64,000 nucleotides of DNA from Desertimonas flava (lineage in GTDB: Bacteria > Actinomycetota > Acidimicrobiia > Acidimicrobiales > Ilumatobacteraceae). Under the pieces are notes generated by a model. That model worked only from the letters and a program-made list of their open reading frames with translations. It was not told the origin of the DNA and did no database searches. The stretch lies in contig NZ_QKYK01000002.1 of the NCBI RefSeq assembly GCF_003426815.1, positions 62,001-126,000 on the forward strand, read 5' to 3'. A program made the position numbers and the translations under genes. Numbering within the stretch: position 1 is the stretch's first letter; every line of letters starts with the position of its first letter. Positions 1 to 64,000 of the stretch are shown here, piece after piece.

Positions 1-1107
1 CGCCAGGCCGACCGCGACGAGGTTGGCCACGGTGGTCTTGCCGACCCCACCTTTCCCGGTCACGAGCACCACGCCGTGCCCAGCTCGTTCGAGCTCGTCG
101 ACCAGTTCGTCGATCGAGGAGACGGGTTCGAGCGCACGCTCTGGACTCGGGGGCGAGGCTGGAATCGGCGACGATGTGCCGGCCCGAACCACCCGTCGAA
201 GGGCGTCGGCACCGACCAGGTCGAACGCCAGGAGCGGAGCCAGCGTCGCCTCCATCTGGTCGAGCGGCGCTGGAAGCGCAGCGAGCGCCCGACGTTGCGC
301 GGAGGCGTAGGCCTCGGCGACCGGATCGCCGGCCATCGGCTCGACGAGGACACCGTTGATCACGAGCGTCTGGTTGCCGATGCCGAGTTCTTCCAGCTCA
401 CGCGCCGCTGTCGCGGCGACGGCCAACGCTCCCTGATCGGGTCGCGACACCAGCACGACGGTCGTCCGGGTGCCGTCACGCAACGCCTCGACCGCAGCCG
501 CATAGGTCGGCCGGTCGTCCTGCAGGCCGGCCAACGGGCCGAGGCAGCTCGTCGCATCGGGGTTCGCCCCGAGGTAGTCCGACCATGCCGCAGGCAGGCT
601 CAGTAGGCGCAGCGTGTGGCCGGTCGGCGCCGTGTCGAACAGCACGTGGTCATAGGCGCCGATCGAGTCGGGTCGCGCGAGCAGGCGGGCGAACGTGTCG
701 AACGCGGCCACCTCGACCGTGCACGCACCCGCCAGCTTCTCCTCCAGTGACGCCACCTCAGCTTCCGGCAGAACGCCCCGGTACGGGTCGATCACCCGCG
801 CCCGGTAGCTGTCGGCGGCTTCGTGCGGGTCGAGGTCCATCACGTCGAGGCCGGCAACACCGGGCACCGGTGCCGGCACCTGGCCGGTCGCCATCTGGAA
901 GACATCGGCGAGGTTCGAGGCGGGATCGGTCGACACGAGCAGCACCCGACGACCGGCATCAGCCAGAGCGACCGCCGTGGCCGATGCGACCGTGGTCTTC
1001 CCGACGCCCCCCTTGCCCGTGAACAAGACCAGGTGGGTCGGCACGGCGGTCCAGTCGACACGGCCGATCGTCTCCACATCTCGCTCATCGACCGGCACTA
1101 CGTCCAC
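1..1107 (-). CDS. ArsA-family ATPase, partial (C-terminus beyond left edge)
   Basis: This is a cytosolic ATPase of the ArsA/Get3 family, which couples ATP hydrolysis to an anion pump or to tail-anchored protein handling; the substrate cannot be told from the sequence. The frame has the duplicated ArsA layout. A first P-loop GKGGVGKTT lies near residues 31-39, LLVSTDPASNLADVF follows, the family signature FDTAPTGHTLRLLSLP is near residue 150, and a second identical P-loop lies at about positions 22-64, just before the window ends. An in-frame stop at 1153-1155 limits the start to GTG 1107 or GTG 1098; a CTG at 1143 behind an AAGGGAGG sequence is also possible. No arsenic genes (arsB, arsC, arsD) are visible beside it, so an arsenite role is not claimed. 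Confidence 0.85.
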   Translation of the reverse strand, partial: MDVVPVDERDVETIGRVDWTAVPTHLVLFTGKGGVGKTTVASATAVALADAGRRVLLVSTDPASNLADVFQMATGQVPAPVPGVAGLDVMDLDPHEAADSYRARVIDPYRGVLPEAEVASLEEKLAGACTVEVAAFDTFARLLARPDSIGAYDHVLFDTAPTGHTLRLLSLPAAWSDYLGANPDATSCLGPLAGLQDDRPTYAAAVEALRDGTRTTVVLVSRPDQGALAVAATAARELEELGIGNQTLVINGVLVEPMAGDPVAEAYASAQRRALAALPAPLDQMEATLAPLLAFDLVGADALRRVVRAGTSSPIPASPPSPERALEPVSSIDELVDELERAGHGVVLVTGKGGVGKTTVANLVAVGLA

Positions 1108-1155
1108 GTTCCAAGCATGCTCGCCGAGCAGCCCGGGGCACAGAGTCGATCGTCA

Positions 1156-1497
1156 CCTCCCTTGCGTCGTGGGTGGATGGCGCAATGCCGAGTCGGCTGG
1201 TTCGACCGGACTACGACGGGGGAGGCCGCGGTGACACTCATCGGTGGCTGCTGCCAACAAGCACCGAAGCACTCTGACCCGACTCACCGCTCGCAGCCTG
1301 CCCGTCACGCGCCCCGGCGGCTTCGGCGCTCCGCAGGAGGCCGCACCGTCGGGCGGGGTACGCGGCGTCGATTGTCGGTGTCGTCTGCTGTGGCCGCGGG
1401 ATGCAAGGCGCCAAGGCGGTGGAGTTCGGCAATGGTCGACGCAAGGCGGTGACGCTCTCGGCGTCCCCGGGTGCTCGTGATCGGCCACCCGACACGT
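1156..1497. other. Non-coding stretch without a recognisable gene
   Basis: The gap between the ArsA-like gene and the DUF305 gene is about 440 bases. Several open frames cross it on both strands, but none carries a recognisable domain or a plausible start and ribosome site. It presumably holds the two divergent promoters. A minus-strand stretch near 1380-1450 loosely resembles a regulator C-terminus but is too weak to annotate. Confidence 0.5.
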
Positions 1498-1521
1498 GTA
1501 TCCGTACGGAGATACGGATAC
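1498..1521. promoter_or_regulatory. Perfect 9-bp inverted repeat upstream of DUF305 gene
   Basis: GTATCCGTA (1498-1506) and TACGGATAC (1513-1521) form a perfect dyad with a 6-nt spacer, about 30 bases before the start codon. An inner TCCGTACGGA palindrome overlaps it. The geometry suits a dimeric repressor or a MerR-type regulator. The cognate protein is not identified, so the operator role is inference. Confidence 0.55.
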
Positions 1522-1550
1522 CAATACGGGGCACGTCAGGAGGACTTCGC

Positions 1551-2219
1551 ATGGACGAACAGCCGACCGCCCGCCAGCCACGGTTGACCGCCAGGGACGA
1601 GAGCGCATCGGACGCGTCGACGACGGACGCAGTCGAGTCAACGACCAACTCGCCAGACGAGGCGTCGGACAACGGTCACGAGGCGAGTGCCGGGCATCGG
1701 CAGTACTGGCGTTTCGGGGCGATGATCGCCACGTCGAGTGTGGTCATGTTTGTGCTCACCTACACCAACGTCTACTCGTGGGACCACGTTCGGTGGAGCG
1801 AAGAGCGGCTCTACATGGCCTTGTTGATGGCCGGGGCGATGGCGATCGTGATGCTCGGGTTCATGTGGGGCATGTACAGCGACACTCGAGTCAACGTGGC
1901 GATCGTCGCGGGTGGCCTGGCGTTGATGGGCTCGGCACTGTGGCTGTCGCGCTCGCAGTTCTTCGTCGACGACCGCGAGTACATGAAAGGCATGATCCCG
2001 CACCACTCGATCGCCATCTTGACGAGCAAACACGCCGACCTCGACGACGTCCGGGTCTGTGAGCTGGCCGACTCGATCATCCGCGCCCAGATGAAAGAGA
2101 TCGACGAGATGGACTGGTTGATCGACGACATCGCCGCCAACGGCGAAGCGGCCACCGATGCCGAGGCAGCGAGCCGCCCGGTCCCAGATTTCTCGCGCGG
2201 GGTGCAACGCGAGTGCTGA
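1551..2219 (+). CDS. DUF305 domain membrane protein
   Basis: A 222-residue protein. The first 50 residues are polar and probably cytosolic. Three hydrophobic segments follow (roughly residues 60-80, 86-105 and 112-130), then a DUF305 domain with the family hallmark MIPHHSIAILTSKHA and the closing EIDEMDWLIDDI. DUF305 proteins are often found beside copper or heavy-metal genes, where conserved His and Met residues suggest metal binding; the function is not established. The ATG at 1551 was chosen because AGGAGG lies 6 bases upstream; longer frames back to 1401 lack a ribosome site. A strong inverted repeat precedes the gene. It could be cotranscribed with nothing: the next gene is on the opposite strand. 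Confidence 0.8.
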   Translation: MDEQPTARQPRLTARDESASDASTTDAVESTTNSPDEASDNGHEASAGHRQYWRFGAMIATSSVVMFVLTYTNVYSWDHVRWSEERLYMALLMAGAMAIVMLGFMWGMYSDTRVNVAIVAGGLALMGSALWLSRSQFFVDDREYMKGMIPHHSIAILTSKHADLDDVRVCELADSIIRAQMKEIDEMDWLIDDIAANGEAATDAEAASRPVPDFSRGVQREC

Positions 2220-2324
2220 CCGGCGTGCTGCGGCCAGACCCGTGGCCCGAACGCGCGGCTCGAGCATCTCTGGCGATTGCCTGGCAGGTGATCGCCGAGC
2301 TGCCGCGCCCTGCTCGCGATGCGG

Positions 2325-2798
2325 CTACGGCAGGAGCGCCGCGTACCGCTGGAGGTACAGCGGCCATCCACCGTCGCTGTCGACGCCGCTGCGGACGCCC
2401 TCCCAACCGGGGCCGTGCCGGTCGAGGTGCCGGTGTTCGAGCCGCAACCGTGTGCGGTCGGGCCCGTCCGCGCTGAACTGCACGTCGACCTCGCTGGTGT
2501 TGTCGAGGTTCTGCTCGACCTGCCAGGTTGGGCCGATGTCCCAGGTGAACACCACCCGGTTGGGCGGGTCGTAGGCGAGGATCCGCGCCCACCGGCACTC
2601 CGAGCCGTCCTCGGCGCGGTCGACGATGTGGCCCCCGACGTGTGGTTCGAACGTCGTCTCCGTGATCGGTGCTGCGAGCAGGTTGTGTTCGCGCGGCTTG
2701 AAGTCGCCGAAGCGGGCGGTGAACACTCGGAACGCTTCGTCGATCGACGCGTTGACGACGATCTCCTTGGTCACCGTGGTGCTGTCGGTCGATGTCAT
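2325..2798 (-). CDS. SRPBCC (AHSA1-like) family protein
   Basis: A 157-residue START/SRPBCC-fold protein of the type once called activator of Hsp90 ATPase-like. The opening VTKEIVVNASIDEAFRVFTA and the strand pattern with RVVFTWDIGPTW are typical; the long C-terminal helix is expected at the end. Such proteins bind small hydrophobic ligands, but the ligand is unknown. Its start overlaps the stop of the upstream ArsR gene by 4 bases (ATGA, 2795-2798), so the two are translationally coupled. ArsR plus SRPBCC pairs are a common two-gene operon in actinobacteria, the regulator controlling the pair. Confidence 0.85.
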   Translation of the reverse strand: MTSTDSTTVTKEIVVNASIDEAFRVFTARFGDFKPREHNLLAAPITETTFEPHVGGHIVDRAEDGSECRWARILAYDPPNRVVFTWDIGPTWQVEQNLDNTSEVDVQFSADGPDRTRLRLEHRHLDRHGPGWEGVRSGVDSDGGWPLYLQRYAALLP

Positions 2799-3121
2799 GG
2801 TCGGTCCTCTCGGTGCTGCTCGACGGCGGCTTCGTAGCCCGCCAGTGTTCGGTTCCAGAACGTGTCCAGTTGGTCGCGCAGGGCGCTGATCGCGACCGGA
2901 TCGAGCCGGTAGACGTGCCGCCGCCCGACGACCTCCTCGCGCACCAGCCCGGTGTCCTTGAGTACCTTCAGATGCTGGGACACGGCGGGCCGGCTCACCG
3001 GCATGCGGGCGGCGAGGTCGACGACGGCAAGCGGTTGGGCTGCGAGGTGCTCGATGATCGCCCGACGGGTCGGGTCACCGAGCACGCTCCACACCTCATC
3101 GTTCGACGCGTAAGTGGACAC
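2795..3121 (-). CDS. ArsR-family HTH regulator
   Basis: A 108-residue winged-helix repressor. WSVLGDPTRRAIIEHL opens the domain and the recognition helix is in MPVSRPAVSQHLKVLKDTGL, followed by the wing VVGRRHVYRLDP. No clustered cysteines of the metal-sensing ArsR/SmtB type are visible, so a non-metal signal is likely, as in other ArsR regulators paired with SRPBCC proteins. The start is GTG 3121, placed directly against a palindrome, which suggests a leaderless, autoregulated transcript. It is the first gene of a two-gene operon with the SRPBCC gene. Confidence 0.88.
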   Translation of the reverse strand: MSTYASNDEVWSVLGDPTRRAIIEHLAAQPLAVVDLAARMPVSRPAVSQHLKVLKDTGLVREEVVGRRHVYRLDPVAISALRDQLDTFWNRTLAGYEAAVEQHREDRP

Positions 3122-3135
3122 TAACTCGTAAGTTA
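3122..3135. promoter_or_regulatory. Palindrome abutting the ArsR start codon (candidate operator)
   Basis: TAACT-CGTA-AGTTA is a perfect 5-bp dyad immediately upstream of the GTG start of the ArsR gene. Its position over the expected transcription start fits autorepression. This is inference from location and symmetry only. Confidence 0.5.
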
Positions 3136-3155
3136 CGCCTTACGGATCTCGGCTG

Positions 3156-4505
3156 TCAATGGCGGAGGGCGGGTGATGTCTCTCGTACACGGGTCGTGTC
3201 AGCTCTCGAGGTCGACGTCGTCGGGGACCCGGGCACGACGTGGTGGGGGTGGGTTTCGTACATGCGCACGATGACCACCACGCCGGACACGGCGGTGAGC
3301 GCGGTGACTGCCCAGATCGCGACGGGGATGTCGAAGGCGTCGGCGAGCACGCCGGCGAGGAGCGCGCCGACGGCGAAGCCGCCGTCGCGCCACAGCCGGT
3401 AGATGCCGACCGAGCGGGCGCGCCAGCTCGGATGGGCGACGTCGCCGATCGCCGCGAGCAGTGTCGGGTACACCATCGCCGTGCCGACGCCGATCAGCAC
3501 TGAGGCGAGCGCCCAGATCCAGAAGCCTTCGGTGGCGGCGAACACGCCGAGCGCGGCGGCCTGGATGAGCATGCCCCCGGCGATCAGCGGCTTGCGTCCG
3601 ACACGGTCGGACAAGCCGCCGGTGACGAGCTGACCGAGCCCCCACACGAGCGGATAGAGCGCGGCGAGGACGCCGATGCGCGCCACCGACAGGCCGGCGT
3701 CGGCGAAGTACAGCGGGAGCAGTCCCCACGCGAGGCCGTCGTTGAGGTTGTTGACGAGCCCGGCCTGCGATGCCGACGAGAGCGCCTTCTCCTTGAACGA
3801 CGTGAGCCGGAAGACCTGGCCGGTGGTGAGCCCGCCGTGGAGATGATCGGCGGTGGCGGTGTGGGTGGCGGCTTCGTGGAGGGCGTGGCCATGGGTTTCG
3901 CGCACGAACAGTGTGGAGATCCCGAGGCCGAGCGCGGCGTAGGCGAGGCCGAGGAAGAACGGTTCGGGGCGCAGCCCGTGCTGGTCGGCGATGTAGCCGG
4001 TGGCGAGCGCGGTCAGGGCGACGGCGATGTAGCCGGCGGCCTCGTTGAAGCCCATCGCCAGACCGCGCTTGGCGGGACCGACGAGATCGATCTTCATGAT
4101 GATCGTGGTCGACCAGGTGAGGCCCTGGTTCACACCGAGCAGGACGTTGGCGAAGATCACCCAGCCCCACGTCGGCGCCCAGATCAGCAGGAGTGGCACG
4201 GGGAGCCCGATCAGCCAGCCGGCGATGAGGACCGGTTTGCGGCCGTACCGGTCCGACAGGGTGCCGGCAAAGAAGTTGGTGGCCGCCTTGACGATGCCGA
4301 ACGCGGCGATGAACGTGAGGGTCGCGGTGAACGCGGTGAGGCCGAACTCCTCCTTGGCGAGCAGTGGCAGGACCGTGCGTTCCTGGCCGATCATCCCGCC
4401 GACCAGCGCGTTGACCCCGACGAGCAGCAGGAACTGTGCGAGGTTCTCTCGCAATCCGAGGCGAATCGGCGTCGTCGGCAGCGCGGATCGGGTGGTGCCG
4501 GTCAT
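3156..4505 (-). CDS. MFS transporter
   Basis: A 449-residue major facilitator superfamily carrier with about 12 hydrophobic segments. The loop 2-3 signature GTLSDRYGRKPVL is near residue 83 and its C-half counterpart GGLSDRVGRKPLI is near residue 295. The hydrophilic centre is His-rich (residues about 205-225), and the C-terminal tail is polar. The substrate is unknown. The start overlaps the stop of the MBL-rhodanese gene upstream by 4 bases (ATGA, 4502-4505), so it belongs to that operon and may move a sulfur compound or act as a detoxification efflux pump; this link is inference. Confidence 0.85.
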   Translation of the reverse strand: MTGTTRSALPTTPIRLGLRENLAQFLLLVGVNALVGGMIGQERTVLPLLAKEEFGLTAFTATLTFIAAFGIVKAATNFFAGTLSDRYGRKPVLIAGWLIGLPVPLLLIWAPTWGWVIFANVLLGVNQGLTWSTTIIMKIDLVGPAKRGLAMGFNEAAGYIAVALTALATGYIADQHGLRPEPFFLGLAYAALGLGISTLFVRETHGHALHEAATHTATADHLHGGLTTGQVFRLTSFKEKALSSASQAGLVNNLNDGLAWGLLPLYFADAGLSVARIGVLAALYPLVWGLGQLVTGGLSDRVGRKPLIAGGMLIQAAALGVFAATEGFWIWALASVLIGVGTAMVYPTLLAAIGDVAHPSWRARSVGIYRLWRDGGFAVGALLAGVLADAFDIPVAIWAVTALTAVSGVVVIVRMYETHPHHVVPGSPTTSTSRADTTRVRETSPALRH

Positions 4506-5848
4506 GACCCGACCGCCAAGGGTCGGCCGGTCGCCGCCGCCCAGGTGTCGGGACCGCCGTCGAGCACCGACATGTCGCGGTGGCCTCGCGCAGCGAGCAA
4601 GCTCGCCCCGGTCATGGCCCGCTCACCGTGCCCGCACATCACCGTGACCGGCTCAGCGTTCGTGTCGGCGGCGGCCAGCCGGCCGAGTTCGATATTGCGG
4701 GCGCCTGGGACGTGACCGGCCGAGTACTCGTTTGCCTGGCGCACGTCGATGATCGAACCGGCCATGTCGGCGACGTCGACGAACGGCATCGTCGCCAGCT
4801 TCCTACCTGACTGCGTCCACGCGTCGATGCCGCCGACCAGCTCGCCGGTGAGGTGTTCGTGACCGATGTCGAGGCATTGGCGGACGAGGTCGGCGCGGTC
4901 CTGATCGTCATCGACGACGAACACCAGCGACCGGTCGGGGTCGACGAGCCAGCCGAGCCAGCTGGCGAACACCGGTCGCAGCGTGTTGGACACCGATCCA
5001 GGAACGTGACCGGCGGCGAACGCGGCGGCAGGCCTCGCGTCGACGACGACCCCGCCCGAGGCGAGGTGCCGCTCGACGGCGTCGGGCGTCAGCGATGCGA
5101 GTGTCGGGACGGTGTCGTAGCCCACCGGGCCGAGCCGGTTGACCTCGGGCAGGCGCGCGAAGTACGGGGGGAAGCTGCCGAAGCCGGCAACGAGCTGCTC
5201 GACGAACGTGTCCTCGTCGTGGATCGAGAACAACCGGTTCGTGGCACGTTCGTGCCCGAGTGTGGAGGTGCGCTGCGATGCCCCGGGGGCCGAGCAGAAC
5301 GACCCGGCACCGTGGGTCGGGTAGACCGCCAGCTCGTCGGGGAGTTGGTCGATGCGGCGCAGGCCGCGGAACATCTCATGCGCGAGCGGGACGGCGAGGT
5401 CCGGGCCGCACAGGTCGGTCCGGCCGACGGTGCCGACCATCAGCGAGCCGCCGGAGAACAGCGCCACCGGCCGGCCGTGATCGGTCAACACGTAGGCGTG
5501 GTGGTCGGGCGTGTGACCTGGTGTCGCCAACGCTGTCAGGGTGACCTCTTCGGCCAGCTCGACGACGTCGCCGGCGAGGACCGGGCGGTGTGGTGTCTCG
5601 AGGTTCGACGCCGCGGGCGCGACGAACACCGCGTCGCGGCGTGTGACGAGCCCGGGACTGCCGGTCACGTAGTCGGCATGCGAATGGGTGTCGATCGTCC
5701 ACGCGATCGACACCCCGAGCGCGTCAGCGAGACGCTCGTGCGCCATCGGAAAGCGCGGTGGGTCGACGATCGCCGCAGTCCCGTCACTGAGAGCGACCAG
5801 ATACGACGAATGCCCGAGGCCTTCGTCGACGAACTCATGAACCCGCAT
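4502..5848 (-). CDS. MBL-fold hydrolase with two rhodanese domains (persulfide dioxygenase-like)
   Basis: A 448-residue protein: a metallo-beta-lactamase domain (about 1-240) followed by two rhodanese domains (about 260-350 and 365-448). The family includes ETHE1-type persulfide dioxygenases fused to sulfurtransferases. The metal motif reads THSHADY rather than the usual HxHxDH, TPGHTPDHH supplies a later His, and the expected TGDTL is FSGGSL, so one usual Asp metal ligand is missing. The first rhodanese lacks an active-site Cys (VVDDDQD); the second has it (VMCGHGERA). ATG 5848 was chosen because AGGAG precedes it; upstream residues are not family-like. It is divergent from an ArsR-rhodanese regulator and overlaps the MFS gene. 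Confidence 0.82.
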   Translation of the reverse strand: MRVHEFVDEGLGHSSYLVALSDGTAAIVDPPRFPMAHERLADALGVSIAWTIDTHSHADYVTGSPGLVTRRDAVFVAPAASNLETPHRPVLAGDVVELAEEVTLTALATPGHTPDHHAYVLTDHGRPVALFSGGSLMVGTVGRTDLCGPDLAVPLAHEMFRGLRRIDQLPDELAVYPTHGAGSFCSAPGASQRTSTLGHERATNRLFSIHDEDTFVEQLVAGFGSFPPYFARLPEVNRLGPVGYDTVPTLASLTPDAVERHLASGGVVVDARPAAAFAAGHVPGSVSNTLRPVFASWLGWLVDPDRSLVFVVDDDQDRADLVRQCLDIGHEHLTGELVGGIDAWTQSGRKLATMPFVDVADMAGSIIDVRQANEYSAGHVPGARNIELGRLAAADTNAEPVTVMCGHGERAMTGASLLAARGHRDMSVLDGGPDTWAAATGRPLAVGS

Positions 5849-5867
5849 CCCGAACCACTCCTGATCA

Positions 5868-5912
5868 AAGAACTTCTTGAATACTCGCGATCGGGAGGGT
5901 AACTTGTCAAGT
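5868..5912. promoter_or_regulatory. Two dyads between divergent sulfur genes (candidate ArsR operators)
   Basis: Two perfect 5-1-5 palindromes, AAGAA-C-TTCTT (5868-5878) and ACTTG-T-CAAGT (5902-5912), lie in the 94-base divergent promoter region between the MBL-rhodanese operon and the ArsR-rhodanese gene. AT-rich dyads are known targets of BigR/YgaV-like ArsR repressors. Assignment to the adjacent regulator is inference. Confidence 0.5.
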
Positions 5913-5942
5913 AGATGTTTGAGCAGATTGGATGGAGGCACC

Positions 5943-6626
5943 GTGGGTGATCGCGTGGCGAAGGATGCGTTGTTCGACGGGTTCGCCGACATCGCCAAGG
6001 CATTGGCGAACGGGCGTCGCGCCGAACTGATCGACGTGCTCGCCCAAGGGGAACGACACGTCGAGGAGCTCGCCGACGAGATCGACCAGAGCGTCGCCAA
6101 CACCTCGTTCCACCTGCGCACCCTCGCCGCCGCCGGTCTGGTCGTCACCCGCCGCGACAAGAACCGCATCTACTACCGCCTCGCCTCGGACCGCGTCGTC
6201 GAGCTGTGGGCGGCCGTGCGTGACGTCGCTGCCGCACATCACGCCGAGCTCGACGCGCTCGCCACCGCCTACCTGGGCCAGCGCGACGAGTTCGACCGGC
6301 TGAGCCGGACCGAGCTTGCCGCCCGGCTCGCCGACGGCGACGTGATCGTGGTCGATGTCCGACCGCCCGCGGAGTACGCCGCCGGACACATCGCCGGCGC
6401 CCGATCGATTCCCGCCGACCGCCTCGCCCGCGAGCTGCGCAGCCTCCCCGCCGACGTCGAGGTCGTCGCCTACTGCCGCGGCCCGTACTGTCTGCTCGCC
6501 GACGACGCCGTGCGCCTCTTGCGGCGCAAGGGGCGTGCCGCCCTGCGCCTCGAGGACGGGTTCCCCGAGTGGCGCCAGGCGAACCTGCCCGTCCAGTCGG
6601 TTCCCCCGCAGGAGGCCATGTCATGA
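5943..6626 (+). CDS. ArsR-family regulator fused to a rhodanese domain
   Basis: A 227-residue protein with an N-terminal ArsR winged helix (about 10-95; IAKALANGRRAELIDVLAQG and a helix in SVANTSFHLRTLAAAGL) and a C-terminal rhodanese domain (about 120-215; VVDVRPPAEYAAGHIAGARS, active loop AYCRGPYCLLA). ArsR-rhodanese fusions are associated with sulfur oxidation or persulfide sensing, with the rhodanese Cys as likely sensor. The GTG start at 5943 follows GGAGG by 5 bases. It diverges from the MBL-rhodanese/MFS operon, which it probably represses until persulfide is present. Two cysteines in CRGPYC could form the redox or persulfide switch. Confidence 0.88.
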   Translation: MGDRVAKDALFDGFADIAKALANGRRAELIDVLAQGERHVEELADEIDQSVANTSFHLRTLAAAGLVVTRRDKNRIYYRLASDRVVELWAAVRDVAAAHHAELDALATAYLGQRDEFDRLSRTELAARLADGDVIVVDVRPPAEYAAGHIAGARSIPADRLARELRSLPADVEVVAYCRGPYCLLADDAVRLLRRKGRAALRLEDGFPEWRQANLPVQSVPPQEAMS

Positions 6627-6940
6627 CCTCATCGCCGAGCCCCGTCGATCGAGCGCCGACGAGGTCGCCGATCGCACCCGTGGGCCGGTCTCGCTGAGCG
6701 GTCTGCGCAGCAGCTCGGCCAGCAGTTGCCGCCACCCGGGGCTGCGCACCACGCGACGTTGGGAGGGTTGCGGCCGACGAGCCGGTCGTCGTGCTCGCCG
6801 GCCGCACCGGCAGTAGGCGTCGACCAGCCGTCGACGACACCGAACCGTTCACAGCTATCGACGACCAAGGCGTCGATTCCTGTCTCCGCGAACAGAAGGC
6901 CTGTACCACCGCTCGGCGTGGCGCGTGCGTCCCGCACGGA
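6627..6940. other. Non-coding stretch after the ArsR-rhodanese gene
   Basis: About 310 bases without a recognisable gene. An ATG at 6623 overlapping the upstream stop region opens only 24 codons before a TGA. Minus-strand frames here have no family resemblance. It may contain the remains of a lost downstream gene, but nothing can be identified. Confidence 0.45.
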
Positions 6941-6978
6941 GAAAGCCCTGGCGGACCTTGCGATCTGCCAGGGCTTTC
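6941..6978 (-). terminator. Hairpin terminator of the tRNA-fMet gene
   Basis: GAAAGCCCTGGC (6941-6952) and GCCAGGGCTTTC (6967-6978) form a perfect 12-bp stem with a 14-nt loop, starting 3 bases after the CCA end of the tRNA. Read on the minus strand the second arm ends in a TTTC run. It is the expected transcription terminator for the tRNA. Confidence 0.85.
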
Positions 6979-6980
6979 AT

Positions 6981-7057
<77 letters not shown>

Positions 7058-7111
7058 TCGAAGTGGAGACAACAACATAGGCCGGAGTTCTCCGAGTGAC
7101 AACCCGGCTCG

Positions 7112-7480
7112 TCATGGAGGGCGTGGCCGCCGCGAGATCGAGACGAGCACGGCCGCGTCGGTGCCGGTGGACCGGATCAGACGGATGGGCAGCCCCTGGC
7201 ACCAGAGGATCGATCCGGGCGCGAAGGGATGCACGCTGCCGAGCCGGCTCTCCAGTTCGATGGTCCCCTCCATCACGACGAGGAGCGAGTCCTGCCAGTC
7301 CTCGGCGCGGTACTCGAGCGTGCCGCCCGGTTCGATCCTGACGGATCGGCGATCGGTCCACGGCGGGAGCCGCTGGGGATCGAGATCGAGCGGGGAGTCG
7401 TCGGCGTCGGGTCCGGACCAGCCGGTGCCTTCGGCGTGTCCGTCGCTGCCGTTCTGGTCCACGCCACCGCGTCCTGCCAC
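7112..7480 (-). CDS. Small cupin-like protein
   Basis: A 122-residue protein whose C-terminal 80 residues fit a single cupin barrel: VRIEPGGTLEY, then DSLLVVMEGTIELES and PFAPGSILWCQG. The usual metal-binding His residues of cupin motif 1 (HxH) are not present, so it may be a non-catalytic ligand binder. The N-terminal 40 residues are polar and of low complexity. The start is uncertain between GTG 7480 and an internal GTG at 7462. It stands alone between the tRNA and the phosphoribosyltransferase gene, in the same direction as the latter. Function unknown. Confidence 0.6.
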   Translation of the reverse strand: MAGRGGVDQNGSDGHAEGTGWSGPDADDSPLDLDPQRLPPWTDRRSVRIEPGGTLEYRAEDWQDSLLVVMEGTIELESRLGSVHPFAPGSILWCQGLPIRLIRSTGTDAAVLVSISRRPRPP

Positions 7481-7510
7481 GTGAGGTACAACGCCGTGAC
7501 GACTGGAAAC

Positions 7511-8170
7511 TCATCGGTCGCGGTGTCGTGACTGCTCGTCCAGGGCGGCGATCACCTCGTCGTCGGTGGTCTGCTCGAACCGGTCGTAGAACTCGCCGAC
7601 GGCCCGGAGGTTCCTGGCGACGATCACGGCCACGACCTCGTCGGCGAGATCGCCGATGGCCCGGATCGAGTCGGGCGGCCCCACCGGGATGGCCAGCGTG
7701 ACGGCGGCGGCTTCGGCGGAGCGCACCGACTGGAGCGCCGCCCTGGCCGTCACACCGGTGGCGAGTCCGTCGTCGACGACGAGGACGTGCCGTCCCGCCA
7801 ACCGCTGGCGCTCGCGGCCCGCGCAGTAGCGCTCGACCCGCTCGTCGACGCGTCGGCGCTCCGCGGCGATCAGCTCGTCGAGTTCGTGGGGCGTCACGCC
7901 CGTCACCCGGACGGATGCCTCGTCGAGGACGAGCCCACCTCCCTCAGCGACTGCCCCGATGCCGAACTCCTCGTGTCCAGGCGCGCCGATCTTGCGGGCC
8001 ACGAGCAGGTCGAGCGGTGCTCCGAGACGGCGGGCCACCGGAGCGGCCACGATCACCCCGCCGCGAGGAAGGCCGACGACCACCACGTCGTCGTCGACGT
8101 GTCGTGATGCGAGCAGCGATGCCAGCTGCTCGCCGGCGTCGAGCCGGTGGGCGAACCGTCGCCGCACCAT
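7511..8170 (-). CDS. Phosphoribosyltransferase-domain protein
   Basis: A 219-residue type I phosphoribosyltransferase fold. The PRPP loop is HVLVVDDGLATGVTA (about residues 120-134), and VVGLPRGGVIVAAPVARRLG with LLVARKIGAPGHEEFGIGAV match the actinobacterial stand-alone PRTase family often found with dormancy or stress genes. The true acceptor base is not known. ATG 8170 (MVRRRFAHRLDAG) is the family-like start; the longer frame upstream is Ser/Pro/Thr shadow. A strong hairpin 30 bases upstream separates it from the lipoprotein gene, so it probably has its own promoter. Confidence 0.85.
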   Translation of the reverse strand: MVRRRFAHRLDAGEQLASLLASRHVDDDVVVVGLPRGGVIVAAPVARRLGAPLDLLVARKIGAPGHEEFGIGAVAEGGGLVLDEASVRVTGVTPHELDELIAAERRRVDERVERYCAGRERQRLAGRHVLVVDDGLATGVTARAALQSVRSAEAAAVTLAIPVGPPDSIRAIGDLADEVVAVIVARNLRAVGEFYDRFEQTTDDEVIAALDEQSRHRDR

Positions 8171-8199
8171 CCCACCAGTCTGGCCGACCGGCAGACGTG

Positions 8200-8235
8200 C
8201 GAGTGCCGGGCGATCCAGAGATCGCCCGGCACTCG
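8200..8235 (-). terminator. Perfect 16-bp hairpin
   Basis: CGAGTGCCGGGCGATC (8200-8215) and its exact complement (8220-8235) enclose the 4-nt loop CAGA. It lies 68 bases after the stop of the lipoprotein gene and 29 bases before the PRTase start, so it probably ends the lipoprotein transcript. There is no T tract, as is common in high-GC actinomycetes. Confidence 0.65.
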
Positions 8236-8303
8236 TCGGGTCCGAGTTGTCGGCGTCGGTGGACCGACAGGGCGCTCGTCGTGCAGCCCGCGGGCTGCTC
8301 GGC

Positions 8304-8651
8304 TCAGGAGTTCTCGACGTCGGGGGTCGAGATGTCGGGGATCGTGATGTCGCCGAGGTCGGGCATCGACACGTCGGGGATCGTGATGTCGCCGACGACA
8401 CACTCCGAGATGGCGTCGGTCAGCCGCGCCACGTCCTCGTCGTCGGCGTCGTCAGCGTCCTGGTTGAGGAACTCGTTGGCGTCGTCGCCGAGGCTGTCGT
8501 ACACGCAGGTGGCCTGTTCCTCGGTGAGCCCGGCGCTCTCCTGGAACTCGGCGATGATCTCTTCCCTCGACATGTCGTCGTCGCCGCAGGCGGCGAGGAA
8601 GCCGCCGAGGGCGAGCACGGCGGCGGCGGGGGCGAGCAGTCGTCGGTTCAC
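8304..8651 (-). CDS. Small putative lipoprotein
   Basis: A 115-residue secreted protein. VNRRLLAPAAAVLALGGFLAACGDDD is a signal peptide with an LAAC-G lipobox, so Cys around residue 22 is the likely lipidation site. The mature part is very acidic, has two further cysteines (ATCVYDSL and SECVVGD) that could form a disulfide, and ends in an odd repeat: GDITIPD occurs twice, separated by VSMPDL. GTG 8651 follows AAGGAGAACTTCC, a clear ribosome site; longer frames lack one. No homologue is recognised by eye; DUF732-like architecture is possible. It is monocistronic, with a hairpin behind it. Confidence 0.75.
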   Translation of the reverse strand: MNRRLLAPAAAVLALGGFLAACGDDDMSREEIIAEFQESAGLTEEQATCVYDSLGDDANEFLNQDADDADDEDVARLTDAISECVVGDITIPDVSMPDLGDITIPDISTPDVENS

Positions 8652-8855
8652 GGAAGTTCTCCTTGTGGGGGGTGGGCCACCATGAGATGGGTGGCGGTGC
8701 CGCGCGTTGTGGGCACGGAGGATTGAGACGACCGGCCGCGCCGATCGGTTCACTCGACGCTGAATGGTGGGGGTACGGCGAGCGGACGGGCGCATCATGG
8801 CGCGTGCCCCGAAGTCGTTGCGGCGAATATCGGCCGGTCGCCGCGGTGCGGGTGG

Positions 8856-9578
8856 TCAGCCGCTTGTTGCCGCGTCGTGCGCGGTGTGGTCGGCGTCGAG
8901 CCGCCCGTCGCTGATGTGGAGCGTGCGGTCCGCATACGAGGTGATGCGATCGTCGTGGGTGACGATGATCGCCGCCGTGCCGCGGGCCTTCATCTCGTCG
9001 CGGATCAACTCGACGACCTGCTCGCCGAGCTTCGAGTCGAGCGCCGACGTCGGCTCGTCGAACAGCACGAGTGCCGGGTCGTTCATCAACGCTCGACCGA
9101 TCGCCACGCGCTGCTTCTGGCCGCCCGACAGCTGGGACGGCAACGACGTCGCCTTGTCGGCGATGCCGAGCTCCTCGAGGAGCTGATCGGCCCGCGCGCC
9201 AGCGTTGGCGCGCCGGCTGCTTCGACCACCGAGCTCGTCCACCACGAGCAGGTTCTCCCGAGCGGTGAGGAAGGGCACGAGGTTGACGGTCTGGAACACG
9301 AAGCCCACCGACTCGCGCCGGAACCGGGTGAGCTCCGAGCCGGAGAGGTCGGTGATGTCGGTCCCGCCGACCTCGACCGAGCCCTCGGTCGGCGTGAGCA
9401 GCGCACCGGCGATCGAGCACAGCGTGGTCTTGCCCGAGCCCGACGGCCCGACCAGGGCGACGATCTCGTCGGCGGCGACGGTGAGGTCCACATGATCGAG
9501 GGCGACCACCTCACCGTCGCCGGCGGGGTACACCTTGCGGACTCCGGCCATGCACAGGGCCGGACTGGGCTCGGTCAT
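8856..9578 (-). CDS. ABC transporter ATP-binding protein (MacB/LolD type)
   Basis: A 240-residue ATPase with Walker A GPSGSGKT (about 43-50), Q-loop VFQTVNLVPFLTARENL, signature LSGGQKQRVAIGRAL and Walker B LVLFDEPTSALD, followed by the H-loop IVTHDDR. The order and spacing match the LolD/MacB/FtsE group, which drives permeases of the FtsX fold. It is the third gene of a minus-strand operon behind two FtsX-type permeases. Start ATG 9578 follows CAGGAGC. The substrate is unknown; members export lipoproteins, peptides or drugs or act as mechanotransmitters. Confidence 0.92.
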   Translation of the reverse strand: MTEPSPALCMAGVRKVYPAGDGEVVALDHVDLTVAADEIVALVGPSGSGKTTLCSIAGALLTPTEGSVEVGGTDITDLSGSELTRFRRESVGFVFQTVNLVPFLTARENLLVVDELGGRSSRRANAGARADQLLEELGIADKATSLPSQLSGGQKQRVAIGRALMNDPALVLFDEPTSALDSKLGEQVVELIRDEMKARGTAAIIVTHDDRITSYADRTLHISDGRLDADHTAHDAATSG

Positions 9579-9651
9579 CTCGTGCTCCTGGAAAGCTCGG
9601 CGGCAAGCGGGGGAGAGGTCGGCGATACGGTGAGGCGGAACGGGACGCGCG

Positions 9652-10764
9652 TCATGACGCACCACCGATCGCCGACGCCGGGTCGACGCGCAGGACGCGT
9701 CGCAGCGAGAACGCCGCACCGACGAGTGACGCACCGAGCAACACCGCCACGCTCGTGATCACGCGGCTGAGGGTGACGGTGAACGGCAATGACCCCGACG
9801 GGAGCGCGGCGTCGAGCGCCAGCGCGGCGCCGACGCCGATCGCGCAGGCGACCGCGGCGACGACGGCGGCCTGGAGAGCGACCCCGGCGAAGATCGTGGT
9901 CGACCTTGCGCCGAGCGCCTTGAGCACGCCGTACAGGCCAGTGCGTTCGACCGTCAGCAGGGCGAAGAACAGCGCCACCACCACGGTGGCGATGACGACG
10001 GTGACGCCGATGATCTGGTTGAACGTGCTGCGCTGCTGGGAGACACCGGGGATCTTGTCGATCGCCTCGGCGATGGTGTACGACTGGGTGGCGCCGTCAG
10101 TGGCCTCGTCGATCGCCGCGGCGACGCCGGCTGCGTCGGTCGCGGCCCGGACGACCAGCGCCTGGACGACCTCATCGGAGACCCTGGCGTTGGGTCGGTT
10201 CTCGCCGAGGACCGCCCGCCACGTGTCGAGTGATCCCCACAGGGAGCCCTGGCCGGAGAATCGACTGTCGCTCACGAACCCGATGACGCGGACTTCCGTC
10301 CGGGCCGGGCCGAGCTGGATCATCGTGCCTTCCTCGACACCCTCGGATCGCAATGAGTCGTCGGCGTAGACGTCGCCGTCGGCGAGCGGCGCGTCGGGGA
10401 TGCCGTTCGGGGGCAGCTCGAAACCGAAGAGCACGATCGCGAGGAGGTCGCGCGGGCCGCGCCCCTCGAGGCGGCCACCGAGCTGCACGGAGCCGAGCCC
10501 GCCGACCGCATCGACGCCACCGACCGTCTCGACCTGGTCGCGGACCTCGGGCCCGATGCGACTGCGGATCGTCGACGCGTCGGATCCGACGGCGTAGACG
10601 ATGACGTCGGCCTGCTGCTGGCGCAGGGCACCGGTGGAGCCGGCGACGAGCCCGTCGAGCAGCCCACCGAGGAAGAGCAGCAGCACCGAGAGCAACGTGA
10701 GGATCACGGCGGCGACGGCAAATCGGCTCGGCCGGCGCCGGAGTTCCCGGAGTGCGAGCTTCAT
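9652..10764 (-). CDS. FtsX-family ABC permease
   Basis: A 370-residue permease. One N-terminal transmembrane helix (about 14-38, AVAAVILTLLSVLLLFLGGL), a long extracytoplasmic domain (about 45-240) and three C-terminal helices (about 250-365) give the 1+3 FtsX/MacB topology. The final VLRVDPASAIGG is the typical closing motif of such permeases. ATG 10764 overlaps the stop of the upstream permease (ATGA, 10761-10764), so the two permeases are coupled. It works with the ATPase encoded just downstream, probably as a heterodimer with the other permease. Confidence 0.9.
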   Translation of the reverse strand: MKLALRELRRRPSRFAVAAVILTLLSVLLLFLGGLLDGLVAGSTGALRQQQADVIVYAVGSDASTIRSRIGPEVRDQVETVGGVDAVGGLGSVQLGGRLEGRGPRDLLAIVLFGFELPPNGIPDAPLADGDVYADDSLRSEGVEEGTMIQLGPARTEVRVIGFVSDSRFSGQGSLWGSLDTWRAVLGENRPNARVSDEVVQALVVRAATDAAGVAAAIDEATDGATQSYTIAEAIDKIPGVSQQRSTFNQIIGVTVVIATVVVALFFALLTVERTGLYGVLKALGARSTTIFAGVALQAAVVAAVACAIGVGAALALDAALPSGSLPFTVTLSRVITSVAVLLGASLVGAAFSLRRVLRVDPASAIGGAS

Positions 10765-11891
10765 CGTCCACCCTCTCCGGTCGTCGCCTCGATCGGATCG
10801 ATCTTCAGCACCCGCCGGGCCGCGACCAGTGCACTGAGCACACCGAGTCCGAGCAGGACTGCGGCCCAGATGAGCACGGTGGTGACGTCGAACCGCAGGG
10901 TGATCGATCCGATCCGGAGCTGAGAGAGCGGCAGGTACAGCAGCGTGCCCACCGCGATGCCGATGCCCGTCACGACCAGCACCTGGAACAGCAGCGAACG
11001 CACGAGCGTCCACGGGCCGATGCCGACGGCGCGCAGGAGCGTCAGGGCCCTCGACTTCTGGAACGTCACGATGAGGAAGAACAGGCCCGTCACCAGGGGC
11101 ACGACCAGGCCGTAGAGGCCGAAGATCACCTGGAACGACTGGCGCACCTGTGCCACGCCGGGGGCCCGGTCGGCGGCGTCGGTACGGCTGAGCGCCTCGG
11201 CGTCCTCGGACGTCGCGTCCACCCGCTCGGTGAGTTGGCCGACCGACACCCCTTCAGCGGGACGCAGGCCGAGCGCGTTGGGGAGGACCGACTCGGCGTC
11301 GGGATTGGCGGCCAACGCGGCCGCCTCGAAGTCCTCCCACGACGTGAAGAGGGTGGGGGTCACCTGGAGCTGGGCGTCGTCGACGACACCTACGACCTCC
11401 AACTCGGGTCCGTCGCCGCCGGCGACCCCGACGGGCACGATGCGCACGCGGTCGCCGACCGAGTAGTCGGCCGCGGAGCCCACCGCCTCACCCGGCGCCT
11501 CCACCGTGCGGCCGCCGTCCACCTCGACGATGCCGCCCAGTTCGGCGTCCTCGGCCCCGATGACCGCGGCGTCGGACGTCTCATCATCGTCGTTGACCCG
11601 AACCGTGAACGTGCCCTGGCCGATGCGGCCGGCGCTGCCGATGCCGTCGACGGCGAGGATCTGCTCCTCCAGTTCCGGGGGGATCACGCTGCCTTGCAGC
11701 GTCCGCTGACCGTCGGTGTTGTAGACGATGACCGGCGCCGATTGGGTCCTGATCGCCCCGACGAACGACGTCACCAGCCCGCTCTGCAACGCCTGCTGGA
11801 ACAGGATGAGGAAGAGGAGGAGGCCGATCGTGGCGATGAGCAAGCCGAAGCGGACCTTGGCGCGCATCATCTCTCGAAGGGCCAGCGACAC
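10761..11891 (-). CDS. FtsX-family ABC permease
   Basis: A 376-residue paralogue of the next gene with the same layout: an N-terminal helix (FGLLIATIGLLLFLILFQQAL), a large external domain and three C-terminal helices ending ARRVLKIDPIEATTGEGG. The start is GTG 11891. Internal acidic stretch VNDDDETSD sits in the external domain. It is the first gene of the operon permease-permease-ATPase on the minus strand. No dedicated accessory membrane-fusion protein is visible, so this looks like a stand-alone ABC unit rather than a tripartite efflux pump. Confidence 0.9.
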   Translation of the reverse strand: MSLALREMMRAKVRFGLLIATIGLLLFLILFQQALQSGLVTSFVGAIRTQSAPVIVYNTDGQRTLQGSVIPPELEEQILAVDGIGSAGRIGQGTFTVRVNDDDETSDAAVIGAEDAELGGIVEVDGGRTVEAPGEAVGSAADYSVGDRVRIVPVGVAGGDGPELEVVGVVDDAQLQVTPTLFTSWEDFEAAALAANPDAESVLPNALGLRPAEGVSVGQLTERVDATSEDAEALSRTDAADRAPGVAQVRQSFQVIFGLYGLVVPLVTGLFFLIVTFQKSRALTLLRAVGIGPWTLVRSLLFQVLVVTGIGIAVGTLLYLPLSQLRIGSITLRFDVTTVLIWAAVLLGLGVLSALVAARRVLKIDPIEATTGEGGR

Positions 11892-11944
11892 GGCGCCTTT
11901 CTACCCGACACGATGCATCGGCAACCCCATGACCGACGTCACGA

Positions 11945-12631
11945 TCAACGGTCGGTGATCCTGATGTCGAGACCGCCGAACACAGCCAGCGCCATCGGCA
12001 CGAGCTGCGCCTCGTCGATCTCGACGGACCGGAACGACTCCCCGCCGGTGACGTCGGTGAGGTCGCTGCCGTGCAGCCGAGCTCCGGACATCCGAGCGTG
12101 GCCGAAGACCGCGCCCGTCAGATCGCAGTCGAGCATCTCGACCCCGGACAGGTCGGCGCCGTAGAAGTCGGCGCCCGGGAGCTGGCACGCGTCGAACGCC
12201 ACCGGTGTGGCCGCGGTCATGCGCAGATTGACCGTGTCGAGCCGACATCGCTCGAAGCGCACGTGCCGGAGACGCGTCTCGGCGAACACGGCCCCGGACA
12301 GGCGGCAGTCGGCGAACTCGACACGAGTGAGGGCGCAGTCCTCGAGCACGACGCCGGACAGCTCGCACCGCTCGAAGAGGCAGTCCCTCACGGTGAGACG
12401 CCGGAGGTTGGACCCGGTGAAGCGGACGCCGCGAAACATCGACTCGGCCAGTTCGACGTCGTCGGCCAGGGAACCGCTGACGTCGGCGGGCTCGTCCTCG
12501 TACGCGTCGTGTTCGTCGTGCTCGTCGCTGCCACCGACGGGGATGCCCTCCCACACCCGGCCGTCGTCGAGGACGAGATCCTCACGCGACATGAGCTGAT
12601 GGGGGAGGCGGGGGCGGTGGAGCGAGGACAT
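11945..12631 (-). CDS. Pentapeptide-repeat protein
   Basis: A 228-residue protein with an acidic N-terminus (SDEHDEHDAYEDEP, about 34-47) and then roughly 28 degenerate pentapeptide units of the A(D/N)LXX type from about residue 65 to 205, for example LSGVVLEDCALTRVEFADC and LPGADFYGADLSGVEMLDC. Such repeats form a right-handed four-sided beta helix; some family members mimic DNA and protect gyrase from quinolones, but most have no known role. Cysteines recur at a fixed repeat position. ATG 12631 was preferred to the much longer open frame upstream, which is the shadow of the serine hydrolase gene on the other strand. Confidence 0.85.
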   Translation of the reverse strand: MSSLHRPRLPHQLMSREDLVLDDGRVWEGIPVGGSDEHDEHDAYEDEPADVSGSLADDVELAESMFRGVRFTGSNLRRLTVRDCLFERCELSGVVLEDCALTRVEFADCRLSGAVFAETRLRHVRFERCRLDTVNLRMTAATPVAFDACQLPGADFYGADLSGVEMLDCDLTGAVFGHARMSGARLHGSDLTDVTGGESFRSVEIDEAQLVPMALAVFGGLDIRITDR

Positions 12632-12712
12632 CGTGGTCGACCGTAACGAAGGGGTGTGACGGCCACGGGCCATCCGGCAAGGCGCCGTTCGCAGGTGTGG
12701 AACGATGGCCCG

Positions 12713-13927
12713 ATGTCGAAGGCAGCGATCATCGTCGGAGCTCTCACGGCCGGCGCGCTGATGGGCGGGGGCCTGCTTGCGCCGGTGACGAGCCCGCCGG
12801 CGAGCGAACCGGCCGCAGCACCAGCGGGGACGTTCGCCATCCCGGCCGAGCGGCTCGCCGAGCTCGAGGCGGCCGGCTTCGGCGACATGCTGCCGGCCGA
12901 CTACCCCGGCCAGCCCGATGGCGTGCCGTGGCCGACGCAGGAGTGGCCGGTCGGGCTCATGCCGGAGGGGGTCGACGTGGCCGCATTGCAGGACGCTCTG
13001 AGTGTGGCGTTCGCTGCCGATTCGGGCGTCGACGCCGTCCTCGCCGTGCACGGCGGTCGACTCGTGCTCGAGCGCTATCGCGACGGCTGGGATCCCGACG
13101 CCCCGCACGCGTCCTGGTCGATGGCCAAGTCGATCACGCAGTTCGCGATCGGGGTGCTGGTCGACGACGGTCTGCTCGATCCGTTCGCTCCCGCACCGGT
13201 ACCGGAATGGGCCGACGACGAGCGCTCGGCGATCACCATCGACGACCTTTTGCGGATGCGCTCGGGCCTGGAGTGGACCGAGGAGTATCTCGACACCAGC
13301 GACGTCACCGAGATGCTCGGCGGGGCCGGTCGGGACGACCGTGCCGGTTACGCCCTGGCCAAGCCACTGGAGTTCGAGCCGGGCGCCGTCTGGGAGTACT
13401 CGACCGGCACGTCGATGATTCTCGGACGCATCATCGCCGACACGGTCGGCTACGGCGAGGTGGGAACGGCCTGGATCGACGAGGCCCTGTTCGCGCCGCT
13501 GGGCATCACCACGGTCGACCACGACCTCGACGCCACCGGCGTGATCTCCGCCGGCTCGCACATCGACATGTCCGCCCGTGACTTCGCCCGCTTCGGCCTG
13601 CTCGCCCTGCGTGGTGGCGAGTGGGACGGCGAACAGATCGTGCCGACCGCGTGGGTGGACTACGCCCGCCTGCCGTCGCCGGACATGCTGGACTACGGCG
13701 CCCACTGGTGGGTGCAGGGAGCGCACGAGGACGTGCCGTTCCCGACGATGTTCGGCGCCCAGGGCTTCAACGGTCAGCTCATCTTCGTGATCCCCGAACT
13801 CGACGCGGTGTTCGTGATCCTGTCCAACGATCCGAGCGATCGGCCCGATCGCGTCGCGTGGGGCGTGATCAACGCCTTCGCCGGCGTCGCGGCGCCGGCG
13901 CCGGCGTCAGGCAGCCAGGACGGCTGA
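12713..13927 (+). CDS. Secreted serine hydrolase, beta-lactamase (class C) family
   Basis: A 404-residue protein. An N-terminal hydrophobic segment (SKAAIIVGALTAGALMGGGL) is a signal peptide or anchor, followed by a Pro/Ala linker. The beta-lactamase fold starts near residue 80. The nucleophile Ser is in SMAK (SxxK, about residue 136), and the second motif is YST in WEYSTGTSMILG (about 229). Family members include esterases, D-aminopeptidases and penicillin-binding-like proteins; true beta-lactamase activity is not implied. ATG 12713 places the signal peptide at the terminus. The 3' end overlaps the convergent TetR gene by 21 bases. Confidence 0.87.
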   Translation: MSKAAIIVGALTAGALMGGGLLAPVTSPPASEPAAAPAGTFAIPAERLAELEAAGFGDMLPADYPGQPDGVPWPTQEWPVGLMPEGVDVAALQDALSVAFAADSGVDAVLAVHGGRLVLERYRDGWDPDAPHASWSMAKSITQFAIGVLVDDGLLDPFAPAPVPEWADDERSAITIDDLLRMRSGLEWTEEYLDTSDVTEMLGGAGRDDRAGYALAKPLEFEPGAVWEYSTGTSMILGRIIADTVGYGEVGTAWIDEALFAPLGITTVDHDLDATGVISAGSHIDMSARDFARFGLLALRGGEWDGEQIVPTAWVDYARLPSPDMLDYGAHWWVQGAHEDVPFPTMFGAQGFNGQLIFVIPELDAVFVILSNDPSDRPDRVAWGVINAFAGVAAPAPASGSQDG

Positions 13928-14515
13928 GAGCAGCTGGCGATACACCACCAGCTGGCTGCGCATCGCGCTCGGATCCTCGAGGGCGCGAGCCAGAACGAAA
14001 CCACCTTCGAACGTGGCGAAGAGGTGGTCGGAGAGGTCGTCGACGTCGATGTCGGGCACGGGTGCGCGAGCATCGAACGCCGCGCGAAGGATCTTGGCGA
14101 ACTCGACACGCCATGCCGTCGCGGCGTCACGGATCGATGACGTCGTGCCGTCGACGATGAGCTGACGCTCGGCGAGCATCGCCGCGTAGAGGCAGCTCGA
14201 CTGCTCTTGCATCAGCTCGTCGGCACCGTCGACGAACACCTGCACGAACGCCAACGCACGTTCGGCCGGGTCGTCGATGCCGGCCGTGGCTTCTAGCGCC
14301 CCTTCGAGGTGGGCGACATCGCCGGCGGCGTAGCGCTCGACGAGCGCACGCGCCAGAGCGGCCTTGCCGTCGAAGTGGTGGAAGAACGCACCCTTCGACG
14401 TGCCGGCGGCGGCGATCACCTGGTCGAGCGTGGTGGCGTTGAAGCCGTTGTCGATGACGAGACGCTCGGCCGCATCGAGGATGCGTTGGCGGTTGGCGCT
14501 TCCGTCCCGGGGCAC
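13907..14515 (-). CDS. TetR-family regulator
   Basis: A 202-residue repressor. The N-terminal HTH is clear: RILDAAERLVIDNGFNATTLDQVIAAAGTSKGAFFHHF, with the recognition helix in AAGTSKGAFFHHF, a form typical of the NemR/AcrR subgroup. The C-terminal part is the ligand-binding helical domain, with Cys in SSCLYAAML. I chose GTG 14515; a TTG at 14539 would add 8 residues but its codon lies inside a predicted operator. It is divergent from the homocysteine methyltransferase gene, and two operator copies occupy the space between, so it probably represses both genes. Confidence 0.85.
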   Translation of the reverse strand: MPRDGSANRQRILDAAERLVIDNGFNATTLDQVIAAAGTSKGAFFHHFDGKAALARALVERYAAGDVAHLEGALEATAGIDDPAERALAFVQVFVDGADELMQEQSSCLYAAMLAERQLIVDGTTSSIRDAATAWRVEFAKILRAAFDARAPVPDIDVDDLSDHLFATFEGGFVLARALEDPSAMRSQLVVYRQLLSAVLAA

Positions 14516-14528
14516 GGAAATCAGTTGT

Positions 14529-14571
14529 ACCAGACTCAACGGTCTGTTAGAACCAGACCGAATGGTCTGGT
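14529..14571. promoter_or_regulatory. Tandem TetR operators
   Basis: Two copies of an 8-4-8 dyad: ACCAGACT-CAAC-GGTCTGTT (14529-14548, imperfect) and ACCAGACC-GAAT-GGTCTGGT (14552-14571, perfect). Centres are 23 bp apart, about two helical turns. The AGACC/GGTCT core is the same as in known NemR-type operators. They lie between the TetR gene and the gene it diverges from. Confidence 0.78.
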
Positions 14572-14603
14572 ACGGAAGCCAGGCCTCCCGACTGGAGACA
14601 ACG

Positions 14604-15518
14604 ATGGACCTGAGTGCTCCCCACTACGTCGCCGACGGCGGCCTCGAGACCGACCTCATCTACAACATCGGCTGGGATCTCCCCGAGTTCGCCAGCTTCC
14701 CGCTGCTCGACTCGCAGCAGGGTCGCGACGATCTGCGTCGCTACTACGCCCGCTATGTCGACGTCGCCCGCGCCGCCGGCGCCGGGTTCCTGGTAGAGAC
14801 GCCGACGTGGCGCTCGAATCCCGACCACGCCACGGCCATCGGCTACGGCCCGTACGATTTGGCTCGGATCAACAGCGAGGCCGTCGTCTTCGCTCGGGAG
14901 ATCGCCGATGCCGAGGGTGACCGGCTCGCCGATGTGCTGGTGGGCGGCGTGCTCGGCCCGCGTGCCGACGGCTACTTGAGCGAGGCGCCGACCGATCCGG
15001 ACGAGGCCGAGGCGTACCACCGACCACAGCTCGAGGCGTTCGCCACGGCCGGTGCCGACTACGCCGTCGCCTACACGCTCACCGATCCGGGCGAGGCGAT
15101 CGGCCTCGTCCGCGCCGCTCGCGACTGCGGTCTGCCGGTCGCCGTGTCGTTCACGGTCGAGACGGACGGCCGCCTACCGAGCGGCGACGCGCTCGGAGAT
15201 GCCATCCAGCGCGTCGACGCGACGGCTGCACCCGACCACTATCTCGTCAACTGTGCCCACCCCACCCACATCGCCGAGGCTCTCGCCGGAGGGGGTTCGT
15301 GGTCCGACAGGATCGTCGGACTCCGACCCAACGCGTCGAAGCTGAGCCACGCCGAACTCGACGCATGCAACGAGCTGGATCAAGGCGACGTCGGCGAGTT
15401 GGCGGCGACCCACTCGCTGATCGCCGCCGACCTACCGAACCTCCGCATCGTCGGCGGCTGCTGCGGCACCGATCATCGTCACGTCGCCTCACTCTGGGGC
15501 GTCGGTCCGGCCGACTGA
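14604..15518 (+). CDS. Homocysteine S-methyltransferase family protein
   Basis: A 304-residue TIM-barrel methyltransferase. DGGLETDLIYNIGWDLPEFASF at the start, ETPTWRSNPDHA, and the zinc ligands Cys in LVNCAHP (about residue 219) and the CC pair in IVGGCCGTDHRH (about 288) are diagnostic of the MmuM/BHMT family, which moves a methyl group from S-methylmethionine or a similar donor to homocysteine to give methionine. The donor is not predictable. ATG 14604 follows GGAGA. The gene is divergent from a TetR regulator and preceded by two operators, which suggests control by a small molecule rather than by methionine itself. Confidence 0.87.
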   Translation: MDLSAPHYVADGGLETDLIYNIGWDLPEFASFPLLDSQQGRDDLRRYYARYVDVARAAGAGFLVETPTWRSNPDHATAIGYGPYDLARINSEAVVFAREIADAEGDRLADVLVGGVLGPRADGYLSEAPTDPDEAEAYHRPQLEAFATAGADYAVAYTLTDPGEAIGLVRAARDCGLPVAVSFTVETDGRLPSGDALGDAIQRVDATAAPDHYLVNCAHPTHIAEALAGGGSWSDRIVGLRPNASKLSHAELDACNELDQGDVGELAATHSLIAADLPNLRIVGGCCGTDHRHVASLWGVGPAD

Positions 15519-15528
15519 CACGTCGGCG

Positions 15529-15921
15529 TCAGGCGTTCTCGTCGTCGAGCGGCGTCAGCTCGACCAGTGTCACCTCGACCAGCGGCGCCTCGGCGAGCAG
15601 GTGCTCGAGCGTGGCCTGCTCGCGGTACCACTGTGCGCTGGGATGGGTGAGCACGTCCCGGCGGGTTGCCCGGTCCGTCACCGGCCGGGCCGTGGCGGCG
15701 AGGTCGGTGTGGGCGACGCGCTTCAGGTGCACGGTCAGCGACGGGTCGGCCATGAGATTCGCCAGCCAGTCGCGTGGTCCCGGCGTCCCTGTGATGAAGT
15801 AGCGGCCGCCGACATCGAGCATCCAGATCTCGATGCGGCGCGGGCGCCGGGACCGGACGCCGGTCGTGGTGATGTCGATCGTCAGGTCATCAGCCAGCTC
15901 CGCTGACACGATCGCATTCAC
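15529..15921 (-). CDS. Nitroreductase/deazaflavin-dependent reductase family protein
   Basis: A 130-residue single split-barrel protein resembling the DUF385/F420-dependent nitroreductase (Ddn) family: TTGVRSRRPRRIEIWMLDVGGRYFITGTPGPRDWLANL and a later VHLKRVAHTDL. Family members bind flavin or the deazaflavin F420 and reduce quinones or nitro compounds; the cofactor here is not shown by the sequence. The gene converges on the homocysteine methyltransferase gene, with only 10 bases between the stops. It starts at ATG 15921. Confidence 0.75.
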   Translation of the reverse strand: MNAIVSAELADDLTIDITTTGVRSRRPRRIEIWMLDVGGRYFITGTPGPRDWLANLMADPSLTVHLKRVAHTDLAATARPVTDRATRRDVLTHPSAQWYREQATLEHLLAEAPLVEVTLVELTPLDDENA

Positions 15922-16047
15922 AGCGGCAAGGTAGCGCGGGTCGGCGGATGAGCCCGGACGCAGGACGCTCGCCCGATCCGGCAGGGGCCGGGGCTGTTGA
16001 CAGCCGGCGGACCGGCGAACGAGTCTGTCGAGGTGGAGCGGCCGAAG

Positions 16048-16443
16048 ATGCGGGTCTCGGGACCGACGCTCGACGCTCGCGACCCGCTCGCCCTTGCCGA
16101 TTTCTACTGTCGCCTACTCGGCTGGACGGTGGCCCGGAGCGAGGGGCCGCGCCCGGGCAACCCACCCACCGACGGATGGGCGATGCTGCGCGAGCCCGGT
16201 GGTCGGATGAAGCTGGAGATCCAGTGGGAGCCGCTGTACCAGCCGCCCACGTGGCCGGCTGCCGACGGTGCTCAGCAGATGATGATGCACCTCGACGTCG
16301 GTGTCGCCGACCTCGCCGATGGGGTCGCCTGGGCCGAACAGCACGGCGCGATCAAAGCGACGTTCCAACCGCAGGACGACGTCCGTGTGATGCTGGATCC
16401 CGAGGGACATCCGTTCTGCCTCTTCCTCGACGACCAGCTCTGA
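16048..16443 (+). CDS. VOC (glyoxalase/bleomycin-resistance fold) protein
   Basis: A 131-residue vicinal-oxygen-chelate protein with two beta-alpha-beta-beta-beta modules: VSGPTLDARDPLALADFYCRLLGW and MMMHLDVGVADLADGVAWAEQHGA, ending VMLDPEGHPFCLFLDD. A metal set of His/Glu is partly present (MHLDV; the final Glu is replaced in FCLFL), so it may be a binding protein instead of an enzyme. ATG 16048 was chosen because GGTGGAG precedes it and the fold starts there; a TTG at 15997 would add 17 atypical residues. Substrate unknown. Confidence 0.78.
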   Translation: MRVSGPTLDARDPLALADFYCRLLGWTVARSEGPRPGNPPTDGWAMLREPGGRMKLEIQWEPLYQPPTWPAADGAQQMMMHLDVGVADLADGVAWAEQHGAIKATFQPQDDVRVMLDPEGHPFCLFLDDQL

Positions 16444-16460
16444 CCGCGGTGGCGGTGGAC

Positions 16461-16492
16461 CCGACGGGAGCTGCCAGACACATCCCGTCAGG
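16461..16492. repeat. GTGCC-GGCAC-type palindrome, imperfect copy
   Basis: CCGACGGGAGC, TGCCAGACA and CATCCCGTCAGG form a degenerate copy of the palindrome family also seen at 25020, 38147, 47264 and 57374. It lies between two convergent genes, where it could act as a bidirectional terminator. Confidence 0.6.
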
Positions 16493-16495
16493 CCC

Positions 16496-16996
16496 TCACG
16501 CGAGGAGGCGGGCGTACACCGCGGTGGTCGGCTCGTTGAAGCAGACGAAGCGAACGTGTTCCACGTCGGTCGACGCGCCGCGCACGGTGACGACGGCGAT
16601 CTCGGCGGCGGCCTCGATCGGGTAGCCGTACACGCCGGTGGAGATCGCCGGGAAGGCGACCGAGCGGGCCCCGACGCGATCGGCCTCCTCGAGGCTACGC
16701 ACGTAGCACGAGGCCAACAGCTCGGGCTCACCGTGGTCGCCGCCACGCCACACGGGCCCGACCGTGTGGATGACCCATGAGGCGGGCAGGGCGAAGCCCG
16801 GTGTCGTCTTGGCGTCGCCGGTGTCGCAGCCGCCGAGCAGGCGGCACGCGGCGAGCAGCTCGGGTCCGGCGGCTCGATGGATCGCACCGTCCACGCCGCC
16901 ACCACCGAGCAGCGACGAGTTGGCGGCGTTGACGATCGCGTCGAGGGTCTGGGTGGTGATGTCGCCGCTGACGGCGTCGAGTCGCTGAACCGGCAC
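16496..16996 (-). CDS. Macrodomain protein (ADP-ribose binding / O-acetyl-ADP-ribose deacetylase-like)
   Basis: A 166-residue macrodomain of the MacroD/YmdB class. [34 protein letters not shown] carries the conserved Asn of NAAN and the [10 protein letters not shown] loop, and [13 protein letters not shown] is the second phosphate loop. These enzymes remove ADP-ribose or O-acetyl groups from ADP-ribosylated substrates in the cytosol. The start is GTG 16996, preceded by a GAAACT box 6 bases upstream (minus strand), suggesting a leaderless message. It is divergent from the DNA ligase gene. Confidence 0.92.
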
Positions 16997-17046
16997 CTCG
17001 TCAGTTTCGCGCCGTCGCCGATCGGGCTGCCGCCGCGACATGATCA

Positions 17047-17976
17047 ATGGCGATGGAACGACTGGTGTGGCCGGTGGCGCCGATGAAGGCCACGAACGGA
17101 CGGATGCCGTCGGACCCGTCGGGCTGGGTCGCCGAGCCGAAGTGGGACGGCCACCGGGCGATCGCACGGGTGGTCGGCGACCGCATCGACATCGTCAGCT
17201 CCACGGGCAAGCCGCGCACGCAGCAGTGGCCGTGGCTCGTGACGGCAGTGCGGAACGCCGTCGACGGCGACGCCATCCTCGACGGCGAGGTGATCGCCTA
17301 CGGCGACGACGGACGCCATTCGTTCCAAGCCGTCGGCCGGGCCGACCGGGCCCATTCGTTCGTGGTCTTCGATCTGCTGTCACTGGGCGACACCGTGCTG
17401 GTCGACGTGCCGTGGCACGAGCGGCGGGAGCTGCTCGAATCGTCGGTCACGGGGCGCGGCAGCGTGTCGATCACGCCGGTCACCGACGATCTCGACGCGA
17501 TGGTCGCGGTGACGAAGGCGCAGCGCTACGAGGGCGTGATCGTCAAGCGCACCGACTCGGTGTACCTGCCCGGGCGGCGGACGTCGTCGTGGGTGAAGGT
17601 CAAGTACCGGTACGAGCAGGAGATGGTGGTCGGCGGCTACAAGGTGGGCGAGGGCAATCGCTCGGGCACGTTCGGCTCGCTCCTGGTCGGCGTGTACGAG
17701 CCCGACGGCGGCCTGCGGTTCGTCGGCGCCGTCGGCACGGGATTCGACGACTCGACGCTCGACGCAGTGCTCGCCCGGCTGCGGCCGCTCGCCACCGACG
17801 TCTGCCCGTTCACGACGGTGCCCAAGCTGCCCGGCCGGCCAATGCTGCGCTGGGTCCGCCCCGAGCTCGTCGCTCAGGTGAGCTTCGCCGAGTGGACCGA
17901 CGGCGGCGGCATCCGTGCTCCGTCCTTCCTCGGGCTCCGCGACGACAAGGACCCGCGCGACGTCGTACGCGAATAG
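17047..17976 (+). CDS. ATP-dependent DNA ligase (LigD ligase-domain type)
   Basis: A 309-residue stand-alone ligase made of the adenylation domain (1-190) and an OB-fold domain (about 195-300). The catalytic Lys is in EPKWDGHR (about residue 32), with motifs [24 protein letters not shown] and SSWVKVKY following in order. In bacterial non-homologous end joining this activity seals the break. In many actinobacteria it is fused to polymerase and phosphoesterase domains in LigD; here it is a separate gene next to ku and a PE-POL gene. A second ATG at 17053 is also possible. It converges on ku. Confidence 0.92.
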
Positions 17977-18043
17977 TGGCGGTGGTCGGTCCGCCCCGGC
18001 GAGTCCGTCAGCGGCTGCGCCTGACGACCGGTGTGTGGCGGCT

Positions 18044-18063
18044 GCCCTGGCCAACGCCAGGGC
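18044..18063. terminator. Hairpin between convergent ligase and ku genes
   Basis: GCCCTGGC-CAAC-GCCAGGGC, a perfect 8-bp stem with a 4-nt loop, lies in the 133-base gap between the convergent DNA ligase and ku genes. It could terminate both transcripts. Confidence 0.6.
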
Positions 18064-18109
18064 GGGGTTCCAGCGGCGCGCCGTGTGTGAGGGGTTGTCG
18101 CGGCGACCG

Positions 18110-19036
18110 TCAGGCGGACTTGCGGCGGGCCCGCGGCTTGGCCGTCGCCGACTCCTCGTCCTCGTCCAGCTCCGGCTGGGTCGCCTTCTTGGCGGTGCGT
18201 TTCGCCGGCTTCTTCGCCGACTCCTCGCCCGACGACCCCGACGGGTGGCGTTCCTTGGCCTTGCGGGCCTCGGCGAGGCTCGCCTCCAAGGCCGCAGCAA
18301 GGTCGATCACCGTCGCCTTCGGCTCGGGCGCATCCTCGAACGTCGGCGTGATGCCGGCCGCCTTCTGCTCGATGATCTGTTCGACGGCGAGGCGGTACTC
18401 GTCGGTGTACAGCTCGGGCTGGAAGTCGTCGCTGAGCGCGTCGACGAGGCCCTTGGCCATCTTCAGTTCCTTGTCCGACACGTCGACGCCGTCGAGCTCG
18501 TCGAACTCGTCGATCGAGTCGGGCTCCACCAGTTCGTCGGGGAACACGAGCGTGGAGAGGGTGAGGTGCTTGCCGTCGGAACGGATCGCCGCCAGGTACT
18601 CCTTCTGTCGCATCACGAAGCGGCCGATGCCCACCCGGCCGGAGTCGGCCATGGCGTCGGCGAGCAGGGCGTAGGGCTTGGCGTTCTTGTCGGGCAGGAC
18701 GAGGTAGGACGAGTCGAACATCAGCGGGTTGACGTCGGCCTCGGGGACGAACGTCTCGAGGTCGATCTCCTTCGACTTGGCGGGGGCCAGCGGCGCCAGA
18801 TCGTCGTCGGTGACCAGCACGTACGTGGCGGCGCCGAGGTCGTAGCCCTTGACGATGTGCTCGGACGGGACCTCCTCGCCGGTGGCCTCGTTGACCTTGC
18901 GGTAGCGGATCCGTGACTGGTCGCGCTCGTCGAGCTGGTTGAACGAGATCGACTTCTTGCGGACCGCAGGGACGAGCCGGATCGGAATGGCGACCATGCC
19001 GAACGAGATCGACCCGGTCCAGACCGGACGAGGCAT
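18110..19036 (-). CDS. ku: Non-homologous end-joining protein Ku
   Basis: A 308-residue bacterial Ku. MPRPVWTGSISFGMVAIPIRL is the family opening, and the central bridge and core (to about residue 250) include YLAAIRSDGKHLTLSTL. The homodimer threads onto DNA ends and recruits LigD. A Lys/Ala/Glu-rich C-terminal extension (about 255-308) resembles the basic tails of actinobacterial Ku proteins that bind DNA. ATG 19036 is supported by a TACGCT box 7 bases upstream, a leaderless promoter. The gene sits between the convergent ligase gene and the LigD PE-POL gene, separated from the latter by a nested palindromic repeat. Confidence 0.96.
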   Translation of the reverse strand: MPRPVWTGSISFGMVAIPIRLVPAVRKKSISFNQLDERDQSRIRYRKVNEATGEEVPSEHIVKGYDLGAATYVLVTDDDLAPLAPAKSKEIDLETFVPEADVNPLMFDSSYLVLPDKNAKPYALLADAMADSGRVGIGRFVMRQKEYLAAIRSDGKHLTLSTLVFPDELVEPDSIDEFDELDGVDVSDKELKMAKGLVDALSDDFQPELYTDEYRLAVEQIIEQKAAGITPTFEDAPEPKATVIDLAAALEASLAEARKAKERHPSGSSGEESAKKPAKRTAKKATQPELDEDEESATAKPRARRKSA

Positions 19037-19082
19037 GACGACCAGCGTAGTCACGGTTGCCTCCGCAGCCCTGCGCACCGCG

Positions 19083-19199
19083 ACCGGAGGGTATTCACCC
19101 ACCTCCAAGCGGCGATGGGACGCAACCGGAGGGTACATACCCCACCGAAGCGTCCGGTATCTACCCTCCGGTCGAGAGGGTGGGCAAATACCCTCCCGT
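19083..19199. repeat. 48-bp palindromic element flanked by inverted half-elements
   Basis: A full copy of the 48-bp repeat occupies 19125-19172: ACCGGAGGGTACATACC, the loop CCACCGAAGCGTCC, then GGTATCTACCCTCCGGT. Half-elements lie on both sides in inverted orientation: ACCGGAGGGTATTCACC at 19083-19099 and GGCAAATACCCTCCCGT at 19183-19199. The whole forms a nested inverted repeat between ku and the LigD PE-POL gene. Full copies recur at 23527, 23611 and 62421. Confidence 0.9.
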
Positions 19200-19240
19200 T
19201 CCTGCCCGGGGCCGGGGCCGGGGCCCGGGCCGGAACGGCG

Positions 19241-20806
19241 TCAGAGGTCGGGGAGGTCCTGACGGACGCCGACGAGGGCGTCGAAGGGGTCGCCGATCGA
19301 GCGCAGGCGGTCGAGGACCGTGTGGATCGTCCAGCGGTCGGGGCGCAGGTCGGGGTCGTCGAGCTCGTCCCATTCCAAGGGCACCGACACCGGCGCGCCG
19401 GGGGCGGGGCGGATGCTGTACGGCGCGACGAGCGTCTTGTTCACGGCGTTCTGCGTGTAGTCGAGCCGGGCCTTGCCCCGGCGGTCGCCCTTGCGCCACT
19501 TCCAGCTCACCAGATCGGGCACCACACCACCGACCGTCTTCGATACCGCCTCCACCCAGTCGGCCGTCTCGCGGAACGAGTACCCCGGCCGTACCGGCAC
19601 CCACACCTGGATGCCGCGCTTGCCGGTGACCTTGGGCCGGGCGACCAAGCCGAGCTGGTCCATCGCCACCCGGTAGAGGCGGGCGAGGGTGAGCGTCTCC
19701 TCCCACGTCGTGTCGTCGCCGGGGTCGATGTCGATCAGCGCGTACGACGGCTCGTCGTGCGAGGCCGCGGTCGACGTCCACGGGTGGATCTCGAAGCCGG
19801 CGAAGTTGGCCGCCCACACCAGCGACGCCGCCCCGTCGATCATCAGGTACTCGACCACCTCGCCCGGATCGGCGTCGGGTCGCGGCCAGCGGCGCACCCA
19901 CGGCGGCGCGTGGGTGGGGACGGCCTTGTGGTAGAAGCCGCCCTTCTTCGAGTCGATGCCGTCGGGATAGCGGTTGAGGTTGATCGGCCGCCCGCTGAGG
20001 CTCATCGACATCCACGGGGCCACGGTGGCGTAGTAGGCGATGATGTCGCGCTTGGTGATCGGCGGCCCGCCGTCGCGCCCCGGCATCATCACCTTGTCGA
20101 GATTGGTGATCGTCGCCTTCACCCCGCGGATCCGCCAGTCGCCGCCCTTGGCCGGCAGCTCGGCGAGGTCGGCGAGCTCCTCGTCACTGGCCGCGGTCCA
20201 GCGCCCGGGCCGGGACTCCACGACGTCGTCGTTGGTGCGCCCACTCAGCACCGAGACGGGGTGGTCCTCGGCGTCCCAGCCACTCACGGCGTCGTCGTCC
20301 TTCTTGTGGATCAGCAGCCACGGGTCGCCGGACGAGTCCTTGCGGCCCTTGGTGCGCAGGATCACGAAGCGGCCGCGCAGCTTGCGTCCGACGAGGACCA
20401 GCTTGAGTTCGCCCCCGGCGATCGCCTCGGCCGGATCGCCCTGGTCGGGATACTCGGGGTCGAGGTCCCACCAGCCGTCGTCCCACACGATCACGTCGCC
20501 CTGTCCGTAGCCGCTCGGGATGATCCCCTCGAACCAGCCGTAGGCGTAGGGATGGTCCTCGGTCTTCATCGCCATGCGCTTGGCGGCCGGATCGAGACTC
20601 GGGCCCTTGGGCACTGCCCAGCTGACGAGCACCCCGTCCACCTCGATGCGGAAGTCGTAGTGGAGGCGCCGGGCGCGATGGCGCTGTACGAGGAACCGGC
20701 GCCGACCGTCCACGCTGCCGGCGACACGACCCGGAGGCTCGGGCGTGGCGTCGAAGTCACGCATCGCGTCGTACTTGGCGAGAGGATTGCGCGACCCGGC
20801 GGCCAT
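19241..20806 (-). CDS. LigD-type protein: phosphoesterase plus polymerase domains
   Basis: A 521-residue protein with an N-terminal 3'-phosphoesterase domain (about 25-180; RLHYDFRIEVDGVLVSWAVP and EDHPYAYGWFEG) and a C-terminal AEP-type primase/polymerase domain (about 225-515). The polymerase metal site is LIDIDPGDD (about 352), and VTGKRGIQVWVPV follows. It prepares and fills DNA ends during non-homologous end joining. The ligase domain, fused in mycobacterial LigD, is absent and is encoded by the separate gene at 17047-17976. ATG 20806 follows a TAGGGT box by 6 bases. It is divergent from an MFS gene. Confidence 0.93.
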   Translation of the reverse strand: MAAGSRNPLAKYDAMRDFDATPEPPGRVAGSVDGRRRFLVQRHRARRLHYDFRIEVDGVLVSWAVPKGPSLDPAAKRMAMKTEDHPYAYGWFEGIIPSGYGQGDVIVWDDGWWDLDPEYPDQGDPAEAIAGGELKLVLVGRKLRGRFVILRTKGRKDSSGDPWLLIHKKDDDAVSGWDAEDHPVSVLSGRTNDDVVESRPGRWTAASDEELADLAELPAKGGDWRIRGVKATITNLDKVMMPGRDGGPPITKRDIIAYYATVAPWMSMSLSGRPINLNRYPDGIDSKKGGFYHKAVPTHAPPWVRRWPRPDADPGEVVEYLMIDGAASLVWAANFAGFEIHPWTSTAASHDEPSYALIDIDPGDDTTWEETLTLARLYRVAMDQLGLVARPKVTGKRGIQVWVPVRPGYSFRETADWVEAVSKTVGGVVPDLVSWKWRKGDRRGKARLDYTQNAVNKTLVAPYSIRPAPGAPVSVPLEWDELDDPDLRPDRWTIHTVLDRLRSIGDPFDALVGVRQDLPDL

Positions 20807-20917
20807 GGCCCGACCCTAGATTGCGATCGGCAGCTCGATCGTGGAGGATGCCACGCGAGCTCGGACCGCCCGGAACCCCAGTGAGTTCGACGAACGAACC
20901 CAGCTACGCTTTGCGGG

Positions 20918-22219
20918 ATGGGGTTGCGCCGCATCCATCGAGCGTGGTGGGTGGCGGTCATCGCCTTCGTGGCGCTCCTCGGGGCCGGGTCGTTTCGGGC
21001 CGCGCCCAGTGTGCTGATCGATCCCCTGCGCGACGAGTTCGGGTGGTCGCGCGGCACGATCTCGGCGGCCGTCTCGGTGAACCTCATCCTCTACGGCCTC
21101 ACCTCGCCGTTCGCAGCCGCGCTGATGGAGCGTTTCGGCATGCGGGTCATCGTCGCCAACGCCCTCACGCTCGTCGCCATCGGCAGTGGGCTCACGATCT
21201 TCGTGCGACAGCCGTGGCAGCTGATCGCCTGCTGGGGCGTCATCGTCGGCCTCGGCACCGGATCGATGGCCCTCGCCTTCGTGGCCACGGTGACCAACCG
21301 GTGGTTCGTGAGGCGACGGGGCCTCGTCACGGGGGTACTGACCGCTGGCGGTGCGGCGGGTCAGCTCGTCTTCCTGCCGATCCTCGCCTACCTCGCCGAC
21401 AACGTGGGCTGGAAGGCGGTGTCGCTCACGGTCACCATCGCCGCCTTGTCCGTCGTGCCCTTCGTGCTGTGGCTCCTGCGCAACCACCCGTCCGACGTCG
21501 GCACCACCGCCTACGGCGCCGATGACGACGACGTCGCCGCGATGGCCGTGGCGGCCACCGCGGCGGCGAACTCGTGTGCCGGGCGGCGGGCCGTTCGAGT
21601 GCTCGGGCAGGCGATGCACACGCGGATGTTCTGGCTGCTCGCCGGCACGTTCGCCATCTGCGGGGCGTCCACCAACGGCCTCATCGGCACGCACTTCATC
21701 CCGGCCGCCCACGACCACGGGATGGCCACGACGACGGCCGCAGGCCTGCTCGCCGTCATCGGTGTGTTCGACATCGCCGGCACCATCGCGTCGGGCTGGC
21801 TGACCGACCGCATCGACTCGCGACTACTGCTCATCGTGTACTACGCCGGCCGGGGCGTGTCGCTGATGTTCCTGCCGCTGCTGTTCGCCGAGGACGTGCG
21901 TCCGCCGATGCTGTTCTTCATCGTCTTCTACGGTCTCGATTGGGTGGCGACGGTGCCGCCGACGGTGGCCCTCTGCCGGCAGCACTTCGGCGAGGACGGC
22001 TCGATCGTGTTCGGCTGGGTGCTGGCGTCCCATCAGATCGGTGCCGGCATCATCGCCGCTCTCGCCGGCCTGTCGCGCGATCAGCTCGGCTCGTACGACG
22101 TGGCGTGGTACGCCGCGGGCACGCTCTGCGTCGTCGCCGCCGGTATGGCGTTGGTGATGCGCGGTGGACGGAGCGCCGAACCCGACGTCGTGCCCGTCCT
22201 GGCCACGGCGGCAGACTGA
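20918..22219 (+). CDS. MFS transporter (monocarboxylate/oxalate-formate-like)
   Basis: A 433-residue carrier with 12 predicted helices. WSRGTISAAVSVNLILYGL and the 2-3 loop AAALMERFGMRVIVANALT resemble the OFA/MCT branch of the major facilitator superfamily, which carries small organic anions. A cytoplasmic central loop of about 40 residues (about 195-235, DDDDVAAMAVAATAAAN) separates the two halves. Start ATG 20918 lies 7 bases behind a TACGCT box and lacks a ribosome site, so the message is probably leaderless. The next gene begins 5 bases after its stop, so the two form an operon; a role in handling glutamate-derived compounds is only a guess. Confidence 0.85.
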   Translation: MGLRRIHRAWWVAVIAFVALLGAGSFRAAPSVLIDPLRDEFGWSRGTISAAVSVNLILYGLTSPFAAALMERFGMRVIVANALTLVAIGSGLTIFVRQPWQLIACWGVIVGLGTGSMALAFVATVTNRWFVRRRGLVTGVLTAGGAAGQLVFLPILAYLADNVGWKAVSLTVTIAALSVVPFVLWLLRNHPSDVGTTAYGADDDDVAAMAVAATAAANSCAGRRAVRVLGQAMHTRMFWLLAGTFAICGASTNGLIGTHFIPAAHDHGMATTTAAGLLAVIGVFDIAGTIASGWLTDRIDSRLLLIVYYAGRGVSLMFLPLLFAEDVRPPMLFFIVFYGLDWVATVPPTVALCRQHFGEDGSIVFGWVLASHQIGAGIIAALAGLSRDQLGSYDVAWYAAGTLCVVAAGMALVMRGGRSAEPDVVPVLATAAD

Positions 22220-22223
22220 GGCG

Positions 22224-23312
22224 ATGCCGCCGTACTTCGCCTTCGGCACCGACATGGTGGATGCCGACGGCGAACCGGCCACTCTCGTCGACCACATGTG
22301 GATGTGGACGGACGCCGGCCGGGCCGTGGCCGTGCCGCTCGCCGGCCGGACGATCCACGGCATCCTCGTCGGCGGTCGGTCCGGCGGGTCCGGTGCGCCC
22401 GCCGGCTTCGACGCAGCCCCGGGCTCCGGCGCCGCGACCGAGCCCGTCCGGCGCGAGGACTCGGGCGTGGTGGTCCCGGTCGACCGGGACCCGCTGTCGG
22501 TCGTCGGCGTGGCGACGGCCGACGGGTCCTCGGTGCCGGCACTGGCGCTGGTCGAGCACGACCCCGATCCCGGGCCTCCATCGCCGGCGGTCCTCGACAT
22601 CGTGATCGCTGCGGCCCGTGGCGCCGGGCTGCCCGCCGAGTGGCTCGACTACCTGACGGCGTGGCGGCGCGCCGGCCGGCGGGTGCCCGACGCCGGCTCG
22701 ACCGCCGGCGCTCCGGCGAGCCTCGCCGAGCTGCTCGAAGTGCCCGGCGTGGTGGAGGAGTCGGCGTTGCGGTCCCCGTTCGGCTTCATGGCCATCCACG
22801 GCGGTTCGCTCGAAGCGATGACCGACGGCGTGGCGCGCCGGGCGGCCGAGGCGGCCGGCGCGTCGTACTACGGCGTGCTCTACCCCGACACGATCGACGT
22901 CCATCTGTCCTCCACGGCGTACGTCCCGTCCGACTCACCGACGCTCGCCAGCTTCCTCGGGCACGTCGAGGTCGTCGTGTCCGTGCACGGGTTCGGGAGG
23001 GTCGGTCACTGGCGCTCGATCCTGCTCGGCGGCCGCAACCGCGACCTTGCCGACCACGTCGGGCAGCACCTCTCCGTGGCGCTGGAGGAGTACGACGTGG
23101 TCACCGACATTCACGCCATCCCGGCCGCGTTGCGCGGCCTGCACGAGCGCAATCCGGTCAACGTGCCGGCGGGCCACGGCGTGCAGATCGAGCTGCCTCC
23201 GCGGGTGCGGGGGCTCTCCCCGCTGAGCCCGCCGAAAGGCCCCGACGGCCTGTCGCCGCCGACCCGGGCGCTCGTCGACGCCCTGGCGGCTGCAGCGACC
23301 ACCTGGCCCTGA
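22224..23312 (+). CDS. GGCT-like domain fused to poly-gamma-glutamate hydrolase
   Basis: A 362-residue protein. The C-terminal part (about 170-345) matches the zinc-dependent poly-gamma-glutamate hydrolase family: FMAIHGGSLEAMTDG carries the first His and Glu, VVVSVHGFG a later His, and DIHAIPAALRG another. The N-terminal 150 residues resemble gamma-glutamylcyclotransferase: YFAFGTDM for the YFAYGSN loop, GRTIHGILVG, and PPSPAVLDIVIAAARGAGLP followed by AEWLDYL. The usual catalytic Glu of that fold seems lost (FDAAPG). The start is ATG 22224, 5 bases after the MFS stop. It may degrade gamma-glutamyl polymers. Confidence 0.75.
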   Translation: MPPYFAFGTDMVDADGEPATLVDHMWMWTDAGRAVAVPLAGRTIHGILVGGRSGGSGAPAGFDAAPGSGAATEPVRREDSGVVVPVDRDPLSVVGVATADGSSVPALALVEHDPDPGPPSPAVLDIVIAAARGAGLPAEWLDYLTAWRRAGRRVPDAGSTAGAPASLAELLEVPGVVEESALRSPFGFMAIHGGSLEAMTDGVARRAAEAAGASYYGVLYPDTIDVHLSSTAYVPSDSPTLASFLGHVEVVVSVHGFGRVGHWRSILLGGRNRDLADHVGQHLSVALEEYDVVTDIHAIPAALRGLHERNPVNVPAGHGVQIELPPRVRGLSPLSPPKGPDGLSPPTRALVDALAAAATTWP

Positions 23313-23526
23313 CGCGGCGACCTGACGGTTGGTGCCTGGAGGGTTAGCGGAGAAGGCATGTGGTTGTTGGTGAGGCGGTGGGTGATGTGGATCATGACGG
23401 TGACCTCCCCGTCGGGTACATGGGTGTTCCCGTCACGAGAGCACGGGCCCTACGCACGACCGGTGGATGGCACTCTCCGCGCGTGCTCCCGGGCACTCTG
23501 TCGCCGCGGGGACACCTCAGGGACGA

Positions 23527-23574
23527 ACGGGAGGGTAAACACCCCACCGAAGCGTCCGGTATTTGCCCTCCGGT
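23527..23574. repeat. 48-bp palindromic repeat, copy 2
   Basis: ACGGGAGGGTAAACACC, loop CCACCGAAGCGTCC, then GGTATTTGCCCTCCGGT. The 17-base arms pair with three imperfections, and the 14-base loop is identical to that of the copies at 19125 and 23611. Confidence 0.92.
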
Positions 23575-23610
23575 CGGGCGGGCCGGGTGGCCGGTCACCG
23601 CCACGTGCGA

Positions 23611-23658
23611 ACGGGAGGGTAAATACCCCACCGAAGCGTCCGGTATGTACCCTCCGGT
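23611..23658. repeat. 48-bp palindromic repeat, copy 3
   Basis: ACGGGAGGGTAAATACC, the identical 14-base loop CCACCGAAGCGTCC, then GGTATGTACCCTCCGGT. Same orientation as the copy 84 bases upstream. Confidence 0.92.
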
Positions 23659-23845
23659 TGGGACGGCGACCAGTGGACGGCCCTGCGCCTCGCACGCCCT
23701 TTCCGCTCGCCGCCCTGGCACCAACCGCCAGGTCGGCTCCGCCGTGTCGGTGGGGACCCGATCGGGTGGGCTCAACATCGGGCGTAGCCGCGAATCCACG
23801 CCATGCTGATGACCGCGGGCCGGCGAGGTTCCTACCATCGAGGTC

Positions 23846-25003
23846 ATGGACGACGACCGCGCGCGCTGGTTGGGCATCCGCTGGGCTGACGTCGGCCTGG
23901 CGGCGGTCGTCGTCGCCGTCATCCTCGCCGGGACGCTGCACATCGAGCAGGAGGACGCGGAGCGAGCGATCGACGCCCTCGCCGTCGCGTGCGGGGTGAT
24001 CGCCGGCGCGTCGCTCGTCGTCTGGCGGCGGTTCACCTTGCCGATGGTCGCCGCCGTGGGAACGGCGATGTTCGTGTACCTCGTCCGCGGGTACCCCGGC
24101 GGCCCGGCGCTGCTCCCGGGCCCGATCGCCGCGGCGTTCCTCGGCTACCGCGTGGCCAGACCGCTCGTGTGGTGGGTGGGCGGCGCGTTCGCGTCGGCGG
24201 TGGTGATCGGCCAGGCGATCGGCGACGGTCATCTCGGCGCGGCGGGCATCATCGGCACGGGTTGGGTGGTCGCCGCCGTCTTCGCCGGACAGGTTGCCGC
24301 GGCTCGGGCGGAGCGGCTGGCTGCCGAACGGGAGCGGCGAGCGCTTACCGAGCAGCAAGCGATCACCGACGAACGCCTGCGCATCGCCCGCGACCTGCAC
24401 GACAGCGTCGCCCACGCCATGGCCACGATCAACGTGCAGTCCGGTGTCGCCGCCCATCTGCTCGACCGCCGTCCGGAGCAGGCGCGTTCGGCGCTCGAGG
24501 CGATCCGCCAGGCGAGCAGTGACGTGCTCGACGAGCTCGGAGCGATCCTCGGCGCGTTGCGACGCGACGAGGGTGACGCGCCACGTGCACCGATGGCCGG
24601 TCTCGATCGGCTCGACGAGCTGGTCGAGCGATCCCGAGCGGACGGCCTGACGGTCACCTGCTCCGTCGAGGGCGACCCGTCGCTGGTGCCGCCGTCGCTG
24701 GGGACGGCGGCGTACCGAGTCGTGCAGGAGTCGTTGAGCAACACACGACGTCACGCCGGCCCCGCCGCCGAGGTGGCGGTGAGCGTCCGCATCGCCGGGC
24801 CGGGCGCCCTGTCGGTGACGGTGGTCGACGACGGGGGCACTCGGGTGAACGGCTCGCGACCGGCCGTCGCCCCGGGGCTCGGCCTCGGCCTCGCCGGCAT
24901 GCGCGAGCGGGTCGAGTCGACCGGCGGCACGCTCGATGCCGGCGTCCGCTCGCCGCCCCGCCGTGGCTTCAGCGTGCGGGCCGTGTGGGGAGACCGGACG
25001 TGA
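23846..25003 (+). CDS. Sensor histidine kinase, NarL/DesK type
   Basis: A 385-residue membrane kinase. Five or so hydrophobic segments occupy residues 15-150, a short coiled coil follows (ARAERLAAERERRALTEQQ), then a HisKA_3 helix with phospho-acceptor His in RIARDLHDSVAHAM (about residue 186) and an HATPase domain with RVVQESLSNTRRHA (N box) and GLGLAGMRERV (G box). It phosphorylates the LuxR-type regulator encoded next. A TACCAT box 7 bases before ATG 23846 indicates a leaderless message. It begins the series kinase-regulator-ABC ATPase-permease; an unusual palindrome separates it from the regulator gene. Confidence 0.93.
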   Translation: MDDDRARWLGIRWADVGLAAVVVAVILAGTLHIEQEDAERAIDALAVACGVIAGASLVVWRRFTLPMVAAVGTAMFVYLVRGYPGGPALLPGPIAAAFLGYRVARPLVWWVGGAFASAVVIGQAIGDGHLGAAGIIGTGWVVAAVFAGQVAAARAERLAAERERRALTEQQAITDERLRIARDLHDSVAHAMATINVQSGVAAHLLDRRPEQARSALEAIRQASSDVLDELGAILGALRRDEGDAPRAPMAGLDRLDELVERSRADGLTVTCSVEGDPSLVPPSLGTAAYRVVQESLSNTRRHAGPAAEVAVSVRIAGPGALSVTVVDDGGTRVNGSRPAVAPGLGLGLAGMRERVESTGGTLDAGVRSPPRRGFSVRAVWGDRT

Positions 25004-25019
25004 CCGCACCATCGCGGTG

Positions 25020-25058
25020 CGATCTGACGGGATGTGCCGGGCGCGTCCCGTCAGATCG
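25020..25058. repeat. GTGCC-N-GGCAC-type palindrome between kinase and regulator genes
   Basis: GATCTGACGGGATGTGCC, a central G, and GGCGCGTCCCGTCAGATC, with one more C-G pair outside; two of the 19 pairs are wobbles or mismatches. It shares the CTGACGGGATG arm with the copies at 16461 and 47264. It lies inside a probable operon. Confidence 0.8.
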
Positions 25059-25094
25059 GTGGGCGGGCGACGAACACGAGCCAGGGGAGCGACG

Positions 25095-25772
25095 ATGATC
25101 CGTGTGGTGTTGGCCGACGACCAGGTCTTGGTGCGTACGGGGTTCCGGGCGTTGCTCGACGCCGAGGACGACATCGAGGTCGTCGGTGAGGCGGGTGACG
25201 GCGAGTCGGCGGTCGCACGCTGTGCCGAGCTGCACCCCGACGTCGTGCTGATGGACATCCGCATGCCCGGCGTCGACGGCCTGACCGCCGCCAAGCAGAT
25301 CGCCGAGCGCGACGACCTCGCCGACGTCAAGGTGCTGGTGCTGACGACGTTCGAGCTCGACGAGTACGTGTACGAGGCGTTGCGGGCCGGCGCCAGCGGG
25401 TTCCTCGTCAAGCACACCGAGCCGGCCGAGCTGATCCGGGCCGTGCGCGTGGTCGCCGACGGCGAGGCGCTCCTGTCGCCGAGCGTGACACGCCGGTTGA
25501 TCGCCGCCTTCGCCGATGCGCCCGTCGCGGCCGTGGCGTCGGGCGAGGCGTCCCGCCTCGCCGACCTGTTGACCGCCCGCGAACGCGAGGTCGTCGCCCT
25601 CGTCGCCGAGGGCCTGTCGAACGACGAGATCGCCGAGCGCTGGGTGGTGAGCAACGCCACCGTGCGCACGCACGTGAGCCGGGCGATGACCAAGCTCAAC
25701 GCGCGCGACCGGGCCCAGCTGGTGGTCTTCGCCTACCGCAACGGCCTGGCCAGCATCCCGCATCGCGACTGA
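25095..25772 (+). CDS. Response regulator, NarL/LuxR type
   Basis: A 225-residue regulator. The receiver domain (1-120) has the acidic pair in LADDQ, the phospho-acceptor Asp in VVLMDIRMPG (about residue 54), Thr in VLTTFELDEYV and Lys in FLVKHTEPAEL. The C-terminal LuxR HTH (about 155-220) reads LTAREREVVALVAEGLSNDE followed by IAERWVVSNATVRTHVS. The start ATG 25095 follows GGGGAGC. It is the partner of the upstream kinase and probably controls the ABC genes downstream. Confidence 0.94.
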   Translation: MIRVVLADDQVLVRTGFRALLDAEDDIEVVGEAGDGESAVARCAELHPDVVLMDIRMPGVDGLTAAKQIAERDDLADVKVLVLTTFELDEYVYEALRAGASGFLVKHTEPAELIRAVRVVADGEALLSPSVTRRLIAAFADAPVAAVASGEASRLADLLTAREREVVALVAEGLSNDEIAERWVVSNATVRTHVSRAMTKLNARDRAQLVVFAYRNGLASIPHRD

Positions 25773-25784
25773 CTCCGGTGCTGC

Positions 25785-25830
25785 TGTGGTTGCATTCGTG
25801 CAACCACAGACGGCTGAGAATCGGATTCTC
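25785..25830. promoter_or_regulatory. Hairpin and dyad between regulator and ABC genes
   Basis: TGTGGTTGCA-TTCG-TGCAACCACA (25785-25808) is a perfect 10-bp stem with a TTCG tetraloop, 12 bases after the regulator stop; it may be a terminator or an operator. GAGAATC-G-GATTCTC (25816-25830) is a second perfect dyad. Both lie 85-130 bases before the ABC ATPase gene. Confidence 0.55.
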
Positions 25831-25914
25831 GGTGGACCGGCTCAACACCTGACGTAGGGGCGATCTCCACGTGGGGGCGACGACGAGAGCGCCGCCGAGG
25901 CGCACCGTGGAACC

Positions 25915-27117
25915 ATGACCACGACGATCACTCCCGACGCGATGAGCGATGAGGTCGCTCCACGGCCTCATCGCTCATCGCCCGCTCCGACCCCTTCCCC
26001 GTCTGGCACCGACGCCGTCGTCGTCGACGGGCTCACCAAGCGCTACGGATCCCGCACCGCCGTCGACGACGTGTCGTTCAGCATTCCGTCCGGCACCGTC
26101 GCCGGGCTGATCGGCCCGAACGGCGCCGGCAAGACGACGATCATGGCGATGCTGCTCGGGCTCGTCCGCCCGACCAGCGGCGACGCCACGGTGCTCGGCG
26201 CCCCGATCGCTCACCGGGCCGACTACCTCAGCCGGGTCGGTGCCCTCATCGAGGGCCCCGCCTTCCACCCCGGCGTGTCCGGTGTGGACAACCTCCGCTC
26301 GCTGGCCGTGCTCGGCGGCTTCGGAGACCGACGCGCCGAGATCGACGGCCTGATCGACGTCGTCGGCCTGACCGGCCGCGGCGGCGACCGCTACGGGTCG
26401 TACTCGCTCGGCATGAAGCAGCGCCTCGGCATCGCCGCCTCGCTGCTCGGGGACCCCGACCTCGTGATCCTCGACGAACCGACGAACGGCCTCGACCCGA
26501 TGGGCATGCAGGACATCCGCAACCTGATCCGCGAGATCTCCGGCGCCCGGGACCGGTCGGGGACGGGCTCCCGGCGGACCGTCCTCGTGTCGTCGCACCT
26601 GCTGAGCGAGCTCGAGCAGGTGTGCGACTGGTTGATCGTGCTCGATCGGGGCGGGCTCGTCCACCTCGGCACGCCGGCCTCGCTGGGCGGCACCGCCGAC
26701 ACGCTCGTCGTGCGCCCCGACGACGCCATGCGTCTCGCCGATCTCGCCGTCATCGTCGGCTCGGCCAACCTGCCCACCGACACCGTGGACGACACGGTGG
26801 TCGTCACGCTCGACACCGACGTCGGCAAGGACGAGGTCCGCCGGCTCGCCGGCGAGATCAACCGCCGGTCGCACGCGGCCGGCATCGTCCTCACCGAGCT
26901 CCACCACCGCCAGGCCGACCTCGAGGCCCGCTACCTCAACCTCGTCAACAACGGCATCGGGCGGATCGCGCCGTCCGAGGCCGCCGGCGTGCCCGTACAG
27001 CGAGCGCCACGAGCGTCCCGAGGTTCGAGCGGTACAGGTGGGCGGAGCGCTAGCGGAGCCCACCGTTCACGCAGCCTGCGTGGCCGGGGAACGCAACAGA
27101 ACGGAGCAGCGTCATGA
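25915..27117 (+). CDS. ABC transporter ATP-binding protein (ABC-2 type drug/antibiotic exporter)
   Basis: A 400-residue ATPase. After a Pro/Ser-rich N-terminus, the ABC domain (about 37-270) has Walker A GPNGAGKTT, signature YSLGMKQRLGIAASL, Walker B LVILDEPTNGLDP and H-loop VSSHLLSELEQ. The section to about 350 is the usual accessory domain of ABC-2 ATPases. The last 40 residues (APRASRGSSGTGGRSASG and onward) are basic, low in complexity, and encoded by palindromic DNA, as if the reading frame had run into a repeat. The stop overlaps the permease start (27114-27117). A CACCGT box 6 bases before ATG suggests a leaderless start. Confidence 0.9.
   Translation: MTTTITPDAMSDEVAPRPHRSSPAPTPSPSGTDAVVVDGLTKRYGSRTAVDDVSFSIPSGTVAGLIGPNGAGKTTIMAMLLGLVRPTSGDATVLGAPIAHRADYLSRVGALIEGPAFHPGVSGVDNLRSLAVLGGFGDRRAEIDGLIDVVGLTGRGGDRYGSYSLGMKQRLGIAASLLGDPDLVILDEPTNGLDPMGMQDIRNLIREISGARDRSGTGSRRTVLVSSHLLSELEQVCDWLIVLDRGGLVHLGTPASLGGTADTLVVRPDDAMRLADLAVIVGSANLPTDTVDDTVVVTLDTDVGKDEVRRLAGEINRRSHAAGIVLTELHHRQADLEARYLNLVNNGIGRIAPSEAAGVPVQRAPRASRGSSGTGGRSASGAHRSRSLRGRGTQQNGAAS
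27035..27080. repeat. Two palindromes inside the 3' end of the ABC ATPase gene
   Basis: GGTGGGC (27035-27041) and GCCCACC (27056-27062) enclose GGAGCGCTAGCGGA; CACGCAG-C-CTGCGTG (27066-27080) follows. Both are perfect and lie in the section that encodes the aberrant basic tail. Confidence 0.7.
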
Positions 27118-27920
27118 GCGCCATCGTCAACATCGTCAACTCGTACCGGTCCGAATGGATCCTCCTCAACCGCCGCCGGATGTGGATGGTCATGGGGGCG
27201 ACGACCGTCGCCTTCACCGTCCTCGCCACCATCGTCACGCTCGCCACCGCCGAGGACGTCGTCGGCGGCGACAACGTCGGATTCGCCCTGTCGTCGCTCG
27301 TCGGCTCGGGCGGCGCCACGGCCGCCGTCGTGTTCTCGATCGCGTTCAGCTCGATCCTCGTGCTCGCCGCCTTCGCCAGCAGCACGGGCAACGAGTTCGG
27401 CCGAGGCACCTTGCGGTCGGCACTGACCCGCCAGCCCAACCGCTCGGCCTTGATCGCCGGCAAGCTCGGCGCCCGCGTCACGGTGGCGTCGATCCTGATG
27501 CTCACCGGCCTCGCGATCGGCGCCCTCACGTCGGCGATCTACGCGCCGACGCAGGACATCTCGACCGACGGCTGGTTCGACGGTGCCGCCTTCACCGCCG
27601 CCGTCGAGGACTACGGCCGGCTCGTCGCCTTCGTCGTCATGTACGCCCTGATCGGCACGACGATCGCCGTCCTCGTCAAGTCCACGCCGGTGGCCCTGGG
27701 CATCGGCCTGCTGTGGTTCGGCCCGATCGAGAACGTGATCGGCGAGAACCGCGAGTTCGCCGAACGCTGGTTCCCCGGCCTCGTGCTGCGCTCTTTGACC
27801 CAGCCCGACGCCCCCGACGCCCTGTCCACCGGCACGGCGCTCGCCACCCTCGGCGTCTACGCCGCGGTCTGCGTGGCCGTCATCGGCGTGGTCCTCAAGC
27901 GCCGAGACGTGACGGCCTGA
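27114..27920 (+). CDS. ABC-2 type transport permease
   Basis: A 268-residue membrane protein with six hydrophobic segments and the layout of ABC-2 permeases (first helix MWMVMGATTVAFTVLATIVTL, then SILVLAAFASSTGNEFGRGT with the typical EF-G-T coupling segment). It overlaps the ATPase gene by 4 bases (ATGA), so the pair is made in fixed ratio. Together with the kinase and regulator genes upstream it forms a signal-responsive export module of the kind used against membrane-active antibiotics. The substrate is unknown. Confidence 0.88.
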   Translation: MSAIVNIVNSYRSEWILLNRRRMWMVMGATTVAFTVLATIVTLATAEDVVGGDNVGFALSSLVGSGGATAAVVFSIAFSSILVLAAFASSTGNEFGRGTLRSALTRQPNRSALIAGKLGARVTVASILMLTGLAIGALTSAIYAPTQDISTDGWFDGAAFTAAVEDYGRLVAFVVMYALIGTTIAVLVKSTPVALGIGLLWFGPIENVIGENREFAERWFPGLVLRSLTQPDAPDALSTGTALATLGVYAAVCVAVIGVVLKRRDVTA

Positions 27921-27935
27921 CGATCCCCCCAACGG

Positions 27936-27976
27936 CCGAGGCCCGGGATGCGACGAACGTCGCTCCCGGGCCTCGG
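27936..27976. terminator. Bidirectional hairpin terminator
   Basis: CCGAGGCCCGGGA and TCCCGGGCCTCGG form a perfect 13-bp outer stem (27936-27948, 27964-27976); inside it GCGAC and GTCGC continue pairing. It lies between the convergent permease and aldo/keto reductase genes. Confidence 0.85.
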
Positions 27977-28063
27977 TCGCGTCGACACAGCCAGGGCCAC
28001 GTCCGCGGTCGAGGTCCTGAGGGTTCGCTGCGCCGGCGCCCGATGCCGGTCGCCTGTCCTCGG

Positions 28064-29092
28064 TCAGCGACCGTTGCGATCGAGGAGGCGGTCGATCTCG
28101 GCGACCTGGTCGGACGACAGCGGTCCCTTGGTCAGGGCGCCACAGTTCTCCTCGACCTGGGCGACGCTCTTGAATCCCGGGATCGGCACGGTGTTCGGGC
28201 TGCGCGCCCACAGCCACGCCAACGCTCCCTGTGCGAGCGTGTGGCCGCTGGCCGTGAGCACGTCGCGCACGCGGGCCAGCTGATCGAGCCATTCGGCCGT
28301 CGGCCGGCCGTCGCGGAACCCCGGGTGCCAGGCGGCGATGCTGCGGACGTCGTCGGACGAGAACGTCGTCGACGGGGCGAACTTCCCCGTGAGCAGTCCC
28401 ATGCCGAGGGGCGCGCGGACGAGGCTGGCCAGCCCGAGGCGTTCACACGTGGCCAACAGCTCGGCGCCGATGTCGTCGAGCACGCTGAGCTGCTGCTCGA
28501 CGACACCGCAATGGGGTGCGCCGGCGAACGTCTCGAACGCATCGACCCGGTCGGTGCTCCATCCGTAGGTGCCGATCGACCCCTCGTCGACGAGCTGCTC
28601 GAGCACCTCCCGGGCCTCCAGCGCTCGCCCGACCTCGAGCCCACCCACGTGGAGGAGGTAGATGTCGACGTGGTCGGTGTCGATCCGGCGCAGGCTGGCG
28701 TGAAGGTCGTCGCGCACCCGGGCGGCGACGTCGCTCGTGTTCTCGTCGGCGTCGTAGTGCACGACGCTCCGCCCGGCCTCGTCGACGGCGTACCCGAACT
28801 TCGTGGCGATCACGACCTCGTCACGATGGCCGGCGATCGCCCGGCCGAGGATCCGTTCGCTGTGTCCCGCCCCGTAGTTGGCCGCGGTGTCGAAGAGGGT
28901 GACGCCGAGCTCGAGGGCCCGGTGGATCGCCCGGATCGACTCGTCGTCGTCGACCTCACTCCAGCCCGCCGGATTGCCGCCGAACGACCAAGGCCCTCCG
29001 ATGGCCCAGCAGCCGAGCCCGAGGGCGCCGACGGTGATGTCGGACGGGCCGAGCCGGCGGGGCGGGACGACGTTCGTGGCAGGTGCGCTCAT
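28064..29092 (-). CDS. Aldo/keto reductase
   Basis: A 342-residue TIM-barrel NADPH-dependent oxidoreductase. The catalytic tetrad is visible: Asp and Tyr in LFDTAANYGAGHSER (about 60-68), Lys in VIATKFGY (about 95) and His in IYLLHVGG (about 140). The C-terminal NADPH site VPIPGFKSVAQVEENCGAL is typical. It acts in the cytosol on small aldehydes or ketones; the substrate is unknown. ATG 29092 has a TACCGT box 7 bases upstream on the minus strand, so the message is probably leaderless. A terminator hairpin lies after its stop. Confidence 0.92.
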   Translation of the reverse strand: MSAPATNVVPPRRLGPSDITVGALGLGCWAIGGPWSFGGNPAGWSEVDDDESIRAIHRALELGVTLFDTAANYGAGHSERILGRAIAGHRDEVVIATKFGYAVDEAGRSVVHYDADENTSDVAARVRDDLHASLRRIDTDHVDIYLLHVGGLEVGRALEAREVLEQLVDEGSIGTYGWSTDRVDAFETFAGAPHCGVVEQQLSVLDDIGAELLATCERLGLASLVRAPLGMGLLTGKFAPSTTFSSDDVRSIAAWHPGFRDGRPTAEWLDQLARVRDVLTASGHTLAQGALAWLWARSPNTVPIPGFKSVAQVEENCGALTKGPLSSDQVAEIDRLLDRNGR

Positions 29093-29171
29093 GCGGCCGA
29101 CGGTACGGCGGCCCCGTTCGGCTGGGTAGGGCCAGGCGGGGCCGGAAATGACCAGGCCACTCGTCGGACGG

Positions 29172-30611
29172 TCAGCGCAGGTCGGCGATCGCCCGGGCGA
29201 GCCGCGCGACCCCGGTGTCGATCTGCTGCTCGTCGCGGGCGGCGAAGTTGAGCCGGACGTTGCGCTCACCGAGCGAGGGGTCGGCGTAGAACCGCGTGCC
29301 GGGCGTGACGTCGACGCCGCGCCGCATCGCGGCGGCTCGCAAGGCGGTCGCGCCGACGCCATCGGGCAGGGTCGCCCACAGGAAGAGACCACCGGCCGGA
29401 GCGGTGAGGGCGATGTCCGGCGTGTGACGGCCGAGGGCGGCGACCATCGCGTCGCGTCGTTGCCGGTAGGAGCGGATGCTGCGCCGCAGGTGCGTCTGGT
29501 AGCGGCCGACGGTGAGGTAGCGGTCGAGCACCCGTTGCATCAGGTTCGACGTCGACAGGTCGGTGGCCCGCTTGAGGGCGCTGACCCGATCGACGATCGG
29601 GCCGTCGCCCACGAGGTACCCGACGCGGATGCCGGGCATCAGCATCTTGGAGAACGAGCCGATGTAGAGCACGTCGCCCCGCTCGTCGAGCGCCTTGAGC
29701 GGCGCCTGGGCTCGCCCCTCGTAGCGCAGGTCGCCGACGAAGTCGTCCTCGACGATCGGGATGTCGTGGGCCCGAGCCAGGTCGACCAGCCGCTGCCGGC
29801 GCGCGGTCGACAAGGACGCTCCGGTCGGGTTCTGGAACGTGGGGATCGTGTAGATGAGCTTCGGCCCGTGCTCGATGACCGTCGCCTCGAGCCCGTCGAC
29901 GTCCATGCCGTCGGTATCGACGTCGACGCCCACGACCCCCACGCCGAGGGCGTCGAACAGCGCCAGCGCGTGGTCGTAGGTGGGCTGCTCGGCGACGACG
30001 GTGTCGCCCGGCTGGAGCAGCGCCGAGCAGGCGAGGAACAGGGCTTGCTGGGAACCGGATGTGATCACCACGCGATCGGGAGTGGTGTGGACGCCCTGGC
30101 TGGCGAGGAGGTGCGTGACGGTCTGGCGCAGGGGCCGATGGCCGTTGGCGCCGTCGCCGTACGTGAAGGCGTCGGCGCCGTCCGCGCGGATGACGTCGCC
30201 GATGGTCAGGGCGATCTCCCGGGTCGGGAAGAGCCGCGGGTCGCCGACCCCGGTGAACGAGATCACGTCGGGGGGAGGCTCGACGTCAGCGGCGTCTGTG
30301 GACGCGGCACCGGCGGTCATGGCTTGCTGCCACACCGGCCAGTGGGCGGGCTCGGCCAACGGTCGTGGCGGGCCGATGGACGCGACGAACGTTCCGCGGC
30401 CCGGCGACGCGACGACGAGTCCGTCGGTCGCCAGCGACAGGTAGGCGTTGTCGACCGTGATCCGGCTCACGCGCAGGGCGGTGGCCAGCGCACGGCTCGA
30501 CGGGATCCTGGTGCCGGCCGGGAGCGCCCCGGACTCGATCTCGGCCCGGATGAACCGCTCGATCTGCCGCCACAGCGGGACGACGCCCGACCGATCGAGC
30601 GGGATGCGCAC
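29172..30611 (-). CDS. MocR-type regulator (GntR HTH plus PLP aminotransferase domain)
   Basis: A 479-residue fusion. The N-terminal winged helix (about 10-80; RIPSSRALATALRVSRITVDNAY) is of the GntR family. The C-terminal fold type I aminotransferase domain (about 115-475) carries the PLP-binding Lys in IGSFSKMLMPGIRVGY, YTIPTFQNPTG and the EDDF region. MocR regulators such as PdxR sense PLP or amino-acid adducts. The GTG start at 30611 has TACCCT 7 bases upstream. No vitamin B6 genes are adjacent, so the target is open; the next upstream gene on the same strand is a RibD-like reductase. Confidence 0.9.
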   Translation of the reverse strand: MRIPLDRSGVVPLWRQIERFIRAEIESGALPAGTRIPSSRALATALRVSRITVDNAYLSLATDGLVVASPGRGTFVASIGPPRPLAEPAHWPVWQQAMTAGAASTDAADVEPPPDVISFTGVGDPRLFPTREIALTIGDVIRADGADAFTYGDGANGHRPLRQTVTHLLASQGVHTTPDRVVITSGSQQALFLACSALLQPGDTVVAEQPTYDHALALFDALGVGVVGVDVDTDGMDVDGLEATVIEHGPKLIYTIPTFQNPTGASLSTARRQRLVDLARAHDIPIVEDDFVGDLRYEGRAQAPLKALDERGDVLYIGSFSKMLMPGIRVGYLVGDGPIVDRVSALKRATDLSTSNLMQRVLDRYLTVGRYQTHLRRSIRSYRQRRDAMVAALGRHTPDIALTAPAGGLFLWATLPDGVGATALRAAAMRRGVDVTPGTRFYADPSLGERNVRLNFAARDEQQIDTGVARLARAIADLR

Positions 30612-30661
30612 CGCATCGAGGGTACCGGCACCGGACGCGTCACCCCGGCCGCTGCGGCGCG

Positions 30662-31246
30662 CTACTGCGCTCGCTCGTAGGAGAGCATCAGGACACCGGT
30701 CGACGTCGGTGTCGCATCGACGAGTCGCAGCCGTTGCGTCTGCGCCGGTGAGCGGAACAGCCGCGTGCCCCGCCCGAGGACGAGGGGGTGGAGGAACAGT
30801 CGGTAGCCGTCGACCAGGTCCATGGCCATCAGCTGCTGGACGAGGTCCCCGCTGCCGAGCACGGCGACGGTGCCGCCGACGTCGTCCTTGAGGCGCTGGA
30901 CCGCAGGGCCCAGCTCGCCGGCGAGCACGCGGGCACCGGACCAGCTGAGGTCGGTGAGCGTGCGCGTCACCACATGCTTCGGTGTCGTGTTGAGGTGCGC
31001 AGCCAGTGCGTTGTCGTCGGGCTGGTGGGGCCAGAACTCCGCCATCTTCTCGTACGTCCAGCGCCCGAACAGGTAGGCGTCCGTGGAGCGCACCCCCTCG
31101 TTCGCCGCATCGGCCTGGGCGTGGTCGAGGTATGGCGCTCCCCACCCACCGAGGTCGAAGCCACCGCGGCGATCCTCGTCCGGCGAGCCGAAGCCCTGCA
31201 TCACCCCGTCGAGGGTGACGAACTCGATGACCGTCAGTGTCCCCAT
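30662..31246 (-). CDS. RibD C-terminal / dihydrofolate reductase-like protein
   Basis: A 194-residue protein of the dihydrofolate reductase-like family typified by YyaP/YwjB. VIEFVTLDGVMQGFG opens the fold, YLFGRWTYEKMAEFW is the family motif, and VLGSGDLVQQLM with FLHPLVLGRGTRLF ends it. The reductase activity and substrate are unknown. The ATG at 31246 follows GAGGAGG. It is divergent from a TetR regulator with two copies of a 12-bp repeat between the two, so it is likely the regulator's main target. Confidence 0.88.
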   Translation of the reverse strand: MGTLTVIEFVTLDGVMQGFGSPDEDRRGGFDLGGWGAPYLDHAQADAANEGVRSTDAYLFGRWTYEKMAEFWPHQPDDNALAAHLNTTPKHVVTRTLTDLSWSGARVLAGELGPAVQRLKDDVGGTVAVLGSGDLVQQLMAMDLVDGYRLFLHPLVLGRGTRLFRSPAQTQRLRLVDATPTSTGVLMLSYERAQ

Positions 31247-31273
31247 GTCTGCCGTCCTCCTCAGAACTAGACC

Positions 31274-31317
31274 GTCCAGTACTGTACCGGCGTCGGAACC
31301 GAACGGTCCAGTACTGT
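31274..31317. promoter_or_regulatory. Two direct repeats GTCCAGTACTGT (candidate TetR operators)
   Basis: GTCCAGTACTGT occurs at 31274-31285 and 31306-31317, 32 bp apart (three helical turns). Each contains the palindrome CAGTACTG. The second overlaps the TetR start codon at 31316. They lie between the divergent reductase and TetR genes. Confidence 0.65.
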
Positions 31318-31996
31318 GTCGGCCATCGCTGGAGGATCTGACACGGCAACCGCGGCCACCGGACCAATGCCCGAAGGCCGATCCGGGCGGAAGCGCAAGG
31401 CGATCCTCGACGCGGCGATCGAGCTGTTCCTGGCCCAGGGATACGCCGGCACGAGCATGGACGCCGTGGCTGCCGCAGCCGCTGTGTCGAAACAGACGGT
31501 GTACAAGCACTTCGCCGACAAGGACTCCTTGTTCGTCGAGCTCGTCGACACCACGGTCCGTGCGGCCAGCGATCCGGTCGAGCAGCTCGTGATGTCGTCG
31601 TTGCGCAGCGGGGACCTGCGCGCCGACCTCACGGTCTTGGCGCGGCAACTGCTGACGACCGTGCTCCAGCCGCGCGTGCTCCAGGTGCGCAGGTTGGTGA
31701 TCGGCGAGGCCAATCGTTTCCCGCACCTGGCGAGAGCGTTCCACGAGCTGGGGCCGGAACGAACGATGCGGGCGCTCGCCGAACGTCTTGACGACCTCGC
31801 GGCGAGTGGCCGGCTGACGGTCGCCGACTCGGTGGAGGCGGCGGCTCAGCTCAACTGGCTCGTCCTCGCTGGGCCGATCAACGCGGCGATGATGTTGGGC
31901 GAGGCGCCGAGTCCCGCCGAGCTCGATGCGCACGTCGACGCCGCCGTCGCGACGTTCCTCGCAGCACACGCTCCCCGACGAGCGCGTCGGCGCTGA
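31316..31996 (+). CDS. TetR-family regulator
   Basis: A 226-residue repressor with HTH AILDAAIELFLAQGYAGTSM followed by a recognition helix in VSKQTVYKHFADKDSLF. The C-terminal domain (about 85-215) resembles the TetR_C group that controls efflux or redox genes (RRLVIGEANRFPHLARAFHE). Its GTG start at 31316 overlaps a repeat that is probably its own operator; an alternative start is the ATG encoding MPEGRSGRK, 17 codons downstream. Divergent from the RibD-like reductase gene, which it probably represses. Confidence 0.88.
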   Translation: MSAIAGGSDTATAATGPMPEGRSGRKRKAILDAAIELFLAQGYAGTSMDAVAAAAAVSKQTVYKHFADKDSLFVELVDTTVRAASDPVEQLVMSSLRSGDLRADLTVLARQLLTTVLQPRVLQVRRLVIGEANRFPHLARAFHELGPERTMRALAERLDDLAASGRLTVADSVEAAAQLNWLVLAGPINAAMMLGEAPSPAELDAHVDAAVATFLAAHAPRRARRR

Positions 31997-32021
31997 CCGA
32001 CCGGGGAGTCGGGCCAGCCGG

Positions 32022-32834
32022 CTACTCGCTGAGCTTCTGGGCCAGCCAGGCGACGGGGATCGACACGAGCATCACGAACGTGGCCATCACGTTCACCTGG
32101 GGCACGTTGTTGGGGCGGGCGATCGCACCGAGGATCCACTGCGGCAGCGTCATCACGCCCGACCCGGCCGTGAACGTGGTGACGACGATCTCGTCGAAGC
32201 TGAGGGCGAACGCCAGCAGGCCACCGGCGACGAGTGCCGACCGCATCAGCGGGAACGTCACGTAGCGGAACGTCTGCATGCCGTCGGCCCCGAGATCGGC
32301 TGACGCCTCGAGCAGGTTCGGGGCCGATCGGCGGAGCCGGGCGATGACGTTGTTGTAGGCGATCACGACACAGAACGTTGCGTGGGCGACGACGAGCGAT
32401 CGGTAACCGAGCCCGAGGCTGAAGTCGATCGGGCCGATGTCGATCCGGCGCTTGAACGCATTCTGCAGCGCCATACCGGTGACGATGCCGGGCAGGGCGA
32501 TCGGCAGGACGAAAACGAACGAGAAAACGCTCTTGCCGAAGAACCGGTACCGCTGCATGGCGATCGCCGCCAGCGTGCCGATGACGAGCGCGATCGCCGT
32601 GGCGGTGAGGGCGATCTTCACCGACGTCCACAGCGCCGAACGCGGGCTGTTGTCGCCCTTCAGCGCGAACGTCTCGTTCCACCAGTCGAACGTGAACCCC
32701 TTCGGGGGCCACGACAACGAATTGGCGGTGTTGAACGACAAGATGGCGACCACGACCAACGGCACGTAGAGGAACACGAGCGTGACGATCATCCACGTCC
32801 GCAACGTCAGCCGGGTGAGGAACGAGAACCTCAT
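32022..32834 (-). CDS. potC: Polyamine ABC transporter permease PotC-like
   Basis: A 270-residue inner-membrane permease with six helices. PLVVVAILSFNTANSLSWPP near the start and the EAA-type loop LEASADLGADGMQTFRYVTFP (about 165) mark it as the PotC/YdcV branch, which pairs with PotB in spermidine/putrescine import. Its ATG overlaps the potB stop by one base (TGATG at 32834). It is the last gene of potA-potD-potB-potC. The substrate could also be another cation or amine; the family assignment is firm, the substrate is not. Confidence 0.88.
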   Translation of the reverse strand: MRFSFLTRLTLRTWMIVTLVFLYVPLVVVAILSFNTANSLSWPPKGFTFDWWNETFALKGDNSPRSALWTSVKIALTATAIALVIGTLAAIAMQRYRFFGKSVFSFVFVLPIALPGIVTGMALQNAFKRRIDIGPIDFSLGLGYRSLVVAHATFCVVIAYNNVIARLRRSAPNLLEASADLGADGMQTFRYVTFPLMRSALVAGGLLAFALSFDEIVVTTFTAGSGVMTLPQWILGAIARPNNVPQVNVMATFVMLVSIPVAWLAQKLSE

Positions 32835-33763
32835 CACAAACTCTCGAAGGCGCCGGCGCGCTTCATGGCCAGCAGGTAGACGACGATGATGATGAGCGGC
32901 CAGAGCGTGAACGCCGCGGCGAGCGGCTGGTTCGACGTCAGCGTGTTGCTGATCAGGTTGCCGATCATCGTGAAGTTCCCGTCGGTCACGAGCCGCGGGG
33001 TGATGTAGTCGCCGAGCGACAGCGAGAACGTGAAGATGCTGCCGGCGGCGATCGACGGGACGAGCATCGGCATGATCACGTCGACGAACGTGCGGCCCGG
33101 CTTGGCGCCGAGATCGCCGGCGGCGTCGAGCAGCGAGGGAGGCAGGCGCTCGAGGCCCGAGTAGATCGGCAGCACCATGTAGGGCAGCCAGAGGTAGGTC
33201 AAAGCGAGGATGACCGCGGTCATGCTGTAGCCGGGCGTGAATCCGAACACGGAGTTGAAGAAGCCACCGTCGCTGCCCTGCCCGGCCGGCCGGAGGAGGG
33301 CACGCCAGGCGTAGCCCTTGACGAGGTAGCCGGCCCAGAGCGGCATCAGCACGGCGACGATCAGGCCGCGGCGGGCCCACGGCTTGGCGATCTTGGCGAT
33401 GTAGAACGCCACGGGCAGACCGATGACCAAGCAGAGCCCCGTGACGGTGAGGGCGACCAGCGCGCTGCGGATCACCACCCACACGAACTTCCAGTTGGTG
33501 AACGCCGTGCGGACGTAGTCCGTCGTCGTCTCGTTGGTCGGCTGGAACGTGAAGTCGTCGACCTTCTTGGTCGCGGCGAACACGAGCAAGGCCAGCGAGA
33601 CAATGTAGATGAGCACCAACAGCACGACGGCGGGGCTCATGAGGGTGACCACTGCCAGGGCGCGCGATCGGCGGTAGGCGCGGTTCAGGGAACGGCGCAC
33701 GGGGTTGGCCCGCCGGGGAGGCCGCGTCGCGACCTCCCCGGCGGTGGTGACCACAGCCGTCAC
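32834..33763 (-). CDS. potB: Polyamine ABC transporter permease PotB-like
   Basis: A 309-residue permease. A positively charged N-terminus (NPVRRSLNRAYRRSRA) precedes the first helix (AVVTLMSPAVVLLVLIYIVS); a periplasmic segment of about 40 residues follows, then five helices. The cytoplasmic coupling loop is LLDAAGDLGAKPGRTFVDVI. It forms the channel with PotC and couples to the PotA ATPase. ATG 33763 is 58 bases downstream of potD, and its stop overlaps the potC start. Confidence 0.88.
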   Translation of the reverse strand: MTAVVTTAGEVATRPPRRANPVRRSLNRAYRRSRALAVVTLMSPAVVLLVLIYIVSLALLVFAATKKVDDFTFQPTNETTTDYVRTAFTNWKFVWVVIRSALVALTVTGLCLVIGLPVAFYIAKIAKPWARRGLIVAVLMPLWAGYLVKGYAWRALLRPAGQGSDGGFFNSVFGFTPGYSMTAVILALTYLWLPYMVLPIYSGLERLPPSLLDAAGDLGAKPGRTFVDVIMPMLVPSIAAGSIFTFSLSLGDYITPRLVTDGNFTMIGNLISNTLTSNQPLAAAFTLWPLIIIVVYLLAMKRAGAFESL

Positions 33764-33820
33764 CGGCTCATGACCTCACGCTGACGTGGGGGATAGACGA
33801 CGGTGGACGGCCACGTTCGG

Positions 33821-35101
33821 TCAGGACCGCAGCTCGGCCCACGCCTCGATCCACGCCGGGTAGGCGAGGCACTCCACGTCGGTCCGGCCGTCACGGCACT
33901 CGGTGGTCGGCGTCGTCCAGTACCAGACGTCCTCCCAGTACTCCGTCTCGGTGGCGTGGAAGATGTCGCAGTGATCGGGCACCGCCGTGAGGGCGCACGA
34001 CTCGGCGTTGCTCGGCGCCTCGCCGAACCACTCGGCGACCTGGGCGTTGGCCCATGGCGAGGTGATCCAGTCCATCCACAGCATCATGCAGTTGGGGTTG
34101 GCGGCCTGGGCCGACACCATCCACGTGTCGGACCAGCCGGTCGCCCCCTCGACGGGCTTGACGGCGTCGATGGTCGCGCCTTCGCCCTGGGCGACGTTGA
34201 CGATGACCTGCCACGTGGTCCCGGCGAGCACGGTGCCGCCGATCAGCGACTCCACCTGCACGGCGTAATCGCCCCAGTACTGGCCGACGATCTCGCTCTG
34301 CTGTTCGAGCAGGGCGATCGCCGCGTCGAACTGTGTCTGGTCGAGGGCGTAGGGGTTGGTGATCCCGAGGTCGGGCTGCGTCGCCATCAGGTACAGGGCG
34401 GCGTCGGCGATGTAGATCGGGCTGTCGTACACCGAGATCGTCCCGTCGGCATCGGTGCCGCCGTCGAACATGATGCCCCACGAGTCCGGGGCGGCATCGG
34501 CGAAGGTCTCCGTGTTGAACACCAGCAGGTTGGCGCCGCGACCGTGCGGGATCCCGTAGGGCTCGCCGTCGACCGAGTTCCATTGCTGCAGCTTGAGGTC
34601 CTCGAAGATCTGCTCGTAGCTGCTGAACAGGCTGACGTCGATCGGGCCGACCTCGCCACCGGCGATGAGGCGCTCGGTCGCGTCACCCGACGCCGACACC
34701 CCGTCGTACTCGCCGCTCTGCATCAGGCGGACCATCTCGTCGCTGGTGGGCCCCAACGTGTTGTTCACGGCACATCCGGTGATGTCCTCGAACGGCGTGA
34801 CCCAGTCGGCGGACGGATCGTTGGACCCGTCCTCGACGTAGCCGGCCCAGGAGATGATGTTCACCTGTCCCTCGGCGCCGGCGAGGAGCTCCTCGTTGGG
34901 TGTCCAGTAGTACCCCTCGGCCGCCGGGTCGGCGGCCGATCCGGCCGGGGCCTCCGTGCCGGCTGGTTCTGTGCCGGCTGCTTCTGTGCCGGCAGGTTCG
35001 GTCGCCGGTGGGGCCGTGGCGAGGGCGTTGGCGCCCCCGGCGGCGACGACGAGGCCGCCGGCGAGGACCGCCGTCAGCCGTCGGCTTCTACGAATGCTCA
35101 T
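33821..35101 (-). CDS. potD: Polyamine ABC transporter substrate-binding protein PotD-like
   Basis: A 426-residue exported protein. The signal peptide (RRSRRLTAVLAGGLVVAAGG) ends without a lipobox Cys and is followed by a low-complexity linker of EPAGTEAAGTEPAGTEAPAG type, encoded by an imperfect 15-bp repeat. The mature domain begins near residue 65; VNIISWAGYVE is the classic PotD/PotF opening and PYGIPHGRGANLLVFNTE the hinge. Many cysteines near the C-terminus (CALTAVPDHC, TTECRDGRTDVEC) suggest disulfides. ATG 35101 follows AGAAGG; GTG 35110 is an alternative. Its 5' leader contains a 13-bp tandem repeat. Confidence 0.87.
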   Translation of the reverse strand: MSIRRSRRLTAVLAGGLVVAAGGANALATAPPATEPAGTEAAGTEPAGTEAPAGSAADPAAEGYYWTPNEELLAGAEGQVNIISWAGYVEDGSNDPSADWVTPFEDITGCAVNNTLGPTSDEMVRLMQSGEYDGVSASGDATERLIAGGEVGPIDVSLFSSYEQIFEDLKLQQWNSVDGEPYGIPHGRGANLLVFNTETFADAAPDSWGIMFDGGTDADGTISVYDSPIYIADAALYLMATQPDLGITNPYALDQTQFDAAIALLEQQSEIVGQYWGDYAVQVESLIGGTVLAGTTWQVIVNVAQGEGATIDAVKPVEGATGWSDTWMVSAQAANPNCMMLWMDWITSPWANAQVAEWFGEAPSNAESCALTAVPDHCDIFHATETEYWEDVWYWTTPTTECRDGRTDVECLAYPAWIEAWAELRS

Positions 35102-35139
35102 GGGTGTCACCTTCTCGCTTGTTGGTGGTTGCTGTTGGT

Positions 35140-35216
35140 GGTTGGTGTTGGAGGTTGGTGTTGGAGGTTGGTGTTGGAGGTTGGTGTTGGAGGTTGGTGT
35201 TGGAGGTTGGTGTGGA
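35140..35216. repeat. 13-bp tandem repeat between potA and potD
   Basis: Five exact copies of GGTTGGTGTTGGA (35140-35204) and a shortened sixth (35205-35216) fill most of the 130 bases between the potA stop and the potD start. In the mRNA the unit reads TCCAACACCAACC, a sequence with little tendency to fold. Degenerate units continue towards potD (35121-35139). Confidence 0.95.
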
Positions 35217-35231
35217 TGGAGCTCTTGACGG

Positions 35232-36362
35232 TCACGGCACGTTGACGCCGAGTGCCGGGGGCACGTCTACGTCGTCGTCGTCGCCGTCGGGTTCGGGGCG
35301 GTCGCCCTCCACCGTCTCGACGGCGGTGCCGGTGTCGGTGACCACGTACGCCGCGTTGGCGGCCCACGCCGCGGTGGCGGTGGCGCCGAGTGACAGGTCG
35401 AGGGCGGCGTCGGCGGACACGGCGGCGACGAGGTGGTGGCCATCGGCGAGCTCGAGGCGGACGCGGCACTCGGAGCCGAGGTACTGCATGTCGCTGATCG
35501 TTCCGGCGACAGAGGTCTCACCGGGAGCGGGAGGTTCGCCGCCGAGGCGGATGCGTTCGGGCCGCAGGGCGTGGGTGGCGTTGACGCCGAGGAGTGTGCG
35601 TGACTGTTCGGCCGTGAGCAGGTTCGACGTCCCGACGAACGTGGCGACGAACGTCGTGGTCGGGTGGTCGTAGATGCGGCGCGGCTCGTCGGCCTGTTCT
35701 ATGCGGCCGTGGTTGAACACGGCGATGCGGTTGCTCATCGACAGCGCCTCGCCCTGGTCGTGCGTGACGAAGATGAACGTGATGCCCACGTCGCGCTGGA
35801 TCGCCTTGAGCTCGGTCTGCATCTCCTCACGCAGCTTGAGGTCGAGGGCGCCGAGCGGCTCGTCGAGCAGCAGCACCTTCGGGCGGTTGACGAGGGCACG
35901 GGCGAGGGCGACGCGCTGACGCTGGCCGCCGCTCAGCTCGTGGGGCTTGCGCCCGGCGAACTGCGACAGTCGCACCGCCTCGAGCATCTCGCCTGCCCGC
36001 CGGCGGCGTTCGGCTCGACCGACGCGCTTGACCCTGAGGCCGTACTCCACGTTGCGCATCACGTTCATGTGGGGGAACAGGGCGTAGTCCTGGAACACCG
36101 TGTTGAGGTCACGCTCGTACGGGGCGTCGCGGGTGACGTCGACGCCTTCGAGCAGCACGGCACCGGCGGTGGGCAGCTCGAAGCCGGCGATCATCCGCAG
36201 CACGGTCGTCTTGCCGCTGCCCGACGGGCCCAGCAGGGAGAAGAACTCGCCGTTGGCGATCGTCAGGTCGATCCGGTCGACCGCGACGAAGTCACCGAAG
36301 TGCTTCGACAGACCGACGAGTTGGATCGCCGGGGTGTCCCCCGCAGTCGCAGCGTGGTTCAC
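35232..36362 (-). CDS. potA: Polyamine ABC transporter ATP-binding protein PotA-like
   Basis: A 376-residue ATPase with Walker A GPSGSGKTT (about 45), Q-loop FQDYALFPHMNV, signature LSGGQRQRVALARAL, Walker B LLLDEPLGALD and H-loop FVTHDQ, followed by a TOBE domain (about 265-350) used for regulation. The C-terminal 25 residues are acidic (PEPDGDDDDVDVPP). GTG 36362 is preceded by GGGAGG at 12 bases; an ATG at 36389 is the alternative. It is the first gene of the potADBC operon and diverges from the GntR gene. Confidence 0.93.
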   Translation of the reverse strand: MNHAATAGDTPAIQLVGLSKHFGDFVAVDRIDLTIANGEFFSLLGPSGSGKTTVLRMIAGFELPTAGAVLLEGVDVTRDAPYERDLNTVFQDYALFPHMNVMRNVEYGLRVKRVGRAERRRRAGEMLEAVRLSQFAGRKPHELSGGQRQRVALARALVNRPKVLLLDEPLGALDLKLREEMQTELKAIQRDVGITFIFVTHDQGEALSMSNRIAVFNHGRIEQADEPRRIYDHPTTTFVATFVGTSNLLTAEQSRTLLGVNATHALRPERIRLGGEPPAPGETSVAGTISDMQYLGSECRVRLELADGHHLVAAVSADAALDLSLGATATAAWAANAAYVVTDTGTAVETVEGDRPEPDGDDDDVDVPPALGVNVP

Positions 36363-36463
36363 GGTCAGAGGACGCCTCCCAGAGCGCATGTGTGGGCGGA
36401 ACGACCGTCGTCCGCGCCGTTGATGTTCCGTCGGCCGTCCCCCCTCGACGGACGGCGAGACAA

Positions 36464-36475
36464 ATCATATGATTC
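36464..36475. promoter_or_regulatory. Palindrome AATCATATGATT (candidate GntR operator)
   Basis: A perfect 12-bp palindrome, strikingly AT-rich for this genome, lies midway between the divergent potA and GntR genes. FadR-type GntR regulators bind short palindromes of this kind near their own promoters. Assignment to the adjacent regulator is inference. Confidence 0.6.
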
Positions 36476-36529
36476 CAGATGTTTACCGTCAATCCGAGGA
36501 CGTGAACGCCGCGTGAACGGGCCGACCCT

Positions 36530-37363
36530 GTGCCGGATGCTCCCGCCGTGACGCCGTCGCGGCGGCAGACGCTGCGCGGTAACGTCGCGCCCGAGATGTC
36601 GGCGCCATCCACCAGTACCTCGAGCACCACCCCACCGGCTCGGGGCGCCAACCTGCTGGTCCCGGTCGCCGCCGACTACCTCGCCCAGACCGTCAGCCGG
36701 CAGCTCGCCGACGCGATCAACCTCGGTCTGTTCGCCGTCGGTGAGCAGTTGCCCGCCGAGAGCACGCTCGCCGGTCAGCTCGGCGTGTCGACGGTGACGC
36801 TGCGCGATGCCCTCGCCACGCTGCGCCGCAAGGGACTCGTCGAGACCCGGCGAGGCCGCAACGGAGGCTCGTTCGTCGTCGGTCCCGCCGCGCCGCCCAC
36901 CGACCGGCTACGCGATCGGCTGCGCGAGCTGAGCGTCGTCGAGCTGCGCGACCTGGGCGACGAGTGGACAGCGGTGTCGGGCGCCGCCGCGCGGTTCGCT
37001 GCGGCCCGGGCCTCCGACGACGAGGTCGCCCACCTCCGGGCGCTCGCCGACGACCTCGCCGCCGCCGGCGACGTCGTCCAGCGCGTCCGGGCCAACAGCC
37101 GCTTCGGCATCGAGCTCGCCCTGGCGTCGCAGTCCGCACGCCTCACCCGCGCCGAGGTGCGGCTGCAGGCCGAATCGGGCGAGCTGCTCTGGACGTCCAC
37201 CGAGAGCCCGCTCGACCCCGCCGAGGTCGCCGCCGACCTCCATCGCATCGCCGATGCCGTGGCCGACGAGGATGCGCTCGCCGCCCGCGATCTGGCCGAG
37301 CAGCGCACCCGTCAGAACGTCCGCTGGCTCATCGGTGCTCACCTCGAACTGAGCGATTCGTGA
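36530..37363 (+). CDS. GntR-family regulator (FadR subfamily)
   Basis: A 277-residue regulator. The winged helix is at about 50-120 (SRQLADAINLGLFAVGEQLP followed by STLAGQLGVSTVTLRDALATL). The all-helical C-terminal FCD domain (about 135-270) carries ligand-site residues including RLRELSVVELRDLGDEW and NSRFGIELALASQSARL. FadR-type regulators bind small organic or amino acids through a metal in this domain. The start may be GTG 36530 or ATG 36596 (22 residues later). Its stop overlaps the start of the Cache-domain gene (37360-37363). It is divergent from potADBC, its likely target. Confidence 0.88.
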   Translation: MPDAPAVTPSRRQTLRGNVAPEMSAPSTSTSSTTPPARGANLLVPVAADYLAQTVSRQLADAINLGLFAVGEQLPAESTLAGQLGVSTVTLRDALATLRRKGLVETRRGRNGGSFVVGPAAPPTDRLRDRLRELSVVELRDLGDEWTAVSGAAARFAAARASDDEVAHLRALADDLAAAGDVVQRVRANSRFGIELALASQSARLTRAEVRLQAESGELLWTSTESPLDPAEVAADLHRIADAVADEDALAARDLAEQRTRQNVRWLIGAHLELSDS

Positions 37364-38139
37364 CCGCGTGGGTTTCCCAGTCGGTGGCTGCTGCCGACGT
37401 CGCGGCGTGCGTCGCCGACCTCGACGTGGCCATCGGCAAGGTGTTCGGTGGCCTGCGCTCGATGGCGATGGCCATGGAGAACGCGTGGGCCGACGGGTCG
37501 GGACCGATGACGCCCGACGACGTGACCGCGTTCCAAGGTGACATCTTCGCCCAGCTCGACGCCCACCGGGTGGTCGACAGCGCCGGCTACGTGATGTGCG
37601 AGCACGCCCTGTCGGGAGTCCGTCGCCACCTCGAGTGGTGGAACCGGGGCGCGGCCGCCCCGTCGGCGACCGGTCCGGGCACGTACGAGCCGCTCATCCT
37701 CAACGTCGAGCCGGGCACCGCCGACTGCTACGACTATTACGCCAAGGAGTGGTTCCATGTCGCCACCGGTGAGCAGCGGCGCTGCATCGCCGGTCCGCTG
37801 ATCGACCTCGCGTGTGCCGACGTGTGCGTGATGACGTTCAGCGATCCCGTCGTCGTCGCCGGGCCCGGCGGCGCGCCGCTCGTGCTCGGTGTCGCCGCTG
37901 CTGACGTCGCCCTCTCGCGCTTCGAGTCGATGCTCCTGCCCCCGCTGCGTCGCATCGCCGCACCGGCGGTGCTCGTCAACAGCCAGCGCCGGGTCATCAC
38001 GTCGAACGATGCCACGTGGATCAGCGGCGAGAAGCTGCCCGCCGTACCGGCGCCGGGTGATGCCGACTGGCAGGCCGTGGTCCCGGTGACCGGTGACGGC
38101 CTCGATGTCGGGGGCTGGACCCTCGCCATCCGCCGCTGA
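37360..38139 (+). CDS. Cache-domain sensory protein, soluble
   Basis: A 259-residue protein with no signal peptide or membrane helix. The middle and C-terminal part fits a Cache/PDC ligand-binding fold: CYDYYAKEWFHVATGEQRRC, IAGPLIDLACADVCVMTFSDPVVV and a closing beta strand set. Cache domains normally sit outside the membrane and bind amines, amino acids or carboxylates; a free cytosolic one coupled to a GntR gene is unusual. The GTG start at 37360 overlaps the GntR stop (GTGA). It may hold or present the ligand of the pot system to the regulator, which is inference. Confidence 0.75.
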   Translation: MTAWVSQSVAAADVAACVADLDVAIGKVFGGLRSMAMAMENAWADGSGPMTPDDVTAFQGDIFAQLDAHRVVDSAGYVMCEHALSGVRRHLEWWNRGAAAPSATGPGTYEPLILNVEPGTADCYDYYAKEWFHVATGEQRRCIAGPLIDLACADVCVMTFSDPVVVAGPGGAPLVLGVAAADVALSRFESMLLPPLRRIAAPAVLVNSQRRVITSNDATWISGEKLPAVPAPGDADWQAVVPVTGDGLDVGGWTLAIRR

Positions 38140-38146
38140 CTCGATC

Positions 38147-38179
38147 GGTAACAGATGGTGCCAGGCACCATCTGTTACC
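38147..38179. repeat. Perfect 33-base palindrome with GTGCC-A-GGCAC core
   Basis: GGTAACAGATGGTGCC, a central A, then the exact complement. The 16-bp arms are perfect. It lies 8 bases after the Cache gene stop and may terminate that transcript. Confidence 0.93.
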
Positions 38180-38246
38180 TCCCCGCGCCGCGCATCGGTC
38201 AGGAATCGAGAAGCAGCTGCCGCGGCTCATCCGTATGGTCGATCGC

Positions 38247-38483
38247 ATGAAGACGATGACATGCAAGCAGCTCGGCGGCCCGTGCGAGCTGGCCCATCAC
38301 GGCGAGTCGGCCGACGACGTGATCCAGGCCCAGGATCGGCACCTGAAGGAGATCGTCGCCGCAGGCGACCGGGCCCACGAGCAGGCACTCGCCGACATGA
38401 AGGGCCGCTGGAAGCGACCGTGGTCGGGGATGAAGTGGTACAAGGCCGCCAAGCGCGACTTCGCGGCCCTGCCCAACGATTGA
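38247..38483 (+). CDS. Small DUF1059-like protein
   Basis: A 78-residue protein. MKTMTCKQLGGPCELAHHGESADDVIQAQDRHLKEI resembles the short DUF1059 family (two Cys spaced by six residues, then a helix with a conserved His), although the last 35 residues are longer and basic (GRWKRPWSGMKWYKAAKRDF). No function is known. It stands alone downstream of the palindrome at 38147. The ATG at 38247 gives the family-like start. Confidence 0.75.
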   Translation: MKTMTCKQLGGPCELAHHGESADDVIQAQDRHLKEIVAAGDRAHEQALADMKGRWKRPWSGMKWYKAAKRDFAALPND

Positions 38484-38659
38484 CCCTCTCGGGGATCGGC
38501 CGGTCAAGCCGTTCGGGCCCGGCGGGCTGCTGGGCGCCCCTCGGCGACATCGAAGTCGACGAGTTGTACGGCCGGACGAGGCCGGCTCCGAGACGCCCGG
38601 CCGTTCACCGATCGCGCCACACCAGACGTGACGGGCCGGTCGGCCCAGTCGTTAGCCCA

Positions 38660-39931
38660 TCAGGTCGAGACTGCCTCTCCGTCCGCCGAGGCGACCCCGG
38701 CGCGAGCGAGCATCTCGGACCGGTGCCGGTGACCGACGAGCTCGTACCCGACGACGGTGACGGCGGGGGCCAACGTCAGCACGACAAGGCACGTCGCCAG
38801 CGGCGCACCCGCAGCGGCCATCACGATGGAGGCGGCGATGATCACCGCCGTCACCGCGACGAGCACCAGGTGGAAACGGTCGAGCTCCCGAGTGATCGCG
38901 GTGTAGAGCGAGTAGAGGCAGAGCACGTAGATGCCGAGTGGCACCGCTGTGGTGAGGACCAGGGCTACCGGTCCGATATGTGCCGCATGCTCCATGTGCA
39001 GCGCTGCGACGTGGAGGCCGGCGCCTGTCGCGGCGATGCCGGCGAACAGCGGAAGGTGCCCGTATCCCCAGCCGAAGGATCGTTCACGAAAGCGATGCAA
39101 CAGATCACCGCTCGGGATGATGAAGTACATCCACCACATGCCGAACGCGAGGCCGACGCCGGACAGCCCGACGAGCGCCGTCTGAGCGGTCCATCCATCG
39201 ACGCGCACCACTGCGTCGAGGGCGGCCACCGTGCCGAGGATCACCTCGCCGAGGGCGATGATCGTCAAGAGTCCGTACCGCTCTGCGATGTGGTGAGGAT
39301 GCCAGGGCGTCGTGACGCCGTATCGCCGCTCGGCGACGACCGGACCGGTCAGCTCGATCAGCACCAGTACCGCGGCGACCGAGAACATCACGGCGACGGA
39401 GACGTCCGCGACCAGCAGGGCGATCCAACCCAACTGGGCGACGAACAAGGTCGTCGCATAGATGACGGCACAGCGGCGGCGCTCGGTGTCGTGGTGGGCG
39501 ACGCGGGTCCAGAGCGCGATCAGCCCGACGCGCATGATGACATATCCCAGGATCATCACCCCGTTGTCGACGTGCTCTCCGCGCTGGAGCGACTCGAACA
39601 TCGGAGGCAATCCGAGCGCGAGGACGAGCACGCCGATCATCTGGAGCATGGTGAGAAGGCGATAGATCCAGTCGTCGGTGTCGTACGCCGACGCGAACCA
39701 CGTGCTCTGGATCCACGCCCAGATCACCGCGAACATGGCGAACCCGAACCCGATGATGCCCGTTCGCCAGTGGCCCTCGGCGAAGAAGTGAGCGGTCTCG
39801 TTCCCCGCGGCACCGAACGCCACGACGAACGTCAAGTCGTAGAGCAGCTCGAGTGGCGTCGCCGCCCGGTGCGGCTCGTGGGGATTGCGCCCCACCATCG
39901 GCACGCGCGGGTGGGCGATCGTCATGCGCAT
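38660..39931 (-). CDS. LtrA (low temperature requirement A) family membrane protein
   Basis: A 423-residue integral membrane protein with about 12 hydrophobic segments. PLELLYDLTFVVAFGAAGNE and later HPHHIAERYGLLTIIALGEVILG are the two hallmark motifs of the LtrA family. Its biochemical role is unknown; the first member was found through a cold-sensitive phenotype in Listeria. The start region encodes MRMT and either ATG (39931 or 39925) could be used; both lie in a 16-bp palindrome (CGTCATGCGCATGACG, 39920-39935). Flanking genes are unrelated. Confidence 0.9.
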   Translation of the reverse strand: MRMTIAHPRVPMVGRNPHEPHRAATPLELLYDLTFVVAFGAAGNETAHFFAEGHWRTGIIGFGFAMFAVIWAWIQSTWFASAYDTDDWIYRLLTMLQMIGVLVLALGLPPMFESLQRGEHVDNGVMILGYVIMRVGLIALWTRVAHHDTERRRCAVIYATTLFVAQLGWIALLVADVSVAVMFSVAAVLVLIELTGPVVAERRYGVTTPWHPHHIAERYGLLTIIALGEVILGTVAALDAVVRVDGWTAQTALVGLSGVGLAFGMWWMYFIIPSGDLLHRFRERSFGWGYGHLPLFAGIAATGAGLHVAALHMEHAAHIGPVALVLTTAVPLGIYVLCLYSLYTAITRELDRFHLVLVAVTAVIIAASIVMAAAGAPLATCLVVLTLAPAVTVVGYELVGHRHRSEMLARAGVASADGEAVST

Positions 39932-40161
39932 GACGGGCGATCATGTCACGACAGGGAGGGTGCCGCATGCGGCGCCCGTAGGCGGCGCGAGCACCCGAGC
40001 TGGCGCCCGGCTGTTGCTCGTCGTGCGCGCCGGTTCCCCGATGCCCTCCGCTGTCGAGTGATTGCACGTCTGGCTCGACTCGTGTCCAGTGCGTACCACG
40101 GCGAATGGCCGTGGCCACGTCGCAGGTGATGCCAGCTGCGCTCACGAGCAAGCCGGGTCGC
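39932..40161. other. Intergenic region, no gene seen
   Basis: About 230 bases between LtrA and the ABC permease. No coding frame with family resemblance and no strong hairpin apart from the palindrome at the LtrA start. Confidence 0.5.
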
Positions 40162-40911
40162 TCACGCCGAGCGGTTGAGGCGGCGCAGACCGACGATCGT
40201 GCCGGCGGTCCCGACCACGGCCCACACGGCCAGGCCGACGAGGTGCAGGACGATCGAGCCGTCGTCCAGCCACGGATCACGGATCGCCCCGACCACGTGG
40301 GTGAGCGGCAGCACGTCGGACAGCCGGCGCATGACCGCCGGCATCACGTCGGGCGGCGGGCCGCCGCCCGACAGCAGGAACATCGGGAAGAACAGCAAGA
40401 GCCCGAACGCCTGGGCGCCACGGGCCGAGCCGATCGTCAGGCCGCACGCCGTGCCGAGCAGCAGCATGGTCGCTGTGCCGGTGACGAAGCCGACGAGCAG
40501 CTCGAGCGGACGCTCGACGCCGGGGATGCCGTAGGTGGGCAGCGCCACGGCGAGCACGAGTGCCGAGCCGATCGCGATCAGCCCGGCGGCGACCAGCGAC
40601 TGGGTCCCGATCACGGACGAACCGGGCACACCGAAGGCCTGGAAGCGGCGCAGCACGCCACGCTCGCGGTATGCGGCGAGGGCCATCGGCAGGCCGATCA
40701 GCGCCATCGCGGCGATCGGGATGGCGAAGTACCCGGCGACGTAGAACTGGTCCGGCGCCAGGTGGTTGAACGCCTCGTCGGGATCGGACCCGAACGAGCC
40801 GGCGACGATCAGCATCGTCAGTGGCGGGAACACGAAGGCGAAGATCATCGTCGCCCACTCCCTGGTGAGCAGGCGGGCTTCGGTGCGGGCGAGGGTGAAC
40901 GTGGCGCTCAT
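40162..40911 (-). CDS. ABC-2 type transport permease
   Basis: A 249-residue permease with six helices. EARLLTREWATMIFAFVFPPLTMLIVAGSF at the start and LLLFFPMFLLSGGGPPPDVMP (the typical ABC-2 FPxxxLSG segment) identify it as a DrrB-like drug exporter subunit. The ATG overlaps the stop of the ATPase gene by 4 bases (ATGA, 40908-40911). It is the last gene of a minus-strand series kinase-regulator-ATPase-permease. Confidence 0.9.
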   Translation of the reverse strand: MSATFTLARTEARLLTREWATMIFAFVFPPLTMLIVAGSFGSDPDEAFNHLAPDQFYVAGYFAIPIAAMALIGLPMALAAYRERGVLRRFQAFGVPGSSVIGTQSLVAAGLIAIGSALVLAVALPTYGIPGVERPLELLVGFVTGTATMLLLGTACGLTIGSARGAQAFGLLLFFPMFLLSGGGPPPDVMPAVMRRLSDVLPLTHVVGAIRDPWLDDGSIVLHLVGLAVWAVVGTAGTIVGLRRLNRSA

Positions 40912-41933
40912 GCGGCGGCTCCTGATGTCGTGGCTGCTGATGTCGTGGCTGCTGATGTCGTGGCTGCTGATGTCGTGGCTGCTGGTGTCATGGTGAGGGA
41001 GGGGAGGGACAGATCCGTGGTGAGGGCGACGAAGGCGTCCTCGAGCGTCGGGCGCACGACCCGGAGGTCGTCGGGCTCGACGCCGTGCTGGTGCATGGCG
41101 GCGATGACGGCGACCACCGACGACGGTGTGCACCGCAGCTCGGCCTCGTCGCCCCACAGGTTGACGTCGACGATGCCGGGCACCCGCTCGATGCCCGCCA
41201 GCAGGCCTGGGTCGTGCACGGTGAATGCGATGCGGGTCGGCCCGCCGACTTCGCCGATCAACTGGTCGGTGCGTCCGACGAATCGCATCGCGCCGCCGTC
41301 GAGGACGCCGATGCGGTCGCACAGCCGCTCGGCCTCGTCCATGAAGTGGGTGACCAGCACCACGGTCGTGCCGGCGGCGCGCACCTCCTCGATGAGGTCC
41401 CACGTCTGGCGACGGGCGGCGGCGTCGAGGCCTTGCGTTAGCTCGTCGAGGAACACGAGCCGTGGTTGGTTGATCAGGGCGAGGGCGAGGAACAGCCGCT
41501 GGCGTTGACCGCCCGACAGGGCGCCGAAGGCGGTCCGCTCGATCGGCGCGAGGTTCCAGCGCTCGCGAACCTGGCGCCAGTCGACCACGTCGCCGGCCAG
41601 GCGGGCGAACAATCGGAGCGCCTCGCCGACGCGCAGGCGATCAGGCAGCGCCGACGACTGCAACTGTGATCCGACGAGGGGCCGCAGGGCGGCCCGGTCT
41701 CGGGCAGGATCGTGGCCGAACAGCGACACGCTGCCGCCATCCCGATCGCGCAGGCCCTGCACGATCTCGACCGTCGTCGTCTTGCCGGCGCCGTTGCTGC
41801 CGAGCAGCCCGAAGATCTCGCCCTCGATCACACTGAAGGACAGATCGCGGACGATCTCGGTGGTGCCGTAACGCTTGCGGAGCCCGTCGACCTGGAGGAC
41901 CTCCGGGCTGCGGTTGGGGAAGTCATGTGGCAT
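40908..41933 (-). CDS. ABC transporter ATP-binding protein (DrrA-like)
   Basis: A 341-residue ATPase: Walker A GSNGAGKTT, signature LSGGQRQRLFLALAL, Walker B LVFLDELTQGLD (Glu-Leu where most have Glu-Pro) and H-loop LVTHFMDEAERL. The accessory C-terminal domain follows. The last 20 residues are a tandem AATTS repeat encoded by four exact copies of a 15-bp unit, outside the conserved fold. ATG 41933 has CACAGT 6 bases upstream; a longer frame to 41969 exists. It forms an exporter with the overlapping permease gene. Confidence 0.9.
   Translation of the reverse strand: MPHDFPNRSPEVLQVDGLRKRYGTTEIVRDLSFSVIEGEIFGLLGSNGAGKTTTVEIVQGLRDRDGGSVSLFGHDPARDRAALRPLVGSQLQSSALPDRLRVGEALRLFARLAGDVVDWRQVRERWNLAPIERTAFGALSGGQRQRLFLALALINQPRLVFLDELTQGLDAAARRQTWDLIEEVRAAGTTVVLVTHFMDEAERLCDRIGVLDGGAMRFVGRTDQLIGEVGGPTRIAFTVHDPGLLAGIERVPGIVDVNLWGDEAELRCTPSSVVAVIAAMHQHGVEPDDLRVVRPTLEDAFVALTTDLSLPSLTMTPAATTSAATTSAATTSAATTSGAAA
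40922..40981. repeat. 15-bp in-frame tandem repeat in the ABC ATPase gene
   Basis: CTGATGTCGTGGCTG occurs four times without mismatch (40922-40981), and a degenerate fifth unit follows. It encodes SAATT units at the C-terminus of the ATPase. Because the period is a multiple of three, copy-number change would not shift the frame. Confidence 0.95.
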
Positions 41934-42009
41934 GCCCCGACTGTGCGCCCGGCCGGCCCTGGCGGTCATCGGGCCGCGGTCCGGTCGTCGGGTCCGCCCA
42001 CGGTCGCAG

Positions 42010-42660
42010 TCAGCCGGGTGAGATCACCCCGTGGTCGTAGGCGTAGACGATCGCCGCCGCGCGGTCGCGGGCACCGAGCTTGGTGAAGATGTTGCCGACG
42101 TGGGTCTTCACCGTCGCCTCGCCGACGTACAAGGCGGCGCCGATCTCGGCGTTGGTGGCGCCCCGGGCCATCAGCACGAGCACCTCGTGCTCGCGTTCGG
42201 TCAAGGCGTCGATCCGCTGTGCCCGCTGCCGGGTCGGGGCGACGAGCCGCCGGTAGGTGTCGAGCACCCGCGGCGCGACGGCGGGGTCGAACCAGGCGCC
42301 GCCGCCGGCGATCGCGCCGACGGCGGCGATCAACGACGCCGCCGACGTGTCCTTGAGCACGAAGCCCGCGGCCCCGGCCTCGATCGCCGACCACAGCAGG
42401 TCGTCCTCGTCGAACGTGGTGAGGATCAGCACGGCCGGGGCGCCGTCGGCGGCGCGGATCTGCCGCGTGGCCTCGATGCCGTCCATCCGGGGCATGCGCA
42501 CGTCCATCACGACGACATCGATGCCGCCCAGGTTGGCGTCGACGACGTCGGCCCCGTCGTCGTACTCGGCGACGACGTCGAACCCGTCGGCGGGGGAGAG
42601 GATGCGGACGAGGCCCGAGCGCACGATCGCCTGGTCGTCGACCAGCGCCACGCGGATCAC
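42010..42660 (-). CDS. Response regulator, NarL/LuxR type
   Basis: A 216-residue regulator with acidic pair ALVDDQ, phospho-acceptor Asp in VVVMDVRMPRMDG (about residue 52), switch residues in LILTTFDEDDL and Lys in FVLKDTSAASL. The LuxR-type HTH (about 148-210) reads LTEREHEVLVLMARGATNAE followed by IGAALYVGEATVKTHV. GTG 42660 overlaps the kinase stop (42657). It belongs to the kinase-regulator-ABC series and probably controls the exporter genes downstream. Confidence 0.94.
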   Translation of the reverse strand: MIRVALVDDQAIVRSGLVRILSPADGFDVVAEYDDGADVVDANLGGIDVVVMDVRMPRMDGIEATRQIRAADGAPAVLILTTFDEDDLLWSAIEAGAAGFVLKDTSAASLIAAVGAIAGGGAWFDPAVAPRVLDTYRRLVAPTRQRAQRIDALTEREHEVLVLMARGATNAEIGAALYVGEATVKTHVGNIFTKLGARDRAAAIVYAYDHGVISPG

Positions 42661-43769
42661 GACGCCGCCTCCACGCCGGTGATCGGCGCCGACGCCCGGA
42701 CGATCCAGCCGTCACGGGTCGGGCCGGCGAGAAGCTCGCCGCCGACGGCGGCCATCCGCTCGCTCATCCCGACGATGCCGTAGTGACCACGCGATGCGGT
42801 GCCGGCGGCGTCGCCCGGCGACGTCGCATCGGCGGGGCTCTCGATCGTGAGCACGACGCGATCATCGCCGATCTCGAGCCGGGCGACGGTCGGCGGTCCG
42901 CTGGAGTGCTGGCGGACGTTGGCCAGCGCCTCGCTGGCGACGCGGTGCATCGACGTGGCCACCAGCGGGTCGAGCCGGTCGAGGTCGCCGGTGATCTCCA
43001 CGCCGAGCAGCCTGAGCTGGGCGGCGTCGGGTACCGGGGCGGCGGGGCCGGCGGTCGTGACGTCCGGCGCTCGCAGCAGTCCGAGCGTCCGGCGCAGCTC
43101 GAGCATGCTGCGCCGGCCGACCGCCTCGGCTTCGGCGAGGGCGTCGTCGGCCGACTCGACGTCGCGCCGCAGCACGTGGCGGGCGCCGGTGATGTGCAAC
43201 AGCATGGCGGCGAGGCCGTGGCCGACCGAGTCGTGCACGTCGCGGGCGATGCGCCGGCGCTCCTCGGCCACCCGCTGATCGGCCAGTTCGGCACGGGCCT
43301 CGGCGAGTTGCAGCGAGAGCATCTCCTGGCGCCGCGAGACCTGGGTGAGGGCGATGGGCAGGATCATCCCGGCCGTCCACGTGGCGGTCGACAACTCGTT
43401 GTCGACCACGAACGAGGCGACCGACGGCGCCGACACCAGGACCACCCCGGCGAGGACGAGGCGCCACCGCGACAGCTCCAGCATCCCGGTCACGGTCGCG
43501 GCCACCGACAGCATGAACAGGCTCGGCTCGAGCTTGCCGCCCGACAACGCGATCAGCACCAGCGTGGTCGATCCGACGACGGGGGCCAGGGTGCCGATCG
43601 TCGGTCGGATGGCCCAGATCAGCCAGCACAGCGCGCCGAGCGAGGCCACCGCGGTCTCGCCGGGCGATCCCGAGTCGACGATCGCCGCGCCGACCACGCT
43701 CGCCGCAGCGGCGACCGGCGCGAGCAGGCGCATGCCGGCCAGCGCCGCGCCACGCTCAGGTCCGCTCAT
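42657..43769 (-). CDS. Sensor histidine kinase, NarL/DesK type
   Basis: A 370-residue membrane kinase. About five hydrophobic segments in residues 12-125, a coiled-coil region (LSLQLAEARAELADQRVAEE), the phospho-acceptor His in RIARDVHDSVGHGL (about 187), and an HATPase domain with HRVASEALANVRQH and GIVGMSERM. It is the cognate kinase of the overlapping regulator gene. A GTG directly before the ATG (43772) lies 6 bases behind a TACCGT box and may be the true leaderless start. Divergent from an acyl-CoA synthetase gene. Confidence 0.92.
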   Translation of the reverse strand: MSGPERGAALAGMRLLAPVAAAASVVGAAIVDSGSPGETAVASLGALCWLIWAIRPTIGTLAPVVGSTTLVLIALSGGKLEPSLFMLSVAATVTGMLELSRWRLVLAGVVLVSAPSVASFVVDNELSTATWTAGMILPIALTQVSRRQEMLSLQLAEARAELADQRVAEERRRIARDVHDSVGHGLAAMLLHITGARHVLRRDVESADDALAEAEAVGRRSMLELRRTLGLLRAPDVTTAGPAAPVPDAAQLRLLGVEITGDLDRLDPLVATSMHRVASEALANVRQHSSGPPTVARLEIGDDRVVLTIESPADATSPGDAAGTASRGHYGIVGMSERMAAVGGELLAGPTRDGWIVRASAPITGVEAAS

Positions 43770-43875
43770 CACCGGGCGACGGTACCGCGATGACGCCGCG
43801 GGAGGCTTCGGGCTGCGGTCGGGTCGCTGCCCTCCGCCCACGGGGGGAGGGCCGCGGGCGTCTAGCGTTGCGGCC

Positions 43876-45480
43876 ATGTATCCGGGGGAATACGCACGCA
43901 CACACGCGGACCGACCAGCGCTCGTGATGGCCGGTTCGGGACGCTCGCTCACGTTCGCCGAGTTCGACGCCAACGCCAACCGCGTGGCCCATCTCTATCG
44001 CGACGCCGGCCTCCAACGAGGCCAGCACGTGGCGATGCTGATGGAGAACAACCTGCGCTACTTCGAGACGATGTCGGCCGCCGAACGTTCGGGCCTCTAC
44101 TACACGGCGATCAACTCCTACCTCACACCCGAGGAGGTCGCCTACATCGTCGACAACTGCGACGCCGAGGTGTTCATCACGACCGCGGCCAAGCTCGACG
44201 TGGCCAGGGCGGCGGTCGAGCAGCTGCAGGCAGAGGGTTCGACGAAGCTCGAGCGGCTGCTGTGCGTCGACCTCGAGGAGGCCTCGCCGGTGGGCGGCGC
44301 CGGCCAGACCGGCCTCGCCTTCGAACCGTACGACGCCGCGCTCGCCGCCTATCCGTCCACACCGATCGCCGACGAGCAACTCGGAGCGGCGATGCTGTAC
44401 TCGTCGGGCACGACCGGCCGGCCGAAGGGGATCCTGCGGGACCTGCCCGACGCCCATCCCGGCGATGCCCTGCCTGTGATGGACTTCGTCGCCCGCTTCC
44501 TGTTCGGCATGCGCGAAGGGATGGTGTATCTGTCGCCGGCGCCGATCTACCACTCGGCGCCCCAGGCGTCGGTGGCGTCGGCGCTGCGCTTGGGCGCGAC
44601 GTCCGTGATCATGGAGCGCTTCGACCCCGAGCAGTACCTGCGGCTCGTCGAGGAGCACCGCGTCACCCACAGCCAGGTGGTGCCGACGATGTTCAGCCGC
44701 ATGCTCAAACTGCTCGACGAGGTGCGGGCCAAGTACGACCACTCGTCGCTCGAGGTGATCATCCACGCCGCCGCGCCCTGCCCGGTGCAGGTGAAGCAGG
44801 CGATGATCGACTGGTGGGGCCCGATCATCCAGGAGTACTACGGCGCCACCGAGGCCAACGGCTTCACGTTCTGCACGTCGCCCGAGTGGCTCGAGCACCC
44901 CGGCACCGTCGGCAAGCCCATCCTCGGCACGCTGCTCATCCTCGACGACGACGGCAACGAGGTCCCCCAGGGCGAGATCGGCACGGTCTGGTTCGACGGC
45001 GCCACCAACTTCACCTACTACCACGACGAGGCCAAGACGGCCGAGAGCCGTGACGAGACCGGCACCCGCTCGACCGTGGGGGACGTCGGCTACGTGGACG
45101 AGGACGGCTACCTGTTCCTCACCGACCGCAAGACGTACATGATCATCTCCGGCGGCGTGAACATCTACCCGCAGGAGTCCGAGAACCTGCTCGTGACGCA
45201 TCCCAAGGTGTTCGACGCGGCGGTGATCGGCGTGCCCAACGAGGACCTCGGCGAGGAGGTCAAGGCCGTCGTGCAGCTGATGCCCGGCATCGAGCCGAGC
45301 GACGAGGTGGCGGCCGAGCTCACCGCCTTCTGCGCCGAGCATCTCGCCCGGTTCAAGGTGCCGCGGTCGATCGACTTCGAGGCCGAGCTACCCCGCCTGC
45401 CCACCGGCAAGCTGTACAAGCGCCTTCTACGCGACCGGTACTGGGCCGACGCCACCGGTCGCTCCCGAATCGTGCAGTGA
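43876..45480 (+). CDS. Acyl-CoA synthetase (AMP-forming, FadD-like)
   Basis: A 534-residue member of the ANL superfamily. P-loop-like motif MLYSSGTTGRPKGI (about 174), QEYYGATEANGFTF (A5), GDVGYVDEDGYLFLTDRKTYMI (A7-A8) and the catalytic Lys in PRLPTGKLYKRLLRD at the C-terminus. It activates a carboxylic acid to an acyl-CoA through an acyl-AMP; chain length is not predictable. TAGCGT lies 7 bases before ATG 43876 and there is no ribosome site, so the transcript is probably leaderless. A repeat element follows 3 bases after its stop. Confidence 0.93.
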   Translation: MYPGEYARTHADRPALVMAGSGRSLTFAEFDANANRVAHLYRDAGLQRGQHVAMLMENNLRYFETMSAAERSGLYYTAINSYLTPEEVAYIVDNCDAEVFITTAAKLDVARAAVEQLQAEGSTKLERLLCVDLEEASPVGGAGQTGLAFEPYDAALAAYPSTPIADEQLGAAMLYSSGTTGRPKGILRDLPDAHPGDALPVMDFVARFLFGMREGMVYLSPAPIYHSAPQASVASALRLGATSVIMERFDPEQYLRLVEEHRVTHSQVVPTMFSRMLKLLDEVRAKYDHSSLEVIIHAAAPCPVQVKQAMIDWWGPIIQEYYGATEANGFTFCTSPEWLEHPGTVGKPILGTLLILDDDGNEVPQGEIGTVWFDGATNFTYYHDEAKTAESRDETGTRSTVGDVGYVDEDGYLFLTDRKTYMIISGGVNIYPQESENLLVTHPKVFDAAVIGVPNEDLGEEVKAVVQLMPGIEPSDEVAAELTAFCAEHLARFKVPRSIDFEAELPRLPTGKLYKRLLRDRYWADATGRSRIVQ

Positions 45481-45482
45481 GC

Positions 45483-45563
45483 TTCTGGGCGCGAATCGTG
45501 CCATTTCGGCTTCCGGGCGCGGATCGTGACGCTCACCGTCACGATCCGCGCCCGGAACCTCGG
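45483..45563 (+). repeat. Two-part palindromic element, copy 1
   Basis: A first part CTGGGCGCGAATCGTGCCAT (from about 45485) is followed by a perfect hairpin: 21-base arms at 45511-45531 and 45537-45557 (inner arms GATCGTGACG and CGTCACGATC) around CTCAC, then GAACCTC. A second copy in opposite orientation lies at 48932-49016 with the same order of parts. Confidence 0.9.
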
Positions 45564-45586
45564 CCGGCCGGCGGGTGCGGCGCAGG

Positions 45587-45592
45587 TAGACT
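45587..45592 (+). promoter_or_regulatory. -10 box of the metG leader transcript
   Basis: TAGACT lies exactly 7 bases before the GTG of the leader frame, the same geometry seen for many leaderless genes in this window. No clear -35 box is visible. Confidence 0.55.
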
Positions 45593-45599
45593 GAGAGTC

Positions 45600-45665
45600 G
45601 TGTTCGAGTTGACGACGTCCGTCATGATGCGGCCCCTGCCGGGGCCGGTTCTGCTCGCGCACTGA
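45600..45665 (+). CDS. Leader peptide with tandem Met codons upstream of metG
   Basis: A 21-codon open frame, VFELTTSVMMRPLPGPVLLA followed by His and a TGA stop, begins at GTG 45600 right after a leaderless promoter box and ends 86 bases before metG. Its two adjacent ATG codons (45624-45629) are followed at once by the hairpin CGGCCCC-TGCC-GGGGCCG (45630-45647). The arrangement matches ribosome-mediated attenuators, in which scarce charged tRNA stalls the ribosome at codons for the controlled amino acid. The gene downstream is methionyl-tRNA synthetase. Not proven to be translated. Confidence 0.6.
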   Translation: MFELTTSVMMRPLPGPVLLAH

Positions 45666-45743
45666 CGAACCGCCGACCCTGGAGGATGCTCCGGGGTCGC
45701 AGGTGATGCCGGGGGTGCTCCGGGGTCCAACGACCCACAGGAG
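45630..45743 (+). promoter_or_regulatory. Candidate methionine attenuator upstream of metG
   Basis: Four pairing elements follow the Met codons: CGGCCCC/GGGGCCG (45630-45647); GACCCTGGAG (45675-45684) pairing with CTCCGGGGTC (45689-45698); an exact second copy of CTCCGGGGTC (45718-45727) that could compete for the same partner; and GGGTC-CAAC-GACCC (45723-45736), which ends next to the metG ribosome site CAGGAG (45738-45743). Mutually exclusive folds are therefore possible. The function is inferred. Confidence 0.5.
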
Positions 45744-45751
45744 TCACCGCC

Positions 45752-47260
45752 ATGTCCACCACCTTCCTCTCCGTCGCCATCCCCTACGTCAACGCCGACC
45801 CGCACCTCGGCTACGCCTACGAGCTGGTGCAGGCCGACATCGCCGCGCGCGCCCGCCGCCGCCTCGGCGACAGCGTGCGCTTCGTCGGCGGTACCGACGA
45901 CTACTCCCTGAAGAACGTCCTCGCCGCCGAGGCCGCCGGCGTGCCGACCGCGGCCTTCGTCGACACCCACGCCGAGCGGTTCGCCGCCCTCGCCGGACCA
46001 CTCGGACTGAGCTTCGACGACTTCGTCCGCACCAGTGCCGATCCCCGTCATCGCCCGGCGGTCGAGCGGTTGTGGCGGGCGTGCGCGGCCAACGGCGACC
46101 TCTACCGGAAGACGTACGCGGGGGACTACTGCGTGGGCTGCGAGCAGTTCTGGCGCCTCGAGGAGTTGCTCGTCGATGGCGACGGCGTCGCCTGCTGTCC
46201 GGAGCACCTGACACCGGTCGAACGGGTCGAGGAGGACAACTGGTTCTTCCGGCTCTCAGCGTTTCAGGGCTATCTCGAGGAGCTGCTCGAGTCGGGCCGG
46301 CTCGACATCCACCCCCACGTGTTCCGTGACGAGGTGCTCTCGTTCGTCCGTGGCGGCCTCGACGACATCAGCGTGTCGCGTTCCGTCCGCCGGGCCCGCG
46401 GCTGGGGCGTGCCGGTGCCCGACGATCCCGAGCAGGTCGTCTATGTGTGGTTCGACGCGCTCACGTACTACCTCTCGAGCCTCGGCTTCGGCGATCCCGA
46501 GAGCGTCGACTTCAGCCGCTGGTGGCGCAAGGCCGACCACCGCGTGCATGTCATCGGCAAGGGGATCTTGCGCTTTCACGCGGTGTACTGGCCGGCGTTC
46601 CTGGCCTCCGCCGGTCAGCCGGCGCCGACGCGGATCGAGGTGCACCCGTACCTCACCGTCGACGGGGCGAAGCTGTCGAAGTCGGCGGGCGGGGCGTCGC
46701 GATCGGCGGCCGGTCCGGTCGAGGTGGCCGACACGTACGGCACCGACGCCTTGCGGTGGTGGTTCGCCAGCGCCGTCTCACCGACGGTCGACACCGACTT
46801 CTCGATCGAGCGGCTCGTGGCGGCGGCCAACACCGATCTCGCCAACGGCGCCGGCAATGTCGTCAACCGCATCGCCACGCTGGCGGCGACGTGCCCCCAG
46901 GCTGTCGAGGCCGCGGCGACGGCGTGGCCGATCGCCGCGGCCGTCGGGCTCGAGGCCGATGTGCTCTCGGCGCTCGCCGACTTCGACCATCGTGGCGGCT
47001 GCCGTTTGATCGTGGACGCCGTCGCCGCGCTCAATCGCGATCTCGAGGCAACTACCCCCTGGCGCCTGGCCAAGGAGCCCGGCGCGGAGGCCGCCGCCGA
47101 GCTGGAACGCGCGCTCGCCCGGCAGATCGCGTCGGCCCGCCTGATCGCCGCCGCCCTGGGTCCGAATGTCCCCGCCCTGTCCGCCCGCCTCACCGACCGG
47201 TTGGCTGCGCCCGCCGATCCTGATGTCGCAAGGGAGCCGGCCTTCGCCCGACTCGCGTGA
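45752..47260 (+). CDS. metG: Methionine--tRNA ligase
   Basis: A 502-residue class I synthetase. IPYVNADPHLGYAYE holds the HIGH-type motif (HLGY) near residue 20, CVGCEQFWR with CCPEH is the zinc knuckle region (about 130-150), and AKLSKSAGG is the KMSKS-type loop (about 307). The anticodon-binding helical domain follows from about 350; there is no C-terminal dimerisation domain. It charges tRNA-Met in the cytosol. ATG 45752 has CAGGAG 8 bases upstream, in contrast to the leaderless neighbours. A leader frame with tandem Met codons precedes it. The form is divergent enough that it could be a second, inducible MetRS. Confidence 0.9.
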   Translation: MSTTFLSVAIPYVNADPHLGYAYELVQADIAARARRRLGDSVRFVGGTDDYSLKNVLAAEAAGVPTAAFVDTHAERFAALAGPLGLSFDDFVRTSADPRHRPAVERLWRACAANGDLYRKTYAGDYCVGCEQFWRLEELLVDGDGVACCPEHLTPVERVEEDNWFFRLSAFQGYLEELLESGRLDIHPHVFRDEVLSFVRGGLDDISVSRSVRRARGWGVPVPDDPEQVVYVWFDALTYYLSSLGFGDPESVDFSRWWRKADHRVHVIGKGILRFHAVYWPAFLASAGQPAPTRIEVHPYLTVDGAKLSKSAGGASRSAAGPVEVADTYGTDALRWWFASAVSPTVDTDFSIERLVAAANTDLANGAGNVVNRIATLAATCPQAVEAAATAWPIAAAVGLEADVLSALADFDHRGGCRLIVDAVAALNRDLEATTPWRLAKEPGAEAAAELERALARQIASARLIAAALGPNVPALSARLTDRLAAPADPDVAREPAFARLA

Positions 47261-47263
47261 GCC

Positions 47264-47296
47264 CCTGGCGGGATGCGCCAGGCACATCCCGTCAGG
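47264..47296. repeat. GTGCC-N-GGCAC-type palindrome
   Basis: CCTGGCGGGATG, the core CGCCAGGCA and CATCCCGTCAGG, with one wobble pair in the outer arms; a further GTCCCGTCAGG follows directly. It lies between convergent metG and the ThDP-enzyme gene. Confidence 0.85.
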
Positions 47297-47307
47297 TCCC
47301 GTCAGGT

Positions 47308-48891
47308 TCAGGCGAGGGGTACGTCGATGAGCGTCGGGCCGGGGGTGGCGTAGGAGCGCTCGAGGAGATCGGCGAGGTGGGCGGCGTCGACCGCTCGTTC
47401 GGCAGGGACGCCGAACCCGGTGGCGAGGGCGACGGCGTCGATCGCCGGGTTGTCGAGCGACAGCAGCGGCCCTGACCGGTCGCCGGCCCCGGTCGCCCCG
47501 ACGCGGCGCATCTCGTAGTTGAGGATCGCGTACGCCCGGTTGCTGAGCATCACGACGGTCACATCGAGTCCCTCGCGGGCCATCGTCCACAGTGCCTGGA
47601 TCGTGTACATCGCGCTGCCGTCGGCCTGCAGGGCGACGACGCGGCGATCGGGACAGGCGACGGCGGCGCCGACCGCCATCGGGAGGCCGTCGCCGATGGC
47701 GCCACCGGTGAGTCGCAGCCAGTCGTGAGGCGCGGCGTGCGCCGTGGCGTCGGCGAACACGGCGCTCGCCGACACCGACTCGTCGCAGATGATGGCGTTC
47801 TCGGGCAGCGTGGCGGCGACGGCGGCGGCCGTGGTCGCCACGCTCGAGGCGCCGGTCGGACGGGCCGGTCGCAGCTCCAACCGCGCCAGCGGCGCGGGTG
47901 CGTCGCCGGCCACCAGGTCGGCGAGCGCCGAGAGGGCGGCCACGCCGTCGTCCCCCGGACGGCTCAGGGCGACGATGTCGGCATCGGGCGGGGCCAGCTT
48001 GCTCGGACGGCCCGGATAGGCGAAGAAGGACACCGGCTCGACGGCCCCCGCCAGCACCAGCGTGTCGATGCCGTCGAGCTGGGCGGTCGCCTGCTCGGCG
48101 AAGTAGCCGAGCCGTTCGGGATCGACGCGACCGGCACCGCGAGCGATGCGCGCTGGAAACGTCTCGACGATCAGCTTGGCCCCCGTCGCCGCGGCGACGC
48201 GGCCGGCCGCCTCGGTGCCTGCCGCGGTCAGCGTGTCGCCGCCGATCAGCAGGGCCACGCCACCGGTCCGGTTCGAGCGCTCGCCCCGCAACGCAGCCGC
48301 CACGGCGTCGATGGTGGCGTCGGGCACCGGGAACGCCGGTGCGCCGGGCCGCGCTGCAGCCACGCGGCCGCCCTCGGTCCAGGCGGCGTCGGCGCGCAGG
48401 ATCACGGTGGCGATCTCGGCGGGACGACCCGTCGCCGCGGTCACGGCCTCGGCCACTGCAGGACCGACGTCGTCGGCGCGGCGCGGCGTCCGTACCCATG
48501 TCGACACGGTCGAAGCGAAGGCGTCGATGTTCGACTCCAGTGGCGCGTCGAGGTGCTTGTGCGACGTGGCGTGGTCGCCGACGAGGTTGACGATGCCGGT
48601 GCGCGCCTTGCTCGCGTTGTGCAGGTTGGCGAGGCCGTTGGCCATGCCCGGACCGAGATGCAGGAGGGTGGCCGCCGGCCGGCCCGCCATGCGCCCGTAG
48701 CCGTCGGCGGCTCCCGTGACCACGCCTTCGAACAGGCCGAGCACGCCGCGCATCTCGGGCACGGCGTCGAGGGCGGCGACGGCGTGCATCTCCGACGTCC
48801 CCGGGTTGGCGAAGCACACGTCCACACCACTCGCCACCAACGTCCGCATCGCTGCCTCAGCACCGTTCATCCCAGCGGTTCTAGTCGACAC
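47308..48891 (-). CDS. ThDP-dependent enzyme, acetolactate synthase large subunit-like
   Basis: A 527-residue enzyme with the three ThDP-family domains: N-terminal pyrimidine-binding (1-170; VDVCFANPGTSEMHAVAALD), central (about 185-320) and C-terminal pyrophosphate-binding domain with LQADGSAMYTIQALWTMARE and VVMLSNRAYAILNYE. It resembles stand-alone acetolactate synthase or benzoylformate decarboxylase-like proteins; no small regulatory subunit is adjacent, so a role in branched-chain synthesis is doubtful. GTG 48891 has GGGAG close upstream; ATG 48870 (MNGAEAAM) is an alternative. Upstream lies a palindromic element. Confidence 0.85.
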   Translation of the reverse strand: MSTRTAGMNGAEAAMRTLVASGVDVCFANPGTSEMHAVAALDAVPEMRGVLGLFEGVVTGAADGYGRMAGRPAATLLHLGPGMANGLANLHNASKARTGIVNLVGDHATSHKHLDAPLESNIDAFASTVSTWVRTPRRADDVGPAVAEAVTAATGRPAEIATVILRADAAWTEGGRVAAARPGAPAFPVPDATIDAVAAALRGERSNRTGGVALLIGGDTLTAAGTEAAGRVAAATGAKLIVETFPARIARGAGRVDPERLGYFAEQATAQLDGIDTLVLAGAVEPVSFFAYPGRPSKLAPPDADIVALSRPGDDGVAALSALADLVAGDAPAPLARLELRPARPTGASSVATTAAAVAATLPENAIICDESVSASAVFADATAHAAPHDWLRLTGGAIGDGLPMAVGAAVACPDRRVVALQADGSAMYTIQALWTMAREGLDVTVVMLSNRAYAILNYEMRRVGATGAGDRSGPLLSLDNPAIDAVALATGFGVPAERAVDAAHLADLLERSYATPGPTLIDVPLA

Positions 48892-48931
48892 GCTCGCTCC
48901 CGCTCGCTGCGGACGCCGGGTGCGCCCCGGC

Positions 48932-49016
48932 TCTGAGGTTCTAGGGCGGGATCGTGACGATTTTCGTCACGATCTCGCCCCAGATCGGCGGATGGCACGA
49001 TCGGGCCCCAGATTCT
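48932..49016 (-). repeat. Two-part palindromic element, copy 2
   Basis: Hairpin arms at 48944-48960 and 48964-48980 (17 pairs with one wobble; inner arms GATCGTGACGA and TCGTCACGATC), then GATGGCACGATCGGGCCCCAG. Read on the minus strand it has the same part order as the copy at 45483. It lies in the divergent region between the ThDP-enzyme and rhodanese genes. Confidence 0.88.
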
Positions 49017-49076
49017 GACCGGCGCGGGGTGGTGCCCCGGTCGGGCGGTCGGTGGGGCTCGGGGTAGTTTGCGGCG

Positions 49077-49505
49077 ATGAGCGAGTCACCAGCCCGCACG
49101 AGCATCCTCGATCTGGTCGCCGCAGCGAAGGCGCGCATCGAGGAGCTCCCGGTCGACCAGCTGCAGGCCGAGATCGAGCAGGGTGGGGTCACCGTCGTCG
49201 ACATCCGCGACGTGCGGGAGCGATGGGAGCGGGGCACGATCCCCGGGGCCGTGTCGGCACCACGGGGCATGCTCGAGTTCTGGTTCGACCCCGACAGCCC
49301 GTACTTCCGCAGCGACTATCGGTTCGGTGATCGGTACGTGCTCTACTGCGCCGGCGGCCAGCGTTCGGCGCTGGCGACGGCGACGTTGCAGGACCTCGGC
49401 TACACCAACGTGGCCCACCTCGACGTCGGCTACAACGGCTGGAAGGACGCCGGCGGCGCCACCGAAGCGGTTCCGGTTCCCGCCAAGTACGCCACTCCGG
49501 GCTGA
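49077..49505 (+). CDS. Rhodanese-like sulfurtransferase
   Basis: A 142-residue single-domain rhodanese. VTVVDIRDVRERWERGTIPG is the opening motif and the catalytic Cys is in LYCAGGQRSALA (about residue 92). An N-terminal helix of about 30 residues precedes the fold, and an insertion EFWFDPDSPYFRSDYRFG (about 67-84) is characteristic of a subgroup of these proteins. It could transfer sulfane sulfur to thiols or cyanide. TAGTTT lies 6 bases before the ATG. It is divergent from the ThDP-enzyme gene. Confidence 0.9.
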   Translation: MSESPARTSILDLVAAAKARIEELPVDQLQAEIEQGGVTVVDIRDVRERWERGTIPGAVSAPRGMLEFWFDPDSPYFRSDYRFGDRYVLYCAGGQRSALATATLQDLGYTNVAHLDVGYNGWKDAGGATEAVPVPAKYATPG

Positions 49506-49529
49506 CCGGTCCGGGACGATTCGCCGCGC

Positions 49530-49946
49530 CTACTCCGGTGCGTCGAGGTAGGCCTCGGTGAGCCAGCCGCGGATCTCGTCGTCGAGGTCGTCGGCGTCAC
49601 GCAGGTTGACCACCTGGTAGTAGCGGCCGCCGTGGGGGATCGCCCGGCGGGTGATCCGCTCGTGCTGCACCCGATGGCGCAACGAGAAGGACAACGCGAC
49701 CCACTTCTGCATCGGGCGCAGCTGGGCGAACGTCTGGGCCCGCTTGAGGAAGATGCCCACCGAGACGGGTTCCACGTGCACCGGCCCGACGGTGTCGAGG
49801 TGGGCCATCACGGCGTCGAAGATGGGCCGTTCCCGCTCCGGGCCGGTGGCGAAGTAGTCGTCGATGGTCATCGCCGGCGCGCACTCGTGGCCCTGTCCGC
49901 GACGGGCGAACCGCCGCCGCCCGCACTCCGGGCAGTCCCATGCCAT
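49530..49946 (-). CDS. DUF5655-domain protein with N-terminal zinc ribbon
   Basis: A 138-residue protein. The first 25 residues hold CPECGRRRF and HEC, a short zinc-binding knuckle. The rest (about 28-130) matches the DUF5655 pattern: [36 protein letters not shown] and [25 protein letters not shown]. This domain has no known biochemical function but is often appended to DNA- or RNA-related proteins. Its ATG overlaps the stop of the upstream VOC gene (TGATG-type junction at 49946), so the two are one operon. Confidence 0.78.
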
Positions 49947-50356
49947 CAGGTGTCGCCGGGCGCGCAGACCTCGAGTTCCATGCCGTCAGGGTCGCGGAAG
50001 AACAGGGACCACTCGCCACCGAGTTGCTGGATGTCGCCGACCTCGCCGCCCGCAGCGACGATGCGCTCGCCCACGTCCTCCAGCGTGGCGCGGTTCGCCA
50101 CGGCGAGCCCGTAGTGGTCGATCGGACCGCGCGCTCCGATCGACCGGCGATCGCCGACGATCGACTCGGCCGGCACCTCGGCGACGTTGAGCATCGCCCC
50201 GCCGCCGAGATCGATGATCGCCATTCGGGGATGGCCATCGCCACGGGGTATCTCGCGCACCACCGGCGCGTCGAACGCCTCGTGGTAGAAGCGGATGATC
50301 CGGTCGAGATCGGCAGTCCCGGTCGCGACGTGATTGAACCCGATCGTGGTCGCCAT
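49946..50356 (-). CDS. VOC (glyoxalase-fold) protein
   Basis: A 136-residue VOC protein with both modules: [22 protein letters not shown] and [20 protein letters not shown], ending [13 protein letters not shown]. His in FNHV and DHYG and Glu in MELEV form a complete metal set, so it may be an enzyme. ATG 50356 has TACGCT 6 bases upstream on the minus strand, sharing its TA with the promoter of the divergent VOC gene. It is cotranscribed with the DUF5655 gene. Confidence 0.85.
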
Positions 50357-50362
50357 GCGCGA

Positions 50363-50372
50363 AGCGTAGGTT
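50363..50372. promoter_or_regulatory. Overlapping back-to-back -10 boxes of two VOC genes
   Basis: AGCGTAGGTT contains TAGGTT for the plus strand (50367-50372, 8 bases before ATG 50381) and TACGCT for the minus strand (50368-50363, 6 bases before ATG 50356). The two boxes share the central TA, as in bidirectional promoters. Confidence 0.55.
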
Positions 50373-50380
50373 GACAGTCC

Positions 50381-50761
50381 ATGCACCGCAGCCGAATAGG
50401 AGTCGTCCTCATCGACGCACCTGAGGAGTCGCACGCCGACACGTTGGGGTTCTGGGCCGGAGCGGCAGGGCGTGAGCCCGAGACGTCCGGCGACTCGCCG
50501 TACTCCTCGCTCGGAGCGCACGGCGGGTTGCGCGTCGAGATCCAGCGCATCGGTTCAGGCACGCCGGCCCGGGTCCATCTCGACATCGAGACCGACGACG
50601 TGGCCGCCGAGGTCGCCCGGCTCGAAGAGCTCGGGGCCATCGTCTACGAGCAGCGCGAGACGTACACGGTCATGACCGACCCCGCCGGCCTGCTGTTCTG
50701 CGTGGTCCCCGTGTGGACCGACCAGCTCTTCGAGGACAACGCCACCAGCTGGCCCGACTGA
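50381..50761 (+). CDS. VOC-like protein
   Basis: A 126-residue glyoxalase-fold protein: IGVVLIDAPEESHADTLGFW, VHLDIETDDVAAEVARLEELGA and VMTDPAGLLFCVVPV. Metal ligands are only partly kept (HLDIE), so it is probably a binding member of the family resembling the Glyoxalase_6 group. It is divergent from another VOC gene and shares a promoter core with it. It converges on cytochrome b561, with a strong hairpin in between. Confidence 0.8.
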   Translation: MHRSRIGVVLIDAPEESHADTLGFWAGAAGREPETSGDSPYSSLGAHGGLRVEIQRIGSGTPARVHLDIETDDVAAEVARLEELGAIVYEQRETYTVMTDPAGLLFCVVPVWTDQLFEDNATSWPD

Positions 50762-50781
50762 CGTCGCCACGGTCGTCTCAT

Positions 50782-50822
50782 CCGAGTACCGAAGGGCCCG
50801 ATTCGGGGCCTTCGGTACTCGG
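50782..50822. terminator. Bidirectional hairpin with CATCCGAGT/ACTCGGGT ends
   Basis: CCGAGTACCGAAGG (50782-50795) and CCTTCGGTACTCGG (50809-50822) pair perfectly; after a G-G mismatch CCCG and CGGG continue the stem to an ATT loop. A partial direct copy AGTACTCGGGTG follows at 50832. It lies between convergent VOC and cytochrome b561 genes. Confidence 0.85.
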
Positions 50823-50874
50823 GTCAGCTTCAGTACTCGGGTGAGGAGAGCGGGGCCGGGCGAAGGGCGGAGGA

Positions 50875-51516
50875 TCAGCGCGTCATGCGGCGGAGCAGGC
50901 CGTCGCGGAGGATCAACTGGTGGCGCAGGACGTTGCCCACGTGCACGGCCACGACGACGAAGAAGGCGACGTGCGTGGCGATGTGGATGCCGACGGCGTC
51001 GTCGTCCACCAGCACGAGCCAGAGGCCCGACGCCGGGGCGGCGAACATCAGGAGGTAGAGCAGCTGCTCGACGCGATGGCTCAGCGTGCGTTCGAACTCC
51101 GACAGCCCGGGTGCCCAGGGCGGCAGCGGTGTGGTCAGTCGCCAGACCAGGCGGATCGTGGCGAGGACGAGGATGGTGCACCCGACGATCACGTGGGCGG
51201 TCACCAGCGGGTCGTCGAACACGTCGAGGTCGCCGCCGCGCCCGCGGCCCCGGCCACGACCGCTCTCGCCGCCGCGCCCGCGGCCGCGGCCTCGTCCCCG
51301 ACCGCTGTCGTCGGCGTCCATCGTGTACCCGAGCACGAACTGCGTGACGAAACCGGCGACGACCATCCAGTGCAGGCCCTTGGTCACCAGGCCATAGCCC
51401 GCCGGTCCGTTGCGGAGACGGGACCCCCCGGCCGGCCCGGCAGGCTCCACGGGCTGGTCGGGCGGGTGCGGAGCCGGGGGCGGCCAGGGCGCTCGTGCGT
51501 CGCCGCGATCCGTCAT
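50875..51516 (-). CDS. Cytochrome b561-family protein with Arg-Gly insert
   Basis: A 213-residue membrane protein with four helices (about 48-66, 108-130, 148-168 and 180-198). Likely haem ligands are His in KGLHWMVVAGF, TAHVIVG and IHIATHVAFFVVVAVHVGNV. It carries electrons across or within the membrane, quinol being the usual donor. The N-terminal 40 residues are Pro-rich. Between helices 1 and 2 an insert of about 25 residues consists of RG repeats (SGRGRGRGRGRGG, ESGRGRGRGRGGD), which is not a feature of the family. ATG 51516 was chosen; the frame continues upstream only as a shadow. Confidence 0.85.
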   Translation of the reverse strand: MTDRGDARAPWPPPAPHPPDQPVEPAGPAGGSRLRNGPAGYGLVTKGLHWMVVAGFVTQFVLGYTMDADDSGRGRGRGRGRGGESGRGRGRGRGGDLDVFDDPLVTAHVIVGCTILVLATIRLVWRLTTPLPPWAPGLSEFERTLSHRVEQLLYLLMFAAPASGLWLVLVDDDAVGIHIATHVAFFVVVAVHVGNVLRHQLILRDGLLRRMTR

Positions 51517-51567
51517 CGCCGGGACGCTACGCCAGCTCGTGCCGACGGACCGATCCACGGTCGGACG

Positions 51568-51598
51568 TTGACTTAAAGTGAGCTTTAACTGGCATCCT
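51568..51598 (+). promoter_or_regulatory. MerR-type promoter of the ABC exporter gene
   Basis: TTGACT (51568-51573) and CATCCT (51593-51598) are separated by 19 bp, the long spacer typical of MerR-family promoters. The spacer holds the dyad TTAAAG-TGAG-CTTTAA (51573-51588). The -10 box is 6 bases before ATG 51605. No MerR gene is adjacent. Confidence 0.6.
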
Positions 51599-51604
51599 GC
51601 AGGC

Positions 51605-53560
51605 ATGCAGATGAACTTCGGCCACTGGATGGCCCTCGAGAGCGCGATGCAGGGTGACCAGCCGCGGCGCTCGATCAGCCGGGCGACGCTCAAGCGCATC
51701 ATCGCCTTCGCCCGCCCGCATCGGCGGGGGCTCGCCTGGTTCCTCCTGCTCAGCGTGATCGGCGCCGTGCTCACCGTGGTGACGCCGCTGCTCGCCGGCC
51801 GGGTGGTCGACGAGATCACCTCTGGTGGCGGAGGCGCCGGCGTGGTGGTCGGACTCGCCGTGGCGATCGCCGTCGTGGCCGTCGCCGAGGCCGGCTTCGG
51901 TCTGCTCGAGCGCTGGCAGTCGGCCAAGATCGGCGAAGGTCTCATCCTCGACTTGCGCCGCGCCGTGTTCGCCCACGTGCAGCGGATGCCCGTCGCCTTC
52001 TTCATGCGCACCCGCACCGGCGCGCTCGTCAGCCGGCTCAACAACGACGTGATCGGCGCCCAGCGGGCGTTCACGTGGACGCTTTCCGGCGTCGTGTCGA
52101 ACGTGATCGCTCTCGTCCTCACGCTGGCCGTGATGCTGCGGCTGTCGTGGTCGATCACGCTGCTGGCCCTCGTGCTGCTCCCGCTGTTCGTGGTGCCGGC
52201 GCGCCGGATGGGTTCGCGCCTCGCCCAGTTGGAGCGGGAGTCGGCCAACCACGATGCGGCGATGACGACGCAGATGACCGAGCGCTTCTCCGCTCCCGGC
52301 GCCACGCTCGTGAAGCTGTTCGGCCGGCCGGCGCGTGAGGAGGAGGAGTTCGGTCGTAGGGCCGAACGGGTGGCGGTGATCGGCGTGCGGGCGGCGATGG
52401 GCAACTACGTGTTCATGACAGCCCTCGCCCTGGTGTCGGCGCTCGCCCTGGCCCTCGTGTACGGGCTCGGCGGCTACCTCGCCGTGCGCGAGTCGCTCGA
52501 TCCGGGCACGGTCGTCACGCTCGCCCTGCTGCTCGGTCAGCTCTACGCCCCGCTCACCGCCCTGGCCAGTGCACGGGTCGACGCGATGACGGCACTCGTC
52601 AGCTTCGAGCGGGTCTTCGAAGTGCTCGATCTCGAGCCACTGATCGCCGAGGCGCCGACGGCGCGCACGGTTCCCGAGGGGCCGATCGCCGTCGAGCTCG
52701 ACCACGTCCGCTTCGCCTACCCGAGCGCCGACAAGGTGTCGCTGGCGTCGCTCGAGGAGGTCGCCGTCCTCGACACCCGCGGCGGCGAGGAGGTGCTGCA
52801 CGACATCTCGTTGCGGGTCGAGCCCGGGCAGATGGTCGCTCTCGTGGGCACGTCGGGATCGGGTAAGTCGACGATTGCCTCGCTCATCCCCCGCCTCTAC
52901 GACGTCGATCACGGCACGGTGAAGGTGGGCGGCATCGACGTGCGCGAGCTCTCGTTCGAGTCGCTCCGCGGCGCGGTCGGTGTGGTCACCCAGGACGGTC
53001 ACCTGTTCCACGACACCGTGCGCGAGAACCTGCGCTTCGCCAAGTCCGAGGCCGCCGACGACGAGCTGTGGGACGCCCTCCGGCGGGCGCGGCTCGAGCC
53101 ACTCGTGCGGTCGTTGCCGAGCGGGCTCGACACGGTGGTCGGCGAGCGGGGCTACCGCTTCTCGGGTGGTGAGCGCCAGCGCATGACGATCGCCCGGCTG
53201 CTGCTCGCCCATCCTCGCATCGTGATCCTCGATGAGGCGACGTCGGCCCTGGACTCGACGTCGGAGGCGGACGTGCAGGCCGCACTGACAACCGCCCTCG
53301 AGGGGCGCACGGCACTGGTGATCGCGCACCGGCTCTCCACGATCGTCGCCGCCGACCAGATCCTCGTGCTCGAGAACGGGCGGATCGTCGAGCGCGGCAC
53401 GCACCGCGAGCTGCTCGCCGCCGGCGGTCGATACGCCGAGCTCTACCGCACGCAGTTCTCCGACGGCGGCGTCACCGACGGCCCCCGGGCCTCCAATGCC
53501 TGCGATGCACTCGACAGCCGGTCCTGCGACGACCGCCTCGTGGCCTCTGCCGCCGACTGA
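51605..53560 (+). CDS. ABC exporter, fused membrane and ATPase domains
   Basis: A 651-residue half-transporter. Six helices lie in about 40-320, and the cytoplasmic ATPase in 365-600: Walker A GTSGSGKST, Q-loop VTQDGHLFHDTV, signature YRFSGGERQRMTIARLLL, Walker B IVILDEATSALD and H-loop IAHRLSTI. It resembles the MsbA/LmrA-like multidrug and lipid exporters and would act as a dimer. ATG 51605 is preferred to GTG 51578 because the latter lies inside the predicted operator. Control by a MerR-family regulator is inferred from the promoter. Confidence 0.93.
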   Translation: MQMNFGHWMALESAMQGDQPRRSISRATLKRIIAFARPHRRGLAWFLLLSVIGAVLTVVTPLLAGRVVDEITSGGGGAGVVVGLAVAIAVVAVAEAGFGLLERWQSAKIGEGLILDLRRAVFAHVQRMPVAFFMRTRTGALVSRLNNDVIGAQRAFTWTLSGVVSNVIALVLTLAVMLRLSWSITLLALVLLPLFVVPARRMGSRLAQLERESANHDAAMTTQMTERFSAPGATLVKLFGRPAREEEEFGRRAERVAVIGVRAAMGNYVFMTALALVSALALALVYGLGGYLAVRESLDPGTVVTLALLLGQLYAPLTALASARVDAMTALVSFERVFEVLDLEPLIAEAPTARTVPEGPIAVELDHVRFAYPSADKVSLASLEEVAVLDTRGGEEVLHDISLRVEPGQMVALVGTSGSGKSTIASLIPRLYDVDHGTVKVGGIDVRELSFESLRGAVGVVTQDGHLFHDTVRENLRFAKSEAADDELWDALRRARLEPLVRSLPSGLDTVVGERGYRFSGGERQRMTIARLLLAHPRIVILDEATSALDSTSEADVQAALTTALEGRTALVIAHRLSTIVAADQILVLENGRIVERGTHRELLAAGGRYAELYRTQFSDGGVTDGPRASNACDALDSRSCDDRLVASAAD

Positions 53561-53564
53561 CCCA

Positions 53565-53681
53565 CCCGAGTCTCGGGCGACCTCACGACCTCCTCCGCCG
53601 GCGCCCGTTGACCCATCCGAGTGTTGAACCGTTCCCGAGTGTGGGGCGTCCGCCTGCCGGGCGCTCGGCACTCGGATGGGT
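53565..53681. repeat. CATCCGAGT-type palindromic element
   Basis: CCCGAG-T-CTCGGG (53565-53577) is followed by a larger inverted repeat: ACCCATCCGAGTG (53611-53623) and CACTCGGATGGGT (53669-53681), perfect 13-base arms around 45 bases. The element shares CCATCCGAGTGTTGAAC with the copy at 55223. It lies between convergent genes. Confidence 0.85.
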
Positions 53682-53685
53682 TGGC

Positions 53686-54480
53686 TCAGCGGCCGTGGAA
53701 CTCGGGCTCGCGCTTCTCTACGAAGGCGGCGATCGCTTCCGGCGTGTCGGTCGTGCCGAAGTTGACGGTCTGCGACAGGCCCTCGTCGTCGATCGCCTGC
53801 TCGAGCGTGACGTTGAACGCGTTGTTGAGCATCCGCTTCGACATCGCCAACGCGATCGGTGGACCGCCGGCGAGGCGGGTGGCCCAGTCATCGACGCAGG
53901 CGTCGAGCTCGTCGTCGGGCAGCACCCGGTTGACGAGCCCGAGCTCGGCCGCCCGGCGGGCGTCGATGATGTCGGCGAGCAGGGCCAGTTCCTTCGCCCG
54001 GTGCAGGCCGATCAGCCGCGGCAGCAGCCACGACCCACCGAAGTCGAGCGACAGCCCTCGCTTGGCGAAGATCTCCGAGAAGCGGGCGTCCTCGGAGGCT
54101 GCGATCAGGTCACAGGACAGGGCCAGGTTCATGCCGGCGCCGACCGCGACCCCACGCACCTTGGCGATCGTCGGCTGGGGCAGGCGGTGCAACGCCAAGC
54201 ACACGTCGCCGATGTGCCGCATGACCGACAGCTGGTGGGGCCGCTCGTCGCGCTCTTCCGCCGACAGGTCGGCTCCCGAGCAGAAGTTGCCGCCGGCGCC
54301 GGTGAGCACCACAGCCCGGACCGACGCGTCGTTCGGAATGCTGCGGAACTCGTCGAGCAGCTCGCTCCACATCGCGTCGTTCGCGGCGTTCTTCTTCTGC
54401 GGGCGGCGCAGCGTGATCGTGACGATCGCGTCGTTGCGCTCGACGGTGATGGACTGGAGCTCGCGGCGTTCTGAGACCAT
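53686..54480 (-). CDS. Enoyl-CoA hydratase/isomerase family protein
   Basis: A 264-residue crotonase-fold protein. The oxyanion loops are TGAGGNFCSGADLS (about 65-78) and VRGVAVGAGMNLALSCDL (about 110-127). The second catalytic region reads KRGLSLDFGGSWLLPRLIG, with Asp at the position of Glu-164 of the hydratase, as in PaaG-like isomerases, and no Glu at the first position. It may therefore isomerise or hydrate an unsaturated acyl-CoA. The acyl-CoA synthetase at 43.9 kb is not adjacent. The start is ATG 54480. Confidence 0.9.
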   Translation of the reverse strand: MVSERRELQSITVERNDAIVTITLRRPQKKNAANDAMWSELLDEFRSIPNDASVRAVVLTGAGGNFCSGADLSAEERDERPHQLSVMRHIGDVCLALHRLPQPTIAKVRGVAVGAGMNLALSCDLIAASEDARFSEIFAKRGLSLDFGGSWLLPRLIGLHRAKELALLADIIDARRAAELGLVNRVLPDDELDACVDDWATRLAGGPPIALAMSKRMLNNAFNVTLEQAIDDEGLSQTVNFGTTDTPEAIAAFVEKREPEFHGR

Positions 54481-54551
54481 TCGCCGGACGCTACGTCGCG
54501 TCCTGCCGGCGGCCCGTACCGAACGCGCCGGCGGCAGGCAGCCGGCGACCG

Positions 54552-55190
54552 TCAGTTCATGCGGCCGGTCTCCCACGCCCAGCCGGCGATCTCGACGCGG
54601 TTGCGGGCACCGAGCTTGTGCTGGATGTTGGCGATGTGGCTCTTCACGGTGCTGAGCGAGATGTACAGCTCGTCGCCGATCTCGGCGTTGGTGTGGCCAC
54701 GCGCCAGCGACCGCACGATGTCCTCCTCCCGCTCGGTGAGCGGCGTGGCGGGATCGGCCGGCCGGGGCGAGTCGCCGGCGAAGTGGCGCAGGAAGCGCAC
54801 GGTGATCGACGGCGAGACGAGGGCGTCACCGGACGCTGCCGCGCGCACGGCCTCCACGAGGAGGGCGGGACCGGCGTCCTTGAGCAGGAAGCCACTGGCA
54901 CCATTGCGGATGGCCGCTCGCACGTACTCGTCGAGGTCGAACGTCGTCACCACGACGACGGGAATCGGGTCGGTGACGTTGGGCCCGGCGAGCAGCCGCG
55001 TGGCCTCGAGACCGTCCAGCACCGGCATGCGGATGTCGAGCAGGCACACGTCGGGCCGGAGTTTCAGCGCCAGGTCGACCGCCTCCTGGCCGTTGCCGGC
55101 CTCGCCGATGACCTCGATGTCGTGGGCCTCGAGGATCATGCGGATGCCCGACCGCACCATCTCCTGGTCGTCGGCAATGACGACGTTCAC
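54552..55190 (-). CDS. Response regulator, NarL/LuxR type
   Basis: A 212-residue regulator: VIADDQEMVRSG, phospho-acceptor Asp in VCLLDIRMPVLDG (about 53), VVVVTTFDLDEYV and LLKDAGPALL. The LuxR HTH is LTEREEDIVRSLARGHTNAE followed by IGDELYISLSTVKSHI. The start is GTG 55190. It is the partner of the kinase encoded upstream on the same strand, separated from it by 112 bases that contain a palindromic element. No transporter is attached to this pair, unlike the two other kinase-regulator pairs in the window. Confidence 0.94.
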   Translation of the reverse strand: MNVVIADDQEMVRSGIRMILEAHDIEVIGEAGNGQEAVDLALKLRPDVCLLDIRMPVLDGLEATRLLAGPNVTDPIPVVVVTTFDLDEYVRAAIRNGASGFLLKDAGPALLVEAVRAAASGDALVSPSITVRFLRHFAGDSPRPADPATPLTEREEDIVRSLARGHTNAEIGDELYISLSTVKSHIANIQHKLGARNRVEIAGWAWETGRMN

Positions 55191-55222
55191 GACCGCACCG
55201 CCCGCCGACACCCGAGCGGCCG

Positions 55223-55291
55223 CCCATCCGAGTGTTGAACGTCCGACTGGGGGGCGCCCGGCACTCCGGTGCGCTCCAACACTCGGGTGGG
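55223..55291. repeat. CATCCGAGT-type palindrome between kinase and regulator genes
   Basis: CCCATCCGAGTGTTG (55223-55237) and CAACACTCGGGTGGG (55277-55291) pair with one wobble around 39 bases. The left part shares CCATCCGAGTGTTGAAC with the element at 53611. It lies inside a probable two-gene operon. Confidence 0.85.
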
Positions 55292-55302
55292 TCCGGCGGG
55301 GC

Positions 55303-56469
55303 TCATGAGCCGACCGGGAGCTCGGCGGCCACGCGCCAGCCGCCGGTGGGGAGGGGTCCGGCGTGGAAGCGGCCACCCAAGGACGCCGCCCGTTCGGCCA
55401 TGCCGGTGAGTCCGAATCCGCCGCTCGCGCGACCGGCGGGGGCGCCGTCGTTGCGCACCTGGAGCAGCACCAGCCCGTTGCGGCAACGCACGTCGACGTC
55501 GATCGTGGTGGCGCCGCTGGCGTGCCGCCGGGCGTTGGTGACGGCCTCGCGGGCGATGCGGTGCACCGACGCCAGCACCTCGGCGGGCAGCCGCGTGGCG
55601 CCGCTGTCGATCTCCACCCGCACCGGCACCTCACCCCGACCCGGCGGCGCAGCGATCGCTCGCAGGTCCTCGATCGTGGCGATCGGCCGCAGCTCGATCT
55701 CGGTGGAGTCGTCGCGCAACGACCCGACCATGCGGCGCATCGCGCCGAGCGCCTCGCCGCCGGCCCGTTCGATGTTCTCCAGCGCCTTGCCGGCGACCGC
55801 CGGCTTGCCCTCGGCGACGAGCCGCGCCGCTTGAGCCTGGACGACGATGCCGGTGACGTGGTGGGCGACCATGTCGTGCAGCTCGCGGGCGATGGCGATG
55901 CGTTCTTCCTGGCGGACCACCTTGGCGTTCTCGTACTGGCGCAGGTCGAGCCAGCGCAGGTAGAGCCCAGCGAGGACGACGGTGCCCCACGCCGCGCTCG
56001 ACAGGACCATCAGCAGGCCGGTGTAGGGGCCGTCCTGGCGCCAGACGACGATGGCGATGAAGGAGCCGCCGAGGGCGGCGGCGGCGGCGAGCCCACCGAA
56101 CGGCCGTGAGGTGCGCACGCACCAAGCCGCCAGGAAGCTGATGCCGGCGAACTCGGCGATGCCGGGCCACGCGCCCCGCCCCATCACCGGCGAGTAGTCC
56201 AGCGGCTGCAGCTCGTAGACGCCCCGGGAGACGGCGACGCTCCCGATCGCCGCCACGAGGCACGCCGCGAGGCGGAACCGGGCGGTGGTGGTGACGGCGA
56301 CGGCCGTGGCGCCGAGCACGACGAGGTCGGCGGCGAGTGCCGGTCGGAGCCGGCCGAACACCCGGTTGCCGAGACCGATGTCGACCACGATCAGCGCCAG
56401 CATCGCCGCGATGAGGGCCACGACGGCGCGCCGATCGACCACCCAGTGGGAGTCGGCCGGTGCGTTCAT
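55303..56469 (-). CDS. Sensor histidine kinase, NarL/DesK type
   Basis: A 388-residue kinase with six or seven hydrophobic segments in residues 10-160, the phospho-acceptor His in AIARELHDMVAHHVTGIVV (about residue 195), and an HATPase domain with HRIAREAVTNARRHA and GLTGMAERAASLGG. A second His pair (HH) in the acceptor helix is typical of this actinobacterial subgroup. It presumably phosphorylates the regulator downstream. ATG 56469 was chosen; the long upstream open frame is the shadow of the divergent membrane-protein gene. Confidence 0.92.
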   Translation of the reverse strand: MNAPADSHWVVDRRAVVALIAAMLALIVVDIGLGNRVFGRLRPALAADLVVLGATAVAVTTTARFRLAACLVAAIGSVAVSRGVYELQPLDYSPVMGRGAWPGIAEFAGISFLAAWCVRTSRPFGGLAAAAALGGSFIAIVVWRQDGPYTGLLMVLSSAAWGTVVLAGLYLRWLDLRQYENAKVVRQEERIAIARELHDMVAHHVTGIVVQAQAARLVAEGKPAVAGKALENIERAGGEALGAMRRMVGSLRDDSTEIELRPIATIEDLRAIAAPPGRGEVPVRVEIDSGATRLPAEVLASVHRIAREAVTNARRHASGATTIDVDVRCRNGLVLLQVRNDGAPAGRASGGFGLTGMAERAASLGGRFHAGPLPTGGWRVAAELPVGS

Positions 56470-56589
56470 CGAGTCTGAATCTACGGCCGCCGCCTTGGGC
56501 CGCCGACGCGACCGGCCGAAAGTACGAGGGCGAATCGACCCGCCGGCCGATGTGCCCTGACGACGGGAGCGGAGATCATCGGGGCGACC

Positions 56590-57357
56590 ATGAACTCGTG
56601 GACGATCACCAGCGCACGGCGCCCCGACGACTCGGTGGGACGGGCCGACCAGGCGCCGCCGGTCGCGCTCGCCTGGTTCGCGGCGATCGTCGCCGGCCTG
56701 GCGTCGGGCGCCGTCCTCGGGTGGTGGTGCCGGGCCAGCGCCGAGAGCCGCTCGGTCTCCGGAGTCCTCGCCGATCTCGGCGCGCCGTGGATCGCCACGG
56801 CGTTCGCAGCGGGTGCCCTCGCCCGCCTGATGTCGGCCGGCCGGCGCCCCAGTGACGGAGTCAGCAACGCTGTCGGCTCCGCCGTCGCTGGGGCGCTGGC
56901 CGGCGCGATCTGCCTCGTCGTCGCCACCGGTGTCTACTACGGACCGGCGCGCACCGGCCGACTCGACGTGTCCGGCGCCGGCTCGTCGACCGTGGTGTGG
57001 AGCGTCGTCGGTGCCGGCATCGGCGTGTTGTTCGGCGCCGTCGGCGCACTGTGGTGGTCGGCGCCGACCCGGCGTCAGGCCGCAGCCTGCCTCGTCGCCG
57101 TCGGCACCGCGATCACCGCCGAGGCCTACTACCTGCTCGACAGCGGTGTCGCCTCCGATCTGCTGGTGCGCAACGTCCTCGTCGGTGTGGCCGTCGCGGG
57201 TGCCGCCGTCCCGATGCTCCTCGGATTGCGGTGGCACGCGGTCGCCGGCATCGGTCTCGTCGCGCTCTTCGCCCTGCCGGCCTCGCTCGCCGCCGAGGTG
57301 GTGTCGATCGGCGCCCTCGACTCGATCGACCACCTGCGCTGGTACCTGTCCCGCTGA
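56590..57357 (+). CDS. Membrane protein of unknown function
   Basis: A 255-residue protein with seven hydrophobic segments (first APPVALAWFAAIVAGLASGAVLG) separated by short Arg-containing loops (WCRASAESRSVSG, MSAGRRPSDG), and Gly/Ala-rich helices. It resembles the DUF6518-like group of small actinobacterial integral membrane proteins, but no functional motif is visible. It is divergent from the sensor kinase gene (120 bases apart) and might be a target or accessory of that system; this is a guess. The start is ATG 56590. Confidence 0.65.
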   Translation: MNSWTITSARRPDDSVGRADQAPPVALAWFAAIVAGLASGAVLGWWCRASAESRSVSGVLADLGAPWIATAFAAGALARLMSAGRRPSDGVSNAVGSAVAGALAGAICLVVATGVYYGPARTGRLDVSGAGSSTVVWSVVGAGIGVLFGAVGALWWSAPTRRQAAACLVAVGTAITAEAYYLLDSGVASDLLVRNVLVGVAVAGAAVPMLLGLRWHAVAGIGLVALFALPASLAAEVVSIGALDSIDHLRWYLSR

Positions 57358-57373
57358 CCGCGCTCCGAGATAA

Positions 57374-57412
57374 AGCGCTCCGAGATAGTGCCAGGCACTA
57401 TCTCGGAGCGCT
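57374..57412. repeat. Perfect 39-base palindrome with GTGCC-A-GGCAC core
   Basis: AGCGCTCCGAGATAGTGCC, a central A, and the exact complement: 19-bp perfect arms. A truncated direct copy of the left arm (CGCTCCGAGATA) immediately precedes it (57361-57372). It lies between the convergent membrane-protein and NUDIX genes. Confidence 0.93.
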
Positions 57413-57448
57413 GGAGGCGAACCAATGGGATGGGCCTTGGCCGTCCCG

Positions 57449-57898
57449 TCAGCCCTTCAGGGTGAGGATCGCCGGGACGCGCCCTGCGGCGACGGCGTCG
57501 AGCACCACTCGCTCGGCCGGCACCAGACGTTCGGGGAGGTCGGTCAGGGGGAACCAACCGAAGCCGCCGTTCTTGTCCGGTTCGCGGATCTCCGGCTCGC
57601 CCGACCAGAACCGAGCCAACCAGAAGAAGTCCACGCGCTGCTCGATCTCACCGCCGTCGGCAAGCCAGCGGTGCATCGTCGTGACCGGCTCGAGGTCGTC
57701 GACGGCGACCACGACGCCGCACTCTTCCTCGAGCTCGCGCGTCGCGGCTTCGCGGGCCGACTCCCCGTGGTCGACGTGCCCGGCAGGCAAGGCCCACCAC
57801 CCGTCCATGTAGTCGGTGCCGCGCCGGACGTGGAGCAGGACGGTGTCGTCGCGCAGCACGAGCACGTACGAGGCAGGGATCAGGCTCAGTCGGTCCAT
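57449..57898 (-). CDS. NUDIX hydrolase
   Basis: A 149-residue NUDIX protein. The NUDIX box is intact: G-x5-E-x7-REx2EExG in GHVDHGESAREAATRELEEE followed by CG. It hydrolyses a nucleoside diphosphate linked to another moiety; the exact substrate (8-oxo-dGTP, NDP-sugar, or other) is not predictable. The ATG at 57898 lies 7 bases after the soxR stop, so it is probably cotranscribed with soxR and may help with oxidative damage. Confidence 0.93.
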   Translation of the reverse strand: MDRLSLIPASYVLVLRDDTVLLHVRRGTDYMDGWWALPAGHVDHGESAREAATRELEEECGVVVAVDDLEPVTTMHRWLADGGEIEQRVDFFWLARFWSGEPEIREPDKNGGFGWFPLTDLPERLVPAERVVLDAVAAGRVPAILTLKG

Positions 57899-57905
57899 GG
57901 GCGGC

Positions 57906-58352
57906 TCAGTCGTGGAGCAGGAGGTGCGGGCCGGGTCCCTCGGCGCCGAGCGAGTCGTCACGGTTGAACATCGGGCAGGCCTCCATCGACAGGCAGCCGC
58001 AGCCGATGCAGCCGGTGATCCGGTCCTTCATCCGCTCGATGAGGGCGATCTGGGCGTCGAGGCGGGGCTTCCAGGAGCTGGCGACGACCTCCCAGTCGCG
58101 GCGGTCGGGCGTGCGATTGTCGGGCAGTGACGACATCACCGCGCCGATCTCGCTCAGCGACAGACCGACCTGCTGAGCGATGCGGATGAACGACACCCGT
58201 CGCAACACGTCACGGTGATAGCGGCGCTGGTTGCCTGCGTTGCGCTCGGAATGGATCAGGCCCTGGTCCTCGTAGAACCGCAGGGCCGAGGTGGCCACGC
58301 CGGTGCGTTCGCTGACCTGGCCGATCGTCAGGGCGTACTTGGGGTTGAGCAT
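57906..58352 (-). CDS. soxR: Redox-sensitive transcriptional activator SoxR
   Basis: A 148-residue MerR-family regulator. The N-terminal HTH is LTIGQVSERTGVATSALRFY with wing NQRRYHRDVLRRV, then a dimer helix and the iron-sulfur site CIGCGCLSMEAC (C-x2-C-x-C-x5-C, about 119-130), the [2Fe-2S] signature of SoxR. Oxidation or nitrosylation of the cluster turns on its target promoter. The ATG has GGAG 6 bases upstream. It is divergent from an FMN reductase gene that has a SoxR box in its promoter; in actinomycetes SoxR targets typically answer redox-active metabolites. Confidence 0.96.
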   Translation of the reverse strand: MLNPKYALTIGQVSERTGVATSALRFYEDQGLIHSERNAGNQRRYHRDVLRRVSFIRIAQQVGLSLSEIGAVMSSLPDNRTPDRRDWEVVASSWKPRLDAQIALIERMKDRITGCIGCGCLSMEACPMFNRDDSLGAEGPGPHLLLHD

Positions 58353-58386
58353 CGGAATCTCCGGGATGTGCTGTTCGGCACAGCGC

Positions 58387-58417
58387 TTGACTTCAAGTTC
58401 GCTTGAGATCGTACCGT
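58387..58417 (+). promoter_or_regulatory. SoxR-dependent promoter with SoxR box
   Basis: TTGACT (58387-58392), a 19-bp spacer and TACCGT (58412-58417) form a MerR-type promoter. The spacer contains CTTCAAGTTCGCTTGAGA (58391-58408), which matches the E. coli SoxR box CCTCAAGTTAACTTGAGG at most positions. It is followed 6 bases later by the GTG start of the FMN reductase gene. Confidence 0.85.
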
Positions 58418-58423
58418 GAAGGT

Positions 58424-59002
58424 GTGACTGATCTGAATGCTCCCTATCGACTCGCCGTGATCGTCGGAAGCACCCGCGAAGGACGCTTCGGCCACAACAT
58501 CGCGGCCTGGTTCGCCGGGCAGGCCTCCCAGCGAGACGACGTCGACGTGGACGTGGTCGACCTCGACGACCACGACATCCACAGCCGGTTCGGCCCGGCC
58601 GGTCGGGCTGCCCTCGCCGGCTTCAACGAGCGACTCGATGCCGCCGACGCCTTCGTGGTCGTCACGCCCGAGTACAACCACAGCTACCCGGCGGCGTTGA
58701 AGCAGGCAATCGACTTCGCCAAGACCGAGTGGCAGGCCAAGCCGGTCGGCTTCGTGTCGTACGGCGGCGTGTCGGGTGGGTTGCGTGCTGTCGAGCACCT
58801 GCGCGGGGTGTTCGCCGAGTTGCACGCGATGACGTTGCGCGACACCGTCAGCCTGCACAACTACCCGCAGCTGTTCGATGCCGACGGCACCCTCGTCGAT
58901 CCGGAGCCGGTGAACGTCGCGGCCAAGAAGCTGCTCGACTCGCTCGCCTGGTGGGCCCTCGCCCTCCGCAAGGCCCGGTACGAGCACCCCTACACCGCCT
59001 GA
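58424..59002 (+). CDS. NADPH-dependent FMN reductase
   Basis: A 192-residue flavodoxin-fold reductase: VIVGSTREGRFGHNIAAWF (phosphate loop), VVVTPEYNHSYPAALKQAID and FVSYGGVSGGLRAVEHL. It reduces free or bound flavin, quinones or dyes with NAD(P)H. GTG 58424 lies 6 bases behind the -10 box, giving a leaderless start consistent with the SoxR promoter; a longer start at 58403 would fall within the SoxR box. It is divergent from soxR and is its obvious target. The next gene, putA, follows 68 bases later and may have its own promoter. Confidence 0.94.
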   Translation: MTDLNAPYRLAVIVGSTREGRFGHNIAAWFAGQASQRDDVDVDVVDLDDHDIHSRFGPAGRAALAGFNERLDAADAFVVVTPEYNHSYPAALKQAIDFAKTEWQAKPVGFVSYGGVSGGLRAVEHLRGVFAELHAMTLRDTVSLHNYPQLFDADGTLVDPEPVNVAAKKLLDSLAWWALALRKARYEHPYTA

Positions 59003-59070
59003 CGACGGCGGGTACGGTGCCGGCGACCGCGCGGTCGCCGGTCGACGGCGCCCGTGCGACACTGTCGGCA

Positions 59071-62000
59071 GTGAGCCCCCTTCCCGAGCCCGACCGACGC
59101 GACGCTGACAGCAACGACGACGGCCGCGTCGAGCGCAGCATCGCCCTGGCCGATCGGCTGCTGCGCGCCGCGCAGCAGGGAGCGACGTCGGCCGAACGCC
59201 GTCAGCAGGAACGACTCGGTGCCCTCGTCACCGATCCCGACGGTCGAGATCTCGTCCAACGCCTCACCGACGAGGTGCTCCGTCTCGACCGGCCCCGCGC
59301 CGCGGCAGGACGGTTCGGCTCCCTCGTGGCGTCCGGCGTGCCTCGGTCGGTCGGCGCCGCCGATCGTCTGCTGATGCGGGCCGGCGCCGTCGCCGGCCGC
59401 CTGGCGCCCTTCGCCGTCGTGCCGCTGATGAAGCGCCGCATCGTCGCCGAGACCCGCGGGCTGGTGATCCCCGCCGAGAACGGACCGCTGACGAAGCACC
59501 TCAGCCGGCGCTCCGCCGACGGCACCCGCCAGAACCTCAACCTGCTCGGCGAGGCCATCCTGTCCGACGCCGAAGCGGCCACGCGGATCGACCGTGTCGT
59601 GGCCCTGCTGCGCCGGCCCGACGTCGACTACGTGTCGGTGAAGATCTCGTCGCTGTGCGCGTTGCTCGACGTGTACGCCTTCGACCACACGCTCGACCGC
59701 ATCGCCGTCGCCCTGCGCAAGGTGTACGACGCCGCCCTCGAGTCGACGCCACCGGCGTTCGTCAATCTCGACATGGAGGAGTACGCCGACCTCGACCTGA
59801 CGCTGGCGGCGTTCATGCGGGTCCTCGACGAGCCGCGCTACCACCGCCTGCCTGCCGGCATCGTGCTGCAGGCGTACCTGCCCGACTCACACGATGCGAT
59901 GGAACGGCTCGGTGCGTGGGCCATCGCCCGGGTCGAGTCGGGCGGTGCGCCGATCAAGGTGCGCATCGTCAAGGGCGCCAACCTGGCGATGGAGCACGTC
60001 GACGCCGAACAGCACGGCTGGGTGGCGGCCACGTACCCGACCAAGGCCGACACCGACGCCAGCTACAAGCGCCTCCTCGACTCGTGCCTGCGGCCCGACT
60101 GGGCGCGGGCGGTGCGCGTGGGAGTGGCCAGCCACAACCTGTTCGATCTCGCTTGGGCGCTGACGTTGCGTGCGGAGTTGCCGCCCGAACGGCAGGCGAT
60201 GATCGAGTTCGAGATGCTCGAAGGCATCGTGCCGGCCCAGGCCCGGGCAGTGCACGAGGTGGCCGGCAACCTGCTGCTGTACTGCCCGATCGTGCGCGAG
60301 GACGAGGTGGAGGCGAGCCTCGCCTACCTCGCCCGGCGCCTCGACGAGAACACCTCGCCGGAGAACTTCCTGCGGGCGATGTTCGACATGACGCCGGGCT
60401 CGGCCGAGTTCACCGAGCAGGCCCGCCGGTTCCGCAGCGCGGTCGACGCCCGCGCCGCCGTCTCGACCACGCCCCGCCGCCCCGGCGTCGCCGTCGATGC
60501 GTCGGACGTCGCCCGTGACGGCGGGTTCGTCAACCAGCCCGACACCGACTGGACGGCTGCTGCCAACCGCGCCGCGATGACCGCCGCGCTCGCTGCCGTC
60601 GCCACCGGTGCGGCCGGTGCCCACGACGTTCCTATCCTCGACACGGTCGAGGCGATCGAAGCCGTCATCGCCACGGCAGCCGGGGCCGTGAGCGCGTGGT
60701 CGCAACGCGGCGCCGCCGCTCGCGCCGAGGTGTTGCGGCGGGTCGCCGATCGCATGGAAACGTCGCGCTTCGAGACGCTCGCCGTGATGGCCGACGAGGC
60801 CGCCAAGATCGTGCGCGAGGGCGACCCGGAGGTGTCCGAGGCCGTCGACTTCGCCCGGTACTACGCCACCGCCCAGTGCGCCGACGGTGCCGAGCCGTAC
60901 GGTGTGGTGGTCGTCGCGTCGCCGTGGAACTTCCCCTACGCCATCCCCGCCGGTGGTGTCCTCGCGGCGCTGATGGCCGGCAACGCTGTCGTCCTCAAGC
61001 CGGCGCCCGAGACGCGGCGCACCGCCTGGCTGCTCGTCAACCAGATGTGGGACGCCGGTGTCCCGCGCGACGTGTTGCAGTACGTCGCCTGCCCCGACGA
61101 CGAGGTGGGTCGCCGGCTGATCACGCACGACGACGTGGCCACCGTCGTGCTCACCGGCGCCCACGCCACCGCCCAGCTGTTCCTCGGGTGGAAACCGTCG
61201 CTGCGGCTCCTCGCCGAGACCAGTGGAAAGAACGCCATCGTCGTCACCGAGTCGGCCGACATGGACGCGGCGATCCGCGACGTGGTGCGCTCGGCCTTCG
61301 GCCACGCCGGCCAGAAGTGCTCGGCGGCGAGCCTGCTCATCCTCACCGGCCCCGTCTACGACGACGAGTCGTTCCTCCGCCGCCTCGCCGACGCCGTGCG
61401 TAGCGTCCGGGTCGGCGAGGCCGACGACCCGGCCACGATGATGGGCCCGCTCATCTCGTCGCCGGGCGGCCCGCTGCTGCGCGCGCTGACGGTCCTCGAC
61501 GCGGGGGAGCGATGGCTCGTCGAGCCGAGGGAGCGTCCCGGCTCACGCCGCGGTGACACCGGCGACGCCGCCACCAGCCGCCGCTGGACCCCCGGTGTGC
61601 GCATCGGCGTCGCCGAGGGCTCGTGGTTCCATCAGACCGAGTGCTTCGGTCCCGTGCTCGGCGTCATCCGGGCCCGCGACCTCGGCCACGCGATACGCAT
61701 CCAGAACGGCACGCCGTACGGCCTCACCGGCGGCATCCATTCGCTCGACGATCGCGAGGTGCGCCGATGGCTCGACGCCGTCGAGGTCGGCAACGCCTAC
61801 GTCAACCGCCACACCACCGGGGCGATCGTGCAGCGCCAGCCCTTCGGCGGCTGGAAGCGATCGTCGGTGGGCGGCGGCGCGAAGGCCGGCGGTCCCAGCT
61901 ACGTCGGCGCGTTCGTCAAGGTGCCCGCCGTGCCGATCGACGTCGGCGCGGCCACCGCCTCGTACGAGTCGGCGTGGATCGAACGGTTCGCCACCGAGCA

Positions 62001-62385
62001 CGACCCGACAGGGCTGCGCAGCGAGTCCAACCGCCTGCGGCATGTGCCCGTCGCGCATGTCGCCGTGCGCACCGGTCCCGGCACGCCCGAAGGTGCCCTC
62101 GACGCCGCACGCGCCGCGGCCGGTGTTGCCGGTGTGGCCGTCACCGTGTTCCACGCCGACGACGTGTCCGACACCGATCTCGCCACTCGCCTCGGGGATC
62201 TCGGCGTCGACCGACTGCGCGTGCTCACCGACATCGGCGACGGACTCGCCGCGGCGGCCCACAACCTCGACATCGCCGTCGACCGCGCCGCCGTCTCGCC
62301 CGACGGCGTCACCGAGCTCCCGCACTGGCTGAAGGAGCAGGCCATCAGCGAGACCACCCACCGCTACGGCCTGATCCGCGAGTAG
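59071..62385 (+). CDS. putA: Bifunctional proline dehydrogenase / pyrroline-5-carboxylate dehydrogenase
   Basis: A 1104-residue enzyme that oxidises proline to glutamate. The FAD-dependent proline dehydrogenase barrel spans about 130-470 (YVSVKISSLCALLDVY, VNLDMEEYADLDLTL, IKVRIVKGANLAMEHV, VASHNLFDLAW). The aldehyde dehydrogenase domain spans about 520-980, with NAD motif SPWNFPYAIPAGG, catalytic Glu in AETSGKNAIV (about 714) and Cys in AGQKCSAASLL (about 749). No N-terminal DNA-binding domain is present, so it is not a self-repressor. GTG 59071 has GACACT 7 bases upstream; earlier in-frame starts exist. Confidence 0.95.
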   Translation: MSPLPEPDRRDADSNDDGRVERSIALADRLLRAAQQGATSAERRQQERLGALVTDPDGRDLVQRLTDEVLRLDRPRAAAGRFGSLVASGVPRSVGAADRLLMRAGAVAGRLAPFAVVPLMKRRIVAETRGLVIPAENGPLTKHLSRRSADGTRQNLNLLGEAILSDAEAATRIDRVVALLRRPDVDYVSVKISSLCALLDVYAFDHTLDRIAVALRKVYDAALESTPPAFVNLDMEEYADLDLTLAAFMRVLDEPRYHRLPAGIVLQAYLPDSHDAMERLGAWAIARVESGGAPIKVRIVKGANLAMEHVDAEQHGWVAATYPTKADTDASYKRLLDSCLRPDWARAVRVGVASHNLFDLAWALTLRAELPPERQAMIEFEMLEGIVPAQARAVHEVAGNLLLYCPIVREDEVEASLAYLARRLDENTSPENFLRAMFDMTPGSAEFTEQARRFRSAVDARAAVSTTPRRPGVAVDASDVARDGGFVNQPDTDWTAAANRAAMTAALAAVATGAAGAHDVPILDTVEAIEAVIATAAGAVSAWSQRGAAARAEVLRRVADRMETSRFETLAVMADEAAKIVREGDPEVSEAVDFARYYATAQCADGAEPYGVVVVASPWNFPYAIPAGGVLAALMAGNAVVLKPAPETRRTAWLLVNQMWDAGVPRDVLQYVACPDDEVGRRLITHDDVATVVLTGAHATAQLFLGWKPSLRLLAETSGKNAIVVTESADMDAAIRDVVRSAFGHAGQKCSAASLLILTGPVYDDESFLRRLADAVRSVRVGEADDPATMMGPLISSPGGPLLRALTVLDAGERWLVEPRERPGSRRGDTGDAATSRRWTPGVRIGVAEGSWFHQTECFGPVLGVIRARDLGHAIRIQNGTPYGLTGGIHSLDDREVRRWLDAVEVGNAYVNRHTTGAIVQRQPFGGWKRSSVGGGAKAGGPSYVGAFVKVPAVPIDVGAATASYESAWIERFATEHDPTGLRSESNRLRHVPVAHVAVRTGPGTPEGALDAARAAAGVAGVAVTVFHADDVSDTDLATRLGDLGVDRLRVLTDIGDGLAAAAHNLDIAVDRAAVSPDGVTELPHWLKEQAISETTHRYGLIRE

Positions 62386-62420
62386 CCCGATTCACGCCGC
62401 TTCGGTCGACGTCCCGGCTG

Positions 62421-62468
62421 TCCGGAGGGCAAATGCCTGACGCTTCCGTGGGGTAGGTACCCTCCGGA
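62421..62468. repeat. 48-bp palindromic repeat, copy 4 (inverted)
   Basis: On the minus strand: TCCGGAGGGTACCTACC, loop CCACGGAAGCGTCA, then GGCATTTGCCCTCCGGA. Ten or more differences separate it from copies 1-3, but order, length (48) and most loop bases are the same. It lies 36 bases after the putA stop. Confidence 0.85.
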
Positions 62469-62576
62469 CCCCCGTCGGGGGCATCCGGGCCGCTGGTGAC
62501 GAATCGCACCGGAACACCCCACGATGTCGGGCTCGCTGAGACCCATCGGACACGACGCAGCGGCGTCGTTGAGACG

Positions 62577-63065
62577 TCAGTCGAGTGGGAGCTCCCAGCG
62601 CCAGACGTCGCCGTCCACGCCTCCGTCGGGATCGGCGGTGGTGGCGGTGTGGATGAATCCGCAGCGGACGAGCACCGCCGTGGAGGCGTTCGGGGTGGCG
62701 AGCGTGTGGGCGATCACTCGAGACGCACCCCGCGCCCGGGCCCGGTCGATCATCGTGCGGGCCGCGTCGGTGGCCAGGCCGCGGCCTTGGCGGGCGGGGG
62801 CGATGGCGTAGCCGATCTCCACCTCGCCAGCGTGGGGTGGGCCCTTGAACCCCCCGAAGCCGACGAGCGCGCCGTCGTCGTCGAAGAAGAGTTGCGATCC
62901 CCACGGGTCGGCGTCGCGCTGCCGGGCGGCGTGGAGTGCGTGGGGAAGTGCTTCGGGGAACCCGGCCCATCCCTCGACGACCTCGATGCCGAACCGTTCC
63001 GTGAATGTCGAATCCCCCTCGACCAGGGCCTCGATCCAGTCGAGCCGCAGCGGTTCGACACGCAT
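62577..63065 (-). CDS. GNAT-family N-acetyltransferase
   Basis: A 162-residue acetyltransferase. The acetyl-CoA loop is IAPARQGRGLATDAARTMID (Q-x-x-G-x-G/A, about 95-115), preceded by the strand VGFGGFKGPPHAGEVEIGY and followed by VIAHTLATPNASTAVLVRCGF. The family resembles the RimJ/RimL-like group that also acts on small molecules; the substrate is unknown. ATG 63065 gives the expected length. The gene converges on putA, separated by the repeat at 62421. Confidence 0.88.
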   Translation of the reverse strand: MRVEPLRLDWIEALVEGDSTFTERFGIEVVEGWAGFPEALPHALHAARQRDADPWGSQLFFDDDGALVGFGGFKGPPHAGEVEIGYAIAPARQGRGLATDAARTMIDRARARGASRVIAHTLATPNASTAVLVRCGFIHTATTADPDGGVDGDVWRWELPLD

Positions 63066-63244
63066 CACGAGCAGGTAGTGCGGGGTGGTCGGTGGAGCAT
63101 CATCCGCCCAGCATGACCAACACGGGAGTCGTTCGCCAGCGAGAACCAGCGGCGCGCCGCGTCCCCTCGGGCACGCGGCGAAGCCCGAGCCGTGGTGACG
63201 GCTCGGGCTTCTCGTCGACGGTCGGTCGTGGGCGGCGATCGCTC

Positions 63245-63506
63245 CTACGGCGCGGTGGGGCTCGCCCCGATCTGCTGCATGATCGTCATCCCGTCGGGGG
63301 AGACCCGGAACTCGACGATCTTGCCGTCGACGACCCGGATCATGCCGATGCCGGCCGCGGACACCGTGTTGCCGGTCGGGGCGACACCCATCAGCGGGCC
63401 GTCGTGGGTGCCTTCGTACCGGCAACGGGGGGGCGACCTTGTCACCTTCCGCCACCAACTCGTCGAGGGGGTGTTGGGGAGAGGTGTCGTTGAGGTCGGG
63501 GCCGGC
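63245..63506 (-). pseudogene. SnoaL-like polyketide cyclase/ester cyclase remnant with frameshift
   Basis: Only the C-terminal 85 or so codons of a SnoaL-fold protein remain. DLNDTSPQHPLDELVAEGDK is in one frame, and RYEGTHDGPLMGVAPTGNTV with FRVSPDGMTIMQQIGASPTAP is in another; they are joined at a run of seven G residues (63427-63433 on the plus strand), where removal of one base would restore the frame. No start or N-terminal half exists: the frame runs back directly into the stop of the SDR gene. The remnant is presumably not functional, unless the extra G is a sequencing error in a gene that was already truncated. Confidence 0.8.
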
Positions 63507-64000
63507 TCAGAGGTGGAAGCCGCCGGAGGCTTCGAGGTTCTCGCCGGTCACCCAGGCGAAGTCGTCGGAGAGCAGGGCGGCGATCACCCTGCCGACGTCG
63601 TCGGGTTCGCCGACACGGCCGAAGGCGGTCTCAGCGGCGATCGCCGGGATGACCTCGGGGTGGCGGGCGAAGGCATCGTCGGCGATGCGGGTGCGCGTCG
63701 GACCGGGGGAGACGCCGTTGACGCGGATCTGACGACCGGCGAGCTCCTTCGCCAGCAGACGCGTCATCGTGATCAGACCGCCTTTGGCGCTGGCGTAGGC
63801 GCTGTACCCGCTCGTCATGCCCGTCGGGATGGCCGAGTTGCTCGTCGTGTTGACGATCGCCCCGCCGTTCACGATGAGCGGCAGGAGCGTCTGGATCAGG
63901 AAGAACGGTCCGCGCATGATGACGTGGACGAAACGCTCGAACTGAGCCGGGGTGACGTCGGGGAACATCGTCGGGCCGGACACCCCGGCGTTGTTGACGA
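63507..64000 (-). CDS. Short-chain dehydrogenase/reductase, partial (N-terminus beyond right edge)
   Basis: The visible 164 codons are the C-terminal two thirds of a classical SDR. VNNAG (cofactor-side motif) lies at the window edge, followed by IVNTTSNSAIPTGMTSGYSA with the catalytic Ser, then YASAKGGLITMTRLL with the Tyr-x3-Lys pair, and VNGVSPGPTRTRI. The end ENLEASGGFHL is normal. It reduces or oxidises a small alcohol/ketone with NAD(P). The N-terminal Rossmann motif (TGxxxGxG) would lie outside the window. A broken SnoaL gene follows directly. Confidence 0.9.
   Translation of the reverse strand, partial: VNNAGVSGPTMFPDVTPAQFERFVHVIMRGPFFLIQTLLPLIVNGGAIVNTTSNSAIPTGMTSGYSAYASAKGGLITMTRLLAKELAGRQIRVNGVSPGPTRTRIADDAFARHPEVIPAIAAETAFGRVGEPDDVGRVIAALLSDDFAWVTGENLEASGGFHL

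Follow-up and report, generated by a model that had tools for sequence, protein, structure and literature searches.

For the auxiliary tryptophanyl-tRNA synthetase gene trpRS1 of Streptomyces coelicolor, ribosome-mediated transcriptional attenuation is reportedly the mode of control (so the title of the 2010 study of Vecchione and Sello). Polycysteine leaderless attenuators are, by the title of a work of Canestrari from 2020, said to act on operonic gene expression in mycobacteria. The former system is the nearest precedent to the locus described here, a leader before a methionyl-tRNA synthetase (MetRS) gene of Desertimonas flava, situated in the window, i.e., the whole analysed stretch of 64,000 nucleotides: in trpRS1, and very probably also here, the gene of an auxiliary synthetase, present beside another one, is subject to attenuation. 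It differs in that methionine takes the place of tryptophan, and in that the amino acid sensed here also initiates translation. The mycobacterial leaders are, going by the title, leaderless, as the window leader probably is, and likewise short reading frames that encode the sensed amino acid, but they sense cysteine and involve no MetRS.

In Streptomyces lividans TK24, attenuators have been described before leuS, trpS, alaS, and thrS, with leader peptides that contain the cognate codons; leuL2, trpL2, and thrL are leaderless, and trpL2 and thrL lack a U-rich stretch (PMC8079986). The window leader resembles these in the cognate codons before a synthetase gene, leuL2, trpL2, and thrL in being probably leaderless, and trpL2 and thrL in a hairpin devoid of a T tract, whereas no metG is named among the eight of that set in the part of the source considered here, which also does not describe the genes as those of auxiliary synthetases (PMC8079986). 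The same species possesses a putative metL before metNIQ, a leaderless, predicted methionine attenuator with several Met codons (PMC8079986). In metL, however, a Met importer is controlled, the Met codons are non-adjacent, and, according to the same part of that source, there is no typical Rho-independent terminator (PMC8079986). Concerning the methionine operons of Actinobacteria, the pertinent section of PMC1262725 reports no conserved RNA structure upstream, and among the papers listed in a search of the open-access literature there was no Met leader before a MetRS.

The sequence-only reading had proposed a methionine attenuator, and the elements on which it built are present in the window (Table 1): the TAGACT box 7 nt upstream of a frame of 21 codons with an adjacent ATG pair, and the GC hairpin of 7 bp directly 3' of ATGATG. 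Further on, the decamer CTCCGGGGTC indeed occurs twice (45689-45698 and 45718-45727), with its partner GACCCTGGAG at 45675-45684, and the last hairpin, a GGGTC/GACCC stem lengthened by CTCC/GGAG, adjoins the ribosome site of the synthetase gene, reaching into AGGAG. We infer that the RNA begins with the GTG at 45600 or next to it, which would make the leader leaderless. The leader RNA (45600-45751) folds with -85 kcal/mol (z -4.5), and none of 200 dinucleotide shuffles was equally stable. The pattern of Met-Met plus hairpin 1, ATGATGNNNCCCN{3,7}GGGG, has a single match in the 6.2-Mb genome, namely the window leader, and its backward control has none in the same genome. In the untranslated fold, hairpin 1 is surrounded by an enclosing stem, and similar stems seem, by eye, to be present in several relatives.

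Table 1. Features of the leader region and of the gene downstream (positions within the window).
Feature	Position	Strand	Basis
Candidate -10 promoter box, TAGACT	45587..45592	+	Sequence; TAnnnT common in leaders of relatives
Leader ORF, 21 codons + TGA, GTG start: MFELTTSVMMRPLPGPVLLAH (GTG read as M)	45600..45665	+	
Enclosing stem of the untranslated fold, 45600-45603/45659-45662 and 45605-45609/45653-45657	45600..45662	+	Predicted by folding
Proposed regulatory Met-Met codons, ATG ATG	45624..45629	+	Doublet in frame in relatives
Hairpin 1 (arms 1 and 2), CGGCCCC TGCC GGGGCCG, 7 bp	45630..45647	+	Sequence, folding
Terminator-like hairpin (arms 3 and 4), CGACCCTGGAG GATG CTCCGGGGTCG, -21.5 kcal/mol, without T tract 3'	45674..45699	+	
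Last hairpin, containing the second CTCCGGGGTC copy; its CTCC is paired to the GGAG within the ribosome site; same in all modelled states	45718..45743	+	
Ribosome-binding site of the auxiliary metG, AGGAG	45739..45743	+	Sequence
Auxiliary methionyl-tRNA synthetase, 502 aa	45752..47260	+	Homology, profile score, tree

No T-rich tail follows the terminator-like hairpin of the window, and no terminator-like site was found in 45400-45800. A perfect inverted repeat of 21 bp with a loop of 5 nt (45511-45557) is situated between the upstream gene for an AMP-binding enzyme and the leader promoter; it may mark the end of the upstream transcript, although a T run after it could not be found. Readings as a T-box or riboswitch were rejected: T-box matches were absent both from window positions 44000-48000 at E up to 1 and from 12 loci at the gathering threshold, the SAM riboswitch models had no match in the same part of the window or in the 12 loci, and Rfam yielded only miRNA-like matches below gathering (at the upstream inverted repeat) as well as tRNA genes in locus L122.

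The downstream gene had been taken for the metG of the organism; the same genome, however, carries another MetRS, and the gene of the window is a divergent auxiliary copy, about 40% identical to it (39-41%). Its closest solved structures by sequence are MetRSs, e.g., 4dlp and 2x1l. With the metG model TIGR00398 it scores 323 bits, under the model cut-off of 336, and the other MetRS scores 461 (over a stretch of 466 aa). The last residue of the HIGH motif (45800-45814) is Y in the window and F or Y in many auxiliary MetRSs; the changed second His was dismissed as a sign of inactivity, as F at this place also occurs in MetRS genes of candidate phyla. A MetRS paralog accompanying a conventional MetRS is common in actinobacteria and has spread to proteobacteria (PMC2922099); in the section of that source considered, genes for a cupin and a lysine N6-monooxygenase always accompany it, and its Zn ribbons are duplicated. 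Membership in that paralog family was rejected, neither of the two obligatory neighbours being present among the ten flanking proteins of six loci (Pfam). The same flanking proteins gave no conserved operon or biosynthetic cluster, the sole shared neighbour being a hydrolase of HAD type, which two of the Actinopolymorpha copies have nearby, and the flanking genes scanned held no hint of inhibitor resistance. A link to tRNA-Met genes was likewise discarded (among 31 loci scanned, tRNAs were present only in L122, for Gly, Cys, and Val), as was a phage origin (best phage match 34% identical among the best 8 of 24 records).

In the survey of the family, 196 of 200 genomes had a MetRS match, and a clear orthologue of the auxiliary MetRS was found in one other genome among the matches listed (G133, 61% identity). 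The surveys of the order (397 genomes) and of the phylum (396 genomes) each added three further orthologues, of 54-66% and 43-51% identity, respectively. The gene is commoner in the orders of three actinomycete carriers: with a threshold of E up to 1e-180 it was detected in 19 of 196, 7 of 200, and 28 of 150 genomes, the carriers already known being included. At least one further MetRS (E up to 1e-40) exists in 15 of the 18 other carrier genomes searched again; at this threshold G946, G948, and G956 have a single MetRS each, the last being the carrier of L043, which falls outside the clade described below. In G949, G951, G953, G954, and G955 the further MetRS gives only a partial match of low score and is thus of a more distant type. 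The genome of L112 contains a third, partial MetRS match (G320:C71:27189-27968, 362 bits, profile positions 167-433).

In the tree, a single clade takes in 67 of 68 candidates (support 0.976) and leaves out L043; the first to branch off within it are L174 and L200, both devoid of a recognisable leader. When the plasmid copies treated below are added, all 76 stand together (0.925), and an inner clade of 74 excludes L174 and L200 (0.98). These supports are local values of FastTree, and the sample is one of convenience.

Conservation in relatives, which the sequence-only reading had named as a check, is borne out: Met codons, frame, and box spacing, as well as the adjacent and the competing hairpins, are kept across this monophyletic clade. 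At a first look at 420 nt upstream, ATGATG leaders were found at 12 of 16 auxiliary-type loci (window included) and at none of six other MetRS loci. A strict scan (TAnnnT 5-8 nt before the start, a short closed ORF, and ATG-ATG or ATG-x-ATG) detected leaders in 49 of 68 auxiliary-type upstream regions vs. none of the 49 taken as controls from other MetRS genes (27-41% identical, start positions rechecked). Left out were 17 duplicate fetches as well as L049 and L051, which lie at a contig edge with no upstream sequence; L043 is counted in the 68 and was later dropped by the tree. Within the clade, 63 of 67 members (63 of 68 before this exclusion) possess a leader, in which the Met codons stand beside a GC hairpin that is followed by a terminator-like hairpin. 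Fourteen of these leaders were assigned by eye under relaxed criteria, seven having MM or MxM but no promoter box of the strict kind, and the other seven a single Met at the same place. By eye, no recognisable leader was seen in L040, L174, L178, and L200 of the clade, nor in L043 outside it. The Myxococcota leaders L041 and L042 are weak, with no promoter box found, a poor hairpin 1 in L041, and just 207 nt of upstream sequence in L042. Leaders share descent, so that all these counts are non-independent trials.

The 63 leaders comprise 9 to 27 codons and 61 distinct nucleotide sequences, and their peptides differ widely outside Met-Met. A TAnnnT box is situated 6-8 nt before the start in 56 of them; 49 of the 56 had, however, been selected with a spacing of 5-8 nt as one of the criteria. 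At least two non-start Met codons are present in 56 leaders and one in the remaining 7, Met making up 132 of 946 non-start codons. Among doubled codons, ATG is found at 49 loci and the next, ACG, at 6, and dinucleotide shuffles gave doubled ATG at a mean of 0.02 loci (maximum 1 in 100 repeats). In any context, ATGATG or ATGnnnATG occurs in 56 of 68 auxiliary vs. 5 of 49 control regions. Where ATGATG lies 9-89 nt after an ATG or GTG led by TAnnnT, it is in frame at 51 of 51 offsets (from 46 of 67 loci; such a pair is absent from the remaining 21), in a count that set no open-frame requirement, for which chance would give a third, and in which related loci are non-independent. No other observation speaks as strongly for translation of the leader frame.

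The locus is thus very probably a ribosome-mediated transcription attenuator, which senses charged elongator tRNA-Met and controls the auxiliary MetRS. Of the attenuator as conceived in the sequence-only reading, the conserved Met codons, frame, and hairpins stand, the regulated gene is corrected from metG to the auxiliary MetRS, and the decamer is abandoned as the switch. RNA polymerase would begin at or beside the leader start codon, so that a ribosome could load on the 5' end and trail the polymerase. With plentiful Met-tRNA, the ribosome would pass Met-Met, reach the stop codon, and hold arm 2 off arm 3, such that arms 3 and 4 would pair and transcription would end. With scarce Met-tRNA, it would wait at Met-Met and cover arm 1; the freed arm 2 (GGGGCC) would capture arm 3 while arm 4 is still to be transcribed, and the polymerase would read through into the gene of the auxiliary MetRS, whose product would restore charging. 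Without any translation, 1:2 and 3:4 would form and the gene would be off; in an account given in PMC1183508, the termination structures I:II and III:IV form without leader initiation. MetRS charges the initiator tRNA, too (as stated in PMC8165550), so that a deep shortage of Met-tRNA should block entry into the leader and leave the gene off. The response would therefore be confined to a partial shortage of Met-tRNA, a distinctive prediction of the proposed attenuator.

Concerning the decamer, its second copy sits in the hairpin of the ribosome site, for which no change between states is predicted, and it was therefore rejected as the core of the switch; a similar repeat is seen by eye in L003. 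In the folding models, the switch is better explained by arm 2 of hairpin 1 together with the 5' arm of the terminator-like hairpin. Three states were modelled (untranslated, stalled at the Met cluster, and at the stop codon), the ribosome being taken to cover the RNA up to 12 nt beyond the beginning of the codon it occupies; the automatic choice of hairpins was wrong for some leaders, e.g., for L122, where a hairpin with a T tract was overlooked. In most leaders, the onset of hairpin 1 coincides with the Met codons or closely follows them, its 5' arm beginning earlier in 9 of 63. The second hairpin has a median of -16.9 kcal/mol, 58 of 63 being at -10 or lower; the median distance from its end to the gene is 44 nt (at least 25 nt in 49 of 63), and at least four T in the subsequent 9 nt are found in only 25 of the 63 leaders.

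The mean predicted probability that arm 3 pairs upstream before arm 4 is present amounts to 0.23 in the untranslated state, 0.69 in the stalled state, and 0.25 with the ribosome at the stop codon. The stalled value exceeds the stop value by more than 0.2 in 53 of 63 leaders; among the ten without this excess, there are four in which the stop value is higher by that much, and the modelled capture of the window leader when stalled is just 0.46. In the stalled state, the own arm 3 (0.69) compares with 0.50 for shuffled arms and 0.60 for arms 3 of other leaders, being higher than the shuffled in 58 and than the exchanged in 49 of the 63 leaders. As a shuffled arm 3 still reaches 0.50, much of the gap between stalled and stop states reflects that more RNA is available. 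Own 2:3 duplexes are predicted to be stronger than exchanged ones (means -12.5 vs. -11.8 kcal/mol), a difference reached by 31 of 5000 permutations. At equilibrium, mean 3:4 pairing is 0.77 stalled, 0.79 untranslated, and 0.82 at the stop codon; 3:4 thus dominates in all states, and the switch would need kinetic capture. The 2:3 antiterminator and the 3:4 terminator, mutually exclusive and dependent on ribosome position, are features of the folding models only.

A later test concerned plasmid-borne members. The plasmid search matched 261 records, and from the best 15 of these, the nine with more than 43% identity were analysed (one from Streptomyces, one from Embleya, and seven from Rhizobiaceae, among which two CCGE strains share a protein accession), H13 and H15 of the plasmid listing being left out. 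All nine possess MM or MMM leaders, and the folding model predicts capture in all eight leaders modelled (0.77-0.99 stalled vs. 0.00-0.54 at the stop codon). Several rhizobial hairpins, unlike those of L208 and L210, carry a terminal T run and have the look of textbook terminators. The promoter-box test was passed by the leaders from Streptomyces and Embleya, and a promoter box before the Met leader was absent in the five Rhizobiaceae examined. The 330 nt upstream of four plasmid controls (below 40% identity) contained no Met doublet. In these records (L203-L211, from Streptomyces, Embleya, Rhizobium, Sinorhizobium, and Agrobacterium), the auxiliary MetRS is plasmid-borne together with its Met-Met leader in both Rhizobiaceae and Streptomycetaceae, and the copy L206 is located on a plasmid typed as conjugative.

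The pairing of the window's ribosome site in the last hairpin, as predicted by folding, and the lack of a T-tract terminator would also agree with translational attenuation, in which a stalled ribosome refolds the RNA and frees the metG ribosome site hidden there. Yet the predicted accessibility of that site hardly differs between the untranslated, stalled, and stop states, with 0.20 throughout in the window and means of 0.28, 0.30, and 0.30 in those 52 of 63 leaders for which the automatic choice yielded a purine-rich site (folding only), and masking of the Shine-Dalgarno sequence was rejected as the switch on this ground. Together with the distance between the second hairpin and the gene, at least 25 nt in 49 of 63 leaders, and with the T-rich tails after this hairpin in some relatives, this renders translational attenuation unlikely. 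In the window and its five nearest relatives (L033, L032, L003, L114, and L112), folding predicts that most of the metG ribosome site is paired whatever the state, and in L033 all of it.

The missing T tract of the window hairpin could also point to mere coupling, with stalled or absent ribosomes exposing or hiding RNA for Rho-dependent termination and the hairpins being secondary. Rho, however, needs neither a hairpin at the Met codons nor competing arms, both of which recur in the clade and in Rhizobiaceae, and such an explanation is very improbable. Short ORFs are common upstream of genes, and ATGATG might accordingly represent alternative translation starts or part of an ordinary small protein, without any function in regulation. 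Against this stand its invariable frame with the upstream start (51 of 51), the excess of doubled ATG over the next codon (49 vs. 6 loci), the wide divergence of the peptides outside Met-Met, and the hairpin at the Met codons, so that we give the absence of a regulatory role hardly any credence.

Concerning the significance of a transcription attenuator sensing charged tRNA-Met, a comparison with TrpRS1, which is stated to confer resistance to indolmycin (PMC9437257), is instructive, although no known inhibitor is tied to the auxiliary MetRS. We tentatively consider it possible that the auxiliary MetRSs constitute a so far unrecognised, horizontally spread family of inducible backup enzymes (Actinomycetota, Myxococcota, and plasmids of Rhizobiaceae), each with its own Met-codon attenuator, which might serve in defence against natural MetRS inhibitors or toxic Met analogues, and which might show a bell-shaped response, to partial and not to complete loss of charging, that attenuators for other amino acids lack. 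If the attenuator is as proposed, it would be a Met-specific, ribosome-mediated one acting on a MetRS, in which the sensed amino acid also starts the leader. The auxiliary MetRS family would then be widely distributed, and its regulation would point to a natural pressure on the charging of tRNA-Met. By analogy with TrpRS and indolmycin, the carriers of the gene and their neighbours may be places in which to seek natural MetRS inhibitors, and the leader itself could act as a reporter of Met-tRNA shortage.
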